IMG/VR virus record: IMGVR_UViG_3300017991_000169
Location: 1-44,390 of that record
Strand: one strand, 5' to 3'
Source: a virus
DNA length: 44,390 nt
A program made the position numbers and the translations under genes. Position 1 is the stretch's first letter; each line of letters starts with the position of its first letter. Below the pieces are notes generated by a model. It worked only from the letters and a program-made list of their open reading frames with translations, made no database searches and was not told the DNA's origin. This document shows, one piece after another, positions 1 through 44,390 of the stretch.

Positions 1-41
1 GTCCCCCGCCGACCGCCCCCTAAAAAAGGGGGGGGGTCTCC
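1..41. other. Intergenic G/C-tract hairpin at left edge
   Basis: A run of Cs, then TAAAAAA, then a run of nine Gs can fold into a strong short hairpin. It lies just past the stop codon of the HNH gene on the minus strand. It could be a terminator or, if the ends join, part of the 86-bp gap before the terminase operon. No T-run follows the stem, so the terminator reading is weak. No terminal repeat matching the right end of the window is visible. Confidence 0.3.
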
Positions 42-416
42 CTATCGCCCCCCCGTCTTGGTTGCATGGCACTCCCGACATAGCGACTCCAAGTTCTCCC
101 ACTCCAATCGCCGCGGATCATCGACGCCTCGGAACGCTACGAGGTGATGCACCTCGACGGCCTCGACGGTCCGCCCCTGCCTGCGACACTCCTCGCACAG
201 CGGCTCGGCCGCCAGCTTCTTGGCCCGCAGCCGTCGCCACTCGACACCGTACCCACGCTGCGTTGATGATCCCCTATCCGTAGGCCAGCCCGCCTTACTA
301 TCTTGCCCACATACAGGACAGACCTCACCCGGCTGGACCAAGCCCCGACAGCCAGGCCGCTTACACGCTACCGCCGCCTTCCTCGGCCCGGTCACCGGTA
401 GTAGGTCGCTGTCCAT
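42..416 (-). CDS. HNH endonuclease
   Basis: A 124-aa phage HNH nuclease. It has an N-terminal zinc-binding pair of cysteines (CKRPGC and CPVCG, about residues 18-38) and a C-terminal HNH core with CEECR, the metal/active-site segment VEVHHLVAF, then LESLCRECHATKT. HNH proteins of this type sit beside terminase genes in many HK97-like phages and assist DNA cleavage during packaging; that role is inferred. An upstream extension to 698 is open, but it would lie over the 133-aa lipoprotein gene, so the ATG at 416, which overlaps that gene's stop by 25 bp, was chosen. If the window is circular, its downstream neighbours are the terminase genes at the right edge. Confidence 0.88.
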   Translation of the reverse strand: MDSDLLPVTGPRKAAVACKRPGCRGLVQPGEVCPVCGQDSKAGWPTDRGSSTQRGYGVEWRRLRAKKLAAEPLCEECRRQGRTVEAVEVHHLVAFRGVDDPRRLEWENLESLCRECHATKTGGR

Positions 417-793
417 TTCGCCGTTGCTGCCGTCTGGATCAACTGGAACGACCCCAATGGCCCCGAATAGACCAACGAATCCCCTGCATATAGCAGATGG
501 CCATTCGCCGCCGTTGGTGCCGTCCCGTCGTCCCGCCATCGGACGTTCTGGTCTTCGACCGAGATGACCGCCCAGCGTGCCCCCGCCGGCACCGTCAGAC
601 TCGTTGCCGTTGCACAGGCCTGGGCCACCTGGCTGGTCCCTGCCGAGAAGCTCGGGGCATACTTCGCCCCGACATCCGGCACCTGCTCGACGACCCATGT
701 TTGATCGACCGCCTGATCGCTAAAGGCCGATCCCAGCCAGACGCACCCTGCCAGGGCCACGCCAATGCACATCGCTCGAATCCAGTTTCCCAT
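392..793 (-). CDS. Putative lipoprotein, function unknown
   Basis: A 133-aa protein with a basic N-terminus, a hydrophobic stretch and a lipobox-like LAGC (cysteine near residue 17), suggesting export and lipid attachment. The mature part is short and Ser/Thr/Ala rich, with no motif I recognise; the end (TAATAKWTATYYR) resembles the beta-rich tips of small phage surface proteins. The ATG at 793 has GGAGG upstream and overlaps the stop of the preceding gene as ATGA, so the two are translationally coupled. It could be a secreted conversion or superinfection-exclusion protein, or a fibre accessory protein. Confidence 0.7.
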   Translation of the reverse strand: MGNWIRAMCIGVALAGCVWLGSAFSDQAVDQTWVVEQVPDVGAKYAPSFSAGTSQVAQACATATSLTVPAGARWAVISVEDQNVRWRDDGTAPTAANGHLLYAGDSLVYSGPLGSFQLIQTAATAKWTATYYR

Positions 794-1158
794 CACGCAT
801 CCTCCGCCAGAAAGGTCACATACTTGACTTTCGTCTGCGCCGGACTACTGTCCGTGCTCACGGTCAGCTTGAGCGTATACGGCGATCCCGTGGTCTTTTG
901 ACCACTTACCTTGAACTGCAAGGCGTCGCCGATCGCCACGGTCGTCCCGTGGATCGTCAACGCCGCCGTGTTGACGGTCGCCTGGTTGGCCCCGTCCGCC
1001 AGGTCCGTGATCGTCAGATCGCTGGTCGTCTGCTCGGCCACCGTCGGCGTACCCGTCAGCGACTCGCCGCTGTCGAGCACCCCGGCAAATGAGACGGCGA
1101 AGAGGTTCGTCTCCCCCACCGCCGTCACAGGCCGTTCCGGTGCCGTATTTAGTCCCAT
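793..1158 (-). CDS. Hypothetical beta-rich structural protein
   Basis: A 121-aa protein rich in Thr, Val and Gly, with alternating beta-strand patterns (SFAGVLDSGESLTGTPTV; TIHGTTVAIGDALQFKVSG). It resembles immunoglobulin-like or fibronectin-like accessory domains carried by phage tail and head surface proteins; this is an inference from composition only. The ATG at 1158 was preferred over a longer start because the upstream translation is Arg/Pro/Gly rich and lacks structure. It lies in the distal fibre-gene cluster and is coupled to the following lipoprotein gene. Confidence 0.68.
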   Translation of the reverse strand: MGLNTAPERPVTAVGETNLFAVSFAGVLDSGESLTGTPTVAEQTTSDLTITDLADGANQATVNTAALTIHGTTVAIGDALQFKVSGQKTTGSPYTLKLTVSTDSSPAQTKVKYVTFLAEDA

Positions 1159-1364
1159 TGCATCGCCCAAGAAAGGGGAAAGGGCCGCGCGGTTCCCCGT
1201 GCGACCCTCCCTACTGGGCTGCGACGTTAGGGGGCGTCTCGACGGGTGATCACTCCCGCCGTAGCCCCAAGGGCACGTGCCGCCGAGCAACCGGCGGCCC
1301 TGTTGGTTCTATCGACTATCCACTGATTACTTCCTCCGCGGTGGCTGCGGTGCCTTGACTCCCA
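1159..1364. other. 206-bp intergenic gap with GC hairpin
   Basis: No convincing gene is seen. On the minus strand there is a 7-bp stem (GCCGCCG / CGGCGGC) with a 6-nt loop around 1279-1300, not followed by a T-run. The gap separates the coupled genes 3303-1365 from 1158-42 and could hold a promoter, but I find no good -35/-10 pair. Confidence 0.4.
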
Positions 1365-1667
1365 TCATCTATCTCCCGCGCATTCCAACAGCTTTTTTAA
1401 GGCCGCGTCCCAGCTACGCCACTTCGCCAGCACATGCTGCTCGGCTGCGACGCACCGCTTCACCCTCACCAACCCCTCGTCGGAATACTTGTGTTCAGCA
1501 ACCCGCGCCTGCCAGAAGGCCACCCTATTCTTGTGCTGCCGCACCCTCGCTGCGATGTGATCCAGCAACCCACCAAGCACGCCGCGATAGTCCAGTGCCT
1601 TGCCGCAGTCGGGGCAATAGGCCGTCATTCTCTCACGTCCGCAACAGCTCACCGTGCTCACTCCCAT
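1365..1667 (-). CDS. Small CxxC protein, function unknown
   Basis: A 100-aa protein with one zinc-knuckle-like pair (YCPDCGKAL) near residue 20 and a basic, helical remainder rich in Arg, Lys and Ala. The ATG at 1667 overlaps the stop of the upstream gene as ATGA and has GGAGG in front. A second ATG at 1628, just before the CPDC motif, is possible but lacks the coupling. Function cannot be assigned. Confidence 0.62.
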   Translation of the reverse strand: MGVSTVSCCGRERMTAYCPDCGKALDYRGVLGGLLDHIAARVRQHKNRVAFWQARVAEHKYSDEGLVRVKRCVAAEQHVLAKWRSWDAALKKLLECAGDR

Positions 1668-1852
1668 CAATCCTCATCCTCCAGCACGAAGTGACACCGG
1701 TTCTCCCGTAGCTCATACTGCGCCCGGTTCTCCTCCAACACGCAATGACAGCGATTCTCCCGCAGCGTGAACTCCACCCCCGGCGGCTGGATCGTCGGGC
1801 CCCCGTCGCCCCCCGCAAACCCCAGATTCAGCAGCCAGCCCAGTGCAGCCAT
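1667..1852 (-). CDS. ENR nonapeptide-repeat protein
   Basis: A 61-aa protein. After a hydrophobic N-terminus (MAALGWLLNLGFAGG) it carries three 9-residue repeats of the form L-x-E-N-R-x-x-x-x (LRENRCHCV, LEENRAQYE, LRENRCHFV), then LEDED. The alternation of charged and aromatic/hydrophobic residues suggests stacked beta-hairpins or a small fibre. It is coupled by ATGA to the upstream 483-aa structural protein, so it is probably a virion or fibre-associated component. No enzymatic motif is visible. Confidence 0.68.
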   Translation of the reverse strand: MAALGWLLNLGFAGGDGGPTIQPPGVEFTLRENRCHCVLEENRAQYELRENRCHFVLEDED

Positions 1853-3303
1853 CAGGCAACCTCGATGTATGTGCCGAGTACTATCATGGGTTGGTTGCTG
1901 CTCATTTTGATCTTCAACGTCTCGTCGGCGTCCGCTGTCTCGAACCAACCATCCGGGTTGTACTGCAACGTCACTCCCGCAATGTCGTTTCCATCGGCGT
2001 CGGTCGCAACCAGGAACCCGTTGGTCGAATCGCCCAGCGTGTCCGTGCCCGTGGTGCCTGTCTCAAAATAGACTTCTGATTGAGTTGCCGACATGGCGAC
2101 GATCGCCATACTCCGCACCCTAATTTTTTTTGTTCCGCTTGGGGCCGCAATGATCGTATCGCCATCGGCCGTCGCCACTACATTGAACCGTTTTACGGTA
2201 CACGAGACGCCACCGTCAAAAACACGATCTACTTCCTGCGTTGCGTCAACGTACAATGCGCCGTACTGATTGACCTTGTGCAGCACATAATCGGCTGCCG
2301 CCTGGGTTAGTGCGGACAGGGTATCCGCCCGTACGGCCAGCGTTGCGACGCCGACGTCAGAAGCCCCAGCCACAGCGTCGACAACTTTACCAAGGTTCGT
2401 CGCCCCGGTCCCCGGCACGACCGAGGTCACGTCCACATCGCCGATGTCGACCCCGGTGTTCTCCGCCAGCTTGCCGATGGCATTGGCCCCCTCCGGCAAG
2501 GCCTCCCCGAACTTGATGTCCCCGATGTACGTTCCGTCGGTGATGTCCGACGCCGGCACGATCGACAGCGAGGCGGCCATCGCCTGCATGCCGAGGTTGC
2601 CCGACGGGAGCGTGACAATGTCCACATTGCCGATGTTGTTGTCACCCGCTGGCAGGGCGTTGCTGATCGCCGTCACCGCCGAGACGGTCGTCACCGTGCC
2701 CGACGAGATGACCACGGCCCCCGTATTGCAGGCGGTCACCTTCCCGTCAAGACTGGTCGTATCGCCGGCGATCGTGGCCAGGTTGCCGCCCGACTCCAGA
2801 GCCAACGCCGAGGTGTTCAGGTTTGTCCCAGCGTTGGCCGTGACCGTCCCGTCCACCGTGATGGTGTTTCCGCCGTCGTCGATCGACACCACTCCGGTGG
2901 AATCATTGGCCAGCGTCACCCGCAGTGCGGTCGCCTCGGCCCCGCCGCCGACGACGTTCAGCGGGGCCGGCACCCCGTCGACTGTCACGTTCGAGGAGTT
3001 GCAGTCGACGGTGACCGTCCCGGTCTCCTGGACGGCGAACGTCCCCTCGTTGGTCACCACGCACGAGAGGGCGTCGACTTGCAGGTGCCCATCGGCGTCG
3101 ACCAGCGGGGCGTACAGCGTTCCCGAGCCATCCTTGGCCGTGTTCGCACCGATCGGCAGGGGATTGGCCTTGGCCACGTCCCCATCGTTGGTGCCGTCGG
3201 CCCCCTGGATCAGCTTGACCCGCTGGTATTTTACCGAACTGATCTCATCGGCCCCGAGCGTGTCGCCCCCGGAACCGCTGTCAAGTGTAATATTGTCCGC
3301 CAT
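1852..3303 (-). CDS. Phage structural protein, fibre-like
   Basis: A 483-aa protein starting MADNITLDSGSGGDTLGAD with SSVKYQRVKLIQGADG close behind, a start I know from many phage virion proteins of unknown exact role. The middle consists of Thr/Val/Asn/Gly-rich beta repeats (TVTVDCNSSNVTVDGV; GTVTTVSAVTAIS), typical of fibre shafts. The C-terminal 110 residues form a distinct domain (VSCTVKRFNVVATADGDTIIAAPSGTKK...) that looks like a trimeric tip. A strong RBS (AAGGAG) precedes the ATG at 3303. It follows another fibre-like gene by 10 bp in the same operon. Confidence 0.8.
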   Translation of the reverse strand: MADNITLDSGSGGDTLGADEISSVKYQRVKLIQGADGTNDGDVAKANPLPIGANTAKDGSGTLYAPLVDADGHLQVDALSCVVTNEGTFAVQETGTVTVDCNSSNVTVDGVPAPLNVVGGGAEATALRVTLANDSTGVVSIDDGGNTITVDGTVTANAGTNLNTSALALESGGNLATIAGDTTSLDGKVTACNTGAVVISSGTVTTVSAVTAISNALPAGDNNIGNVDIVTLPSGNLGMQAMAASLSIVPASDITDGTYIGDIKFGEALPEGANAIGKLAENTGVDIGDVDVTSVVPGTGATNLGKVVDAVAGASDVGVATLAVRADTLSALTQAAADYVLHKVNQYGALYVDATQEVDRVFDGGVSCTVKRFNVVATADGDTIIAAPSGTKKIRVRSMAIVAMSATQSEVYFETGTTGTDTLGDSTNGFLVATDADGNDIAGVTLQYNPDGWFETADADETLKIKMSSNQPMIVLGTYIEVA

Positions 3304-3313
3304 CTTTTCTCCT

Positions 3314-4786
3314 TCACGCCACGATCCCGCCGCCGATCACGTGCGACGACCGATACGTCTGACCTGCCGCCCCAAAGTTCCAGCCCGTATTGTTTCCGTT
3401 GTCGTTGTTGCTGGCCGCGGTCGCGTCGATAGTCCCGGTCGCGTTGTCCGAGTCTTCCACGTCACAGAAGGTCGCTGCACCAGTTGACGCATTCTGTAGA
3501 TCGAAATCAAGATTGTCAATCTCCAGTTGTTCGCCGACATCGCCATCTAACGTCAAGGCCGAGGCACCTGCACTGCCACAGATCAGCTTACCGTTGTCCA
3601 TGTCGTGCGCGGCACCATCGTAGAACTGGGCACCGGCGGACCCGCCATTGATGTCTACATTGCCTTCGCTGGTAATCGTCTTGCCGTTGATGTCCATGTC
3701 CCCGGCATCGGCCTGGAACGAGTCGCAGGTAAAGTCATCGGTAAACGTAATGACCCCACCTGACTTGTTGATAACAATATCCTCGACCGAATCACCATTG
3801 AGATCAACACTTTGATTCGAGCTGCCGGAAAACGTGATCGTTCCCGTGCCGGGACCCCAGTCAATCGCCCCGCCCCCCGTCGCCGTGAGCGATAGATCCC
3901 CTTGAAAGGCCAGAGTCGGATTGTGTGTACTGCAATCAATCGTGTAGGTCTTGGTAACACCCTGATCGTTATCAAACGTGACATCCCCACTCCAGGTGAT
4001 CGTCCCCTTTAGCGTCAGTGTTCGTGAGCCGTTGTCAGCCTGCAGCAGCCAGGTGCCACCGTATGTCGTACCGGTCGTACCGTCGAATGTGTTGTCACGC
4101 TTTGAGTGGGTATTTGAGACGCTCCACGTACCTGTACCAGTCACCGAGCTGCCCGACTCTATTCGAGCGGTACCTGTACCACTAAGCGTGCCGCTGTTCG
4201 TAAGGGTCGAGCCGTACAATAGCAGAACATCGTCACACACAATCGTTCCATTGTTTGTGACGGCGCCTGTCACTAGCCGCAGTTGCTCGTCGATGGTAAT
4301 CTGCTTGCCGTTATTGATTACCAGATCATTATGTACGTCCACGCCACTCGTTGTGGCCGCCACTATGGTAATCGTACCGTCAATCGTGAGGTTGTATAAA
4401 TCTTTGGCGGAACTCCCAGTCAGATTCTTGGCCGTTCCATCGAGCACCACCGTTGAGGTGCCGTAGGTCCAGGTCGCTTGATCCTGATTGTCAAAATGGC
4501 CACTGCACGTCAAGACCCCCTCGCCGCAATCGACGGTGCCGGCGCCGTCGAACGTCATATCGCCGGAGGTTGTTAGGTCATTTCCATTCAAATCCAGGGT
4601 GCCGTCGTAGTCGCTAGTTACATTGACCGCGTCGCACGAGATGTTGCCGGAGAGCGTACAGTCAGTGTCCGATGTATTGTCGAAATACATCGTATCGCCG
4701 GCCTTTGGTACCCAACCCAACGACCAATTGTTGGCATTGTTCCCGTCGTTGTCGGCGTCGCTGTTGTCCCAGACGTTGTTGGCCAT
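3314..4786 (-). CDS. Beta-helix-like tail fibre or adhesin
   Basis: A 490-aa protein starting MANNVWDNSDADNDGNNANN, then WVPKAGDTMYFDNTS, a motif of repetitive phage and bacterial surface proteins. The body is a long series of Asn/Gly/Thr/Asp-rich strands (LDLNGNDLTTSGDMTFDGAG) at a spacing that fits a right-handed parallel beta-helix. No signal peptide is present, so a virion component is more likely than a secreted adhesin. It is ATGA-coupled to the upstream 102-aa gene. The 421-aa protein encoded at 28049-29314 has a similar design (WIAGNFDSNTLPANGDTVIFENN), so the two may be paralogous receptor-binding proteins. Confidence 0.8.
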   Translation of the reverse strand: MANNVWDNSDADNDGNNANNWSLGWVPKAGDTMYFDNTSDTDCTLSGNISCDAVNVTSDYDGTLDLNGNDLTTSGDMTFDGAGTVDCGEGVLTCSGHFDNQDQATWTYGTSTVVLDGTAKNLTGSSAKDLYNLTIDGTITIVAATTSGVDVHNDLVINNGKQITIDEQLRLVTGAVTNNGTIVCDDVLLLYGSTLTNSGTLSGTGTARIESGSSVTGTGTWSVSNTHSKRDNTFDGTTGTTYGGTWLLQADNGSRTLTLKGTITWSGDVTFDNDQGVTKTYTIDCSTHNPTLAFQGDLSLTATGGGAIDWGPGTGTITFSGSSNQSVDLNGDSVEDIVINKSGGVITFTDDFTCDSFQADAGDMDINGKTITSEGNVDINGGSAGAQFYDGAAHDMDNGKLICGSAGASALTLDGDVGEQLEIDNLDFDLQNASTGAATFCDVEDSDNATGTIDATAASNNDNGNNTGWNFGAAGQTYRSSHVIGGGIVA

Positions 4787-5094
4787 CAGATCTCTTCGTT
4801 ATCCAACCGGAGATGCACCTCAGCAATCATGGTAATTTGTTTGCCACTTGGGATAGTGGCCGGTGTCTGGCCGTCGATCAGCAGTTCGGCATCCAGGATG
4901 CCAGTAATTGCCTCGATCGCTGTCTTCAGCGTCCCGTAATCGCCTTGCGTCACAGACGGATGCAACGAGAGCAACACCGCCGCGTACTTCTGATCCGTCG
5001 CCAGCGTTGTGCGATTCGATTTCTTCATCCTCGTATTGTACAGATGGACCTGCTGTTCCTCAGCAGACGGTTCTGAAAGAGTTACAACAGCCAT
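4786..5094 (-). CDS. Hypothetical protein, first gene of fibre operon
   Basis: A 102-aa protein with an acidic, mixed alpha/beta sequence and no motif I recognise. An RBS-like CGGAG lies upstream of the ATG at 5094, and the stop overlaps the start of the fibre-like gene (ATGA). It is the first gene after the plus-strand regulator/PEP-CTERM cassette. Its position suggests a fibre assembly or attachment role, but nothing in the sequence proves it. Confidence 0.7.
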   Translation of the reverse strand: MAVVTLSEPSAEEQQVHLYNTRMKKSNRTTLATDQKYAAVLLSLHPSVTQGDYGTLKTAIEAITGILDAELLIDGQTPATIPSGKQITMIAEVHLRLDNEEI

Positions 5095-5190
5095 ATCAAC
5101 ACTCCGTTCGGTTAATGTACAAGTCGTGCCCGTTGTAGAAACAACCAGTGTGCTGCATCCTCACGTTCGTCTACATTCGTCGTCAGTCAC
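5095..5190. other. Divergent intergenic region
   Basis: A short noncoding gap between the minus-strand fibre operon and the plus-strand regulator. On the minus strand only a weak promoter candidate is seen (TTGTTT, 17-bp spacer, TGTACA). The strong signal is on the plus strand and is listed separately. Confidence 0.4.
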
Positions 5191-5219
5191 TTGACACCCC
5201 TATACGCCTGCCGTATAAT
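5191..5219 (+). promoter_or_regulatory. Full-consensus sigma70 promoter with operator palindrome
   Basis: TTGACA (5191-5196), a 17-bp spacer and TATAAT (5214-5219): a perfect match to the housekeeping consensus. The spacer and -10 hold the inverted repeat TATACG-N5-CGTATA (5201-5217), a natural operator for the XRE protein encoded just downstream. The -10 ends 8 bp before the ATG at 5228, so transcription should begin at or next to the start codon and give a leaderless mRNA, as for lambda cI from PRM. Confidence 0.88.
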
Positions 5220-5227
5220 AGGAAGGC

Positions 5228-5419
5228 ATGGATAAGTCACTGAAGAAACTTCGCCTGGCCCGAAAAGCCCGTGGGTTGACGCAAGCCCAAGCGGCGGAAC
5301 TGCTTGGGGTGGCGTCGAACACGTGGTCCCGCTGGGAACGTGGCGAGATCGAACTCTCAGTATCCCGGATCAGGCAGATCGCCGAGGCACTTCGCTGTAA
5401 ACCCGGCGACCTGCTCTGA
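5228..5419 (+). CDS. XRE-family HTH regulator of the PEP-CTERM cassette
   Basis: A 63-aa single-domain Cro/CI-type helix-turn-helix protein. Helices 2 and 3 are clear (GLTQAQAAELLGVASNTWSRWERGE), followed by the usual IRQIAEALRCKPGDLL. There is no extra oligomerisation or protease domain, so it probably acts as a small dimeric repressor. It lies on the strand opposite to its surroundings and is co-oriented with the PEP-CTERM gene 32 bp downstream. Its consensus promoter contains a palindrome, so autoregulation is likely. Confidence 0.9.
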   Translation: MDKSLKKLRLARKARGLTQAQAAELLGVASNTWSRWERGEIELSVSRIRQIAEALRCKPGDLL

Positions 5420-5451
5420 CCCAGTACCCCCTGTCCAAGGGAGGCGTAACG

Positions 5452-6054
5452 ATGCTCCGTCTGACTCTCTGTCTGTCCGTCTGTCTGGTCGCTTCCGTTG
5501 CCGTCGCCGAGCCGTTCGATGTCTGGCTTGACGATGGCAGTGTCTGGGTCGACGACCTCGGCAACGAGGAAGGGCCCTTCTCTATCTGGAACAAGGGCGG
5601 GGCGTCCCAGTTGGACGTCGACGGCCACGTGGCCATCTGGCTGTGGCACGGCTGGATCTGCGGGACCTGGTTCGAGCCACCGCCGCGATACCCCGGGCAA
5701 CTGAACACACTGATGACGAACATCCACTGGGGCCCGTTTGACAACCCACAGGTCGGCCACGATGGATACGATAGCCTGGAGCCTTTCCTCGCCTGGCGAC
5801 AGGACGGCGGGATCTGGTCCTGGGATCGCCGGAACGATTACCACCACTACCCCCAGGAGATCATCCCGGACTACACCGGCGACTTCGACCTGGACTACTA
5901 CACGCTCCACTACGGCGACGGCCAGACGTTCGACATGCGAACGATTGAGTGGATCGTCGTACCGGAACCGGGCTCGCTGGTCCTGCTGCTGTCGGCGTTC
6001 GTGCTGATCGGTTGGCATCTCAATAGTCGCCGAGGTCGACCCAGAGGATCGTGA
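5452..6054 (+). CDS. Secreted PEP-CTERM sorted protein
   Basis: A 200-aa protein with three parts: an N-terminal signal peptide (MLRLTLCLSVCLVASVAVAEP, cleavage near residue 19), an acidic Trp/Tyr/Asp-rich mature domain of unknown fold, and a C-terminal tripartite PEP-CTERM signal. That signal consists of VPEPGS, a hydrophobic span (LVLLLSAFVLIGW) and an Arg-rich tail (RRGRPRG). In bacteria such signals are recognised by the membrane protease exosortase and used for sorting to the outer surface or exopolysaccharide. The gene has a good RBS (GGGAGG). Its 3' end overlaps that of the convergent tailspike gene by 35 bp. It is most likely expressed from the prophage and alters the host surface (inference). 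Confidence 0.85.
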   Translation: MLRLTLCLSVCLVASVAVAEPFDVWLDDGSVWVDDLGNEEGPFSIWNKGGASQLDVDGHVAIWLWHGWICGTWFEPPPRYPGQLNTLMTNIHWGPFDNPQVGHDGYDSLEPFLAWRQDGGIWSWDRRNDYHHYPQEIIPDYTGDFDLDYYTLHYGDGQTFDMRTIEWIVVPEPGSLVLLLSAFVLIGWHLNSRRGRPRGS

Positions 6055-8353
6055 CGGTGCCATACCAAGCGACCTTGGTATTCCCTGCCACGCTGGCAGC
6101 GTCCCAGATCATATTCAAGTGGGCCTCCTTGGCACTGCTAGTCCCGTCGAACTGTGCGCTAGCAGCCAGTGCGCCGTGCCCGTCGCCGGTTCCGCTGCTT
6201 AAAACAACACTGGTCACTGGACACAAATCAATGTCTGTCGCATCACCAGACAAATCTGTGTCCGAGGTTGCCGTCGTACCGATGGAAAAATCCCCCTCGG
6301 CCGTATCGCCGATGTCGCCATCCCCGTCGTAGTTCGATGTGGCATCACACACGAGATCCGTCGTCACCCCCAGCACGAGAACCCGCCCCTGCGGGAACGT
6401 GTAGATCTGCACGGTGCCCCATCCGTCCGGGTCTGCGGCAACCTCCGTGATGTCCATCTCCAGCCGGTGCAGCGTGATCCGGGTTTTGTGCAGCCCGTTG
6501 CGGACCTCGTCCCAGACCTGCGTCGTATTTTTCTGCCCGGAATACTGCCAGGAGGAGTAATCGTAGAACTTCAGCCCGGCGATCTGGGTATCCGTGCCAG
6601 AATCCGCCACCAGGTCCGCACACCGCCCGTCGTACAGGCCGTACGCCTCGGTCGTATAGATCCCCGTCGACCGGTCCCAGATGTTGCGGACGGTGCAATT
6701 CGTGCATCCGCTGTCGAGCGTGACGATCGCATCCTTCATCCCCCGCACTTCGACGTTATCGACGATCGTGTTGCAGCAGCTCTCCAAGAGAACGGATTCG
6801 CTCCCGAGGTCTCGTGCCACAGCACTGATCGGATACATATCGATGCCGGTAGCGTCGGCTCCAGGGTCCTCGTCGATCTTGAATCCTGTGCCGTACCACG
6901 AGTCCGCCGTAATCGTGTACTCGCCATCCGTGATGCCGCCAGCCCCATCCCATAGATAGACCGTGTCACCATTGGCAAGCCGCGTCGTGGCGCCGCCCGA
7001 GACGTAGGAGACGCTCTCCACTGTGTCATCGTTATCTTGGTCCAAGTCGTCCTTGTCCACGTTGACAAGTGTATCCATCATGTCCGTCACATTGTTGAGC
7101 GACGAAACATTCCGGATCGTCAGCCCATTGCAATACTCGGCCTCAATGTGCGTGTCCGCCTGGGCTCGCGCATCACTTTCACTCGTGCCGGCGTCCGCAA
7201 ACCGGCAATTCGTCAGGACGCTTGAGTGGGCCGCGTGAACACGTAGCATCGGATAGCTAGACCCGTAGATATTCGCCTCGAAATCGAGGGTGTCCGCGTG
7301 ACCACTACTCATGTTTAAGTAGACCGCCGCCCGCACGTCAAAGGCCGTCTCGCCGGAGACATCGGCCTTCGCCGTGTTGCCCGAGCTTGCACCTGTCAAA
7401 TCGGCGTTGTCGGCAAACGCCGTCGTGTCGCCACCGTAGTGCGCGACGATGATCCGTTTCGTGTTGCGATTGGCATTGCTGATCGCCTCCAGCGGTCCGC
7501 CGTTGGCCAGGTAGATCGCGCTCTTACTCCCATCGCTGATCGCCTCACCGGGCCAAAACGGATAGTCGTCACTATCCACGGTGCGATCCCGCGTGCTGTC
7601 GTCCCCATTGTCAATCGCATAGGACCGCACCACCGGCATCTCACTATCATCGGAGTTGGTGACGGTGAGGTTGCGAATCGTGGTGGACGTGGCGCCCGCC
7701 AGAATCGCCGCCATACCATCGCACGTATTGATCTCCATATTCTTCAGATCGCACAACCAAGAACTCCGGGAGCATATCCCAATAAACTTCGGCCCGTAGA
7801 TGTAAACCCCATCCACCCCGGCATAGGCAGCATTTGTCAGATACAACCCGTTTTGCTTGTCGTTCGGAAGCAGCTTGATGTTCTTGACGATCGGCTCCCG
7901 AAACGACGAGCCGCTGGGGCCGACGTTCAACATGAAGTCGGCGTCCCCCATGTTCGTCGCCGTCGAGCCGGTCCAGAGGATATAGACATCCCCGATCCCC
8001 TCCAGGACACAGCCTTCATTCTCTTGTGCCACCTGGTGGTTGTTGACCGTGTCGTAGCCGATGTACAGCGCGCTCTGGATGTTGTACCGACCCGGCAGGA
8101 GCTTGACTTTGCCGGGGTAGTCGGCCGTAGCACTCTGCTCCGCCGCGTCGATCGCCGCCTGGATCTCATCACTGGCGTCGGTGGCGTCGGCCAGGTAGAT
8201 CCGTGGCCCGCCCCGGCGGAAGTTCCCATCGGCGTTCGACGGTACGACCAGGTAGACCCCGTCAGTGTGGTGCCCGCTGCGGATACCCTCACCGAAGACG
8301 GCCGTCGAGAGTAGGCAGCAGAGGATAGGTAGTAGATAGAGCAGTCGTTTCAT
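6020..8353 (-). CDS. Secreted pectate-lyase-fold protein, tailspike-like
   Basis: A 777-aa protein with a clear signal peptide (MKRLLYLLPILCCLLSTAVFG). A pectate-lyase-like start follows (IYLADATDASDEIQAAIDAAEQ... VKLLPGRYNIQSALYIG), typical of phage tailspikes and right-handed beta-helix enzymes. Strand/turn repeats (NIKLLPNDKQNGLYLTN; NLTVTNSDDSEMP) run for about 500 residues. The last 120 residues form a separate beta domain (VTILWVDLGDY end). A signal peptide is unusual for a virion tailspike, so it may be an exported polysaccharide-binding or depolymerising protein instead. No catalytic residues can be named with confidence. It is ATGA-coupled to the upstream XhlA-like gene. Confidence 0.75.
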   Translation of the reverse strand: MKRLLYLLPILCCLLSTAVFGEGIRSGHHTDGVYLVVPSNADGNFRRGGPRIYLADATDASDEIQAAIDAAEQSATADYPGKVKLLPGRYNIQSALYIGYDTVNNHQVAQENEGCVLEGIGDVYILWTGSTATNMGDADFMLNVGPSGSSFREPIVKNIKLLPNDKQNGLYLTNAAYAGVDGVYIYGPKFIGICSRSSWLCDLKNMEINTCDGMAAILAGATSTTIRNLTVTNSDDSEMPVVRSYAIDNGDDSTRDRTVDSDDYPFWPGEAISDGSKSAIYLANGGPLEAISNANRNTKRIIVAHYGGDTTAFADNADLTGASSGNTAKADVSGETAFDVRAAVYLNMSSGHADTLDFEANIYGSSYPMLRVHAAHSSVLTNCRFADAGTSESDARAQADTHIEAEYCNGLTIRNVSSLNNVTDMMDTLVNVDKDDLDQDNDDTVESVSYVSGGATTRLANGDTVYLWDGAGGITDGEYTITADSWYGTGFKIDEDPGADATGIDMYPISAVARDLGSESVLLESCCNTIVDNVEVRGMKDAIVTLDSGCTNCTVRNIWDRSTGIYTTEAYGLYDGRCADLVADSGTDTQIAGLKFYDYSSWQYSGQKNTTQVWDEVRNGLHKTRITLHRLEMDITEVAADPDGWGTVQIYTFPQGRVLVLGVTTDLVCDATSNYDGDGDIGDTAEGDFSIGTTATSDTDLSGDATDIDLCPVTSVVLSSGTGDGHGALAASAQFDGTSSAKEAHLNMIWDAASVAGNTKVAWYGTVTILWVDLGDY

Positions 8354-8655
8354 TTCTGGACTCCACAGGCGTAGGCCACCAGGGCAGACAAGGCCGCCAA
8401 GATCGCAGCTAACATTTTGCTAGAATGTTTTTTCAGCCAATTATCCGAGCCGATCTGGTTTTCAAGTACCTCGACCCGGCCCCGCAGCCCGATCCCGTTG
8501 TTGCCGTCGAGGATCTTCTCGACCCGGTGGATCGACTCCAACGCAGCGGGACACCGCTCATCCAGGCGAGCGGCCAGCGTGTCGACCTTGGTCGTCAACT
8601 CCGCCTGCGACGTGTACGTCTGCCGGATCAGGTCGTAGATTTCGGTTTCGCTCAT
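8350..8655 (-). CDS. XhlA/holin-like coiled-coil membrane protein
   Basis: A 101-aa protein. An N-terminal coiled coil (IRQTYTSQAELTTKVDTLAARLDER; VEVLENQIG) is followed by one C-terminal transmembrane helix (MLAAILAALSALVAYACG). This architecture matches hemolysin XhlA-type and other phage lysis accessory proteins. Coupling to the genes on both sides by ATGA places it in the envelope/lysis gene cluster. A holin role is plausible but not shown; two other small membrane proteins nearby are alternatives. Confidence 0.62.
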   Translation of the reverse strand: MSETEIYDLIRQTYTSQAELTTKVDTLAARLDERCPAALESIHRVEKILDGNNGIGLRGRVEVLENQIGSDNWLKKHSSKMLAAILAALSALVAYACGVQK

Positions 8656-8867
8656 GTTCGGTCGTACAGGATCTGTTGTCGGGTGTCACCGTCGTAGATC
8701 ACCACGTCGACACGTTCGTCGTCGAGTTCGATGTAGGCCGATTTCCCGACCTCCCAGTCGCGCCATTCCAGCATCAGCGTCGAGCCGTTGCCTTTCCACC
8801 CACACGCCGGGCGACTACACTGCGGCACGACGCTCCGTAGGGCCTCGATGGATGTCACGCCTTCCAC
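8652..8867 (-). CDS. Hypothetical protein, paralogue of the 138-aa neighbour
   Basis: A 71-aa protein with a GTG start at 8867 and a GGGAGGG tract just upstream. Its centre (WEVGKSAYIELDDERVDVVIYDGD) resembles a segment of the protein encoded at 9184-9600 (TATGRRAYIEIDEENVCVGVG), which suggests a small shared beta fold. A CxxxxC pair (CSRPAC) lies before it. The function is unknown. Confidence 0.6.
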   Translation of the reverse strand: MEGVTSIEALRSVVPQCSRPACGWKGNGSTLMLEWRDWEVGKSAYIELDDERVDVVIYDGDTRQQILYDRT

Positions 8868-9187
8868 CCCTCCCGGTTGCGGTTATTCCACCATTTCCAG
8901 ACGAGCTGGATCAAGATCGGCAACACGATCTTGACGAAGATCAGCCACCAGCCAATCGACCTCGGCCGGCGTCCCTGATGTCGCATTCGATAGCGGCAGC
9001 GGGCCTCGGATTCCATCTCCTCCCGGAATCGCTCGTAGTTCTGGTTCTCGGAGAACTTCAATAGCTCCAGCCCCGACCGGATCATCTGCCGGGATTCCGT
9101 CGGGGTCCGCCGCACGCACCAGCTCCGCCGGAAGCAGAAGTCGGTGCAGGCTACCAAGTCGTCACGGATCGGGGTGATGGGAGTCAT
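8855..9187 (-). CDS. Small single-span membrane protein
   Basis: A 110-aa protein with a basic, Cys-containing N-terminal two thirds and one strongly hydrophobic C-terminal helix (WWLIFVKIVLPILIQLVWKWW), ending in a short basic tail. The start at 9187 overlaps the upstream stop as ATGA; longer starts add only Arg/Gly-rich translation. Topology and position make it a candidate lysis accessory protein (spanin or pinholin-like), with no decisive motif. Confidence 0.6.
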   Translation of the reverse strand: MTPITPIRDDLVACTDFCFRRSWCVRRTPTESRQMIRSGLELLKFSENQNYERFREEMESEARCRYRMRHQGRRPRSIGWWLIFVKIVLPILIQLVWKWWNNRNREGWKA

Positions 9188-9600
9188 GCCACGGCCTCGT
9201 AGTCGGCGATCACCTGGTCGGCACCGAGGCCGACTCCAACGCAGACGTTTTCCTCGTCGATCTCGATGTAGGCCCTCCGTCCCGTGGCGGTCCACTGGAG
9301 AAACAACTGCTCGCCCTCCCAGCTCACCACGGCCGGCAGCTCCCACTCGCCGAGCGTCTCCTGGGCCCGGTCGAGGGTCTCCTGAACGCCGGTCAGCGGA
9401 CGGTAGTCGCACTGCTCGAAGTCCGGCCCGGTCGCAACTCGGAACGCGACGCCGTCCTCACCGACCCGGAGCGTCGCCCAGACGTGATCCTCACGCTGCC
9501 AGTCGACGTGGAGATTTTGCCCAATCCACTGGACCTCCGTCGGCAGTATTCCCGCGCCGATCACATCCTTGGCAAGGTGCAGTGTCTTTGTGGTGCTCAT
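9184..9600 (-). CDS. Hypothetical 138-aa protein
   Basis: No named family is recognised. The protein is beta-rich with two similar halves (VQWIGQNLHVDWQREDHVWATLRVGEDGV and VSWEGEQLFLQWTATGRRAYIEIDEENV), which suggests an internal duplication of a W-x-x-L-x-x-W unit. The second half also resembles the 71-aa protein encoded at 8652-8867. The ATG at 9600 overlaps the upstream stop (ATGA). Confidence 0.65.
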   Translation of the reverse strand: MSTTKTLHLAKDVIGAGILPTEVQWIGQNLHVDWQREDHVWATLRVGEDGVAFRVATGPDFEQCDYRPLTGVQETLDRAQETLGEWELPAVVSWEGEQLFLQWTATGRRAYIEIDEENVCVGVGLGADQVIADYEAVA

Positions 9601-9782
9601 ACGATCTCTATCGTGGCCAGCGGTGGCACCCAAATCGTCACGCCACCGAGTCTGACTCCCCCCGCCAGGCACACCGAACAGTACGGTCCCGTGCCGTTGA
9701 CCATCGAGGCATCGCCCGGTGCGATCGGCTGACCGCACTTCGCACACCGTTGTTCACCTGGCAGATCTCGTCGTGGTCTCAT
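9597..9782 (-). CDS. Small zinc-ribbon protein
   Basis: A 61-aa protein with two CxxC knuckles (CAKCGQ and CSVC) 23 residues apart, which fits a single zinc ribbon. The ATG at 9782 was chosen; a GTG at 9824 would add 14 residues and overlap the upstream gene. The partner or target is unknown. Confidence 0.58.
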   Translation of the reverse strand: MRPRRDLPGEQRCAKCGQPIAPGDASMVNGTGPYCSVCLAGGVRLGGVTIWVPPLATIEIV

Positions 9783-9792
9783 ACGGCCGAAC

Positions 9793-10023
9793 TCACCGGC
9801 GGCATCGGGGACGCAGCACGGCACCGACTAATCGCCGGACCGGCCGTCTCTTACAGAAGAACCGGCGGACCGGCTGCCGTTGGGCCACGGCTCGGACGGC
9901 ACGTCGAACCGGCTGGTGGGTAACAACAGCTCGGACCACGGTGCGGACCGGCTGGATGGTACACTGCCCGTCGGCACACTGCGGTGTGCCCAACAGGGCG
10001 GCGGCTAGAATCAAAGTGTTCAT
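9793..10023 (-). CDS. Small secreted Arg-rich repeat protein
   Basis: A 76-aa protein. After a short signal-like stretch (MNTLILAAALLG) come a Cys pair and four imperfect repeats of QPVRxxVRAV type (IQPVRTVVRAV, HQPVRRAVRAV, RQPVRRFF, RRPVRRLVGAV), giving a very basic protein. An RBS (AAGGAGATGCG) supports the ATG at 10023. Such cationic repeats may bind nucleic acid or envelope polymers; this is speculation from charge only. Confidence 0.62.
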   Translation of the reverse strand: MNTLILAAALLGTPQCADGQCTIQPVRTVVRAVVTHQPVRRAVRAVAQRQPVRRFFCKRRPVRRLVGAVLRPRCRR

Positions 10024-10036
10024 CGCATCTCCTTGA

Positions 10037-10795
10037 TTAAGCGGCCCTGGCCATCTCCTGCCAGCGGGCCAGGTTGTCCTTGCGGGCCTCGACATATCCT
10101 CGGGAGTCAACGGTCGTCCGCACGGCAAACGCCCCGTAGCGGAAGTTGATCGCACTCAATCGAATCTGCCCGATCCCGTCGCCGTTCCAGTCGGCCCCCC
10201 ACGAGTTGGCATAGTCCGCCGTATCCATATCCCGGAGGTAAATGAGAACGCAACTATGCCCCTGCCAGCCGAACACGACCGGGTACGACCGCAACAGGGC
10301 CGTGCGGGTCTCGGCGATGGTCGTGATGTCATAGGTCTCTGCAATGCGAAAGTAACACCCGACCTCTTTCCATAGCTGATCAGGTGCTTGGTTGCTCCAT
10401 CCCTTCGACCGTGGCCAGATTTCCATTGGCAGAATGCCCCGCCGGCTCGCAAAGTCCAGGTTCCGGTCGATGTTCGAGCCGCCATCCTTCCCATCGCTTG
10501 TAAATGCGTAGATCGACCATGGAGACAAGAGCACATGGGGGCGGAGTTGAGAGCTATTGCTGATCATTACCGCCTGGCTGGTCGACTCCGTGGCGCAACT
10601 TCCCCGCCCGTCCTGATCCAAAATCTCGTCGATATCGGTTTCCAGGCTCTGGGTGCCGATCGCCAATTCCTCCCGGCACTGGTCGTCCGAGAAAACCTCC
10701 AGCCGATCTTCAAACAACGGAAAGGCTTTGCCCGGCAGCCACAGCCGCGGCAAACAGCCGCTCTTCTTTCCGGGCGGGATAATCAACTCGCTCAT
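10037..10795 (-). CDS. Papain-like (C1) cysteine peptidase
   Basis: A 252-aa protein with the ordered catalytic signature of C1 peptidases: oxyanion Gln and nucleophile Cys in LDQDGRGSCATEST (about residues 59-72), His in GWQGHSCVLI (about 178), and Asn in YANSWGADWNGDG (about 200). No signal peptide is seen, so it either acts in the cytoplasm or is released by lysis. It is ATGA-coupled to the polyproline lipoprotein gene. Possible roles are virion maturation, lysis or attack on a host protein; the site between envelope genes favours the last two. Confidence 0.82.
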   Translation of the reverse strand: MSELIIPPGKKSGCLPRLWLPGKAFPLFEDRLEVFSDDQCREELAIGTQSLETDIDEILDQDGRGSCATESTSQAVMISNSSQLRPHVLLSPWSIYAFTSDGKDGGSNIDRNLDFASRRGILPMEIWPRSKGWSNQAPDQLWKEVGCYFRIAETYDITTIAETRTALLRSYPVVFGWQGHSCVLIYLRDMDTADYANSWGADWNGDGIGQIRLSAINFRYGAFAVRTTVDSRGYVEARKDNLARWQEMARAA

Positions 10796-11457
10796 CTGTA
10801 TTTCTCCACGACCTTCACGGCCTCAGCAGCGGTCGCCGGCAGGGCCTCAGCGGCCCGTGGGGCAAATGAGTTGTCCGTTGCGATAGTAGCAACCACGATT
10901 GCCGGTGGCCGGACGCCAGCCTCCCCAATCTTTTGGAGGCAGAGGGCGAACCACGGCGGCACCTTGCCGGTTCGGCCGTCGACCAGGTCCGGGTCCTCGA
11001 ACCGGGCCCAGATGTTTTCCCGGTCGAGGTGCGTCTCCAATCCGTCGAGCACCCGGGTCAGTGCCGGCGGCCGATTCGCCGATTCCGCCACCACCACGAT
11101 CGCCAGTTTGCCCGGCGGGGGCGGTGGCGGAGGCGGAGGGGGGGGAGGTTCGGCCTTCCCAACGGTGAACTTTTTCATCACCTGTTTCTTGGTGACCGTC
11201 CGCTTTTCCCAGTCGATCGTCAACAAGAGCACCTTCAGCCGGTGCTCACCCGGCGCCGCCCAGATGTGCAGCGTTTGACCGTTGTCGAGTTCGATCGCCT
11301 CAAGGTCGTCTCCGAACTCCCAGAAATAAACCGAGGCCTCGTCCGAGACCGTCGCTACGATCGGCTCATAGGGCTCGTAGCGATCCTCCATCTCGATCGC
11401 CGCCGGGCAGCCGCCCAGGCCGAGGAACAGGAGTGCCGCCGCAAAACATCCGTGCAT
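10792..11457 (-). CDS. Lipoprotein with polyproline linker
   Basis: A 221-aa protein with a signal peptide ending in a lipobox (LGLGGC, cysteine near residue 17). A PKD/Ig-like beta domain follows (YEPYEPIVATVSDEASVYFWEFGDD...), then a linker of twelve consecutive prolines at about residues 104-115. The C-terminal alpha/beta domain begins KLAIVVVAESANRPPALTR. The design is typical of surface-exposed two-domain lipoproteins. TAGGAG precedes the start. It is coupled to the cysteine peptidase downstream, so the two may act together at the envelope. Confidence 0.72.
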   Translation of the reverse strand: MHGCFAAALLFLGLGGCPAAIEMEDRYEPYEPIVATVSDEASVYFWEFGDDLEAIELDNGQTLHIWAAPGEHRLKVLLLTIDWEKRTVTKKQVMKKFTVGKAEPPPPPPPPPPPPGKLAIVVVAESANRPPALTRVLDGLETHLDRENIWARFEDPDLVDGRTGKVPPWFALCLQKIGEAGVRPPAIVVATIATDNSFAPRAAEALPATAAEAVKVVEKYR

Positions 11458-11466
11458 GATAGACTC

Positions 11467-11769
11467 CTACAGCTCGTCGATTGGCGTGACATCAACCCGC
11501 AGGGCACCCAGCGGTGCCGGCCCGTCACGTGGCTCGATCTGCTCTCGGATCGACTTGTAGACGTGGCGGCAGACCAGCAACCGATCCGGGTCCGACTGAT
11601 GCACTGCCGCACGGCCGCACTCCGGACAGCGAAACGTCCGCAAGGACTCGGCCAGGTGTCGGCGGCGGGCCTCTTGGGCTGCCATCACCTCACGGTACGT
11701 GTCCATCGCCGCCCGGATTTCCTCCGAGGTCGGCTGTGGCCGATCGGCCGCCCACGTCACCGTCGTCAT
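11467..11769 (-). CDS. Small zinc-binding protein, function unknown
   Basis: A 100-aa protein with an N-terminal helical region (EEIRAAMDTYREVMAAQEARRRHLAES) and a CPECGRAAVHQ...LLVCRH segment that could bind zinc through three Cys and one His. A GAGGAG RBS precedes the ATG at 11769. No family is recognised. Confidence 0.62.
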   Translation of the reverse strand: MTTVTWAADRPQPTSEEIRAAMDTYREVMAAQEARRRHLAESLRTFRCPECGRAAVHQSDPDRLLVCRHVYKSIREQIEPRDGPAPLGALRVDVTPIDEL

Positions 11770-11778
11770 CGAGACTCC

Positions 11779-11985
11779 TCACCAAAGGCGTAGGATTGCC
11801 ACGGCCATTGCCACCACGACGCCGGCCAGCAGAAAGACCTCGGCCCAGAAATCGATCCGGTAGTGCCGCCGCCACTCCTGATCGAATGCCCACAGAAACC
11901 ACAACAGGACACCAGCCCCGAGGCCGACCGCTCCGAAGAAGACGCTCAGCAGGATTTGGAACCAAAGCGTGTCGAAGCCTTTCAT
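11779..11985 (-). CDS. Two-transmembrane small protein, holin candidate
   Basis: A 68-aa protein with two hydrophobic helices (WFQILLSVFFGAVGLGAGVLLWFLW and AEVFLLAGVVVAMAVAILRLW) joined by a charged loop (DQEWRRHYRID). Size and topology fit class II holins. The ATG at 11985 overlaps the upstream stop (ATGA). A holin role is inferred from topology and from a candidate cysteine peptidase nearby. Confidence 0.6.
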   Translation of the reverse strand: MKGFDTLWFQILLSVFFGAVGLGAGVLLWFLWAFDQEWRRHYRIDFWAEVFLLAGVVVAMAVAILRLW

Positions 11986-12416
11986 CACGCCGACCTACGG
12001 GCCCGATTCACGTCGAGGATCGTGGCCAGCCGCCACTCCCCTTCCGGCAGTTCCGGCCAGAGCGTGGCACCGAACAGATCGACGATCATGTCGTAGAACT
12101 CGCTGGCCACGTAATGGACCAGCTCCCCGATCGCCCGGTCCAGGGCCGGCTCGATGACCAGATCCGGCACCCACGGGATGTTGACCGGCTTGATCACCAA
12201 CTCGTAGAAGCGGTCGACACAAAAGAGCACCAGGTCCCGCTTCTCGGCCTCGGTCGCCGAAATCGCGTGGACAATGACGGCCACTCGCCGGACAAACGCC
12301 CGGATCACGACCGCCACATCCCGCACCGATATCCCGTCCTTGACCACCTCCTGGGCCTCAGCGATCAGGGCCTCGACCTGCTCCTGAACCAGTTCGTAGA
12401 GTTCCGCCGGCGTCAT
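11985..12416 (-). CDS. Hypothetical helical protein
   Basis: A 143-aa, mostly helical, acidic protein (LYELVQEQVEALIAEAQEVVKDG; DLVLFCVDRFYELVIKPVNIP). The ATG at 12416 has a GGAGG RBS; an ATG at 12500 would add 28 residues and lengthen the overlap with the LexA-like gene. The middle section (VRAFVRRVAVIVHAI) is hydrophobic but not clearly membrane spanning. The family is unknown. Confidence 0.58.
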   Translation of the reverse strand: MTPAELYELVQEQVEALIAEAQEVVKDGISVRDVAVVIRAFVRRVAVIVHAISATEAEKRDLVLFCVDRFYELVIKPVNIPWVPDLVIEPALDRAIGELVHYVASEFYDMIVDLFGATLWPELPEGEWRLATILDVNRARRSA

Positions 12417-12753
12417 CACTCGCCTCCGTAATTTGCGGACTGTTGTCTCCCGCAATTCTACGGATTGGCCCACACCCGCCGCTAGATGCGAATTCGCCAT
12501 GGCAATTGAGGGACTCGTACAGTGCCCGGCCCTTGGCAGTCAATTGAATGCCACAGTGTTTACCATAATGGCGGACAATCAGCCCCCGCTTCTGCAACCC
12601 AAAGAGATGCTGTTCGGCTGAGTTGTGCGAGCTGCACCCCAGGAAGTCGGCAATGGCCTGCTGGGTCGGCGGCAGCCCGGTCTCCCGAATCGTGCTGCCG
12701 ACGAGCCAGAGCACCCGCTTTTGTTTGTCCGTCGGTGGCCGGTCAAGGTCCAT
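12358..12753 (-). CDS. LexA-like winged-helix DNA-binding protein
   Basis: A 131-aa protein. Residues 1-75 match the LexA N-terminal domain: TDKQKRVLWLVGSTIRETGLPPTQQAIADFLG, then a recognition helix and GLQKRGLIVRHYG wing. The S24 autoprotease domain is absent; the remaining 55 residues are Gly/Ser rich and probably disordered. It may therefore be a DNA-binding regulator that competes at LexA-type sites, or a phage repressor insensitive to RecA. The start overlaps the upstream gene as ATGA. The 3' end overlaps the next gene by 59 bp, so the extreme C-terminus is uncertain. Confidence 0.72.
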   Translation of the reverse strand: MDLDRPPTDKQKRVLWLVGSTIRETGLPPTQQAIADFLGCSSHNSAEQHLFGLQKRGLIVRHYGKHCGIQLTAKGRALYESLNCHGEFASSGGCGPIRRIAGDNSPQITEASDDAGGTLRTGSGAGRGPDR

Positions 12754-13154
12754 CACAAACTCCTCTTCGCTGCCACGGGGCAGTGCCGCTGGTCGTCCTC
12801 GGCGTGAAAATACGCACCGGGGCGCGACGGGTGGACAAATTCCAACAGGGCGTAGTTGGCCAGGTCGACGAGGTGCTCCTGGTTTCCGGTCTGCTCGTAG
12901 AGGTCGAGCTTCATTCGCGCCCCTCCGATCAGGTCGTGCCGACGTCCGCCGGCCGCGCGCCACTTATCGGGACCCCCAAGCCGTCCATACCGAAACGCCC
13001 CCACGATCAACCGGTTTCGGCAGAGCCGCTCGAACTCCGGGGACCACTCCGTCACGGACAGCAGGTCCAGGTCGGGCATCGGCCGACGAGGCCCTTCCGG
13101 CACCCCGAGCGAGGCCAACAGATGGGCCCGCAGATGTTCCGAGACCCGCAACAT
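12753..13154 (-). CDS. Conserved-type phage hypothetical protein
   Basis: A 133-aa protein with a pattern I have seen in other phage early regions: EFERLCRNRLIVGAFRYGRLG, then LDLYEQTGNQEHLVDLANYALLEFVHP. The invariant-looking His, Asp and Glu residues suggest a small helical fold, possibly related to all-alpha NTP-PPase-like proteins. That link is inference only. RBS AAGGAGG lies before the ATG at 13154, which overlaps the upstream stop. Confidence 0.68.
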   Translation of the reverse strand: MLRVSEHLRAHLLASLGVPEGPRRPMPDLDLLSVTEWSPEFERLCRNRLIVGAFRYGRLGGPDKWRAAGGRRHDLIGGARMKLDLYEQTGNQEHLVDLANYALLEFVHPSRPGAYFHAEDDQRHCPVAAKRSL

Positions 13155-13483
13155 CACGCCTCCTTCCGCTTCTTCCTGGCCCGTTTCTCGGCCTTAGCGA
13201 TCCGGTTGGCCTCCAACCGGGCCGCCTCGTTCTGCCGGCGGCGGACCTCGCCCTCGGCCACGGCCACCTGTTCGGCAAGCAGATGTTTCAGTTCATCCAC
13301 GGCGTACCGGTCCAACGCCTCCGCGATCCCCAGCCGGATCGCGTGGTTCAGTTTCCGCTTGTGTGATTGCATATCCACCTCCAGCCCGACGGCCCGCATC
13401 AACACGTCGCCACGGTCCCGCTGCAACGCCTCGTAGAGTGCGTTGTAGAGCTCGTCGGGTAATCTTCGGGTGGCTGGGGGCAT
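13154..13483 (-). CDS. Basic helical/coiled-coil protein
   Basis: A 109-aa protein, entirely helical by composition, ending in a highly basic segment (EANRIAKAEKRARKKRKEA) that may contact nucleic acid. No domain is recognised. It sits between a DUF1064-type nuclease gene and early genes, within the recombination/nuclease cluster. Confidence 0.62.
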   Translation of the reverse strand: MPPATRRLPDELYNALYEALQRDRGDVLMRAVGLEVDMQSHKRKLNHAIRLGIAEALDRYAVDELKHLLAEQVAVAEGEVRRRQNEAARLEANRIAKAEKRARKKRKEA

Positions 13484-13492
13484 TGTTAGGGG

Positions 13493-13888
13493 TCAACTCC
13501 GTCGCTCGTACTTGGTGATCTCCCAACCGCCACCCTCTTTTTTGGTCCGGCGGGAAACCAGGACGAAGACAAACGGGAACATCTCCGCGGCGATCTTGAG
13601 CTTGTTCATGTTCTTCTCGTCGCGGAAGCCCTTGACTTCGTGCATCTCGATCGTCCCATCGGGGAGCATTACGGCAAAGTCAGGCGTGTATCGCTGGCCC
13701 TTGATCGTCTTGCTGATCGCATGGACCAGCACGAACGTAATGCGTTCATACTCGTACCACAGGATCTCGCCGGCCACTTGCCGGCACTTCAGTTCGTCGG
13801 CGTAGGCCCGCTCCCTGGCGTTCGGTTGCCCGGGCGGGCTCTGCCCCGTCCGCCCACGGGCCCGGGGTAACTTCAGTACAATCGCCAT
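13493..13888 (-). CDS. DUF1064-family putative nuclease
   Basis: A 131-aa protein with the PD-(D/E)XK-type core of the DUF1064 family: YTPDFAVMLPDGTIEMHEVKGF (metal-binding Asp, then E-V-K) at about residues 68-90. An N-terminal segment (NARERAYADELKC) holds the conserved Glu. Family members are small phage endonucleases, often compared with Holliday-junction resolvases. RBS AAAGGA lies inside the preceding gene. Neighbouring RecE-like exonuclease genes support a recombination role. Confidence 0.8.
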   Translation of the reverse strand: MAIVLKLPRARGRTGQSPPGQPNARERAYADELKCRQVAGEILWYEYERITFVLVHAISKTIKGQRYTPDFAVMLPDGTIEMHEVKGFRDEKNMNKLKIAAEMFPFVFVLVSRRTKKEGGGWEITKYERRS

Positions 13889-14245
13889 TCACTTTTGTCC
13901 TTTGCGTTTACGCCGTGGCGCGGACGGGGCCGGCGGGGCTTGTGGTTTGACGCGGATGCAGTCGACCTCCTCACCGCCCATCTCGCAGGTCGTCGGGTAC
14001 AGCAGCAAGCGACAGCCAGGCCAGGTATCGGTGTCGCCACCGTAGAGCGCGACGATCCGCCGTGCGTTGGTCTTGTTGCAGACCATGCCCTTGTCGAACT
14101 CCGCGAAGTAGATGACCGGCCGCTTGTCCTCCTCGCGGCCGACCATCTCGGCCCGGACGGCTTTGATCGTGACGGTGTGGACCTCGCCGGCCAGGTGCCC
14201 GGCCCGGAGGTACGGATCGTCGAAAAAGGTGTCTATATGATGCAT
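13889..14245 (-). CDS. Conserved phage early protein, recombination cluster
   Basis: A 118-aa protein with an N-terminal beta-rich domain (GEVHTVTIKAVRAEMV...RPVIYFAEFDKGMVCNKTNARRIVALYGGDTDTWPGCRLLLYP) and a Pro/Lys/Arg tail. The KTNA...LYG.DTD.W.G sequence is characteristic of a phage family of unknown function that commonly accompanies exonuclease/recombinase genes; this is from memory. The beta-barrel pattern could indicate single-strand DNA binding, which is not proven. It overlaps the exonuclease 3' end by 13 bp. Confidence 0.74.
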   Translation of the reverse strand: MHHIDTFFDDPYLRAGHLAGEVHTVTIKAVRAEMVGREEDKRPVIYFAEFDKGMVCNKTNARRIVALYGGDTDTWPGCRLLLYPTTCEMGGEEVDCIRVKPQAPPAPSAPRRKRKGQK

Positions 14246-15099
14246 GTCTCACTCCCCAGTTTGAGTTGAATATCAGGATATGCCCACGTGGGCAGATCGA
14301 CCAGGAGGATCTCCCGGCCGTCGACGCTGGTCCAGTCGTCCTCGTCGAGCCGCCGGGCCAGGTCGCGGAGGTTCTCGCGGTTCTGCTGCCGGCCCAATGC
14401 GATCGCATCCTCGGGCAGCTCGAAAACGCGGACCTCGTAGGCCGGCGACTTGTCGACCGCGAGGAACAGGCCCCGACAGGCCTGGATCTGAAAGGCGTTC
14501 AGGCCGTCGAGGTACCAGGCGATCTGGCGATGATACCCGTAACGGACGCACTCCCGCCGCCACGCGTCGCGGTCGGTCGCCCGGGTCGTCTTGAAGTCGA
14601 CCAGGACCGGCGGTCGGCCGGCCCATAGAATATCGGGGCGGCATCGCAGATCGAGCCCCGTCTCGGCGTCGGTCCAGACCACGCTGTACTCATAGTGCAG
14701 GGCCTCGGCTACAATCCGCCGCCCGATCGGATGGTCGTACACGTGCCGGATCATCGCCCGGCACGTCGCCATCTCGGCCGCCTTAAGGAGGATCTTGCCG
14801 GCGTGCTCGGTGGCGAACTGGTCCCAGGCCTTGCCCAGCCGGGCCCCGTTCGCGCTGAGCACCTCCTCGGGGATCTCGACGAGCTGGTCGCGATCGGCAA
14901 ACGACGACAGCAGGGTGTGCGCCGCCGTGCCCAACTCTAGCGCCCGGCTCGCCTCACGCGGATAGAGCGGCGGCTTGGCGAGGAACCGCCCATAAAACAG
15001 CGGCGGGCTCGCGGCCAGGACCTCCAATTGCGAGCGGCTATACTCCGGCCGCCGGTGATACTCCTCGATCGAGCACTCGACGTGGCGTGCCTTACCCAT
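14233..15099 (-). CDS. RecE-like PD-(D/E)XK exonuclease
   Basis: A 288-aa protein. An N-terminal YSRSQLEVLAASPPLFYGRFL (as in exonuclease VIII relatives) is followed by LELGTAAHTLL with its His, then the nuclease core LDLRCRPDILWAGRPPVLVDFKTT. In that core the Asp and the D-x-K are metal-binding, and YHRQIAWYLDGL is the Q-containing motif. It would resect double-stranded ends to yield single strands for annealing. No Erf/Bet-type annealing protein is recognised next to it; the 118-aa neighbour might fill that place. A good RBS (GGAGG) precedes the ATG. Confidence 0.85.
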   Translation of the reverse strand: MGKARHVECSIEEYHRRPEYSRSQLEVLAASPPLFYGRFLAKPPLYPREASRALELGTAAHTLLSSFADRDQLVEIPEEVLSANGARLGKAWDQFATEHAGKILLKAAEMATCRAMIRHVYDHPIGRRIVAEALHYEYSVVWTDAETGLDLRCRPDILWAGRPPVLVDFKTTRATDRDAWRRECVRYGYHRQIAWYLDGLNAFQIQACRGLFLAVDKSPAYEVRVFELPEDAIALGRQQNRENLRDLARRLDEDDWTSVDGREILLVDLPTWAYPDIQLKLGSETCII

Positions 15100-15241
15100 G
15101 CTTTTCCTCCACGATCGTCACATTAGGACAGGTTTCGAGGTACTCCTCCAGGAGCCTGGCCCGCTCGTTCTCTTGGGCCTCCCGGGCCAGACGCTCCTCC
15201 TCCTCGTCCCGCTCACGCGGCGGGTCGATCGGTAGTTCCAT
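15092..15241 (-). CDS. Small acidic/charged helical protein
   Basis: A 49-aa protein with one long charged helix (REREEE-type, residues 8-33) and a CPNVTIVEE end. The ATG at 15241 has GAAGGAG upstream and lies inside the csrA 3' end (29-bp overlap), so the genes are coupled. An acidic partner beside csrA could modulate CsrA, but this is speculation. Confidence 0.6.
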   Translation of the reverse strand: MELPIDPPRERDEEEERLAREAQENERARLLEEYLETCPNVTIVEEKHG

Positions 15242-15398
15242 TCGGATTCTCCTTCTCCACCAGCTCACCACGCACCACGGGGATCTCCCGGGGTGCATCT
15301 ACACCCAGTTTCACCTGCCCTCTGGCCTCGGAGACGACGACCCGGATGCGGCCGTCAATGAGAAGTTCCTGCCCTTGACGTCGTGTCAGAATAAGCAT
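15213..15398 (-). CDS. csrA: CsrA/RsmA-family translational regulator
   Basis: A 61-aa protein carrying the full CsrA fold: MLILTRRQGQELLIDGRIRVVV, then GQVKLGVDAPREIPVVRGELVE. It keeps the RNA-contact residues of strand 1 (L-T-R-R at positions 4-7) and of the GVDAPREIPV-x-R segment. CsrA dimers bind GGA-containing loops in mRNA leaders and change translation. Its RBS (ACGGAGG) itself contains a GGA, and the leader has six more, so autoregulation is plausible. The tail after residue 48 is unlike bacterial CsrA. A phage copy could redirect host gene expression or time early/late translation. Confidence 0.93.
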   Translation of the reverse strand: MLILTRRQGQELLIDGRIRVVVSEARGQVKLGVDAPREIPVVRGELVEKENPNGTTDRPAA

Positions 15399-15530
15399 GG
15401 TTTAGCCTCCGTACTAAATAGCCCGGGACCGGGCCTCCTGCCGCAGCCCCCGGCGTCCTTGTTTAGGCGGCTCCGTGCCGCTCCGTCCGTCACGGCGTCG
15501 TGCCGTGAGGTCCTAGATCAGGATGATGGC
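15399..15530 (-). promoter_or_regulatory. GGA-rich structured leader of csrA
   Basis: Between the first pentamer array and csrA the minus strand has seven GGA trinucleotides in about 130 nt, including the one in the RBS. It also has hairpins such as CACGGC-N4-GCCGTG and a GCCCGG/CCGGGC stem just upstream of the start. GGA in hairpin loops is the CsrA recognition element. This suggests a CsrA-bound leader. Confidence 0.5.
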
Positions 15531-15535
15531 TTCGC

Positions 15536-15719
15536 GTCTTGTCTCGTCCCGTCAGGTCCGGTCCCGTCCTGTCCTGTCGAGTCATGTCGTGTCGCGTCGC
15601 GTCTGGTCGCTGTAATCGATGGATGATGGCTTCGCGTCTCGTCTTGTCGCGTCTTGTCCAGTCCTGTCGCGTCCGGTCGAGTCCTGTCGCGTCCGGTCTC
15701 GTCATGTCGGGTCTCGTCA
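15536..15719 (-). repeat. Pentamer (GACNN) array 1, upstream of csrA
   Basis: Strict 5-bp periodicity: GTC followed by two variable bases on the plus strand (GACNN on the coding strand) for about 31 units. The series is interrupted only by a 33-bp conserved block at 15606-15638 that occupies exactly 30 bp of the register. The dinucleotides vary widely, so this is not a simple microsatellite. It ends at the stop codon of the upstream 200-aa gene. Confidence 0.93.
15606..15638 (-). repeat. 33-bp conserved block, copy 1
   Basis: Plus-strand form GTCGCTGTAATCGATGG followed by ATGATGGCTTCGCGTC, flanked on both sides by GTC units. Three near-identical copies occur at 16568, 17448 and 17603. The right half alone recurs at 15521-15538. 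The core includes the palindrome ATCGAT. Confidence 0.9.
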
Positions 15720-16319
15720 GGCACTAACTGTCTCTGCCTCCAACGGCGACCATTCCAAAGCGTCGATCAGGAAACGGCCGTTGATCCCGCCGTTCTCGAC
15801 CCGCATCGCGCCGAATCCGATGAACCGGCCCATGGCCTCTAAGTGATCGTGGAATATCTTCTCGCTGATCTTCCCGTCGAAGATCAGGACGTCGCCACGC
15901 ATGACCCATTCGTGCAGCGTCGGGAAGATACGCGGCACCCGCTTCGGCCCGCCGTGTTTCCCGTCGCTGGGCACAAACAGCCGGCATCGGACGACCTTGT
16001 CGATCGTGATCGGCTTGTCCTTCCGGTCGAATAGATACAGCTTGCTGTGCGGATTGACACCGGACCGAAAGCGTTTCGTGTACGTCGCCCCACGCTCGCC
16101 AGCCACCTTGCGTTTCAGCCACGTGGCCGCCGATACCAGTCCGTTGGTGATCGCAAATGGGTTGAAGTAGCAATGGCCTTTGTCGTCCACCGGGACCTTC
16201 TGTTGCCAGACCCGCTCCTCCCGCTGGTCATCGGTCTCGTTGTCCAGTTTGCCTTCGGCCACGTGCCGGCCAAACATCAGGTCACTCACGCCCATCAGTT
16301 GAAAACTTGCCTTGAACAT
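15717..16319 (-). CDS. Conserved-type phage early protein, unknown function
   Basis: A 200-aa protein. Notable segments are FQLMGVSDLMFGRHV, a charged region with REERVWQQKVPVDDKGHCYFNPFAITNGLVSAATWLKRKV, then GATYTKRFRSGV, LFVPSDGKHGGPKRVPRIFP and GRFIGFGAMRVENGGINGRF. From memory this resembles a widespread phage protein family without known function; the order of strands and the Gly-rich end recall RRM-like/RAMP folds, which is inference only. An AGGAG RBS sits at the end of pentamer array 2, and another array follows its stop. Confidence 0.72.
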   Translation of the reverse strand: MFKASFQLMGVSDLMFGRHVAEGKLDNETDDQREERVWQQKVPVDDKGHCYFNPFAITNGLVSAATWLKRKVAGERGATYTKRFRSGVNPHSKLYLFDRKDKPITIDKVVRCRLFVPSDGKHGGPKRVPRIFPTLHEWVMRGDVLIFDGKISEKIFHDHLEAMGRFIGFGAMRVENGGINGRFLIDALEWSPLEAETVSA

Positions 16320-16324
16320 CCGCG

Positions 16325-16735
16325 GTCTCCTGTCGTGTCGAGTTCTAGTTACATCGCGTCTTGTCGCATCTTATCTGGTCCGGTCTAGTCAGGTCTTGTC
16401 GCGTCATGTCGCGTCATGTCCTGTCCTGTCGAGTCTCGTCGTGTCGTGTCGCGTCTCGTCTTGTCGAGTCGCGTCCAGTCCCGTCGCGTCGAGTCCCGTC
16501 GAGTCGAGTCGCGTCGAGTCGAGTCTAGCACCGTCGTGTCTTGTCGAGTCGTGGCGTGTCACGTCTCGTCGCTGTAATCAATGGATGATAGCTTCGCGTC
16601 TTGTCGTGTCGCGTCTTGTCTTGTCGCGTCGAGTCCTGTCATGTCGAGTTCAGTCTTGTCAAATCGAGTCGAGTCCTGTCATGTCGAGTCGCGTCATGTC
16701 CCGTCGCGTCGAGTCGAGTCGAGTCGCGTACTTCT
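16325..16735 (-). repeat. Pentamer (GACNN) array 2
   Basis: About 75 units of GACNN on the minus strand with a few point changes (ATC or GGC for GTC) and one short break near 16343-16356. It contains the second 33-bp block. It fills the entire gap between the 166-aa and 200-aa genes and runs directly into the RBS of the latter. Confidence 0.93.
16568..16600 (-). repeat. 33-bp conserved block, copy 2
   Basis: Differs from copy 1 at two positions (AATCAATGG and GATAGC on the plus strand), so the ATCGAT palindrome is lost in this copy. Register with the surrounding pentamers is kept. Confidence 0.9.
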
Positions 16736-16737
16736 CA

Positions 16738-17238
16738 TTACTTCCGGTCGCCGTTGCTCATCAGGTCGATCAGCTTCGGCAGTTCCGGCTGTCGCATGTC
16801 TTCGATCATCTTGCTTTCGGTCAATTTCTTCCGCAGACCGCTGCTACCACCGGTCAGCATCAGACCAAACTGGATCTGGTTCAAGTAGAAGTCGACGCGG
16901 CTACTGGCGTCCAACTTCTCTGGCGAGATGGCGATCGACTCCCGGGCGTGCAGCCGAGCCCGCCGGGCCATCAATCGCACCGCCCGGTTCTGCGAGGTCA
17001 CCTTGTCCGCGTCGCCGAGACACTGCCAGCAGCCCTCGCCGCGGACACGCTCCCACCAGACGCGATATTCTCGCCGTACGTGGCGGATCGCAGTCCGGAC
17101 GTTGGCCGCCCCATTACCCTCGGCACAGTCGCGGCCGACGATCTGTGACATCTCCTCGGTCGTGATGCGGTCGCCCGGGTCGCCCTTCCGCAGGCGTTCA
17201 ATCGCCCGCTGGGTAAACGAACTCAGTGCACCAATCAT
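16738..17238 (-). CDS. Hypothetical protein between pentamer arrays
   Basis: A 166-aa basic, helical protein with RLRKGDPGDRITTEEMSQIVGRDC near the N-terminus (possible HTH) and a second helical half (RLMARRARLHARESIAIS). The pair of Cys in GEGCWQCLG could bind a metal. A strong RBS (AGGAGGTAATC) precedes the ATG at 17238. It lies between arrays 2 and 3. DNA binding, perhaps to the arrays, is possible but untested. Confidence 0.68.
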   Translation of the reverse strand: MIGALSSFTQRAIERLRKGDPGDRITTEEMSQIVGRDCAEGNGAANVRTAIRHVRREYRVWWERVRGEGCWQCLGDADKVTSQNRAVRLMARRARLHARESIAISPEKLDASSRVDFYLNQIQFGLMLTGGSSGLRKKLTESKMIEDMRQPELPKLIDLMSNGDRK

Positions 17239-17447
17239 GATTACCTCCTGTTCGTGTCGTGAATGAAATCGCGTCTTGTCGCGTCGCGTCGGGTCCTGTC
17301 GAGTCTTGTCGCGTCGGGTCCTGTCCCGTCGGGTCCTGTCTCGTCATGTCCGGTCATGTCGTGTCGAGTCCAGTCTGGTCCGGTCATGTCCGGTCTTGTC
17401 TGGTCCCGTCGGGTCGAGTCATGTCGAGTCAGGTCGTGTCGCGTCTC

Positions 17448-17480
17448 GTCGCTGTAATCGATGGATAATGGCTTCGCGTC
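17448..17480 (-). repeat. 33-bp conserved block, copy 3
   Basis: One base different from copy 1 (GATAATGG in place of GATGATGG). Identical to copy 4. Confidence 0.9.
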
Positions 17481-17602
17481 TCGTCTTGTCGCGTCTTGTC
17501 CTGTCCGGTCACGTCACATCCGGTCGAGTCGAGTCAAGTCGGGTCCTGTCTCGTCTTGTCCCGTCATGTCCAGTCCCGTCTTGTCCTGTCATGTCGGGTC
17601 GC

Positions 17603-17635
17603 GTCGCTGTAATCGATGGATAATGGCTTCGCGTC
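17603..17635 (-). repeat. 33-bp conserved block, copy 4
   Basis: Identical to copy 3. Together they suggest that a unit of 25 pentamers plus one block was duplicated inside array 3, after which the dinucleotides diverged. Confidence 0.9.
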
Positions 17636-17715
17636 TTGTCCAGTCGAGTCGCGTCGAGTCGGGGCATGTCCTGTCTTGTCTCGTCGGGTCACGTCGCGTC
17701 ATCTAGTTATCTCAA

Positions 17716-17808
17716 CCGGCCCCGGGTCGCCGGACCATCCGGCAAGTCATTCTTGGCCACGACTTCACTTCAGCTCCTACGAGTACAAGGTCAGTTTCCC
17801 GGGGCCGG
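17716..17808 (-). ncRNA. Candidate structured RNA element
   Basis: A perfect 11-bp inverted repeat, CCGGCCCCGGG and its complement, closes a 93-nt region between the 115-aa gene and array 3. Inside it, on the minus strand, are a GCCGGA/TCCGGC hairpin with a 3-nt loop and an AAGTC/GACTT pairing. No T-run follows, so it is not a standard terminator. It could be a processed or regulatory RNA domain. Confidence 0.4.
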
Positions 17809-17814
17809 ATGTTA

Positions 17815-18162
17815 TCATAAGGGCGGGCACGGGCGAGGTAGCGACGGAATACCCGCGCCCGCCTGGGAGGAATCCACCTTGTATTTCCACTCGGCCGCTG
17901 CCCACCGGGCCAGCTCGATCAGCTTGCGGGCCTCGCTGAGCGTCAAGGAGAGCTCCGGCAAGAACGCATGTTGCATCAATCGCTGGGCCAGCGGAAACGG
18001 GTTGTCGTAATCGAAACCATAATAAAAGACCTCCTTCGCCCAGCCACGTCGCACCTGCCGCACCAAGAGGATCGTACAGTGCTCGCCTGGGATCGCCGCC
18101 CAAATCGGCGGAGCGGGCTTCCGGAGCAGCCAACGCCACAGCGTGCGGAGGTAGTGGATCAT
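17815..18162 (-). CDS. Hypothetical 115-aa protein
   Basis: No family is recognised. It has a basic N-terminus with hydrophobic Trp/Leu residues (MIHYLRTLWRWLLRK), then GEHCTILLVRQVRRGWAKEVFYYGFDYDNPFPLAQRL and a helical part (SEARKLIELARWAAAEWKYKV). The ATG at 18162 overlaps the stop codon of the TubC-like frame (ATGA), which supports both calls. Confidence 0.65.
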   Translation of the reverse strand: MIHYLRTLWRWLLRKPAPPIWAAIPGEHCTILLVRQVRRGWAKEVFYYGFDYDNPFPLAQRLMQHAFLPELSLTLSEARKLIELARWAAAEWKYKVDSSQAGAGIPSLPRPCPPL

Positions 18163-18457
18163 GGTTTCTCCTCGACTAACTTGCCTCGTCGGGCCTTCTT
18201 CCGGCTGGTGGCCCAGCCCCGGAACATCGCCAGGCCATCATCGAGCAGCTCATACACGGGCCGCCGACGTAGATTTGACGGTCGTACGCCGCGTCCGTCT
18301 GGAGCATCTCCATCACGTCCGCAGAGTGCTTCAGCAGCAGGTCGACAATCCACAGGGGATCGATCTCCTCCGGCGGACTGATGACCAGGGTATCATCCCC
18401 GGTTAGATGGATCTCGAACCCGAGACGCCTTAACAGCGGCATCGCGGAGCGGATCAT
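18159..18457 (-). CDS. TubC-N-like docking domain protein with -1 frameshift
   Basis: The first frame from 18457 (RBS GAGGT) gives PLLRRLGFEIHLTGDD, then ISPPEEIDPLWIVDLLLKHSADVMEMLQTD, resembling the TubC N-terminal docking fold. This frame then degenerates. A -1 shift near GGCGGCCC (about 18258-18265) joins it to VYELLDDGLAMFRGWATSRKKARRGKLVEEKP. The stop of that second frame overlaps the next gene as ATGA, so it is very likely the true end. The joined product is about 99 aa. Either one C is missing from the assembly in a C-run or there is a real frameshift. TubC-like domains in phages often precede primases; none follows here. Confidence 0.55.
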
Positions 18458-18902
18458 CCATACCTCACGGCTCGGCCAGGCCATCGTTTCGCTTAGTCGG
18501 TAGTAGGCAGTAGATAGCAAAGGGCCTCCCCGGCGCCGGGCCGTCGGCTCGAAAGCACCGGACGCCGGGAAGGCACCCACATGAGGAATCCGTCGGTGGG
18601 AATCGAACCCGTTGGACTTGGGCCCTGCTGGCCCGGGGCCGGACCTCTCCCGGTTGAGGTGTCCACCACGTGACCCCGGTAAACGGGCGTGGACCACCAC
18701 GCTCCGACGGATCGGAGGCGGCCTCCTGCCGCGGCGGCTGCCACCGCCCGTGCGTCCTGCACGCTCCGAGCGCGAGCCATCGCGCTTGACGACCTCGGAG
18801 GTTGTCGCAGCCATCCTGCCGAAATGTCCGTTGCGTTCCGTCCATTACGTCCGTGCCGATTATGCCGGTCGACTCGGTCGCCCGGCGGGTTGTGCTAATT
18901 CA
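18458..18902. other. 445-bp noncoding region with tRNA-like element
   Basis: No convincing gene in any frame; open frames here are Arg/Pro/Gly-rich shadows. The region contains the tRNA-like structure listed separately and many GC-rich inverted repeats. Confidence 0.5.
18589..18711 (-). tRNA. tRNA-like structure (atypical, possibly pseudo or Sec-like)
   Basis: On the minus strand, TCCGTCGG at the 5' end pairs with CCGACGGA at the 3' end as an 8-bp acceptor stem. A D-arm with 6-bp stem and 4-nt loop (GCGTGG-TGGT-CCACGC) follows. A hairpin like a long variable arm (GGGCC-N5-GGCCC) and a T-loop consensus (GGGTTCGATTCCC) are present. The 8-bp acceptor and 6/4 D-arm recall bacterial selenocysteine tRNA. 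Against a functional tRNA are the 123-nt length, only 3 clean T-stem pairs, no clear 7-nt anticodon loop with U33, and no encoded CCA. Confidence 0.4.
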
Positions 18903-19103
18903 CTAGGACACGTGTCTGACATACGCCTCCTGGAGTGCCGCATCTTGTTCGCAACACAACGCCAGAATTCGCGGGCGTCGCGGGTCGACACGGCTCCAGC
19001 GAGTCTTGCGATTTAGCCGATACTCCAGAAACGCCTGATACACCCGCACTCGGGTGTCATGGTCCGGGACTTCGTGCTGAAGGACCTTGATGAATCGTTC
19101 CAT
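18903..19103 (-). CDS. Hypothetical 66-aa protein
   Basis: A small helical basic protein (MERFIKVLQHEVPDHDTRVRVYQAFLEYRLN...). A GAGGAAG RBS precedes the ATG at 19103, and the upstream pentapeptide gene ends 1 bp before it. No function is recognised. Confidence 0.65.
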   Translation of the reverse strand: MERFIKVLQHEVPDHDTRVRVYQAFLEYRLNRKTRWSRVDPRRPRILALCCEQDAALQEAYVRHVS

Positions 19104-19104
19104 C

Positions 19105-19974
19105 TCACTTCCTCACTGCCCCGAGCACGTAAAACTCCCGAGCCCTCCACTTCGTGCCGACGTGGTGGACGTGCTCCGGTTTGGTCTGCACCCGGATGAC
19201 CGGCGAGCCGAACTCTTTGGCATGCTCAACGGTTGGGCCGAGGTACAGCCCCGGATGACACTCCGTCTCCGGACAGCACGAGAACCAGTCCGCACTGTAG
19301 TGGCGGCCGTCCTGGTACTCGTCGATGTGTCCGGCCTCGCGTGTCCGGTACCCGATCACGTAGTCCCCGTCCCGCTCGAACCCCTCCACGTCGCCGTTCG
19401 GTTGGTTGAGCGGGTCAAGGCAGGTGCCAGTCAGGTTGGCCCTGATCAGGTTGGCCTCCATCAAGTTGGTGTCGATCAGGTTGGCGTCGCACAGGTCGGC
19501 GGCGCTCAGGTCGGCCCTGATCAAGTTGGCGTCCCTCAGGTCGGCGTCCCTCAGGTTGGCCCCCCTCAGATCGGCCCCGATCAGGTTGGCCTCGATCAGG
19601 TTGGCCTCGCGCAGGTCGGCGGCGCTCAGGTCGGCCCTGATCAGGTTGGCGTCCCTCAGGTCGGCGTCCCTCAGGTTGGCGGCGCTCAGATCGGCCCCGA
19701 TCAGGTTGGCCTCGATCAGGTTGGCCTCGCGCAGGTCGGCGGCGCTCAGGTCGGCCCTGATCAGGTTGGCCTCGCGCAGGTCGGCGGCGCTCAGGTCGGC
19801 CCTGATCAGGTTGGCGTCCCTCAGGTCGGCGTCCCTCAGGTTGGCGGCGCTCAGGTTGGTTCTGAACAGGTTGGTTCTGAACAGGTTGGCCTTCCGCCCC
19901 ACCCCGTCCTTGCATCCCCCGTCGAACCACGCCCTGTGCTTGGCCAGGATCTCCGTTAGCTGCGCTGCGTCCAT
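19105..19974 (-). CDS. Pentapeptide-repeat protein with C-terminal domain
   Basis: A 289-aa protein. After a short helical start (MDAAQLTEILAKHRAWFDGG) there are about 30 tandem A(D/N)LxxA-type pentapeptides (about residues 28-180), predicted to form a right-handed quadrilateral beta-helix. The last 110 residues are a separate domain (DYVIGYRTREAGHIDEYQDGRHYSADWFSCCPETECHPGLYLGPTVEHA), a type I know from other phage pentapeptide proteins. Some pentapeptide proteins mimic DNA and protect gyrase; here that role is only possible. RBS GGAGG supports the ATG at 19974. It follows the helicase gene by coupled overlap. Confidence 0.86.
   Translation of the reverse strand: MDAAQLTEILAKHRAWFDGGCKDGVGRKANLFRTNLFRTNLSAANLRDADLRDANLIRADLSAADLREANLIRADLSAADLREANLIEANLIGADLSAANLRDADLRDANLIRADLSAADLREANLIEANLIGADLRGANLRDADLRDANLIRADLSAADLCDANLIDTNLMEANLIRANLTGTCLDPLNQPNGDVEGFERDGDYVIGYRTREAGHIDEYQDGRHYSADWFSCCPETECHPGLYLGPTVEHAKEFGSPVIRVQTKPEHVHHVGTKWRAREFYVLGAVRK
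19501..19740. repeat. 120-bp tandem duplication inside the pentapeptide gene
   Basis: Positions 19501-19620 and 19621-19740 are almost identical (about 117 of 120 bases), equal to eight pentapeptide units each. Partial copies continue to 19860. The near identity at third codon positions shows recent expansion. Confidence 0.92.
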
Positions 19975-19975
19975 G

Positions 19976-21346
19976 TCATTCCTCCAGGGCTCCAACGAAC
20001 TCCCTCAATTCGTCCTGTCCGGTCCACACTGTCGCCTTCGGTTGGCTGTCGAAGCCAACCAGCGACCGCGACCACCAGAGCTGCACCATACCGATCTCCC
20101 CATTGCGGTTTTTCCGCACGATCCACTGGGTTGACTCGGTCTCCGGTGGCGGGTCGCCGTCCTGTCGGCTCTCTGGCTCACGGTGCAGAAACATCACCAT
20201 GTCAGCGTGCTGCTCAATCGCACCGCTCTCCCGTAGATGATGCAGGTCAGGTGGCCCGTTGACCGCCTGCCGGTTCAGTTGGCAAAGGCAGAGGATCGGT
20301 ACCTCCAACTCCCGGGCCAGACACTTCAGGTCCCGGGCCATCGAACCCACCTGTTCCTCTCGGCTGACTCGCCGGTCGGCCGGCTGTAGTAGTTGCAGGT
20401 AGTCGACGACCATCAATCGCAGACCCTCCCGACTGACCCGTGTAGCCGCTCGGCGAATCTGGGCAGTCGAAAGACCCGGCCGGTCATCCAGATAGAGTCG
20501 TGCCTTGGCGAGTGCGTTGCTGTGACGGACCAGTCTCGACACGTCCGACGCCACAAGCCGTCCGCTGCGGACCTCTTGTGAATTCACGCCGGCCTGGCCA
20601 CAGAGTAACCGGGTGACGATCTCGCTGGCCGCCATCTCCGCCGAGGCGAAATAGGTCACCCGCCCCTGGGCAGCGTTGTCCTCGGCAATCTGGGTTGCAA
20701 TGGCCGTCTTCCCGACACCCGGCCGGGCAGCCAGGACACACAGCTCCCCAGGGAATAGCCCACCGAAGAACGTGTCGAAGTCGGCAAACCCCGTCGGCAA
20801 CCCAAGCCCCCGCTTCCCGGCCATCGCCTCATCAATGGCGGCGATCGTCTCCTCGACGATCTCGTTGAACGGCCGCGGCCCAGTTCGGTCCGGGATCCCG
20901 ATCTTCGCCAAAATCCGCTCGGCCCCTTCGAGGATCTCCCCGGCATCCTCTTCGAGGTAGGCCCGTCGCAAGAGGTCGCCGCCGACATGGATGATCCGCC
21001 GCAGTGCCGCCTTCTTGGCCACGATCTCGGCATAGTGATCCGCATGGGCGGCGTAGGGCACCGCCGTGGCCACCTCCAGGAGGTAGGCCATCCCACCGAC
21101 GGCGTCGAGCTGACCCGTGGTCCGGAGGTGGTCCTTGAGGATCTGGGCGTCGAGTCGACCGCCGTTGCGACAGAGGGTCCGCATCGCTGTGAAGAGCCGG
21201 CCGTTCCGCTCGACGTGAAAATCCTTAGCGGTGATCACGGCCTCGATGTCGGCCATCCGGCCCGGGTCCAGCAGGATCGAGCCCAAGACGGCCTTCTCGG
21301 CCTCTTCGTCGTGCGGCGGCATCCGGTCCAGGAGTTCAGCATCCAT
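19976..21346 (-). CDS. dnaB: Replicative DnaB-type helicase
   Basis: A 456-aa protein, the normal length for DnaB. The N-terminal domain (PHDEEAEKAVLGSILLDPGRM) interacts with primase and loader. The RecA-like domain has Walker A (AARPGVGKTA, about residue 205), Walker B (LMVVDYLQLLQ, about 305), the LCQLNRQ sensor motif, and the DLHHLRESGAIEQHADMVMFLHR motif with its arginine finger region. It unwinds DNA at the phage fork. It follows the replication initiator gene by 7 bp with a GAGGAT RBS. No separate phage primase is seen, so host DnaG is probably used. Confidence 0.95.
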   Translation of the reverse strand: MDAELLDRMPPHDEEAEKAVLGSILLDPGRMADIEAVITAKDFHVERNGRLFTAMRTLCRNGGRLDAQILKDHLRTTGQLDAVGGMAYLLEVATAVPYAAHADHYAEIVAKKAALRRIIHVGGDLLRRAYLEEDAGEILEGAERILAKIGIPDRTGPRPFNEIVEETIAAIDEAMAGKRGLGLPTGFADFDTFFGGLFPGELCVLAARPGVGKTAIATQIAEDNAAQGRVTYFASAEMAASEIVTRLLCGQAGVNSQEVRSGRLVASDVSRLVRHSNALAKARLYLDDRPGLSTAQIRRAATRVSREGLRLMVVDYLQLLQPADRRVSREEQVGSMARDLKCLARELEVPILCLCQLNRQAVNGPPDLHHLRESGAIEQHADMVMFLHREPESRQDGDPPPETESTQWIVRKNRNGEIGMVQLWWSRSLVGFDSQPKATVWTGQDELREFVGALEE

Positions 21347-21353
21347 AGCATCC

Positions 21354-22250
21354 TCACGGGTTAACGAGCGGGGGGAGTGGAGACGAGGTGGGCTCTTGCT
21401 TGGGTGGCCGCTTGAGCTTCAATTCCAGCCCGTTGCCCAACTGCTTCCGCAGTTTCTCGGGACTGAGCACGTTGGCCCGCCAGAAGTCGTCCTGGTTGGC
21501 CCGCCGGAAGACGTCCCGGATCTCGGCGTGGGTCCGGCCGTCCTGCTCTCGCATCAGCCGGATCGTGTTGGCCCACTTGGTCCATGGAGGCGTCTTGGCA
21601 TTCGGTAGGATTTTCTGGATCAAAGAGAACATCCACTTTGCAACAACCATATCCTCGTCCGCGTAGCGAAGCCTGCGCGGACTAGCTTCTTGTACTTCTT
21701 TCTTTTCTTCTTCTTGGGTTGGGACTGGGTTAGGACTGGGTTGGGACTGGGTTGATTTGTGGGTTAGATGTCGGCCATTTGATGTTTTGTGTGTGTCGCA
21801 AGGCATGTGGCTATAACGACTTGCGACTGGGTTGGGACTGGGTTGATTTGTGGGGGCCGTTTTGGCAGTATGGGTAACGGCGGTAGCGTAGGGGGCACTT
21901 TCCGGTGGGTTAGGACTGGGTTGGACGGCAACATTACGTACTTGGTAACTCTCCCAATTGCAAATACTTAGGTGCGTTCCACGGTGGGTTGGCTTCTCTA
22001 CGACATTTCCACACAAAACTAGTCTTTCTAGGTGGGTACGTAGCGTTTGACGACTGAGACCGTGGGTTAGCGCAAATTTTCGCTGCGAGATGACCAACTC
22101 GCCCGGCTTGAGAATCTGTCCGGTGATCAACTGTCGTTCCTCCCAATTGGCCTCAAGCAGGATCGCTATCCAGACTTTGAGCGTGACTGCGTCTTCAAAG
22201 ACCGCAGACTTGAGCAGCTTTCTGTGGAGCTTGATCCAATCGCCGGCCAT
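21354..22250 (-). CDS. Replication initiator / DnaD-like protein
   Basis: A 298-aa protein. The N-terminal winged helix (WIKLHRKLLKSAVFEDAVTLKVWIAILLEANW...LITGQILKPGELVISQRKFA...LSRQTLRTHLERL) matches the replisome organiser type found before dnaB in many phages. A low-complexity Ser/Pro/Thr linker follows, with repeated QPSPNP units (about residues 110-185). The C-terminal domain (WMFSLIQKILPNAKTPPWTKWANTIRLM) resembles DnaD/loader tails. It probably binds the origin and recruits DnaB. The ATG at 22250 was chosen over a TTG at 22286; neither has a strong RBS. The repeated linker DNA (GGGTTGGGACT type) may be part of an origin. Confidence 0.75.
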   Translation of the reverse strand: MAGDWIKLHRKLLKSAVFEDAVTLKVWIAILLEANWEERQLITGQILKPGELVISQRKFALTHGLSRQTLRTHLERLVLCGNVVEKPTHRGTHLSICNWESYQVRNVAVQPSPNPPESAPYATAVTHTAKTAPTNQPSPNPVASRYSHMPCDTHKTSNGRHLTHKSTQSQPSPNPVPTQEEEKKEVQEASPRRLRYADEDMVVAKWMFSLIQKILPNAKTPPWTKWANTIRLMREQDGRTHAEIRDVFRRANQDDFWRANVLSPEKLRKQLGNGLELKLKRPPKQEPTSSPLPPLVNP

Positions 22251-22273
22251 CGAGCGTCCGTGCCGGTCGTGTG

Positions 22274-22876
22274 TTAAGTTGTCCAAATCACCTTCTGTTG
22301 GCGGCGCCCGTTGAAACTGCTGTACCGTCGTCGCCAGTCAAAAACCCCCAATGTGTCGGGGTCGATCTCGAACCGCAGTAGCTGGACAAGCATCCCTAGA
22401 TCGATTGGCTTCTTGTCCCACGCTATGTGTGCACTATTCTCTGGGTCTGTCCCGGAGAGTTGCAGCAAATGCCCGCCGAACATCCGCAGACGAATGTTTC
22501 GCTTGTTCAGACGACTCCATGCCACCGTCAGTGGTGTATGGTCCGTCGCGTGCAACCCTTTCTTGTCGCCGTGCATATTTCTGCGACGATTCCGGAGCAC
22601 TTGCGAAAACAATGACAGCGTGTCTCGTTGCGCCAGCGTGGTACCGGCTGAATGCGTTTTGACTTCGATAAACATCAGGCATTGGATCAATCTGGACGAA
22701 CGCTTGTCGCTCACCATCATGTATTTGTGCAACAACACGTCGCAGTCGAACCGTACTATGCCGTCCTCGCTTCGCAGCCCATGGTGGTTGCGCATCCACC
22801 GTTCAAAGGCCGTTTCTTCCGTGTGACTCCGTCCGCAATGCGGACAGTGAACTAGGCCGCTATACTGCCGGGTCAT
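22274..22876 (-). CDS. Putative PD-(D/E)XK-type protein with CxxC
   Basis: A 200-aa protein starting with a zinc-knuckle-like CPHCGRSH. In the middle, VRFDCDVLLHKYMMV is followed by MFIEVKTHSAGTT. The order D...E-x-K with flanking strands is that of PD-(D/E)XK nucleases and suggests an endonuclease. The rest is basic. Its place between a methyltransferase and a replication initiator could mean a restriction-like or nicking function. The start at 22876 overlaps the methyltransferase stop by 17 bp. No exact family is recognised. Confidence 0.65.
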   Translation of the reverse strand: MTRQYSGLVHCPHCGRSHTEETAFERWMRNHHGLRSEDGIVRFDCDVLLHKYMMVSDKRSSRLIQCLMFIEVKTHSAGTTLAQRDTLSLFSQVLRNRRRNMHGDKKGLHATDHTPLTVAWSRLNKRNIRLRMFGGHLLQLSGTDPENSAHIAWDKKPIDLGMLVQLLRFEIDPDTLGVFDWRRRYSSFNGRRQQKVIWTT

Positions 22877-24167
22877 CCAGGCGACTCCGTGCCGTCGCAA
22901 CCGCGTCCTTGTCGCGGTCGTATCCAATCCAACGCCGGTCAAGTTGTTTTGCCGCAAGAAGCGCCGTACCGCTACCGCAGCAGGGGTCACAGACGATACC
23001 CCTCTTGGGACAGAGGGGTGCAATAAAGTGGGCCGCCTCTGCAACCGCTTGTTGCCAGGGATGATCGGCCTTCTCTTTGCCACCGGAGACCACATCCCGG
23101 AACCAGTCCCAATCGACTTTCAAAGGAGGTCGATAGGCGGCAACAACGGGTTTCCACCCAGTCCGCACGTGGAACTTGCGAAAACGTGCATCGCCACCAG
23201 TATGCAAGACACAGAACGTCCAGGCGTACTTCAGATGCTTCGCAATGCCGGTCATCACGTCCGGGAGATGGGCCTTGCCGGAATAGGCTAGCAACCAACC
23301 GCCGGGGACCAGCTTGTCCGCGGCAAACGCAGCCAGGTCCTCATAAAGGCTTGCCGATTCCTGGTCGTACGGCGGATCGGTCAAAATGAGGTCCACCGAT
23401 CCAGCCGCCAGCTTGACCGTCCGGAAGTCGGCCACCTTGATACCGTTGTCTCCCCTCCGCTTTTTGGCCGCGGACGCCCTGGCCTTCTTTGTCTCGGCCA
23501 CTTTCTTCTCGGCCGTGACGATGCGGGACACCTGGGATTGGTTGATCCCGTAGTCGGCAGCGACCTGCGCCTGGGTCTCCCCCGAGTTGATCCGTTCAAC
23601 GATTCGTGGCTTCTGTTCAGCAGGTACCTTGACCTTGGCGTCCGGGGCTGGAGTATGCGTAATGCCAATACTGGCATTACGCATACCCTTCTCGGCCAGC
23701 CAAACCGCAACGGTTTGCCGTGCCACCCCAAGGGCACCCGCCACCTTGGTCTGCGTCCATTTCTTTGCGTCTTCCTGGCGGAGTGCCTTGGCGACGGCCT
23801 GCATCTGTTTCCTCGCCTTGGCCTTTTGGGTCGGCGACAGGTTCCGCCGGCAGAAGTTGACCCGGAAGACAAAGGCTTTCTTTTCGGCCTCGGTCAGACC
23901 ACGGATCACCCGTGTCTTGGCCTTCGGATCAATCTTCTGCCGGTGATGGCCATCCAGGATGTTGCCATCCTCGTCAACGAGGACTGGATCTCGCTGGCCA
24001 TTGGTTTTGATGTCAGCCTTCAACGCATCGAACTCTTCGGTCGATAACGGAGGCAACAAGTCCGCAAAGGGAGTCGCCATAGGGCAATCCGTGCCAATCG
24101 TGTCAGTTGGAGCACCAACTGGTCGCCGCAGAGGCAGCAAGAAGGTGCTTAGGTTTGGGAAACGCAT
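22860..24167 (-). CDS. ParB-domain / N4- or N6-DNA methyltransferase fusion
   Basis: A 435-aa protein. Residues about 30-110 are a ParB/Srx-like nuclease-fold domain (EEFDALKADIKTNGQRDPVLVDEDGNILDGHHR). Two HTH segments follow (QTKVAGALGVARQTVAVWL; TQAQVAADYGINQSQVSRIV). The C-terminal 190 residues are a beta-class amino methyltransferase, with DLILTDPPYD (motif IV) before CDPCCGSGTALLAAKQLDRRWIGYD (SAM motif). Such fusions methylate phage DNA at sites chosen by the HTH/ParB part. The promoter TTGACA-N17-TACACT is at 24196-24224 and its transcript would begin about 22 nt before 24167, which supports this ATG over the one at 24080. A perfect palindrome is inserted in the linker. Confidence 0.9.
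   Translation of the reverse strand: MRFPNLSTFLLPLRRPVGAPTDTIGTDCPMATPFADLLPPLSTEEFDALKADIKTNGQRDPVLVDEDGNILDGHHRQKIDPKAKTRVIRGLTEAEKKAFVFRVNFCRRNLSPTQKAKARKQMQAVAKALRQEDAKKWTQTKVAGALGVARQTVAVWLAEKGMRNASIGITHTPAPDAKVKVPAEQKPRIVERINSGETQAQVAADYGINQSQVSRIVTAEKKVAETKKARASAAKKRRGDNGIKVADFRTVKLAAGSVDLILTDPPYDQESASLYEDLAAFAADKLVPGGWLLAYSGKAHLPDVMTGIAKHLKYAWTFCVLHTGGDARFRKFHVRTGWKPVVAAYRPPLKVDWDWFRDVVSGGKEKADHPWQQAVAEAAHFIAPLCPKRGIVCDPCCGSGTALLAAKQLDRRWIGYDRDKDAVATARSRLDDPAV
23653..23686. repeat. 15-bp perfect hairpin inside the methyltransferase gene
   Basis: GTATGCGTAATGCCA, loop ATAC, TGGCATTACGCATAC. It encodes GMRNASIGITHTP in the linker between the ParB/HTH part and the methyltransferase part. 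The self-complementary form and the linker position suggest an inserted mobile palindromic element (REP-like) tolerated in frame. Confidence 0.85.
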
Positions 24168-24195
24168 GTCCTGGTGATTCCCAGGACGGCCGTTG

Positions 24196-24224
24196 AGTGT
24201 AAACTATCGTTTACTTTCTGTCAA
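24196..24224 (-). promoter_or_regulatory. Early operon promoter with operator
   Basis: On the minus strand, TTGACA (24224-24219), 17-bp spacer, TACACT (24201-24196). The palindrome GTAAAC-N4-GTTTAC (24199-24214) overlaps the spacer and -10. The -35 lies inside the end of the repressor gene. It drives the methyltransferase, initiator and dnaB operon, and should be shut by a repressor bound to the palindrome. Confidence 0.85.
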
Positions 24225-24447
24225 CAGCACTTGGGAGATTTTTTTCGGTGAGCGTATCTACGGTAGTGCCAAGGGCTTCGGCTATCCGGAAAGCCACGGG
24301 CAGGGTCGGGGTGGCATGGCCTCGGATGATCCGATTCAGAAATACCCGGGAAATCCCTGCGGACGCTGCGATGCGTCCCTGGTTGCCGTTACAGACGAGG
24401 CCGAGATTTCGGCGGAACGCTTCGACTTGTTGACTTGACATCTTCAT
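24211..24447 (-). CDS. XRE-family repressor, leaderless
   Basis: A 78-aa single HTH domain protein: FRRNLGLVCNGNQGRIAASAGISRVFLNRIIRGHATPTLPVAFRIAEALGTTVDTL. It is likely the CI-like master repressor. Its own promoter and the following operon promoter contain matching operator-like sequences (AGTGTAAACT(A/G)TCGT). The -10 of its promoter ends 7 bp before the ATG at 24447, so the mRNA is leaderless; an ATG at 24441 is an alternative. There is no cleavage domain, so induction would not follow the RecA/LexA-type pathway. Confidence 0.87.
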   Translation of the reverse strand: MKMSSQQVEAFRRNLGLVCNGNQGRIAASAGISRVFLNRIIRGHATPTLPVAFRIAEALGTTVDTLTEKNLPSAVDRK

Positions 24448-24454
24448 GCCCCCA

Positions 24455-24483
24455 AGTGTAAACTGTCGTGCACAGCGTGTCAA
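24455..24483 (-). promoter_or_regulatory. Repressor promoter with operator
   Basis: On the minus strand, TTGACA (24483-24478), exact 17-bp spacer, TACACT (24460-24455). The plus-strand sequence AGTGTAAACTGTCGT in the -10/spacer matches AGTGTAAACTATCGT at the downstream early promoter, 14 of 15 bases. The repressor may therefore bind both. The start codon lies at the predicted transcription start. Confidence 0.85.
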
Positions 24484-24675
24484 GTTGAAAAAGTCGACAA
24501 CCCACGGCAGCGTGTCAGCGTATGATCGGCCCGTCAGGATCTGTCGTGAGAAGCAGAGCGGGCGGCTGCGAAGGCAAAGGTCCCGTGAGGCTAGCGGGGC
24601 TTGACGGCAGATAACGCCAGCCCATACCACTGCGTCAGGTGCAGCCGGGTGGGCCGATCGCCGTGGGTTGTTTGT

Positions 24676-24711
24676 AGTCGCCCCAACATCGGGGCCTAGC
24701 GAGGCGGAGAA
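24676..24711 (+). repeat. 36-bp leader repeat, copy 1
   Basis: AGTCGCCCC, two variable bases, then ATCGGGGC and CTAGCGAGGCGGAGAA. GCCCC/GGGGC forms a 5-bp hairpin. It is followed by an extra RBS (AAGGAGG) for the 62-aa gene. Confidence 0.85.
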
Positions 24712-24728
24712 CCAACAAGGAGGATGAG

Positions 24729-24917
24729 ATGAGTGAGGGTCAATTGCGGAGTGAGGCACAGGCCCGGCTTGACCGAAAACTTGAACGCATGGGCATCGTA
24801 GCCCCCGACGAGGAGCTCTCCGAAGCGGAATTGCGGGATATGTACCGCGATGAGCTGCGAGGCGTCTACGAAGAGGAGATGGACCGGGAATACTATGGTA
24901 CAGGCGGTGTATGGTGA
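24729..24917 (+). CDS. Small acidic helical protein
   Basis: A 62-aa protein, highly charged and acidic (EEELSEAELRDMYRDELRGVYEEEMDREYYG), with no membrane segment or known domain. A strong AAGGAGGATGAG RBS is present. It is the first of five small plus-strand genes transcribed away from the repressor. Confidence 0.68.
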   Translation: MSEGQLRSEAQARLDRKLERMGIVAPDEELSEAELRDMYRDELRGVYEEEMDREYYGTGGVW

Positions 24918-24918
24918 C

Positions 24919-24954
24919 AGTCGCCCCAGGATCGGGGCCTAGCGAGGCGGAGAA
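24919..24954 (+). repeat. 36-bp leader repeat, copy 2
   Basis: 34 of 36 bases match copy 1. Here the GCGGAG at its end serves directly as RBS for the DUF3820-like gene. The two differences lie in the hairpin loop, so pairing is conserved. Confidence 0.85.
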
Positions 24955-24957
24955 GTG

Positions 24958-25338
24958 ATGACCATCGAAGCAAACATCGCGGCCCGCAAGGCTGCCCATA
25001 CCATCCATGACCTGGCGAGGGACGAGGCCTTCAACCACCAAGGCCAGGCCGCAGTCCACTTCTGGGAGTCACTGAACGGTCTCGTCGCAGATGTCCTGCC
25101 AGTCACCCCGGCCAAGACAGCTCCCATCCCCGCCATGACCGATGCCGAAGCTAGGCAGTTCGGCCAGACGACCATGCCGTTCGGCAAACACAGCGGGCAG
25201 CGGGTGGACGAGGTGCCCATCGACTATTTGGAATGGCTCGACGAGCAGCCTGACTTCCGCCGGGACCTGAATCGGTACTTGCGGAGTGAACGAGTGAGCG
25301 AAGAGTCTAACGCCCCGGGACCCCCTGACGGATGGTGA
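24958..25338 (+). CDS. DUF3820-like protein
   Basis: A 126-aa protein. Residues about 70-110 (QTTMPFGKHSGQRVDEVPIDYLEWLDEQPDFRRDLNRYL) match the DUF3820 'F-G-K-H-x-G' type found in many phage and bacterial small proteins, often fused to exonuclease-like domains. The N-terminal helical part is not recognised. An in-frame GTG at 24955 is an alternative start. The biochemical role of the family is unclear. Confidence 0.75.
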   Translation: MTIEANIAARKAAHTIHDLARDEAFNHQGQAAVHFWESLNGLVADVLPVTPAKTAPIPAMTDAEARQFGQTTMPFGKHSGQRVDEVPIDYLEWLDEQPDFRRDLNRYLRSERVSEESNAPGPPDGW

Positions 25339-25342
25339 TTCC

Positions 25343-25537
25343 ATGACCTTGGACCATTACATCGGTACTCACGTTGCCCCCAAGGAAAAGATCCGAGGGG
25401 ACAAGCGTGGTACGTGGATTTCCCCAGACACTCGGCTGGTGATTGTTGCGGCATACGGGCAGCATGTCGATCTTGATTGGCCTGATGGTGGGCGGGCTGC
25501 AAACCAAGTACATTTGTCAAAGTTGCGAACCGCATAA
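25343..25537 (+). CDS. Hypothetical 64-aa protein
   Basis: A small beta-rich protein (TWISPDTRLVIVAAYGQHVDLDWPDGG). It begins 4 bp after the previous stop, so it is read by coupling. No family is recognised. Confidence 0.6.
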   Translation: MTLDHYIGTHVAPKEKIRGDKRGTWISPDTRLVIVAAYGQHVDLDWPDGGRAANQVHLSKLRTA

Positions 25538-25553
25538 CCGAGGCGGAGGAGCC

Positions 25554-25745
25554 ATGAAGTACCACGACTTCATGTACGAAAATCTCGATCCACGCTGCCA
25601 GTACCCGAGCACCTCACGCTGGGACTACTGCTGGGCCTACGCCCACCACGTCGACGGCACGCCAGGCTACGAGGATCTTGAGGCGATCTGCCGTAAGTGC
25701 GAGCACTGGAAGCCTGAGCGGAATCCGGCAAAGCAAGGAGGGTGA
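25554..25745 (+). CDS. Small Cys/Trp-rich protein
   Basis: A 63-aa protein with MKYHDFMYENLDPRCQYPSTSRWDYCWAYAHHVDG and a later CRKCEHW pair, which suggests zinc binding by up to four Cys. The RBS GCGGAGGAG resembles that at the 36-bp repeats. No family is recognised. Confidence 0.62.
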   Translation: MKYHDFMYENLDPRCQYPSTSRWDYCWAYAHHVDGTPGYEDLEAICRKCEHWKPERNPAKQGG

Positions 25746-25746
25746 G

Positions 25747-25932
25747 ATGCCAGAGATGACCAACGACCCAAGCGTGGTCTACAGCATGCTCAATGGCGAC
25801 GAGCTGGACATGCGGGATCTGATCCACCAGCTAGAAGACGTCGCGGATAACGACCCCAGTACACACGTACGATTTCTGGCCGCCGTGGGCTGTGCCTTGG
25901 TGCAGCAAGTGGGCACGCCCGTAGACAGTTAA
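25747..25932 (+). CDS. Hypothetical 61-aa acidic protein
   Basis: MPEMTNDPSVVYSMLNGDELDMRDLIHQLEDVADNDPS..., an acidic helical protein. It starts at the stop of the previous gene (TGAGATG context with AAGGAGG). It is the last gene of the plus-strand group and ends just before the first 50-bp direct repeat. Confidence 0.62.
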   Translation: MPEMTNDPSVVYSMLNGDELDMRDLIHQLEDVADNDPSTHVRFLAAVGCALVQQVGTPVDS

Positions 25933-25940
25933 GGATAGGC

Positions 25941-25990
25941 GGCACATGCGGCGCTAGGTCGGCGGAGCGTAGGGCGGCGAGTAGATCGTC
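25941..25990. repeat. 50-bp direct repeat, left copy
   Basis: 47 of 50 bases match 27116-27165. Read on the minus strand it encodes a remnant of the C-terminus of the 306-aa tail protein (YSPPYAPPT in place of WSPPYAPPT), followed by a stop. It marks the left border of the XRE-containing cassette. Confidence 0.9.
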
Positions 25991-26012
25991 CCTTTTCTAG
26001 CGGTGACCGCCC

Positions 26013-26228
26013 CTAACCGAACTGCTCGCGGCCGTTCTCGTAGCGATAGGCGCAGCCGATCGCGTCGGCCAGACGATGCAGCGTCCGGCGATCGGGCTCC
26101 TCCTCGCCTCTCTCGTAGTCCGAGATCGAGGACTGCCAGAGTCCGGCTCGCTCGGCCAGCTCGATCTGTGTCAGCCCGGCGGCGGTCCGCGCCGCGCGGA
26201 TCTGCTCGCCGATTGTTGTCAGCGGCAT
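26013..26228 (-). CDS. XRE-family HTH regulator of the 1.2-kb cassette
   Basis: A 71-aa Cro/CI-type HTH protein: TIGEQIRAARTAAGLTQIELAERAGLWQSSISDYERGEEEPDRRTLHRLADAIGCAY. It overlaps the upstream 67-aa gene by 10 bp. It is the third independent HTH regulator in the window and belongs to the cassette bounded by direct repeats. Confidence 0.88.
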   Translation of the reverse strand: MPLTTIGEQIRAARTAAGLTQIELAERAGLWQSSISDYERGEEEPDRRTLHRLADAIGCAYRYENGREQFG

Positions 26229-26422
26229 TGCGCATACTCTCCGTTACTTAGCGCAGCGCGTACGCTGGATTCGACATCTCGCTGCTCTGCGCAGCTAAGG
26301 TTGGCCATCCAACCTTGCTGGTATAGCAGCGCTACTGCACGCTGCTCGGCACGCTCGGGACAAGAGTCGAGCGCGATTGCAATAGCCTCGGCTATTGCTT
26401 TCTCCAGCGTATAACTACCCAT
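26219..26422 (-). CDS. Hypothetical 67-aa protein of cassette
   Basis: A helical protein (MGSYTLEKAIAEAIAIALDSCPERAEQRAVALLYQQGW). GGGAGTGAG serves as RBS before the ATG at 26422. No family is recognised. Confidence 0.6.
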   Translation of the reverse strand: MGSYTLEKAIAEAIAIALDSCPERAEQRAVALLYQQGWMANLSCAEQRDVESSVRAALSNGEYAQCR

Positions 26423-26475
26423 CTTACTCACTCCCTTTCTGCCGCCAACCCGGCGGCTGGGTGCGGCGTGTGCCG

Positions 26476-26979
26476 CTATTTGTTGCCTCTCGCCGATGTG
26501 GTCGCGACCACGGACTCCACGCACGTTCGGAGGCTTGCCGGCGCCGAAGCATTCACGCTGTGTGCGTCTCGGAACACCCTAGCGAGGACGTATCCGCCGC
26601 CGGTGACGTGGACTATTTCGCTCGTCGGCTGCACGACGGTCCAGCCAGCCTCCGCAAGTTCCCTTGCGATCCTGCGGAGCTGAGCGGTCGTTCGCCTGGT
26701 CGTCCGCGATCCATGCTCGTGGATCCACCGCCGGATGGCCTCTCGCTGATCCTCCGCAGGATTCACCGTGTAATCGGCCGTCGCGTAAGCGTCCGCATGA
26801 TCGGCAATACGCACCGTGATCTCGTCGCCGTCGTCGCCGGTCAACGTGAGGTAGTGCGTGCCGGTCTGCGCGATGTGGCCGTGGACCTCGATATTCCAGG
26901 TCCGTGCCCATCCCTCGATCTGCCGCACCTGCGGACCCGGCCACCCGACCTGACCGCGTGTCTTTCGGAACTGTGCCAT
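26476..26979 (-). CDS. Hypothetical 167-aa cassette protein
   Basis: The first gene after a strong promoter. It has a WNIEVHGHIAQTGTHYLTLTGDDGDEITVRIADHAD beta domain, then a helical segment (TTRRTTAQLRRIARELAEAGWTVVQ) and a Ser/Ala tail. A GGAGGTG RBS precedes the ATG at 26979. It may be a moron protein, but no function can be assigned. Confidence 0.65.
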   Translation of the reverse strand: MAQFRKTRGQVGWPGPQVRQIEGWARTWNIEVHGHIAQTGTHYLTLTGDDGDEITVRIADHADAYATADYTVNPAEDQREAIRRWIHEHGSRTTRRTTAQLRRIARELAEAGWTVVQPTSEIVHVTGGGYVLARVFRDAHSVNASAPASLRTCVESVVATTSARGNK

Positions 26980-27001
26980 GTCGTTCACCTCCATTACTTG
27001 T

Positions 27002-27029
27002 ATTATAGGCCATCCCCGATATAGGTCAA
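27002..27029 (-). promoter_or_regulatory. Strong sigma70 promoter of the cassette
   Basis: On the minus strand, TTGACC (27029-27024), 16-bp spacer, TATAAT (27007-27002). The predicted start lies about 16 nt before the ATG at 26979, leaving room for the RBS. It makes the cassette an independent transcription unit. Confidence 0.82.
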
Positions 27030-27115
27030 GAGGAATAATGGCCGCCGGGCGGATTTTCTCCGAAATGGCCCGCTGGGGGGGGGGTGCGTCGACCGCCTCG
27101 TGCTGAACCACGAGT

Positions 27116-27165
27116 GGCACATGCGGCGCTAGGTCGGCGGCGCGTAGGGCGGCGACCAGATCGTC
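27116..27165. repeat. 50-bp direct repeat, right copy
   Basis: Lies over the 3' end of the 306-aa tail protein gene, in its natural coding context. The left copy is at 25941-25990, offset by 1175 bp. Confidence 0.9.
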
Positions 27166-28049
27166 TTCGTGACGACCGGCGGGCCGACGTCGGTCACGAC
27201 CGTCTGCCCGGTCCAGCCGCGTTTATTCGGCTCGATCTGCGTGATGTAGTATTTCGACTCGCGCATGTTCCACGAGCACCGCACCACGTCGCCCGTCTCG
27301 CCCGCGAAGAGGTAGCCGTCGAACGACGACGTACCGCTATTCCAATCGGCCGGCGGATTCCACACCAATTGCGAATCGCCCGCCAGAAAATAATCGTACC
27401 CGCCCGGTCCAACCGTCTGATGCCCCGTCGTCCCGTCCGGCCGGAAGACGGTCACGTATTCCGAGGCGTCCGACGTGTCGAGATTCCCCTCCAGCCGCCC
27501 GTAGAAATCGTCGGGCGTCTGCATGGCGAGGATCTCCCAAACCGGCCGGCTGCCGACGTTCGGCAGATCGATCGGCCCGTCGTGCGGGTTCCAGGCGATC
27601 CCATAGGCACCGACCACCCCATCCGGCGTCGCCGGCTTCGAGTGCCGCCGGAGAAAGTCGACGACCGTGATCGGCTCCTCGTGGTAGCCCACCTCCGAGT
27701 CGCCGAAGTCGCTGGTATAGTCGCCCCGCCAGTCGGTCGCGGGCCACGTCTCGTAGTACGAGATCCCACCGGTCGCGTCGAGGATCGCGCCGGGGGTCCA
27801 ACTGTTCAGCGTGTCGTAGTTCAGCCCGACGTGCGTCTCGGTCGGCGACCAGCGGAGTTTCCAGGCCCGCCCGGTCCCCGGCCCGTTCTGCGGGACCGTC
27901 AAGGCCTCGGTCATCTCGAATCGGCAGATCTCGAACGGCACGACCCGGACCTCGGCCGGCTCGCGTGTCAGATCCGTCGGCATCCGTTCGACGGTCCGCA
28001 CCACGTCGGCGATCCGCCGGGTCGATCGATCGGTGAACGTGTTTCCCAC
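27129..28049 (-). CDS. Distal tail or fibre-associated protein
   Basis: A 306-aa protein with a GTG start at 28049 overlapping the upstream TAG stop. It is rich in Trp, Tyr and Asp in beta patterns (EVRVVPFEICRFEMTEAL; YLFAGETGDVVRCSWNMRESKYYITQIEPNKRGW), like carbohydrate-binding or tail-tip proteins. It is the last gene of the head/tail run, after a 421-aa fibre-like gene. Its last residues are repeated in remnant form 1.2 kb downstream. Confidence 0.68.
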   Translation of the reverse strand: MGNTFTDRSTRRIADVVRTVERMPTDLTREPAEVRVVPFEICRFEMTEALTVPQNGPGTGRAWKLRWSPTETHVGLNYDTLNSWTPGAILDATGGISYYETWPATDWRGDYTSDFGDSEVGYHEEPITVVDFLRRHSKPATPDGVVGAYGIAWNPHDGPIDLPNVGSRPVWEILAMQTPDDFYGRLEGNLDTSDASEYVTVFRPDGTTGHQTVGPGGYDYFLAGDSQLVWNPPADWNSGTSSFDGYLFAGETGDVVRCSWNMRESKYYITQIEPNKRGWTGQTVVTDVGPPVVTKTIWSPPYAPPT

Positions 28050-29314
28050 TAGATAGCCTCTAGCTTCACCGTCTGGTGCTGCCCAACGTCGAACGTCCCC
28101 TCCATGGGCGAACACCGTGTGTGATCGATCCCGTTGGACCACGTGACGGTCTTCAACGGATCGTGAATCGCATAGCCCTGGTAGACGCTGCAATTTGTCA
28201 CGGTCCGCGAACCCATGTCCCGGCGGAAGTCCAACGAGCCGCCGCCACCGACGTTCACCGTCGTTAGCGTCCCGGTCGACTTATAGTAGGCCGTCCCGCC
28301 GTCGAGGTGCCAGGTCGTACAGGTCGCCGACCCGTCGAGGGTCACCTCGCCGCCGGTCTGGGTCACGGTCAGCACCGCATTATCCCCGAGGTCCACCTCG
28401 CCGCCGTCGACGGTGACCGTGCTGCCGGCCCCATTGAGCGTCACCCCATCGCCGCAGATGACCGTGCTGTCGCCGGTCCGGCTGTCAAGGTAGCCGACCT
28501 GGAGCGTCTTGACCGTCGCCGTCTCGCTTCCGAAGATCGCGACGCCCACGTCTCCCTTGATTACCGTCACGGTTCCGTCGGCGTGCCCCGCCTTGTACAG
28601 CATGCACGGGATTCCCGTCTCGGCCCGGGTCCCCTTGTTCCATACGGTCAGACCGCTGGCGGCGTTGGACCCGGCGTCGATCTTCAATCGGCCCGAGCCG
28701 TTCCCCTCGCCCTGGCCGATCGTCACGGCCGTACAGTCGTTTAGTTTCAGATAGGTCGTCCGGTACTCGCCATAGTTGTTCGCGTTCCACTCGGGAAGGC
28801 CGATCTTGCCGGTGTAACTTTGCTTGATTGTCAATGCGGCCAGATTGACGCCGCTTTGATCCAGCAAATAGAGGCAATCAATGTTGTTGTTCTCGAAGAT
28901 CACCGTATCGCCGTTCGCCGGCAACGTGTTGCTATCGAAGTTGCCTGCGATCCACAGGTTGGGCCCGGCGTTGGCTGTGCTGGCCGCTCTCGTGAACGTC
29001 TGATCGTCGGTCCCGCCGCCGTCCGTCTCGGTCGCCGTCACGGTGAACGGCACCCCGGCCGTGTCGGCCGTGAGTGTTACGTGCGTCGTCGAGTCGGTGG
29101 CCGTGATCTCGGCGAACTCCGGCTCCGTCGAGGCGTTCCAGGCCGCTGTGATCCCGGCGGTCACGTTGCCCACGGTCGCGGCCGTCGCCGTGAAACTGAT
29201 CGACTTGTCGTTGATCGTCGCCGTGAAGACGTCGTCGACCTCGACGTTGGCCGGCGTGAGCGTATCGACCTGGGCCACGGCGGCCATCCCGCCCTGCCAT
29301 ACGTGGGTCGCCAT
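28049..29314 (-). CDS. Beta-repeat tail fibre / receptor-binding candidate
   Basis: A 421-aa protein. The N-terminal 110 residues form an Ig-like beta domain (VDDVFTATINDKSISFTATAATVGNVTAGI). The remainder is a solenoid of Gly/Thr/Asp strands (TVICGDGVTLNGAGSTVTVDGGEVDLGDNAVLTV) ending in an aromatic cap. WIAGNFDSNTLPANGDTVIFENN resembles the start of the 490-aa protein encoded at 3314-4786. Its position after the tape measure and tail-tip gene supports a virion adhesin. Confidence 0.78.
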   Translation of the reverse strand: MATHVWQGGMAAVAQVDTLTPANVEVDDVFTATINDKSISFTATAATVGNVTAGITAAWNASTEPEFAEITATDSTTHVTLTADTAGVPFTVTATETDGGGTDDQTFTRAASTANAGPNLWIAGNFDSNTLPANGDTVIFENNNIDCLYLLDQSGVNLAALTIKQSYTGKIGLPEWNANNYGEYRTTYLKLNDCTAVTIGQGEGNGSGRLKIDAGSNAASGLTVWNKGTRAETGIPCMLYKAGHADGTVTVIKGDVGVAIFGSETATVKTLQVGYLDSRTGDSTVICGDGVTLNGAGSTVTVDGGEVDLGDNAVLTVTQTGGEVTLDGSATCTTWHLDGGTAYYKSTGTLTTVNVGGGGSLDFRRDMGSRTVTNCSVYQGYAIHDPLKTVTWSNGIDHTRCSPMEGTFDVGQHQTVKLEAI

Positions 29315-29326
29315 CGTCTATCCTCC

Positions 29327-30211
29327 TCAGTGCAGCGGGATTCCCAACGCTGCGAAGTTGATTGCCTTGTGGGTCTTGAAGTCGATCGTCTCTGGTTTCT
29401 TGAACGACCGCTCCAGCCGGAAGCCGTTCCCGTTGAGCCAGACCTTCCGCCCGGTCAGGACGCCCGAGTCGTCCCGGTCCAGGAAGAGCCCGTCGACGCC
29501 GTCCTTTTTGTGTCGGAACCCCTCGTCGACCACCTGAAACGGGTGCCACTTCTCCGGGTTGATCTCCAGCTCGATAACGATCTGCTGGTACGGCTCCCCG
29601 TTGGCGGCGAACATCTCCGTGGCGTCGATCCGGTTGATCTTGGCCGTATGCTGCGGGTAGGTCGCCCGGCCGATCGTGATCGCGTCCTCGTTGATACAGT
29701 TCTCGGCCCCGTCGGCCAGCGGCTCGTCCAGCGCTACGGCGGCCCACCGGAACGTGTAGATCGGGTGATAGACGAACATCCCCGGCGGCGGGTCGAACGG
29801 GTCGCCGGCCGAGTTCTTGAACCCCTTGCCGTCGAGGTCCTGCAACCGGTGCGTCAGGTAGGGCCGGCTCGTGCGGGTCCGCTGCGGCTTCGCCTCGGCG
29901 GCCATCTGCGGCGTCTGCGGCGTGCCCGGTTTGCCCGGGTGCGGGGCGATCTGCCGATAGGTATAGTTTATTTCCCATACGTTGTCGTGGCCGACCTGCT
30001 GCGGGTCGATCTCGGTGACGACCGCCGAGGCGTCCTGGTCATAGGCCGCGTTGTACTGCGGCAGCCCGGCGTCGGCCATGACCTTCCGGCCGTCGTCGTT
30101 GTAGCTGTCCGTTACCGCGAGCCAGACGTCGTAGTACGAGACGTTGCCCGACTGGTCGCGGACGGGTCCGCGCCGGCTACCGGGTTTGCGTCGCACGGCG
30201 GTCACGGCCAT
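29327..30211 (-). CDS. Distal tail protein candidate
   Basis: A 294-aa protein directly after the tape measure gene. Its order and size match distal tail/tail-tip baseplate genes of siphoviruses. It has a PDxxxW-poor, mixed beta sequence (EINPEKWHPFQVVDEGF; FLDRDDSGVLTGRKVWLNGNGFRL). The assignment rests on synteny and not on a motif. Confidence 0.62.
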   Translation of the reverse strand: MAVTAVRRKPGSRRGPVRDQSGNVSYYDVWLAVTDSYNDDGRKVMADAGLPQYNAAYDQDASAVVTEIDPQQVGHDNVWEINYTYRQIAPHPGKPGTPQTPQMAAEAKPQRTRTSRPYLTHRLQDLDGKGFKNSAGDPFDPPPGMFVYHPIYTFRWAAVALDEPLADGAENCINEDAITIGRATYPQHTAKINRIDATEMFAANGEPYQQIVIELEINPEKWHPFQVVDEGFRHKKDGVDGLFLDRDDSGVLTGRKVWLNGNGFRLERSFKKPETIDFKTHKAINFAALGIPLH

Positions 30212-31428
30212 TATTCGATCTCGATCTCCGGCAGGTCCAGCTCGTCGATCATCCGCTGGATCAGCCGGTTGCGTTCCCGGTCCTGGTCCAGCTGCCGCTT
30301 GACCAGGTCGACCATCTGCTTCTGTTGCATCTCGCCGCGATCCGGCAGGTTCTGGCGGACCATCGAGCTATACCAGTCCGCCGAGCCGACGCCCGCGGCG
30401 GCGGCCAGCGGGATCGGCTGCCGTTGCTCCGCCATGAGCCGCTCGAAGAGCGACCGGGCCCGGCCTACCAGCTTCGGGTCAGGCCCGAAGAGCGGCTCCT
30501 CGATGAACTTTGCCGCCTCTTTCCGCTTCCATTCCTTGTCCGGAATCCAGTCCGCGCGATTGTACTTCTGCATCAAGTCATGCTCATACGCCGACCCGCG
30601 GAGCATGTTCCGGATAAACGCCGCCCCGCCCAACGGTGAGGCCAACAGGGCCCGCTGCCAGAACCCGCCCGCCTGCTGCTGCTGGAACTGGAACTCCCGG
30701 GTCAGGTCCGCCACGGTCCCGATGAACTTGTTCCGGCCGCCGCGGGTCCCGACAAAGCCGATCTCGGTCATCGCGTCGTTCAGTTGCTCGATGTTCGCCG
30801 CGGTCTGCTCGCTCATCGACGCCAGCCCGCTCATCTTCCGTTTCATCTCGTCGAGACCCTTGCTGCCCTGGCTTAGCAGCTCTACCATTGGCCTCGCCCC
30901 CTCCGAGTCGAACAGCTTGAACGCGATCAACAGCCGCGTGTTGGCGTCCTCGACCTGGTTCATCGCGTCGGCGATCGTCCGCAGCGCCTGAAAGGCCGAC
31001 TGGGCCCCGAGCTTCTTGGGGTCCAGCCCGAGCATCTCCAGTGCCACGAGCGCCTCGCCTCGGCCCTGCTTCGCTTCGGCCAGCCGCCGGACCATCCGCT
31101 GCACGGCCATCTCGACGGTCTTCGTCGACGTGCCGGCCTTCTCCGCGGCCAAGTGGACCGCCTGGAGCTGGTTGATCGTCAGATCCAGTGCCCGGGACGC
31201 CTTGGCCATCGCGTCGATCTGCTGCGCCCCCTCACGCAACCACGAGATCACCTTTCCTGCGGAAAAGGCCCCGACAAACGCCGTTCCCAGCCGCCCGATC
31301 ACCCGGGCCGCCGTCTCGGAAGTCCGCGAGAACTGCTTGACGTTCCGGCCGGACTTGTTCAGATTCCGGTCGAACTGCCCAGTTCGCGCGATCAGGTTGA
31401 CGACGAGTTCACCGACCGTTGCCGCCAT
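30211..31428 (-). CDS. Tail tape measure protein
   Basis: A 405-aa helical protein. Its start (VGELVVNLIARTGQFDRNLNKSGRNVKQF) and the following Ala-rich helices (AARVIGRLGTAFVGAFSAGKVISW; QLQAVHLAAEKAGTSTKTVEMAVQRMVRRL) are typical of tape measure proteins. It is short for a tape measure, predicting a tail of roughly 60 nm if 1.5 angstrom per residue holds. It directly follows the tail chaperone pair with overlap, as expected. Confidence 0.84.
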   Translation of the reverse strand: MAATVGELVVNLIARTGQFDRNLNKSGRNVKQFSRTSETAARVIGRLGTAFVGAFSAGKVISWLREGAQQIDAMAKASRALDLTINQLQAVHLAAEKAGTSTKTVEMAVQRMVRRLAEAKQGRGEALVALEMLGLDPKKLGAQSAFQALRTIADAMNQVEDANTRLLIAFKLFDSEGARPMVELLSQGSKGLDEMKRKMSGLASMSEQTAANIEQLNDAMTEIGFVGTRGGRNKFIGTVADLTREFQFQQQQAGGFWQRALLASPLGGAAFIRNMLRGSAYEHDLMQKYNRADWIPDKEWKRKEAAKFIEEPLFGPDPKLVGRARSLFERLMAEQRQPIPLAAAAGVGSADWYSSMVRQNLPDRGEMQQKQMVDLVKRQLDQDRERNRLIQRMIDELDLPEIEIE

Positions 31429-31980
31429 GCGTGAGTGTCCTGCGCCGGTTAAACGCCTTCGCCGCCGTGGCGAAGATCGACTTCTGTTGTTGCACCGTCT
31501 GGCCTGGGCCGAACGGGACGTCCGGGTCGATGATCAACGCGGCCCGCCACTCGGCCCACTCGCGGGCCGTCATTTCTCGGAGCATCCGATCCGGGTGCAG
31601 GTAGCCGAGCCAGCGGGCCACCAGGAACTGCATCTGCCGTTCCGGATCGCGGGCTAGTTTTTTTCCGTCTCCTTCGCCTGGTCATCGCCGATCGAATTGA
31701 AAACCCGCCCGGCCTGGACAATCCGCCCCAACACGTTGGCGTTCTTGTCTTGCAGCCACGCCGCGTCGTCTTGGGTAAACAACGGCTGCCCGTCGCCGTC
31801 GCAGACCAGCAACGCCGCGTAGAGCGCCAACATGTTCGGTTTGTCGTGGAACTCCCTGGCCTTCTGGGCGTCCAAGGCCGACAGTTCCCGTACGTAGACC
31901 ACCCCGCCCCACTCCGGCACGTCGACCTCGCGGGCCGGCCGGTCCTCACACTCCCGAATCGCCTCCAGCGTCAACGACAT
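31409..31980 (-). CDS. Tail assembly chaperone, G/GT-type -1 frameshift product
   Basis: The zero-frame product (31980-31654, 108 aa) starts MSLTLEAIRECEDRPAREVDVPEWGG and ends in ...KETEKN. The last codons read GAA AAA AAC TAG, containing the slippery heptamer A-AAA-AAC. A -1 shift there continues without a stop into MQFLVARWLGYLHPDRM... and ends at 31409, giving a product of about 190 aa. This is the gpG/gpGT arrangement of lambda, always just before the tape measure, as here. The shorter product would be the main species. A strong RBS (AAGGAGGTG) precedes 31980. Confidence 0.88.
31657..31663 (-). promoter_or_regulatory. Programmed -1 ribosomal frameshift site
   Basis: A-AAA-AAC in the correct zero-frame phase, one codon before the TAG stop of the chaperone. 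The -1 frame is open for 82 codons beyond. The T-tract on the plus strand is at 31658-31664. Confidence 0.88.
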
Positions 31981-32681
31981 CCGCTCACCTCCTTTTCCGC
32001 CAAATGCCTCCGCAACAGCCGCCGCGCACACCGCGGCAGGTCGAAATCGTTGGTACGATGCGTGTGTCCGTTGATGTCCGATCGACCGCCGCCGTGATGC
32101 AGAAACCACTGCCACGGCGTGTAGGCCCGGACCATCCCGAGCCGATGCTGCTGGCCGAAGATCCGATCGACGTTGAACAGCGGATCGGCCAGGCAGTTCG
32201 GCCAGCGGGCCAAGGCGTAGTGCAGCGCGTGTTTGGCAAAGCCACGGATCGCGTAGGCCCACGTGCCGAGGACGCACCGGCCACGCAGCACGTTGGCATT
32301 GACCGGCGTCGGCGTCATGTGCCACATGCAGTGCCGGCCGCCGAAATACAGCTGCTCCCAGTCGTGTGGCACGTAGTCCAGGAATTCGGCGACCCGATCG
32401 CCGAACCGGTCGACGCCCACGACGGCGTCGTCCTCGAAGATCACGACCGAGTCGATCCCCTCGGCGGCCGCCCGTTGCATCAGGTGCAGGTGCGATTGCA
32501 GACAGCCGAAGGCCCCGGCCGTCCCACCGAACCCCGGCGGCGGCGTGCAGGCCGCGCCGTCGATCGCCGCGACCCGCTCGGGCAGCGGGAAGGGCCAGTC
32601 CACCCGCCGGACCTCGGCGAGGAACCGCTGCCAGCGATCGGGCCGGCGATCCAGGTTGATCACCCAACAGGCGTCGAACAT
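31971..32681 (-). CDS. Family 25-type glycosyltransferase
   Basis: A 236-aa protein with the GT25 core: WVINLDRRPDRWQRFLAEV (nucleotide-sugar site), ERVAAIDG, then GAFGCLQSHLHLMQRAAAEGIDSVVIFEDDAV with the E-D-D metal/substrate motif. GT25 enzymes add galactose or glucose in LPS or on proteins. The gene is inserted between the tail protein and chaperone genes in the structural operon, so the likely target is a virion protein or the host LPS/receptor. Its 3' end overlaps the chaperone start by 10 bp. Confidence 0.85.
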   Translation of the reverse strand: MFDACWVINLDRRPDRWQRFLAEVRRVDWPFPLPERVAAIDGAACTPPPGFGGTAGAFGCLQSHLHLMQRAAAEGIDSVVIFEDDAVVGVDRFGDRVAEFLDYVPHDWEQLYFGGRHCMWHMTPTPVNANVLRGRCVLGTWAYAIRGFAKHALHYALARWPNCLADPLFNVDRIFGQQHRLGMVRAYTPWQWFLHHGGGRSDINGHTHRTNDFDLPRCARRLLRRHLAEKEVSGCR

Positions 32682-32688
32682 CACACCA

Positions 32689-33051
32689 TCAACTATCGTC
32701 CGGGGCGAAGCTCACCTCCGAGATGATCTCGCCGTCCATGTTGCCGTTGCACGACCGGTCGGTCACCACGCAGCCGGAAAGCGTCCCCTCGGCGCCGCCG
32801 TCGTTCCAGGCGATCGTCAGCGCCCCGGTGTCCCCGATGTCGCACGACGTCGCCGGCACGCAGCCGACGAACGAGACCACGACCTCGGGGTCCGGAATCC
32901 CGGTCTTGTACTTCGCCTGCGAGTCGGCGGCCCCGTGGACCGCCACCTTCGCGCCCGATTCGCGGTAGCTGATCGATCGCAGCGGTCCGAGCGTGATCGA
33001 CGCGCCGTTGTACCAATCGACACTTGACCCATTGAAGCCATCGTCGGCCAT
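32689..33051 (-). CDS. Major tail protein candidate
   Basis: A 120-aa protein (MADDGFNGSSVDWYNGASITLG, ...SYRESGAKVAVHGAADSQAKYKTGIPDPEVVVSFVG). The composition and the SISYRESG...TGIPDPE segment fit small phage tail tube or minor tail proteins. It is 120 aa, shorter than classical tail tube proteins, so it could be a tail-tube relative or minor tail protein. It sits between the completion protein and chaperone positions, where the major tail protein is expected. Confidence 0.7.
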   Translation of the reverse strand: MADDGFNGSSVDWYNGASITLGPLRSISYRESGAKVAVHGAADSQAKYKTGIPDPEVVVSFVGCVPATSCDIGDTGALTIAWNDGGAEGTLSGCVVTDRSCNGNMDGEIISEVSFAPDDS

Positions 33052-33064
33052 GGCCCATACTCCT

Positions 33065-33469
33065 TCAGTTGTGGCAGTGCAGGAGCCAGTCCTGCACAAT
33101 ACGAAACTCCGTCTCTTCCTCGGCGGCGTCCGCCTCGACGGGCATATCCTGCTGGTTCTCCAGGTGGCACATCGTCACCACCGGCGTACTCGCGTCGTCG
33201 CTCCAGCCACCCAACGCGGTTCGCACCGCGTTGGCCAACGCCCGGCAGCCCAACGCAGTCGACGAAAACAGATCGATCTGGACCCGCACAAAATAGAGCG
33301 TCGTCGTGCCGGTCGCGTGGTTGCTCCAAGCCGTCGAGATCCGCTGGTACGTCAGCGCGTCGGACGTCCCCCACGCCTCCCGCCGCCAGCCGCAGCGGAT
33401 GCGATCGCTGATGAGGTCCGTCACCGCCGAGGTGTTTTTCAGTTTGTTGACTATGCGTGTTTCTGGCAT
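33065..33469 (-). CDS. DUF3168-like tail completion protein
   Basis: A 134-aa protein (MPETRIVNKLKNTSAVTDLISDRIRCG...YQRISTAWSNHATGTTTLYFVRVQIDLFSSTALGCRALANAVRTAL). This is the DUF3168/tail-completion pattern (VTDLISDRI, then RVQIDLFS). It caps the tail end that joins the head. It follows the gp10-like gene, in the usual order. Confidence 0.82.
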   Translation of the reverse strand: MPETRIVNKLKNTSAVTDLISDRIRCGWRREAWGTSDALTYQRISTAWSNHATGTTTLYFVRVQIDLFSSTALGCRALANAVRTALGGWSDDASTPVVTMCHLENQQDMPVEADAAEEETEFRIVQDWLLHCHN

Positions 33470-33470
33470 C

Positions 33471-34121
33471 TCACTTCAAGAGCCTGAAAAAGGCGGCCTT
33501 GCCGCCGTGTGCCTTGTAGACGTCCGACCACCGCATGCCGATCTTGCCGGCGTAGCGGTGATACGCCACCTGCTGGGCGGCCCGCTCCAACCGGGCCCGG
33601 TGATACTGGATCGACAACTGCAAGGCCTCGTACTTGTGCGCGTCGAAGGCCGGCCGCATGAAGGAGATAGCCCGGACCCGCTTCGCCCGGTTCTGTTTCT
33701 TGTACCAGCCGCTCGGTTCGTGGCCGTATTCGATCAGGTGGCCGTGGGCGCCCTGGGGCCAACCTGGTCCCACCGCGACGTACACGACTCCCTGCTTCGT
33801 ATACTTCTTGACCCGCCACCTGATGGACCGGGCAAGCTGGCCTGTCTTCGTCGCCTGCTTCTCGGTCGGCGGCTTGTACTTCCGACGGTTTCGCCGTTGA
33901 GGCTGGGTTGCCAGTCGTTCCATCCGTGCTCGGTGCAACCGCAGTAGCCTGGCCTCGCTCCGCCGCCCCACCTTTTGTCTACAGATCGCCCTGGCCGACC
34001 GCCGGATCGGCTTCGCCGCCTCGACCATGGCCTTGGTCGTCACGTCGTGGAAGATCTTGTCGCCCAACTCGCCGAGCACGGCGTAGAGCTGCTTATCGCC
34101 GCCGGTGCTCATGCCGATCAT
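33471..34121 (-). CDS. HK97 gp10-like protein
   Basis: A 216-aa protein. The N-terminal and C-terminal parts (LGELGDKIFHDVTTKAMVEAAKPIRRSARAI; GHLIEYGHEPSGWYKK...FMRPAFDAHK) match the HK97 gp10/putative tail-component family. GGAGG precedes the ATG at 34121. The central Arg/Lys region (RRNRRKYKPPTEKQATKTGQLARSIRWRVKK) is longer than in typical members. Confidence 0.83.
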   Translation of the reverse strand: MIGMSTGGDKQLYAVLGELGDKIFHDVTTKAMVEAAKPIRRSARAICRQKVGRRSEARLLRLHRARMERLATQPQRRNRRKYKPPTEKQATKTGQLARSIRWRVKKYTKQGVVYVAVGPGWPQGAHGHLIEYGHEPSGWYKKQNRAKRVRAISFMRPAFDAHKYEALQLSIQYHRARLERAAQQVAYHRYAGKIGMRWSDVYKAHGGKAAFFRLLK

Positions 34122-34125
34122 CGGT

Positions 34126-34446
34126 TCAGACCTCCTCGACGCAGACCAGTCGCAGCTCGACGTTCCGCTCGTCGACGTTCTGGATGGCCACGATATTCAA
34201 ATATCTCGACCCGATCCGCAGCCGGTCCGAGTTGGTGATGCCGCTGCGATACCGGATCGAGATCAAGTGCGTCATCTCCGCGTGGACCTGCGAGGCCCGG
34301 TAAAACTCCCGGCTGGCCTCCGGCATCACGGCGGCCCAGACCGTGTACAGTTCCGCCCACGTCAGGGCCTTCTCGCCCATCGCGTCCGCCGACCCCTCGG
34401 TCGCCCGCTGGATCGTCACCCGGTGTCGCAGCCGACCGGCCTCCAT
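34126..34446 (-). CDS. Head closure / head-tail joining protein
   Basis: A 106-aa protein starting MEAGRLRHRVTIQRATE, the usual start of the SPP1 gp16/HK97 gp7-like closure family, and ending in beta strands (ISIRYRSGITNSDRLRIGSRYLNIVAIQNVDERNVELRL). ATGA overlap with the connector gene. Confidence 0.86.
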   Translation of the reverse strand: MEAGRLRHRVTIQRATEGSADAMGEKALTWAELYTVWAAVMPEASREFYRASQVHAEMTHLISIRYRSGITNSDRLRIGSRYLNIVAIQNVDERNVELRLVCVEEV

Positions 34447-35048
34447 CACGCCGCTCCGATCGGTTGGTGCCGCGCTAGCCGGTACTCCCGCAGCAAATGG
34501 TAAAAGGTCGGGGGCATCGTGATCGCCGTCCCAACGGCGTTCTGCCCCTCCCGGTGCTCGTAGTGCCACGCCACGTGGATTCGTACCGCCTGCTTGATCT
34601 TCTCCGGCACGTCGGCCGCCGTGTCGTAGCCGCACGTGTAGGTGATCTTGACCACGTCCTCGTGGTCCCGGGTCGTCGGCCAGGTCTGATTGTACTTCCG
34701 ACGCACAACGGGGACGCCGTCGACCTCCCCAGTTTCATAGGTGTCAGTTGAGAGAGTCTGGCTGTCCCCGTTCGCGTCGGTGTACGTAATGGCCGAGATC
34801 CCGTCGCTGTGCAGCGGCGGATACCGTAACGGGATCGGATCGACAAATCCGTCCTCGTACTGGTCCCAGACCTGCTTCAGGAGCCTCCGCCAGGTGTACT
34901 CCTCGGCCGCGGCCTGCGCGGTATCGATCAGCCGCTCCAGGACGACGTCCTCGTCGGTTAGATCGATCCGCGCATGGGCCCGGACGTCGTCGGGCGTGAC
35001 GATCCGGCCGGTCCCGGTCGGGGCCGTGTCGAGTACCAGCTTGGCCAT
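34446..35048 (-). CDS. Head-tail connector (gp6-like)
   Basis: A 200-aa protein with the helical N-terminal half typical of gp6-like connectors (VTPDDVRAHARIDLTDEDVVLERLIDTAQAAAEEYTWRRLLKQVWDQY). A beta section follows, and a C-terminal helix (IKQAVRIHVAWHYEHREGQ). It attaches below the portal. The gene order (connector, closure, gp10, completion) is the standard one. Confidence 0.86.
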   Translation of the reverse strand: MAKLVLDTAPTGTGRIVTPDDVRAHARIDLTDEDVVLERLIDTAQAAAEEYTWRRLLKQVWDQYEDGFVDPIPLRYPPLHSDGISAITYTDANGDSQTLSTDTYETGEVDGVPVVRRKYNQTWPTTRDHEDVVKITYTCGYDTAADVPEKIKQAVRIHVAWHYEHREGQNAVGTAITMPPTFYHLLREYRLARHQPIGAA

Positions 35049-35051
35049 GGT

Positions 35052-35990
35052 CTACGCACCATAGTTCGTTGCGGTGAACGGCCAGATCACGCCGTAGGTG
35101 CTCACGGCCTCGGTGCCGTAGCACTCGATCACCGTCGCTGCGCCGTCGTCCCCGGTCGGGATCGGCGGGGTATTCGACTTGCCGAGCCCGTAGGTGACGC
35201 GGATAAAGTGCGCCTGGGTCGTGTTGGCCAAGGTGCAGAACAGCCCGGCGGAGGTGTCGGCGTTGTAGACGTCGCAATCCCGGACGATCAGACCGTTGGT
35301 GGTCACGGCCGCCGCGTCCAGGTCCAGGACGGCCGTCGACCAGTCGCCCCAGAACAGGCAGTTCTGGATCAACAAATTCGTGAACGCGCCCTCGGTGAAG
35401 ATGCAGGTCGTCGCGTCCCCGCCGATCGGTTCCTTGAAGTAGCAGCCATCGAACGTGATCCGGTCGTTCGTGGCCTCGATGGTCACGTGCTTGAGCATCT
35501 CCGTGGACGACGCCGCGCCGCCGATCTCGCAGTTCTTGATCGTCAGGTCGTCGCAACCCGTTTTGATGTCCAGCCCCACGACCAGGTCGGCGATCGAGCC
35601 CTTGAACCGGAGGTTCTCGATGTGCATGTCATCGGCGTTGAATTCGACGGTCGAGTCCGTGGCCGTCAGGTTGACCACGGGTCGGGTGTCGCCCCAGCCG
35701 AGCCCAATTACCTTGATCCCGGCGCAGTCGAAGTCCAGCGCAGCGGCCGAGGCCACCGTTTCCGTATGTCCCGGCATCACCAGGACCGTGTCGCCTTTGC
35801 TCGCGGTGGCCTGGCTCATGGCGTAGTCGATCGAGTCGAACGGGCTGTCCGGGTCCTTACCGTAGCCGACGGCGTCGGTCCCGGTGGCCGAGTCGACGAA
35901 CCACCAGTCCCCGGTGGTCATGTGCATCGGCTGAATCGAAAAGAGGCCGCCCGGCCGGTTGCGGGCGAACAGCGGTGAACGGGTTCCCAT
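35052..35990 (-). CDS. Right-handed beta-helix protein in the head module
   Basis: A 312-aa protein. Near the N-terminus is WWFVDSATGTDAVGYGKDPDSPFDSIDYAMSQATASKGDTVLVMPGHTET, a pectate-lyase-fold start. Short strand repeats follow (DDMHIENLRFKGSIADLVVGLDIKTGCDDLTIKNCEIGG). A strong AAAGGAG RBS precedes the ATG at 35990. Placement between capsid and connector genes suggests a head fibre or a decoration/adhesion protein. Confidence 0.75.
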   Translation of the reverse strand: MGTRSPLFARNRPGGLFSIQPMHMTTGDWWFVDSATGTDAVGYGKDPDSPFDSIDYAMSQATASKGDTVLVMPGHTETVASAAALDFDCAGIKVIGLGWGDTRPVVNLTATDSTVEFNADDMHIENLRFKGSIADLVVGLDIKTGCDDLTIKNCEIGGAASSTEMLKHVTIEATNDRITFDGCYFKEPIGGDATTCIFTEGAFTNLLIQNCLFWGDWSTAVLDLDAAAVTTNGLIVRDCDVYNADTSAGLFCTLANTTQAHFIRVTYGLGKSNTPPIPTGDDGAATVIECYGTEAVSTYGVIWPFTATNYGA

Positions 35991-36007
35991 CTCGGGGTTC
36001 TCCTTTG

Positions 36008-36247
36008 TTAACGATGGGTGTTGCGGTAGGTATCCATAAAGACCCGGGCGGCGTCGATCGCCTCCCAGGCAGTATGCCCTGCTTCGTAGCCCGCACGGCA
36101 AAAGACATGGATATACAGGTCGGCGGCCAGTCGCATCTCGCACTCCTGCTCCGCCTTGGTCCGTTTCGGCGACGTGGCCGACACGGGAATCTCAGTCGTC
36201 GGTTTCGGCGGCGTGGCCGCCTCGGTTGTTTCGGTTGTCTCGGGCAT
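36008..36247 (-). CDS. Hypothetical 79-aa protein
   Basis: Starts with a Thr/Pro/Glu-rich low-complexity region (MPETTETTEAATPPKPTTE), then a small helical domain (AEQECEMRLAADLYIHVFCRAGYEAGHTAWEAIDAARVFM). No family is recognised. It lies between the sulfotransferase-like and beta-helix genes. Confidence 0.6.
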   Translation of the reverse strand: MPETTETTEAATPPKPTTEIPVSATSPKRTKAEQECEMRLAADLYIHVFCRAGYEAGHTAWEAIDAARVFMDTYRNTHR

Positions 36248-36260
36248 CGGTGCCTCGCTG

Positions 36261-37061
36261 CTATGGTTTAGTACACACCGCCGGCTCGACATAGCCGAAC
36301 CGCTCGGCGTAGTCGACGACCTCGGCGGCCAGTTCCGGGGCCATCCGGTCGAGGATCTCGGCCCGGGTGGCGAACTCCGTGGCTGGTTCGACCACGGCGG
36401 TGGCGATCCGCCGGCCGTCGGCGATCTCGTTCACGATGTAGTCCCAGACCTGTTGGTTGCTGATCGGGCAGCCCCGCCGGACCTTCCGGCCGCAGTTGGT
36501 GTCCTTGGCAACCGCGTCGAGCGCCCGATCGATCTGCTCGACCGACCGCTCGCATCCGATCGCGTCAAGCCAGACACTCACCTCCACCGAATCGACCCGC
36601 TCGACCAGGTAGGGGACGTAACGGCCGGCGTACCGCGTGGCCGCCTCGACGATCCGCCGGTTCCAGTCCAGCAGCATCACGGCGGCCCGGTCCACGGACT
36701 CGGTATAGTGGCGAATCCGCGGACAGTACCACTCGATGACCTGCTGTTGCCGCCGGTTGTGCGCCGTCTCGGGCCGGTCCAGCCGGCACATCTGGTTCCG
36801 GTGGGCCAGGGAGTCGATCACCTTGAACGGGTCCCGCCGGCTATGGAAGACGACCACCGGTTCGGCCATCGCCCCGAGAAACGCCCAGGCCAGCCACGAC
36901 GATTCCCCCTGTTGCGGCCCGGTCTGCCACTCGTGGAGACATATCAGGTCGGCATTGGGCCGACAGACCTCCTCGTGGCGACACGGGACCTCCAACAGCG
37001 AGAACAGCACCGCGGCGTATCGCGTCGCCGACCTGGGCGTCCCCGTGACGATAAACTTCAC
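36261..37061 (-). CDS. Sulfotransferase-like enzyme
   Basis: A 266-aa protein with a GTG start behind AAGGGG. The N-terminus MKFIVTGTPRSATRYAAVLFSLL has the 5'-phosphosulfate (P-loop-like) binding form of PAPS-dependent sulfotransferases. A likely 3'-phosphate segment is VVVFHSRRDPFKVIDSLAHRN, and a later region resembles the acceptor site. It would move a sulfate group from PAPS to a sugar or a tyrosine. In a phage head operon its target may be a virion surface glycan or a host polymer. Confidence 0.72.
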   Translation of the reverse strand: MKFIVTGTPRSATRYAAVLFSLLEVPCRHEEVCRPNADLICLHEWQTGPQQGESSWLAWAFLGAMAEPVVVFHSRRDPFKVIDSLAHRNQMCRLDRPETAHNRRQQQVIEWYCPRIRHYTESVDRAAVMLLDWNRRIVEAATRYAGRYVPYLVERVDSVEVSVWLDAIGCERSVEQIDRALDAVAKDTNCGRKVRRGCPISNQQVWDYIVNEIADGRRIATAVVEPATEFATRAEILDRMAPELAAEVVDYAERFGYVEPAVCTKP

Positions 37062-37071
37062 TCGCCACCCC

Positions 37072-37554
37072 TTAGTCCGTGATGGCCGTCGGCGGTTGAT
37101 CCGCCTGGTACCGCTCCTGGATGATCGCCAGCGCGTTGATCACGTTGCTGGCGTTCCCGCCGGAGTCGGCCAGCTGAATGCAGTCGTAGCCGTCCGAGTG
37201 CTTCGCCGGGTCCCACTCGATCACCACGAGGTAATCGGTCCCGGCGCCGGTGTTGATTACGTAACTGGCCGCGTCCGTCTGGCGGACCAGCGTGTCCGAG
37301 GCCGTCCCGGCGTTCGTGTCCGACCAGATCGGGAACGTCGCCGTGACGGCCGTCGTGGTGCTGCCCGAGACGTCCGTCGCCTCGACCAGCGAGAGCGTCA
37401 GGTCCGTATCGCCGCCGCCGCTGTAGTGCGAGACGACGAACCAGACCTTCAATGCGTTCTTGCAGCAGATGATATCTGCCGCCAGTGCGTTCGCCGCGGT
37501 GTTGGCCGCGTCGAGCTGCACGATCTTGCAGTTCTCGGGTAACGTAAAACTCAT
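37072..37554 (-). CDS. Capsid-associated / decoration protein candidate
   Basis: A 160-aa protein directly after the major capsid gene, with a strong RBS (AAAGGAG). Sequence: MSFTLPENCKIVQLDAANTAANALAADIICCKNALKVWFVVSHYSGGGDTDLTLSLVEATD... . It is beta-rich and of the type often placed beside HK97-like capsid genes, though no exact family is recognised. Confidence 0.7.
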   Translation of the reverse strand: MSFTLPENCKIVQLDAANTAANALAADIICCKNALKVWFVVSHYSGGGDTDLTLSLVEATDVSGSTTTAVTATFPIWSDTNAGTASDTLVRQTDAASYVINTGAGTDYLVVIEWDPAKHSDGYDCIQLADSGGNASNVINALAIIQERYQADQPPTAITD

Positions 37555-37568
37555 GGCATGGCTCCTTT

Positions 37569-38906
37569 CTACGAGCGGACCTTGAGGACGACGAACGGGC
37601 CGACCGTGTCGGTCCCCTTGTAGGGAGTCAACGCCGAGGCCCACGTCGGCTGCCCGTCGCACCGGTAGACGAACCGGAAGACGGTCTCGTCGTAGATGAA
37701 CCGGACGTGGATCGACTGGGCCGACTGCATCCCGCCCTTGTCGCAGAAGAGGTACTCGCCGAAGTCGGCGAAGATGATGTCCCCCTCCGTGCCGAGCGTC
37801 TGACACTGCTCGATCGGCACAACCGGCCGACCCATCAGCGTGCCGAACGGGGCCACTGACAGTCCGCCTGGGGGCATGTAGACCGGCACGCCGCCGACGC
37901 CGACGACCTTCGACATGGAGAACAACTGCGGGTAGCAGTCCTGGTTGATCAACCACACGGAATTCGGCAAGCCGCCGACCCACATCCTCGCCCACATCTT
38001 CTCGATGTTCTCGGCGACTAGCGTCGTCGCTGCCTGACCCGTCTCCTTGTCGACCTGGACCCGGCACGCGGCGTTCAGCACGCCTAGCGGCAGCCCGGCA
38101 CCGGTCCCGTTGATCAAGGCGTCCTGGATCTTGAAGGCGAACTCTTGGGCAAACGCATTCGAGATCACCGCCTCCAGGGCCGCCGCGTCCTGCAACAGCT
38201 CGTCCGTGGCGTAGCAGAGCCCAATCAGCTTCCGGAGGTTCAGTTCGATCTGCCGGAAATCGGGCTTGCTGGCGGTCTTCTCTGCCGCTTCCGCGGCCCA
38301 GTAGGCCCGCACCCCGCCCCATCGGCTGCCGTCGGCCCGGCTGGTCTCGTTCAACCCGTTGAGCTTCATCCCGTTGGCGTTCGAGCTAATCGGGATTCGG
38401 GTCGGGTTCGCAAACCCGCTGCCGGAGAGGATCTGCGAGTTGTTGTAGGCCCGCTGCATCAGACCGGCCACGAAGTCGGTCTGGACCAGGAACCCGCCCT
38501 CGCTAGCGATCCCCTCAGACAGCCCCGTGGCTGCCTGTCGCAGCCGCGAATCCTGGGTCCGGCTCGGATCGGCCGCCGCTGCGACGGCCCGCAGCTGCTC
38601 GCCCAGCGAGGCGAACTCCTCGGGCTCCGACGGCTCGCCGCCGTCGTCGACCGGCGTCGCCCCGGTCGTCCCGGTCGGGGGCGGCTCGGTCGGGATCAGG
38701 TCCCGTTCGAGCTGTTGCAGATGCTCTTCGCGGGCCAGGGCCGCCTTGACCTCGGCCCGCTCGGCTTCAAGAGAATCGAACGAGGCCTGCTCTTGTTCGT
38801 TGAGGCCTCGTTCCTTGCCGTCGTCGTCGACGGCCTTTGAGTGAAGCTCCCGCATCGCCGCGGTCAAGGCCGCGATCCGGTTGCGGAGCTTTTTGATCTT
38901 GTCCAT
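37569..38906 (-). CDS. Major capsid protein, HK97 fold
   Basis: A 445-aa protein. The first ~115 residues form a delta-like scaffold domain with coiled coil (MDKIKKLRNRIAALTAAMREL; LEAERAEVKAALAREEHLQQLERDL) that the S49 protease would remove. The capsid domain follows (GGFLVQTDFVAGLMQRAYNNSQILSGSGF; IRKLIGLCYATDELLQDAAALEAVISNAFAQEFAFKIQDALINGTG) and ends with the P-domain (DGQPTWASALTPYKGTDTVGPFVVLKV). The ATG at 38906 has a GGAG RBS; a GTG at 38918 is an alternative. A terminator-like hairpin lies upstream. Confidence 0.92.
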   Translation of the reverse strand: MDKIKKLRNRIAALTAAMRELHSKAVDDDGKERGLNEQEQASFDSLEAERAEVKAALAREEHLQQLERDLIPTEPPPTGTTGATPVDDGGEPSEPEEFASLGEQLRAVAAAADPSRTQDSRLRQAATGLSEGIASEGGFLVQTDFVAGLMQRAYNNSQILSGSGFANPTRIPISSNANGMKLNGLNETSRADGSRWGGVRAYWAAEAAEKTASKPDFRQIELNLRKLIGLCYATDELLQDAAALEAVISNAFAQEFAFKIQDALINGTGAGLPLGVLNAACRVQVDKETGQAATTLVAENIEKMWARMWVGGLPNSVWLINQDCYPQLFSMSKVVGVGGVPVYMPPGGLSVAPFGTLMGRPVVPIEQCQTLGTEGDIIFADFGEYLFCDKGGMQSAQSIHVRFIYDETVFRFVYRCDGQPTWASALTPYKGTDTVGPFVVLKVRS

Positions 38907-38964
38907 CGTGATCTCCACGTTCGACAGGTGCGCCGCTGCACCCGCTGTCGCGTGGAGTCACGGC

Positions 38965-39017
38965 AAAAAAACAACAGCGGACAAAATGCCGCCTTCCGGT
39001 TGCATCTCGTCCGCTGT
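38965..39017 (-). terminator. Rho-independent terminator-like hairpin upstream of capsid gene
   Basis: On the minus strand, ACAGCGGAC (39017-39009) pairs with GTCCGCTGT (38982-38974) across 26 nt and is followed by seven Ts (38971-38965). It lies in the 174-bp gap between the 71-aa gene and the major capsid gene. A second copy of CGACAGCGG (minus strand) lies just downstream. Confidence 0.6.
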
Positions 39018-39080
39018 CGCGTGACGATTCAGATTCCGGGGACCCGGCTGTCGCCGAGGCCACCCGTCTCGCCTATCATT

Positions 39081-39296
39081 CTATCCGTTGTGGTTTCCCA
39101 CAACAACCCCTTTCTTGCCCGGTCCGCTCGTTATAGTTGCCTCCATTAGTGCGAGGGTCCGATCCATCCGCTCGCCCTCGTCGCGATGGCGTTGGACGAT
39201 CCGCTCCAGTTGCCGCACCCGAGCGGCGAGCCGCCGCTCCAGATCGCTGAATCGCGACGGATGGGCCTCGATCTCACAGAGTAGCCGCTCACTCAT
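39081..39296 (-). CDS. Hypothetical 71-aa coiled-coil protein
   Basis: A highly charged helical protein (FSDLERRLAARVRQLERIVQRHRDEGERMDRTLALMEA). It overlaps the protease 3' end by 8 bp and precedes the capsid gene, as small scaffold-like proteins sometimes do. This role is only suggested by position. Confidence 0.62.
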   Translation of the reverse strand: MSERLLCEIEAHPSRFSDLERRLAARVRQLERIVQRHRDEGERMDRTLALMEATITSGPGKKGVVVGNHNG

Positions 39297-40254
39297 TGAT
39301 TCGATCTTCTCTTTCCATCCTTTCCAGGATCACCCGTCTTCGCTCTGCCTCGGCGGCGGCCCGGTCCTGTTCCGCCAGCCGTCCCCCCAGCCGTCGGATC
39401 GTGGTCTCGATCGTAGCTACTCGGTCGGCCATCCCGGCCGCCAGGGCCGCCTTCGGGCCCACGAGCCGCCCGCCACCCATCTCCTTGCGGACCGTCGCGG
39501 CGGTCTTCCTTCGGCCGTCGGCCACGGCGTCGACAAACTCGCCGTAGTAGCGGTCGACCTGCTGCTGCTCGTACTCCAACGCCTCCAGCGAGGGGGGCTC
39601 GTACGGATTCAGCTCCGTCTTGTGCGGCCCGGCCGAGATCAGGGTGACCTTAACGCCCTCCTTTGCCAACGCCTCGGACAGGTCCGTGTGCATCGACCAG
39701 ACGCCGATACTCCCGACCTCGCCCGATGGCGTCACGACCAGCTCGGAGGCCTGGGAACCGATCCAGTAGGCCGCCGAGGCCATCATCCCATTGGCCACAG
39801 CCACGACCGGCTTCTTGGCCTTCGCCGCCGCGACCTTAACGGCCAGCTCCGGGACCCCGGCGACCGATCCGCCGGGGCTGTCGACCTCCAGGACGATCGC
39901 ACCGACCGAGGCATCTGCGGCCGTCTCGTCGAGCATCCGGCCGAACCGCTCGGTCGATGACCCGCCGAATAGGGCGGTCATCAGCCCGGCCCGCTGCGAG
40001 ATCGGACCCAGCAGCGGCAACACGGCGATGGCCCGCCGGGTCGAGCGGACCGGCCCGGCCGACCGATCTTCCAACGTGCCCTGCTCGTCGTAGTAGGCAA
40101 ACCCCCGGGGCCCGGTCCGTTGCTCGATCTGTTCGGGGGCCAGCGTGTCGACGACCATCGTCGCCGCGTATCCCTCCAGCCGGGCCCGGTCCATCGCCCA
40201 GAGGCTTCCGTGCGTGGCCAGCAGGTAGGCCTGGTTATGGATCGTCTTGTCCAT
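39289..40254 (-). CDS. S49-family head maturation protease (SppA-like)
   Basis: A 321-aa protein. The ClpP/crotonase-type core has VGAIVLEVDSPGGSVAGVPELA, then VVAVANGMMASAAYWIGSQ (Ser nucleophile), then GEVGSIGVWSMHTD and the VRKEMGGGRLVGPKAALAAGMADRV end with the candidate Lys. It cleaves the capsid scaffold domain in head assembly. The ATG at 40254 has a GGAGG RBS; an ATG at 40272 is less well placed. The gene lies between portal and capsid genes, as usual. Confidence 0.9.
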   Translation of the reverse strand: MDKTIHNQAYLLATHGSLWAMDRARLEGYAATMVVDTLAPEQIEQRTGPRGFAYYDEQGTLEDRSAGPVRSTRRAIAVLPLLGPISQRAGLMTALFGGSSTERFGRMLDETAADASVGAIVLEVDSPGGSVAGVPELAVKVAAAKAKKPVVAVANGMMASAAYWIGSQASELVVTPSGEVGSIGVWSMHTDLSEALAKEGVKVTLISAGPHKTELNPYEPPSLEALEYEQQQVDRYYGEFVDAVADGRRKTAATVRKEMGGGRLVGPKAALAAGMADRVATIETTIRRLGGRLAEQDRAAAEAERRRVILERMEREDRINE

Positions 40255-41836
40255 CGTTTTCCTCCAAGGCATCGGACAGCTTGGCCGCCAGATCAGCCGC
40301 CCTCGTTTTTTTCCATCGCGCTAACACGTCACTCGGATCGTACGTTACCAGGTGCGCCACCGCCGACCCCGCAATCTCGCCGGCGAGGCATTCCGACGAG
40401 ACGCGAGGCCGACAGGAGGTAAACAGCCGCGAGACGGTCCGATCGAAGTATTCCAAAAAGGTCCCCTGCCAGTGCTGGGTAACGAACGTATTGAACCGCG
40501 TACGATCCTTGGCCGCCTTGTCGACCCGCGAGGCCAACACCCCGATCTCGTGGTTGGCCAGCCGGGTGGCACAGTCCGCGACCCAGGCCCGAACAATCCC
40601 CTTCCGGTCGTCGTCCTCGTCGTCCTCCTCGTCCCGGCCCGGTTCCGGCGGGGCGAACTGCGGCGGGGGCGCCGGCTCGTCGATCTCGTCACCGCCCTCG
40701 ATCGGGTTCATGTCCTCCAGCTCGCGGACCTCGTTGCGGGTGTAGACCTTGGCACTCAACATCGTCGAGTAGAACTGGGCCCGGGTCGTCGAGTCGGCCC
40801 GCAGCAGCCCCTCGACGGCGAACTTGGCGTAGAGCCGCGTCCCGCCGGCCGGCTCCGGCTGGACCACCAGGTCCCGGCCGATCGCCTGTTCCCACCGGAC
40901 CAGCCACGGCAGCATCGTGTGTTTGAGAAAGGCCAGGTCGCTCTGCTCGACGTTGGCGTAGGTCATCCCATGTTCGATCGCCGAGCCGATCATGTGCGGC
41001 GGGACCCGGAACAACCGTGCAATCTCGTTGATCTGGAACCGCCGCCCGTCGAGCCACTCGCTATCCTCGTTCGAGATCGCCAACTGCTGCCAGCTCACGC
41101 CGCCTTCCAAGACGGCGGTTGTGAACAGGTCGTCCCCGGTGTGGGCGTCCCGCCAGGACTTCCGCAGCCGCTTCAGGGCATCCTCGTCTAGCGGCGGGTG
41201 CTCCGCCGGCAGGGTGAGCACCCCCGACGGCCTGGCGGCGTTCCGGTAGAAATTCACGCCGTGGGTTTCGCCCTGCTGGGCCAGCTCGACCGCCTTCGCA
41301 CAGGCCGTGATCACCGACATCCCGACGCAGTCGTTCAGCGACATGAACCGCAGATGGAAGACCTCGTCCTGCGTCAAGCGGTACTGCCGGCCCCGCTCGT
41401 CCTGGTACAGGTAGGCGATCCGGCCGTTGACCAGCCGGAAGACCTGCATCCGATCCGGGTGCAGCGGGACCAACTGGTCGACAGCCCCGCGGGCCCCGGG
41501 CCGGATCTGGGCGTAGGCATTGCCACGTAGGGCCAGGTGCCCCTGCTGCATCTCGCGGAACTCGAAGGGCGTCTGCCAGTCGTTCGGCCGGTTGTGCAGG
41601 ACCTCATACAGCGGTTCCTCGACGGCCTTCTCCTTCTTTCGGCCGGTCTCACGCATCAGGTGCAAGGGCAGCTGCCCGACCGTCTCGGCCAGGACCCGGA
41701 CGCAGGCCATCACGGCGGCCGTCTGGATCGCCGTGTCGGGGGTCACCTCCCCGCCGCCATGCAGCGGCGTGTACCAGAAGTCATCGCTCGGGGCCGGCGT
41801 TTCCCCGGCCCACGGCAGCAGTGCATCGACAATCAT
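40235..41836 (-). CDS. Portal protein (HK97-type)
   Basis: A 533-aa protein. The core is typical of HK97-family portals: TAAVMACVRVLAETVGQLPLHLM, EEPLYEVLHNRPNDWQTPFEFREMQQGHLALRGNAY, EVFHLRFMSLNDCVGMSVI, INEIARLFRVPPHMIG. The C-terminal part has a Pro-rich/acidic segment (EPAPPPQFAPPEPGRDEEDDEDDD) and an extra helical region. Its dodecamer forms the packaging vertex. ATGA overlap with the 54-aa membrane protein gene. Confidence 0.93.
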   Translation of the reverse strand: MIVDALLPWAGETPAPSDDFWYTPLHGGGEVTPDTAIQTAAVMACVRVLAETVGQLPLHLMRETGRKKEKAVEEPLYEVLHNRPNDWQTPFEFREMQQGHLALRGNAYAQIRPGARGAVDQLVPLHPDRMQVFRLVNGRIAYLYQDERGRQYRLTQDEVFHLRFMSLNDCVGMSVITACAKAVELAQQGETHGVNFYRNAARPSGVLTLPAEHPPLDEDALKRLRKSWRDAHTGDDLFTTAVLEGGVSWQQLAISNEDSEWLDGRRFQINEIARLFRVPPHMIGSAIEHGMTYANVEQSDLAFLKHTMLPWLVRWEQAIGRDLVVQPEPAGGTRLYAKFAVEGLLRADSTTRAQFYSTMLSAKVYTRNEVRELEDMNPIEGGDEIDEPAPPPQFAPPEPGRDEEDDEDDDRKGIVRAWVADCATRLANHEIGVLASRVDKAAKDRTRFNTFVTQHWQGTFLEYFDRTVSRLFTSCRPRVSSECLAGEIAGSAVAHLVTYDPSDVLARWKKTRAADLAAKLSDALEENDGQDDP

Positions 41837-41997
41837 CGTCTGCGGCTCCTCCGCTGCCTCACGCGCCCGAGTACCATCGCGCCGACGCAGGCCGCCACAC
41901 CGCCGCCGAGCAGCATCGCGGCCGGCCCCAGCAGCCAACAGCCGGCCAGGCCAAGCCCGGCCCCGGCCAGAAACACCAAGTCCTCGATCGAGATCAT
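41833..41997 (-). CDS. 54-aa small membrane protein between terminase and portal
   Basis: An ATG at 41997 overlaps the terminase stop (ATGA), and the stop at 41833 overlaps the portal start the same way. The protein (MISIEDLVFLAGAGLGLAGC...) has two Gly/Ala/Leu-rich hydrophobic spans and a basic tail (RVRQRRSRRR). Double coupling argues that it is real. The function is unknown; small membrane proteins at this place could aid virion assembly or lysis control. Confidence 0.7.
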   Translation of the reverse strand: MISIEDLVFLAGAGLGLAGCWLLGPAAMLLGGGVAACVGAMVLGRVRQRRSRRR

Positions 41998-43694
41998 ACG
42001 GTTGCAAAGCCTCGCGTCAGGTACGGCGACGGCGGCGGCAGCCGGCTGGCACTGTCCAGGGCCATGATCCCGGCCACGATGCCGTCGACTTTTTTTCTTG
42101 TCGGCGGCTTGACCGGCCGGATGTTTTGGTTTGGGTCCGGTTGCACCTCAGCATGACCCGCCTGCCACGTCGTGATCGGGTTGCCACGATGCCAGAGTTT
42201 CCCGCCGATGACGAGTCGCTCGAATTTAGCCGTGGGTCCCGCAAAACTGGTTATCGTTTGCCGGAACTTGTATTCTTGCCCAGGCCAGCCATGTTGTATA
42301 CGTAGGTTTTCCCACACACCCTTAGCATACCACTCATCGAATGCACAGATACGACAATCATAACGTCGTAGAATCTCCGCTATGTCATGTTCGACATACG
42401 CATATTCAATGGTCGGCGCAGGCACAACCGTTAGCCAGCCATCCTTTGCCCATTGCTTATAGGGCACCTCGTGGCCATACCGGTCAATTGCGCTTTTCGG
42501 TAGCCAATACCACCACAGAGCTGAGACTGGTTGGTCTTTGTCAGGCTTGTCCCCCTCCTCGACCTCCACCGGCTCGTTGTCATCGTCAACCTCCTCGGGG
42601 AACATCAGGCACAGGGAGGTCATGTCATCGGTTTTTGACAAGTCCAACCCGCCGCCGCAGACGCGGCCCAACAGGTCTTCGGCGGTGTACTCCCGGCGGC
42701 ACTTGGCCCAATCGTCCTGCCGCAGCCACGGGTTGCTGGACCGCTGCCAGATGTCGAGCCTGTACATTTTGAAGTCGGCCAACGCCGTGATCGACTGCTT
42801 CGATTCGTTGTAGTCGGCCAGGTACTCCTCCTCGCCGACGGTGTGGTCCCAGGCCGGATTGGCCAGCTTGCCCCAGCGGACCGGGTCGGCGTCGAGATCG
42901 CCGTCGGTCAGGTCTTGGGGGGCCTCATGGCAGATCGCTAGTAGTTGAGCGTCCACGTGCTCGCCCGAGATCACCCGCTTGGCGTAGTCGTAGCGTTCCT
43001 TGCCATAACCGTCCGGGTTATTGCCGGCCGTCGAGACCTCGATGTGTAGCGGCTCGCTCCTGGAGATCCCCGCCCTGGCGATCCTCGCAATGAAATCCCG
43101 GTCGACAACGTGGGTCTCGTCGATTAGCACCGACCCGTTGATCCCCTCCTTCGATTCCTTGGTCCGCGAGTTGGCCGACGACAGCGGACGCATCAACGAC
43201 CGGCTCCGCTCGTGCGTGATCTGCATCAGGTTTTTGTTCAGCGAGCACTCCGAGGCCAGCACGGGCGACGCCAACATCATCTCGACGGCGTGCTTCCCGG
43301 CGATCTCCCGGGCCTGTTGGCCGTCCTTCGCCGCGATAAAGACCTTCTGGCCCGGCTCGCTGTCGCCCAACAGCAGGTACAATCCCCAGGCCGCCAGGGT
43401 CGGCGACTTCTTGTTCTTTTTCGGGACCCAGATACTCGCCTTGCGGAACCGCCGGATGTCCCGGCCCCAGCGGTCCGAGTGCCGGACCCAGCCGAACAAA
43501 CGCATCGTGGCCTCGTACTGCCAGTCCCGGCACTCGAACGGCTCCCCGGCCCAGTCCCCCTCGTACAGCCGCAAGTATTCCGCCATCCAGTCGACGACAA
43601 ACTGGCCCCGGGCCTCGTCGAACCAGTAGCCCTCCGCCACGGCCAGTGCGTCCGATTCGTTCCGTGTCCAGCGTTTGGTGATCCGCTTATTCAT
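41994..43694 (-). CDS. terL: Terminase large subunit
   Basis: A 566-aa protein of the HK97-like Terminase_1 type. The ATPase part has a variant Walker A (WVPKKNKKSPTLAAWG), then KVFIAAKDGQQAREI and Walker B (GSVLIDETHVVDRD). The nuclease part has GGGLDLSKTDDMTSLCLMF (first acidic residue) and CRICAFDEWYAKG later, ending with KKVDGIVAGIMALD. It cuts and pumps DNA into the prohead. It overlaps the small subunit gene by 4 bp. Confidence 0.95.
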   Translation of the reverse strand: MNKRITKRWTRNESDALAVAEGYWFDEARGQFVVDWMAEYLRLYEGDWAGEPFECRDWQYEATMRLFGWVRHSDRWGRDIRRFRKASIWVPKKNKKSPTLAAWGLYLLLGDSEPGQKVFIAAKDGQQAREIAGKHAVEMMLASPVLASECSLNKNLMQITHERSRSLMRPLSSANSRTKESKEGINGSVLIDETHVVDRDFIARIARAGISRSEPLHIEVSTAGNNPDGYGKERYDYAKRVISGEHVDAQLLAICHEAPQDLTDGDLDADPVRWGKLANPAWDHTVGEEEYLADYNESKQSITALADFKMYRLDIWQRSSNPWLRQDDWAKCRREYTAEDLLGRVCGGGLDLSKTDDMTSLCLMFPEEVDDDNEPVEVEEGDKPDKDQPVSALWWYWLPKSAIDRYGHEVPYKQWAKDGWLTVVPAPTIEYAYVEHDIAEILRRYDCRICAFDEWYAKGVWENLRIQHGWPGQEYKFRQTITSFAGPTAKFERLVIGGKLWHRGNPITTWQAGHAEVQPDPNQNIRPVKPPTRKKVDGIVAGIMALDSASRLPPPSPYLTRGFATV

Positions 43695-44164
43695 GCCCTA
43701 CGCACCCTCGTCCGCACCGCCGGCACCTCCGCCGGCTTCTCGATGTCGATCCGTGTCCGGGCCGACGGCGTCAACCCGAACTCCGCTTCCAGCCGGCCCA
43801 GTAGAAGCGCCAACTTGTGCATGGCCCCGACCTCGGGGAACTGCTGAAAGCACTTCACCTCGCCGTCGTCCGTCCGTAGCGGATAGCTCACGCCGTACTT
43901 CTCGACGTGCTCCCGCATCCGCCGCCACAGTGCCCAGGTGTCGCAGTACCGGGCCAACGCCTCCCGGTCGACCGTCGTCAGGATGCCCAGCTTCGCCAGC
44001 TCCGGCACAAGCTGCTTCCACTTCTTCCGTGCCTCAGCCCCCAGCCACCGCGGGCAGGCCGGCCGGCTCGGCTTGACCGCCGCGTCGCTTCGCCCAGCGG
44101 CCCTCCACGACCCCCGCAATTGGAGGACACCCGTCGGTGTCGGTCTTGGTCCTGGCTTGCTCAT
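43691..44164 (-). CDS. terS: Terminase small subunit (P27-type)
   Basis: A 157-aa protein with the P27 family pattern: PSRPACPRWLGAEARKKWKQLVPELAKLGILTTVDREALARYCDTWALWRR, then VGAMHKLALLLGRLEAEFGLTPSARTRI. It recognises the packaging start. It is ATGA-coupled to the 61-aa gene upstream and to terL downstream. Confidence 0.92.
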   Translation of the reverse strand: MSKPGPRPTPTGVLQLRGSWRAAGRSDAAVKPSRPACPRWLGAEARKKWKQLVPELAKLGILTTVDREALARYCDTWALWRRMREHVEKYGVSYPLRTDDGEVKCFQQFPEVGAMHKLALLLGRLEAEFGLTPSARTRIDIEKPAEVPAVRTRVRRA

Positions 44165-44346
44165 TCCTCGATCCTCCGCCGATCCACCTCGGCCAGCCCC
44201 AGCCCACGCAGATCGTGGATGCCCGGCTTAGACCGCCTGACACGCCGTCTGACGGCCTCCTGGCCAGCCCATACCCGAGGACGCATAACCAAGGCCAAGG
44301 CCCCCAGCGGCCCCAGACGCAACGCCTCACGCCGATCAAATCGCAT
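44161..44346 (-). CDS. 61-aa protein with Tat-like start
   Basis: The ATG at 44346 (GGTGAGGT upstream) gives MRFDRREALRLGPLGALALVM, which resembles a twin-arginine signal, followed by a short basic mature region. An ATG at 44361 adds five residues. Such a start is known from planctomycete secreted proteins, but the gene is very short and may instead be a small DNA-binding protein of the terminase operon. Confidence 0.5.
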   Translation of the reverse strand: MRFDRREALRLGPLGALALVMRPRVWAGQEAVRRRVRRSKPGIHDLRGLGLAEVDRRRIEE

Positions 44347-44390
44347 TACCTCACCCCCCATACGGCAACCCGTGCAAAAAAACGCGCAAC

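Follow-up and report, generated by a model that had tools for sequence, protein, structure and literature searches.

The closest described system is VIPR (Viral Interference Programmable Repeat), a CRISPR-like weapon of phages against phages, which was reported in a bioRxiv preprint of 2026 (April/June; PMC13142463). According to the main text of this preprint, Vipr is a phage RAMP of about 20 kD with a single RRM and a glycine-rich loop. It is accompanied by the accessory gene vap, whose product is DNA-binding in VIPR types II, VI and VII. The guide RNA, vrRNA, comprises about 100 nt with 9-16 YNNGG repeats, followed by a constant 3' tail. The NN dinucleotides pair with target DNA, whereby one base, mostly the wobble base, is skipped per step, and competing phages are silenced. 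The fixed triplet is given as GGY, and 'a related consensus' is also mentioned, with reference to fig. S17. Escherichia phage SUSP1 is the example of type II. VIPR has been proposed to resemble an ancestral stage of CRISPR and to be a very small programmable DNA binder.

Class 1 CRISPR-Cas (Cas7/Csm3 with crRNA) resembles the locus studied here in its RAMP fold with a glycine-rich loop, in the periodic gripping of RNA and in a guide capped by a constant handle. However, our locus has one small RAMP, and its variable bases are two adjacent ones in each unit of five. TRAP (MtrB) leader sites likewise have a 5-nt period with three fixed and two free bases, but the triplet is (G/U)AG instead of GAC and the protein fold differs. 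In the TRAP binding sites, (G/U)AG-NN, the NN is not known to carry information.

In this study, we describe an array locus in a 44,390-bp IMG/VR virus record with terminase, portal, tape measure and DnaB genes (the window; the whole stretch of DNA that was analysed) and compare it with related phage loci. The terminase relatives (about 31% identity) point to no host. We are highly confident that the locus is a phage VIPR locus in a GAC version. A preliminary description of this DNA knew of no described element of this exact form; the preprint, in its main text, describes one.

Anatomy of the locus

Three intergenic runs of GTCNN are found at 15536-15720, 16378-16727 and 17273-17702, reading GACNN on the minus strand, which is the strand of the neighbouring genes. 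GTC-NN-GTC steps number 154 over the three arrays as compared to a mean of 0.8 and a maximum of 4 in 500 shuffles of the same composition. Each of the 16 dinucleotides is represented among the NN, TA and AA only rarely, and the entropy of NN is 3.6 of 4 bits. Four copies of a 33-bp block lie on one strand (15606-15643, 16568-16605, 17448-17485 and 17603-17640, flanking units included; chance expectation 0), and its two upper copies are 155 bp, i.e. 31 units, apart. The arrays, the wide range of NN and the four blocks in one orientation had all been noted in the preliminary description and were confirmed, and a fifth, truncated copy of the block was added. The features of the locus are, in the order of the minus strand:

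17631-17702, minus strand: vrRNA guide tract 1, 14 GACNN units
17606-17630, minus strand: vrRNA 3' tail copy 1, core of the 33-bp block, GAAGCCATTATCCATCGATTACAGC
17476-17605, minus strand: vrRNA guide tract 2, 26 GACNN units, one degenerate
17451-17475, minus strand: vrRNA 3' tail copy 2
17271-17450, minus strand: vrRNA guide tract 3, 36 GACNN units without interruption, continuing into the vap leader with its ribosome-binding site AGGAGG (about 17244-17249)
16738-17238, minus strand: vap, predicted accessory protein of 166 aa (profile relatives adjoin arrays; AlphaFold model; fold matches)
16596-16725, minus strand: vrRNA guide tract 4, 26 units, mid-tract triplets degenerate
16571-16595, minus strand: vrRNA 3' tail copy 3
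16376-16570, minus strand: vrRNA guide tract 5, 8 units and, after a 5-bp break, 30 further units, continuing into the vipr leader (AGGAG)
15717-16319, minus strand: vipr, predicted RAMP-fold protein of 200 aa, phrog_4652, glycine loop GFGAMR at residues 168-173
15634-15718, minus strand: vrRNA guide tract 6, 17 units
15609-15633, minus strand: vrRNA 3' tail copy 4
15534-15608, minus strand: vrRNA guide tract 7, 15 units
15490-15533, minus strand: fifth, truncated tail (GCGAAGCCATCATCC / GAAGCCATCATCC, about 15520-15535), then the hairpin TCACGGC-ACGAC-GCCGTGA, closing the last array
15213-15398, minus strand: csrA homologue (PF02599), a neighbour outside the system

The names vrRNA guide and tail are given on the reading that the pentamers are very probably the guide repeats of vrRNAs and the 33-bp block their 3' tail. 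The tracts end in nearly the same handle, usually GACRAGACGCGA, ahead of a tail or a gene leader. The arrays ahead of the 166-aa and 200-aa genes have the end handle ..GACAAGACGCGA in common and then pass into the ribosome-binding sites. It had been stated that each array lies immediately before one gene; this holds for these two genes, whereas about 137 bp and the hairpin lie between the last array and csrA. The truncated fifth tail with its hairpin is a probable 3' end of the array. The tail is near-invariant between its copies and folds weakly, so a structure of the window tail finds no support here. An Rfam search over the locus gave no credible match, no other cas gene was seen near the locus, and a CRISPR array of identical repeats and unique spacers was absent in a repeat search of the window.

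Three further regions of the window were recorded. A gene for a pentapeptide-repeat protein (19105-19995, minus strand; PF00805; 15-bp repeats at 19431-19889) adjoins a DnaB-like helicase gene (19976-21346). A 435-aa protein (22860-24167, minus strand) matches phage families of two kinds, ParB-like and DNA methyltransferase. At 21715-21926, several 11-bp tandem repeats, TGGGTTGGGAC / TTGCGACTGGG, lie inside 250 bp.

Vipr, Vap and pentamer arrays in other phages

The AlphaFold model of the 200-aa protein (pLDDT 94.5) was compared with the PDB using Foldseek. The best 50 of 88 matches at E<=0.001 were all class 1 CRISPR RAMP entries (best E 1.6e-6; Z up to 12.7 across about 164 residues), and type III and VII Csm3/Cas7 and other RAMPs were among the matches listed. 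The glycines and the arginine of the glycine loop are invariant. A profile built from metagenomic phages, without any named phage, retrieved SUSP1 Vipr at E 1.6e-13 (database size 1e6) and matched five further named-phage Viprs. By predicted fold and profile homology, the 200-aa gene thus encodes Vipr, a RAMP of one domain whose relatives include Cas7, the backbone protein of class 1 CRISPR. The 166-aa protein (pLDDT 93.2) is modelled with an N-terminal winged helix and a helical tail and has winged-helix fold matches; SUSP1 Vap was weakly matched by its profile, likewise from metagenomic phages, in one pass (E 0.0017) and clearly in iteration. As judged from model and profile, this gene is Vap, a predicted winged-helix protein. 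SUSP1, which carries GGTNN arrays around vipr and vap, served as positive control.

A scan of IMG/VR for ten GTCNN units yielded 85 stretches, about a quarter of them uniform microsatellites and the remainder with diverse NN. The G+C content of the contigs with diverse stretches is about 36-70%. Such stretches are usually divided into tracts by blocks of 30-40 bp and flank one gene of 500-680 bp. These genes fall into two families, those of the 200-aa and 166-aa proteins of the window. The vipr family was present in 44 of 59 viral loci with diverse GACNN arrays, many of these 59 stretches being short, and in none of the 139 loci whose GACNN repeats are uniform or poor in NN diversity. When loci are fetched by protein alone, without pattern selection, they have pentamer arrays with the triplets GAC, GGC, CGC, CAC or CGT. 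An array lies within 3.5 kb in 72 of 103 distinct loci, in most of them with the triplet read on the vipr coding strand. Nine loci (L051, L070, L029, L034, L045, L047, L063, L084 and L091) have GACNN opposite to vipr and thereby a layout different from the remaining loci. The exact 33-bp block had no match in other IMG/VR contigs; of the preliminary proposal to look for block and periodicity in related phages, it is the pentamer form that was found again. A scan of a genome collection for GACNN arrays gave mostly uniform microsatellites and at least three diverse loci, at least one of them with vipr, a count that underestimates cellular VIPRs.

The window thus shares with VIPR a phage locus with a RAMP of about 200 aa, a small predicted DNA-binding vap product, intergenic arrays of a fixed triplet and hypervariable NN, and a constant 3' tail; both its proteins are detectably homologous to SUSP1 Vipr and Vap. 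It differs in its triplet, GAC versus the published GGY; the strict GGY pattern is absent, and the main text of the preprint also allows for a related consensus. Across vipr relatives the triplets form a continuum of GAC, GGC, GGT, CGC, CAC and CGT. Besides tracts of 14, 15 and 17 units there are tracts of 26, 30 and 36 units (tract 5 has 38 in all if its break is ignored), and these exceed the 9-16 repeats in the main text of the preprint. Up to seven tracts surround both genes, vap is located upstream of vipr (downstream in 76 of 84 relatives), and the tail is a different, weakly folding one. Measured against the main text of the preprint, the kind of locus is known since April 2026, and the GAC triplet, the long tracts and the clade of the window are a variant.

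On the Vipr tree, about ten changes of the triplet's middle base are seen. The residue aligned with A171 in the glycine loop is R or D in 26 of 26 loci with middle G, and S, A, V, F, Y, M, C or Q in 31 of the 35 middle-A loci in which the residue is present. In an independent-pair test, residue 171 agreed in 5 of 8 pairs and column 136 in 6 of 8.

Content and turnover of the probable guides, and the search for targets

In two groups of loci (L061/L081 and L093/L095/L248) the Vipr proteins are 99% identical, and no common NN run exceeds two units. Guides common to different phages, in the same or reverse-complement sense, were not found; copies occurred within one phage only. From the sequences compared, guides are replaced wholesale and not by slippage, because near-identical Viprs share no longer NN run and guides are otherwise unshared between phages. 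This bears out the earlier argument that slippage cannot explain variable NN between fixed triplets. One phage (L050:6426-7413) has two guide segments of 9 NN units, each in two arrays, which suggests guide copying or recombination.

The NN of 152 GAC guides, fitted with one reading direction per guide, fit codon positions 1-2 best, ahead of positions 2-3 by 32 nats and of 3-1 by 192; this raw effect is largely base composition, and the excess over shuffles is the relevant part. The advantage was reached in 0 of 200 shuffles of second letters within guides and in 1 of 200 shuffles of units among the guides of a locus. The smaller set of G-triplet guides gave no clear excess by itself. The codon-like usage of NN agrees with the published one-base-skip, wobble-aligned code and is no proof of it.

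Four window guides and one guide of a relative, decoded with a skip of 1, gave match numbers at chance level and no convincing extension in a scan of IMG/VR, and a search with skips of 0-4 within the collected loci gave no excess at any skip length. One match in a terminase small-subunit gene (L345:3940-3962, minus strand) covers 10 of 10 units of the window guide at 15634-15718, up to the handle and with the skips on wobble positions; given 13 starting matches it has a p of about 0.1, near chance level.

Alternative readings and proposed mechanism

The pentamer RNA might be a regulatory platform, a decoy or attenuator for the RAMP protein or CsrA in the manner of the TRAP-trp leader, without DNA targeting. 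The TRAP binding site has the same 5-nt form, and the arrays lie in the leaders of vap and vipr and near csrA. However, such a platform gives no reason for the renewal of NN while Vipr stays 99% identical, nor would it make NN codon-like and coherent within guides; the neighbouring protein is a RAMP and not TRAP. Because csrA is present in only 2 of 103 vipr loci, CsrA is probably incidental and unrelated to the arrays. We regard a regulatory platform as very improbable.

Still less credible is an element acting at the DNA level, i.e. a set of iterons, an origin or partition site, or an array that a protein reads at each half turn, even though the 5-bp spacing is strict and Vap is a predicted winged-helix protein. 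In one relative (L103:5107-7430), seven vrRNA tails share a strongly covarying hairpin of 12-13 bp, with 94.4% of cells paired versus 66.5% in shuffles; both sides have changed in 10 of 13 pairs, and many pairs are G-U on the GAC strand. This speaks for an RNA, and the RNA is the GAC strand, because these G-U pairs would be C-A mismatches on the other strand. The L103 tails are a good model for tail structure. Furthermore, the triplet differs between close vipr relatives, and uniform GACNN repeats never carry the genes. An origin or partition role and recombination fuel, both considered in the preliminary description, are without support.

Microsatellite slippage or an assembly artefact, suggested by the wide occurrence of uniform GACNN repeats in genomes, is refuted: uniform repeats have one or few NN and no vipr (0 of 139) as opposed to the high NN entropy of the window, 99% identical Viprs share no NN run of more than two units, and the architecture recurs, with other NN, in independent assemblies.

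The reading as a VIPR locus leads to the following mechanism. The minus strand would be transcribed into RNAs of (GACNN)n with a constant 3' tail, and Vipr would polymerise along this RNA with one subunit per pentamer, both steps being carried over from the preprint. With the constant GAC held by Vipr, the two bases of NN would remain available for pairing with double-stranded DNA. Following the published rule, each NN pair would match two target bases and skip one, mostly the codon wobble. The complex, aided by the putatively DNA-binding Vap, would then block the transcription of genes of competing phages or satellites. That the GAC version works by this full mechanism, with skip rule and silencing of rivals, we consider likely. 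Points against the VIPR reading are the triplet GAC in place of GGY, tracts of 26-38 units, the weak fold of the window tail and the lack of a convincing natural target among the IMG/VR matches of the five decoded guides. The earlier suggestion that something reads every fifth base would be met by Vipr, whose RAMP gene adjoins the arrays; a structured RNA or a platform for a multimeric protein had also been suggested, which is compatible with this mechanism as far as it goes and stops short of guide RNAs for the neighbouring 200-aa RAMP.

Three things go beyond the main text of the preprint: GAC as the triplet, guides running to as many as 36 units, and a residue of the glycine loop that follows the middle base of the triplet; GAC may already be listed in fig. 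S17 of the preprint. The locus would be a VIPR machine in a phage far from the characterised ones of E. coli and Pseudomonas, and one with a different fixed triplet. Across the dozens of phages compared, there is target-free evidence for the wholesale replacement of guides and for a codon-like writing of the pairs. It is a tentative and rather doubtful proposal that GAC-reading VIPRs form a distinct large branch in which residue 171 sets the middle base of the triplet (R/D to G; S/A/V/F/Y/M/Q usually to A) and guide tracts may be joined to give as many as 36 units in a row; we advance the role of residue 171 with reserve because another column did better in the independent-pair test. If the proposal is true, VIPR variants would differ in their RNA alphabets, and cross-reaction within one cell would not be inevitable; since a residue that may set the alphabet is named, the orthogonality of VIPRs is directly testable.
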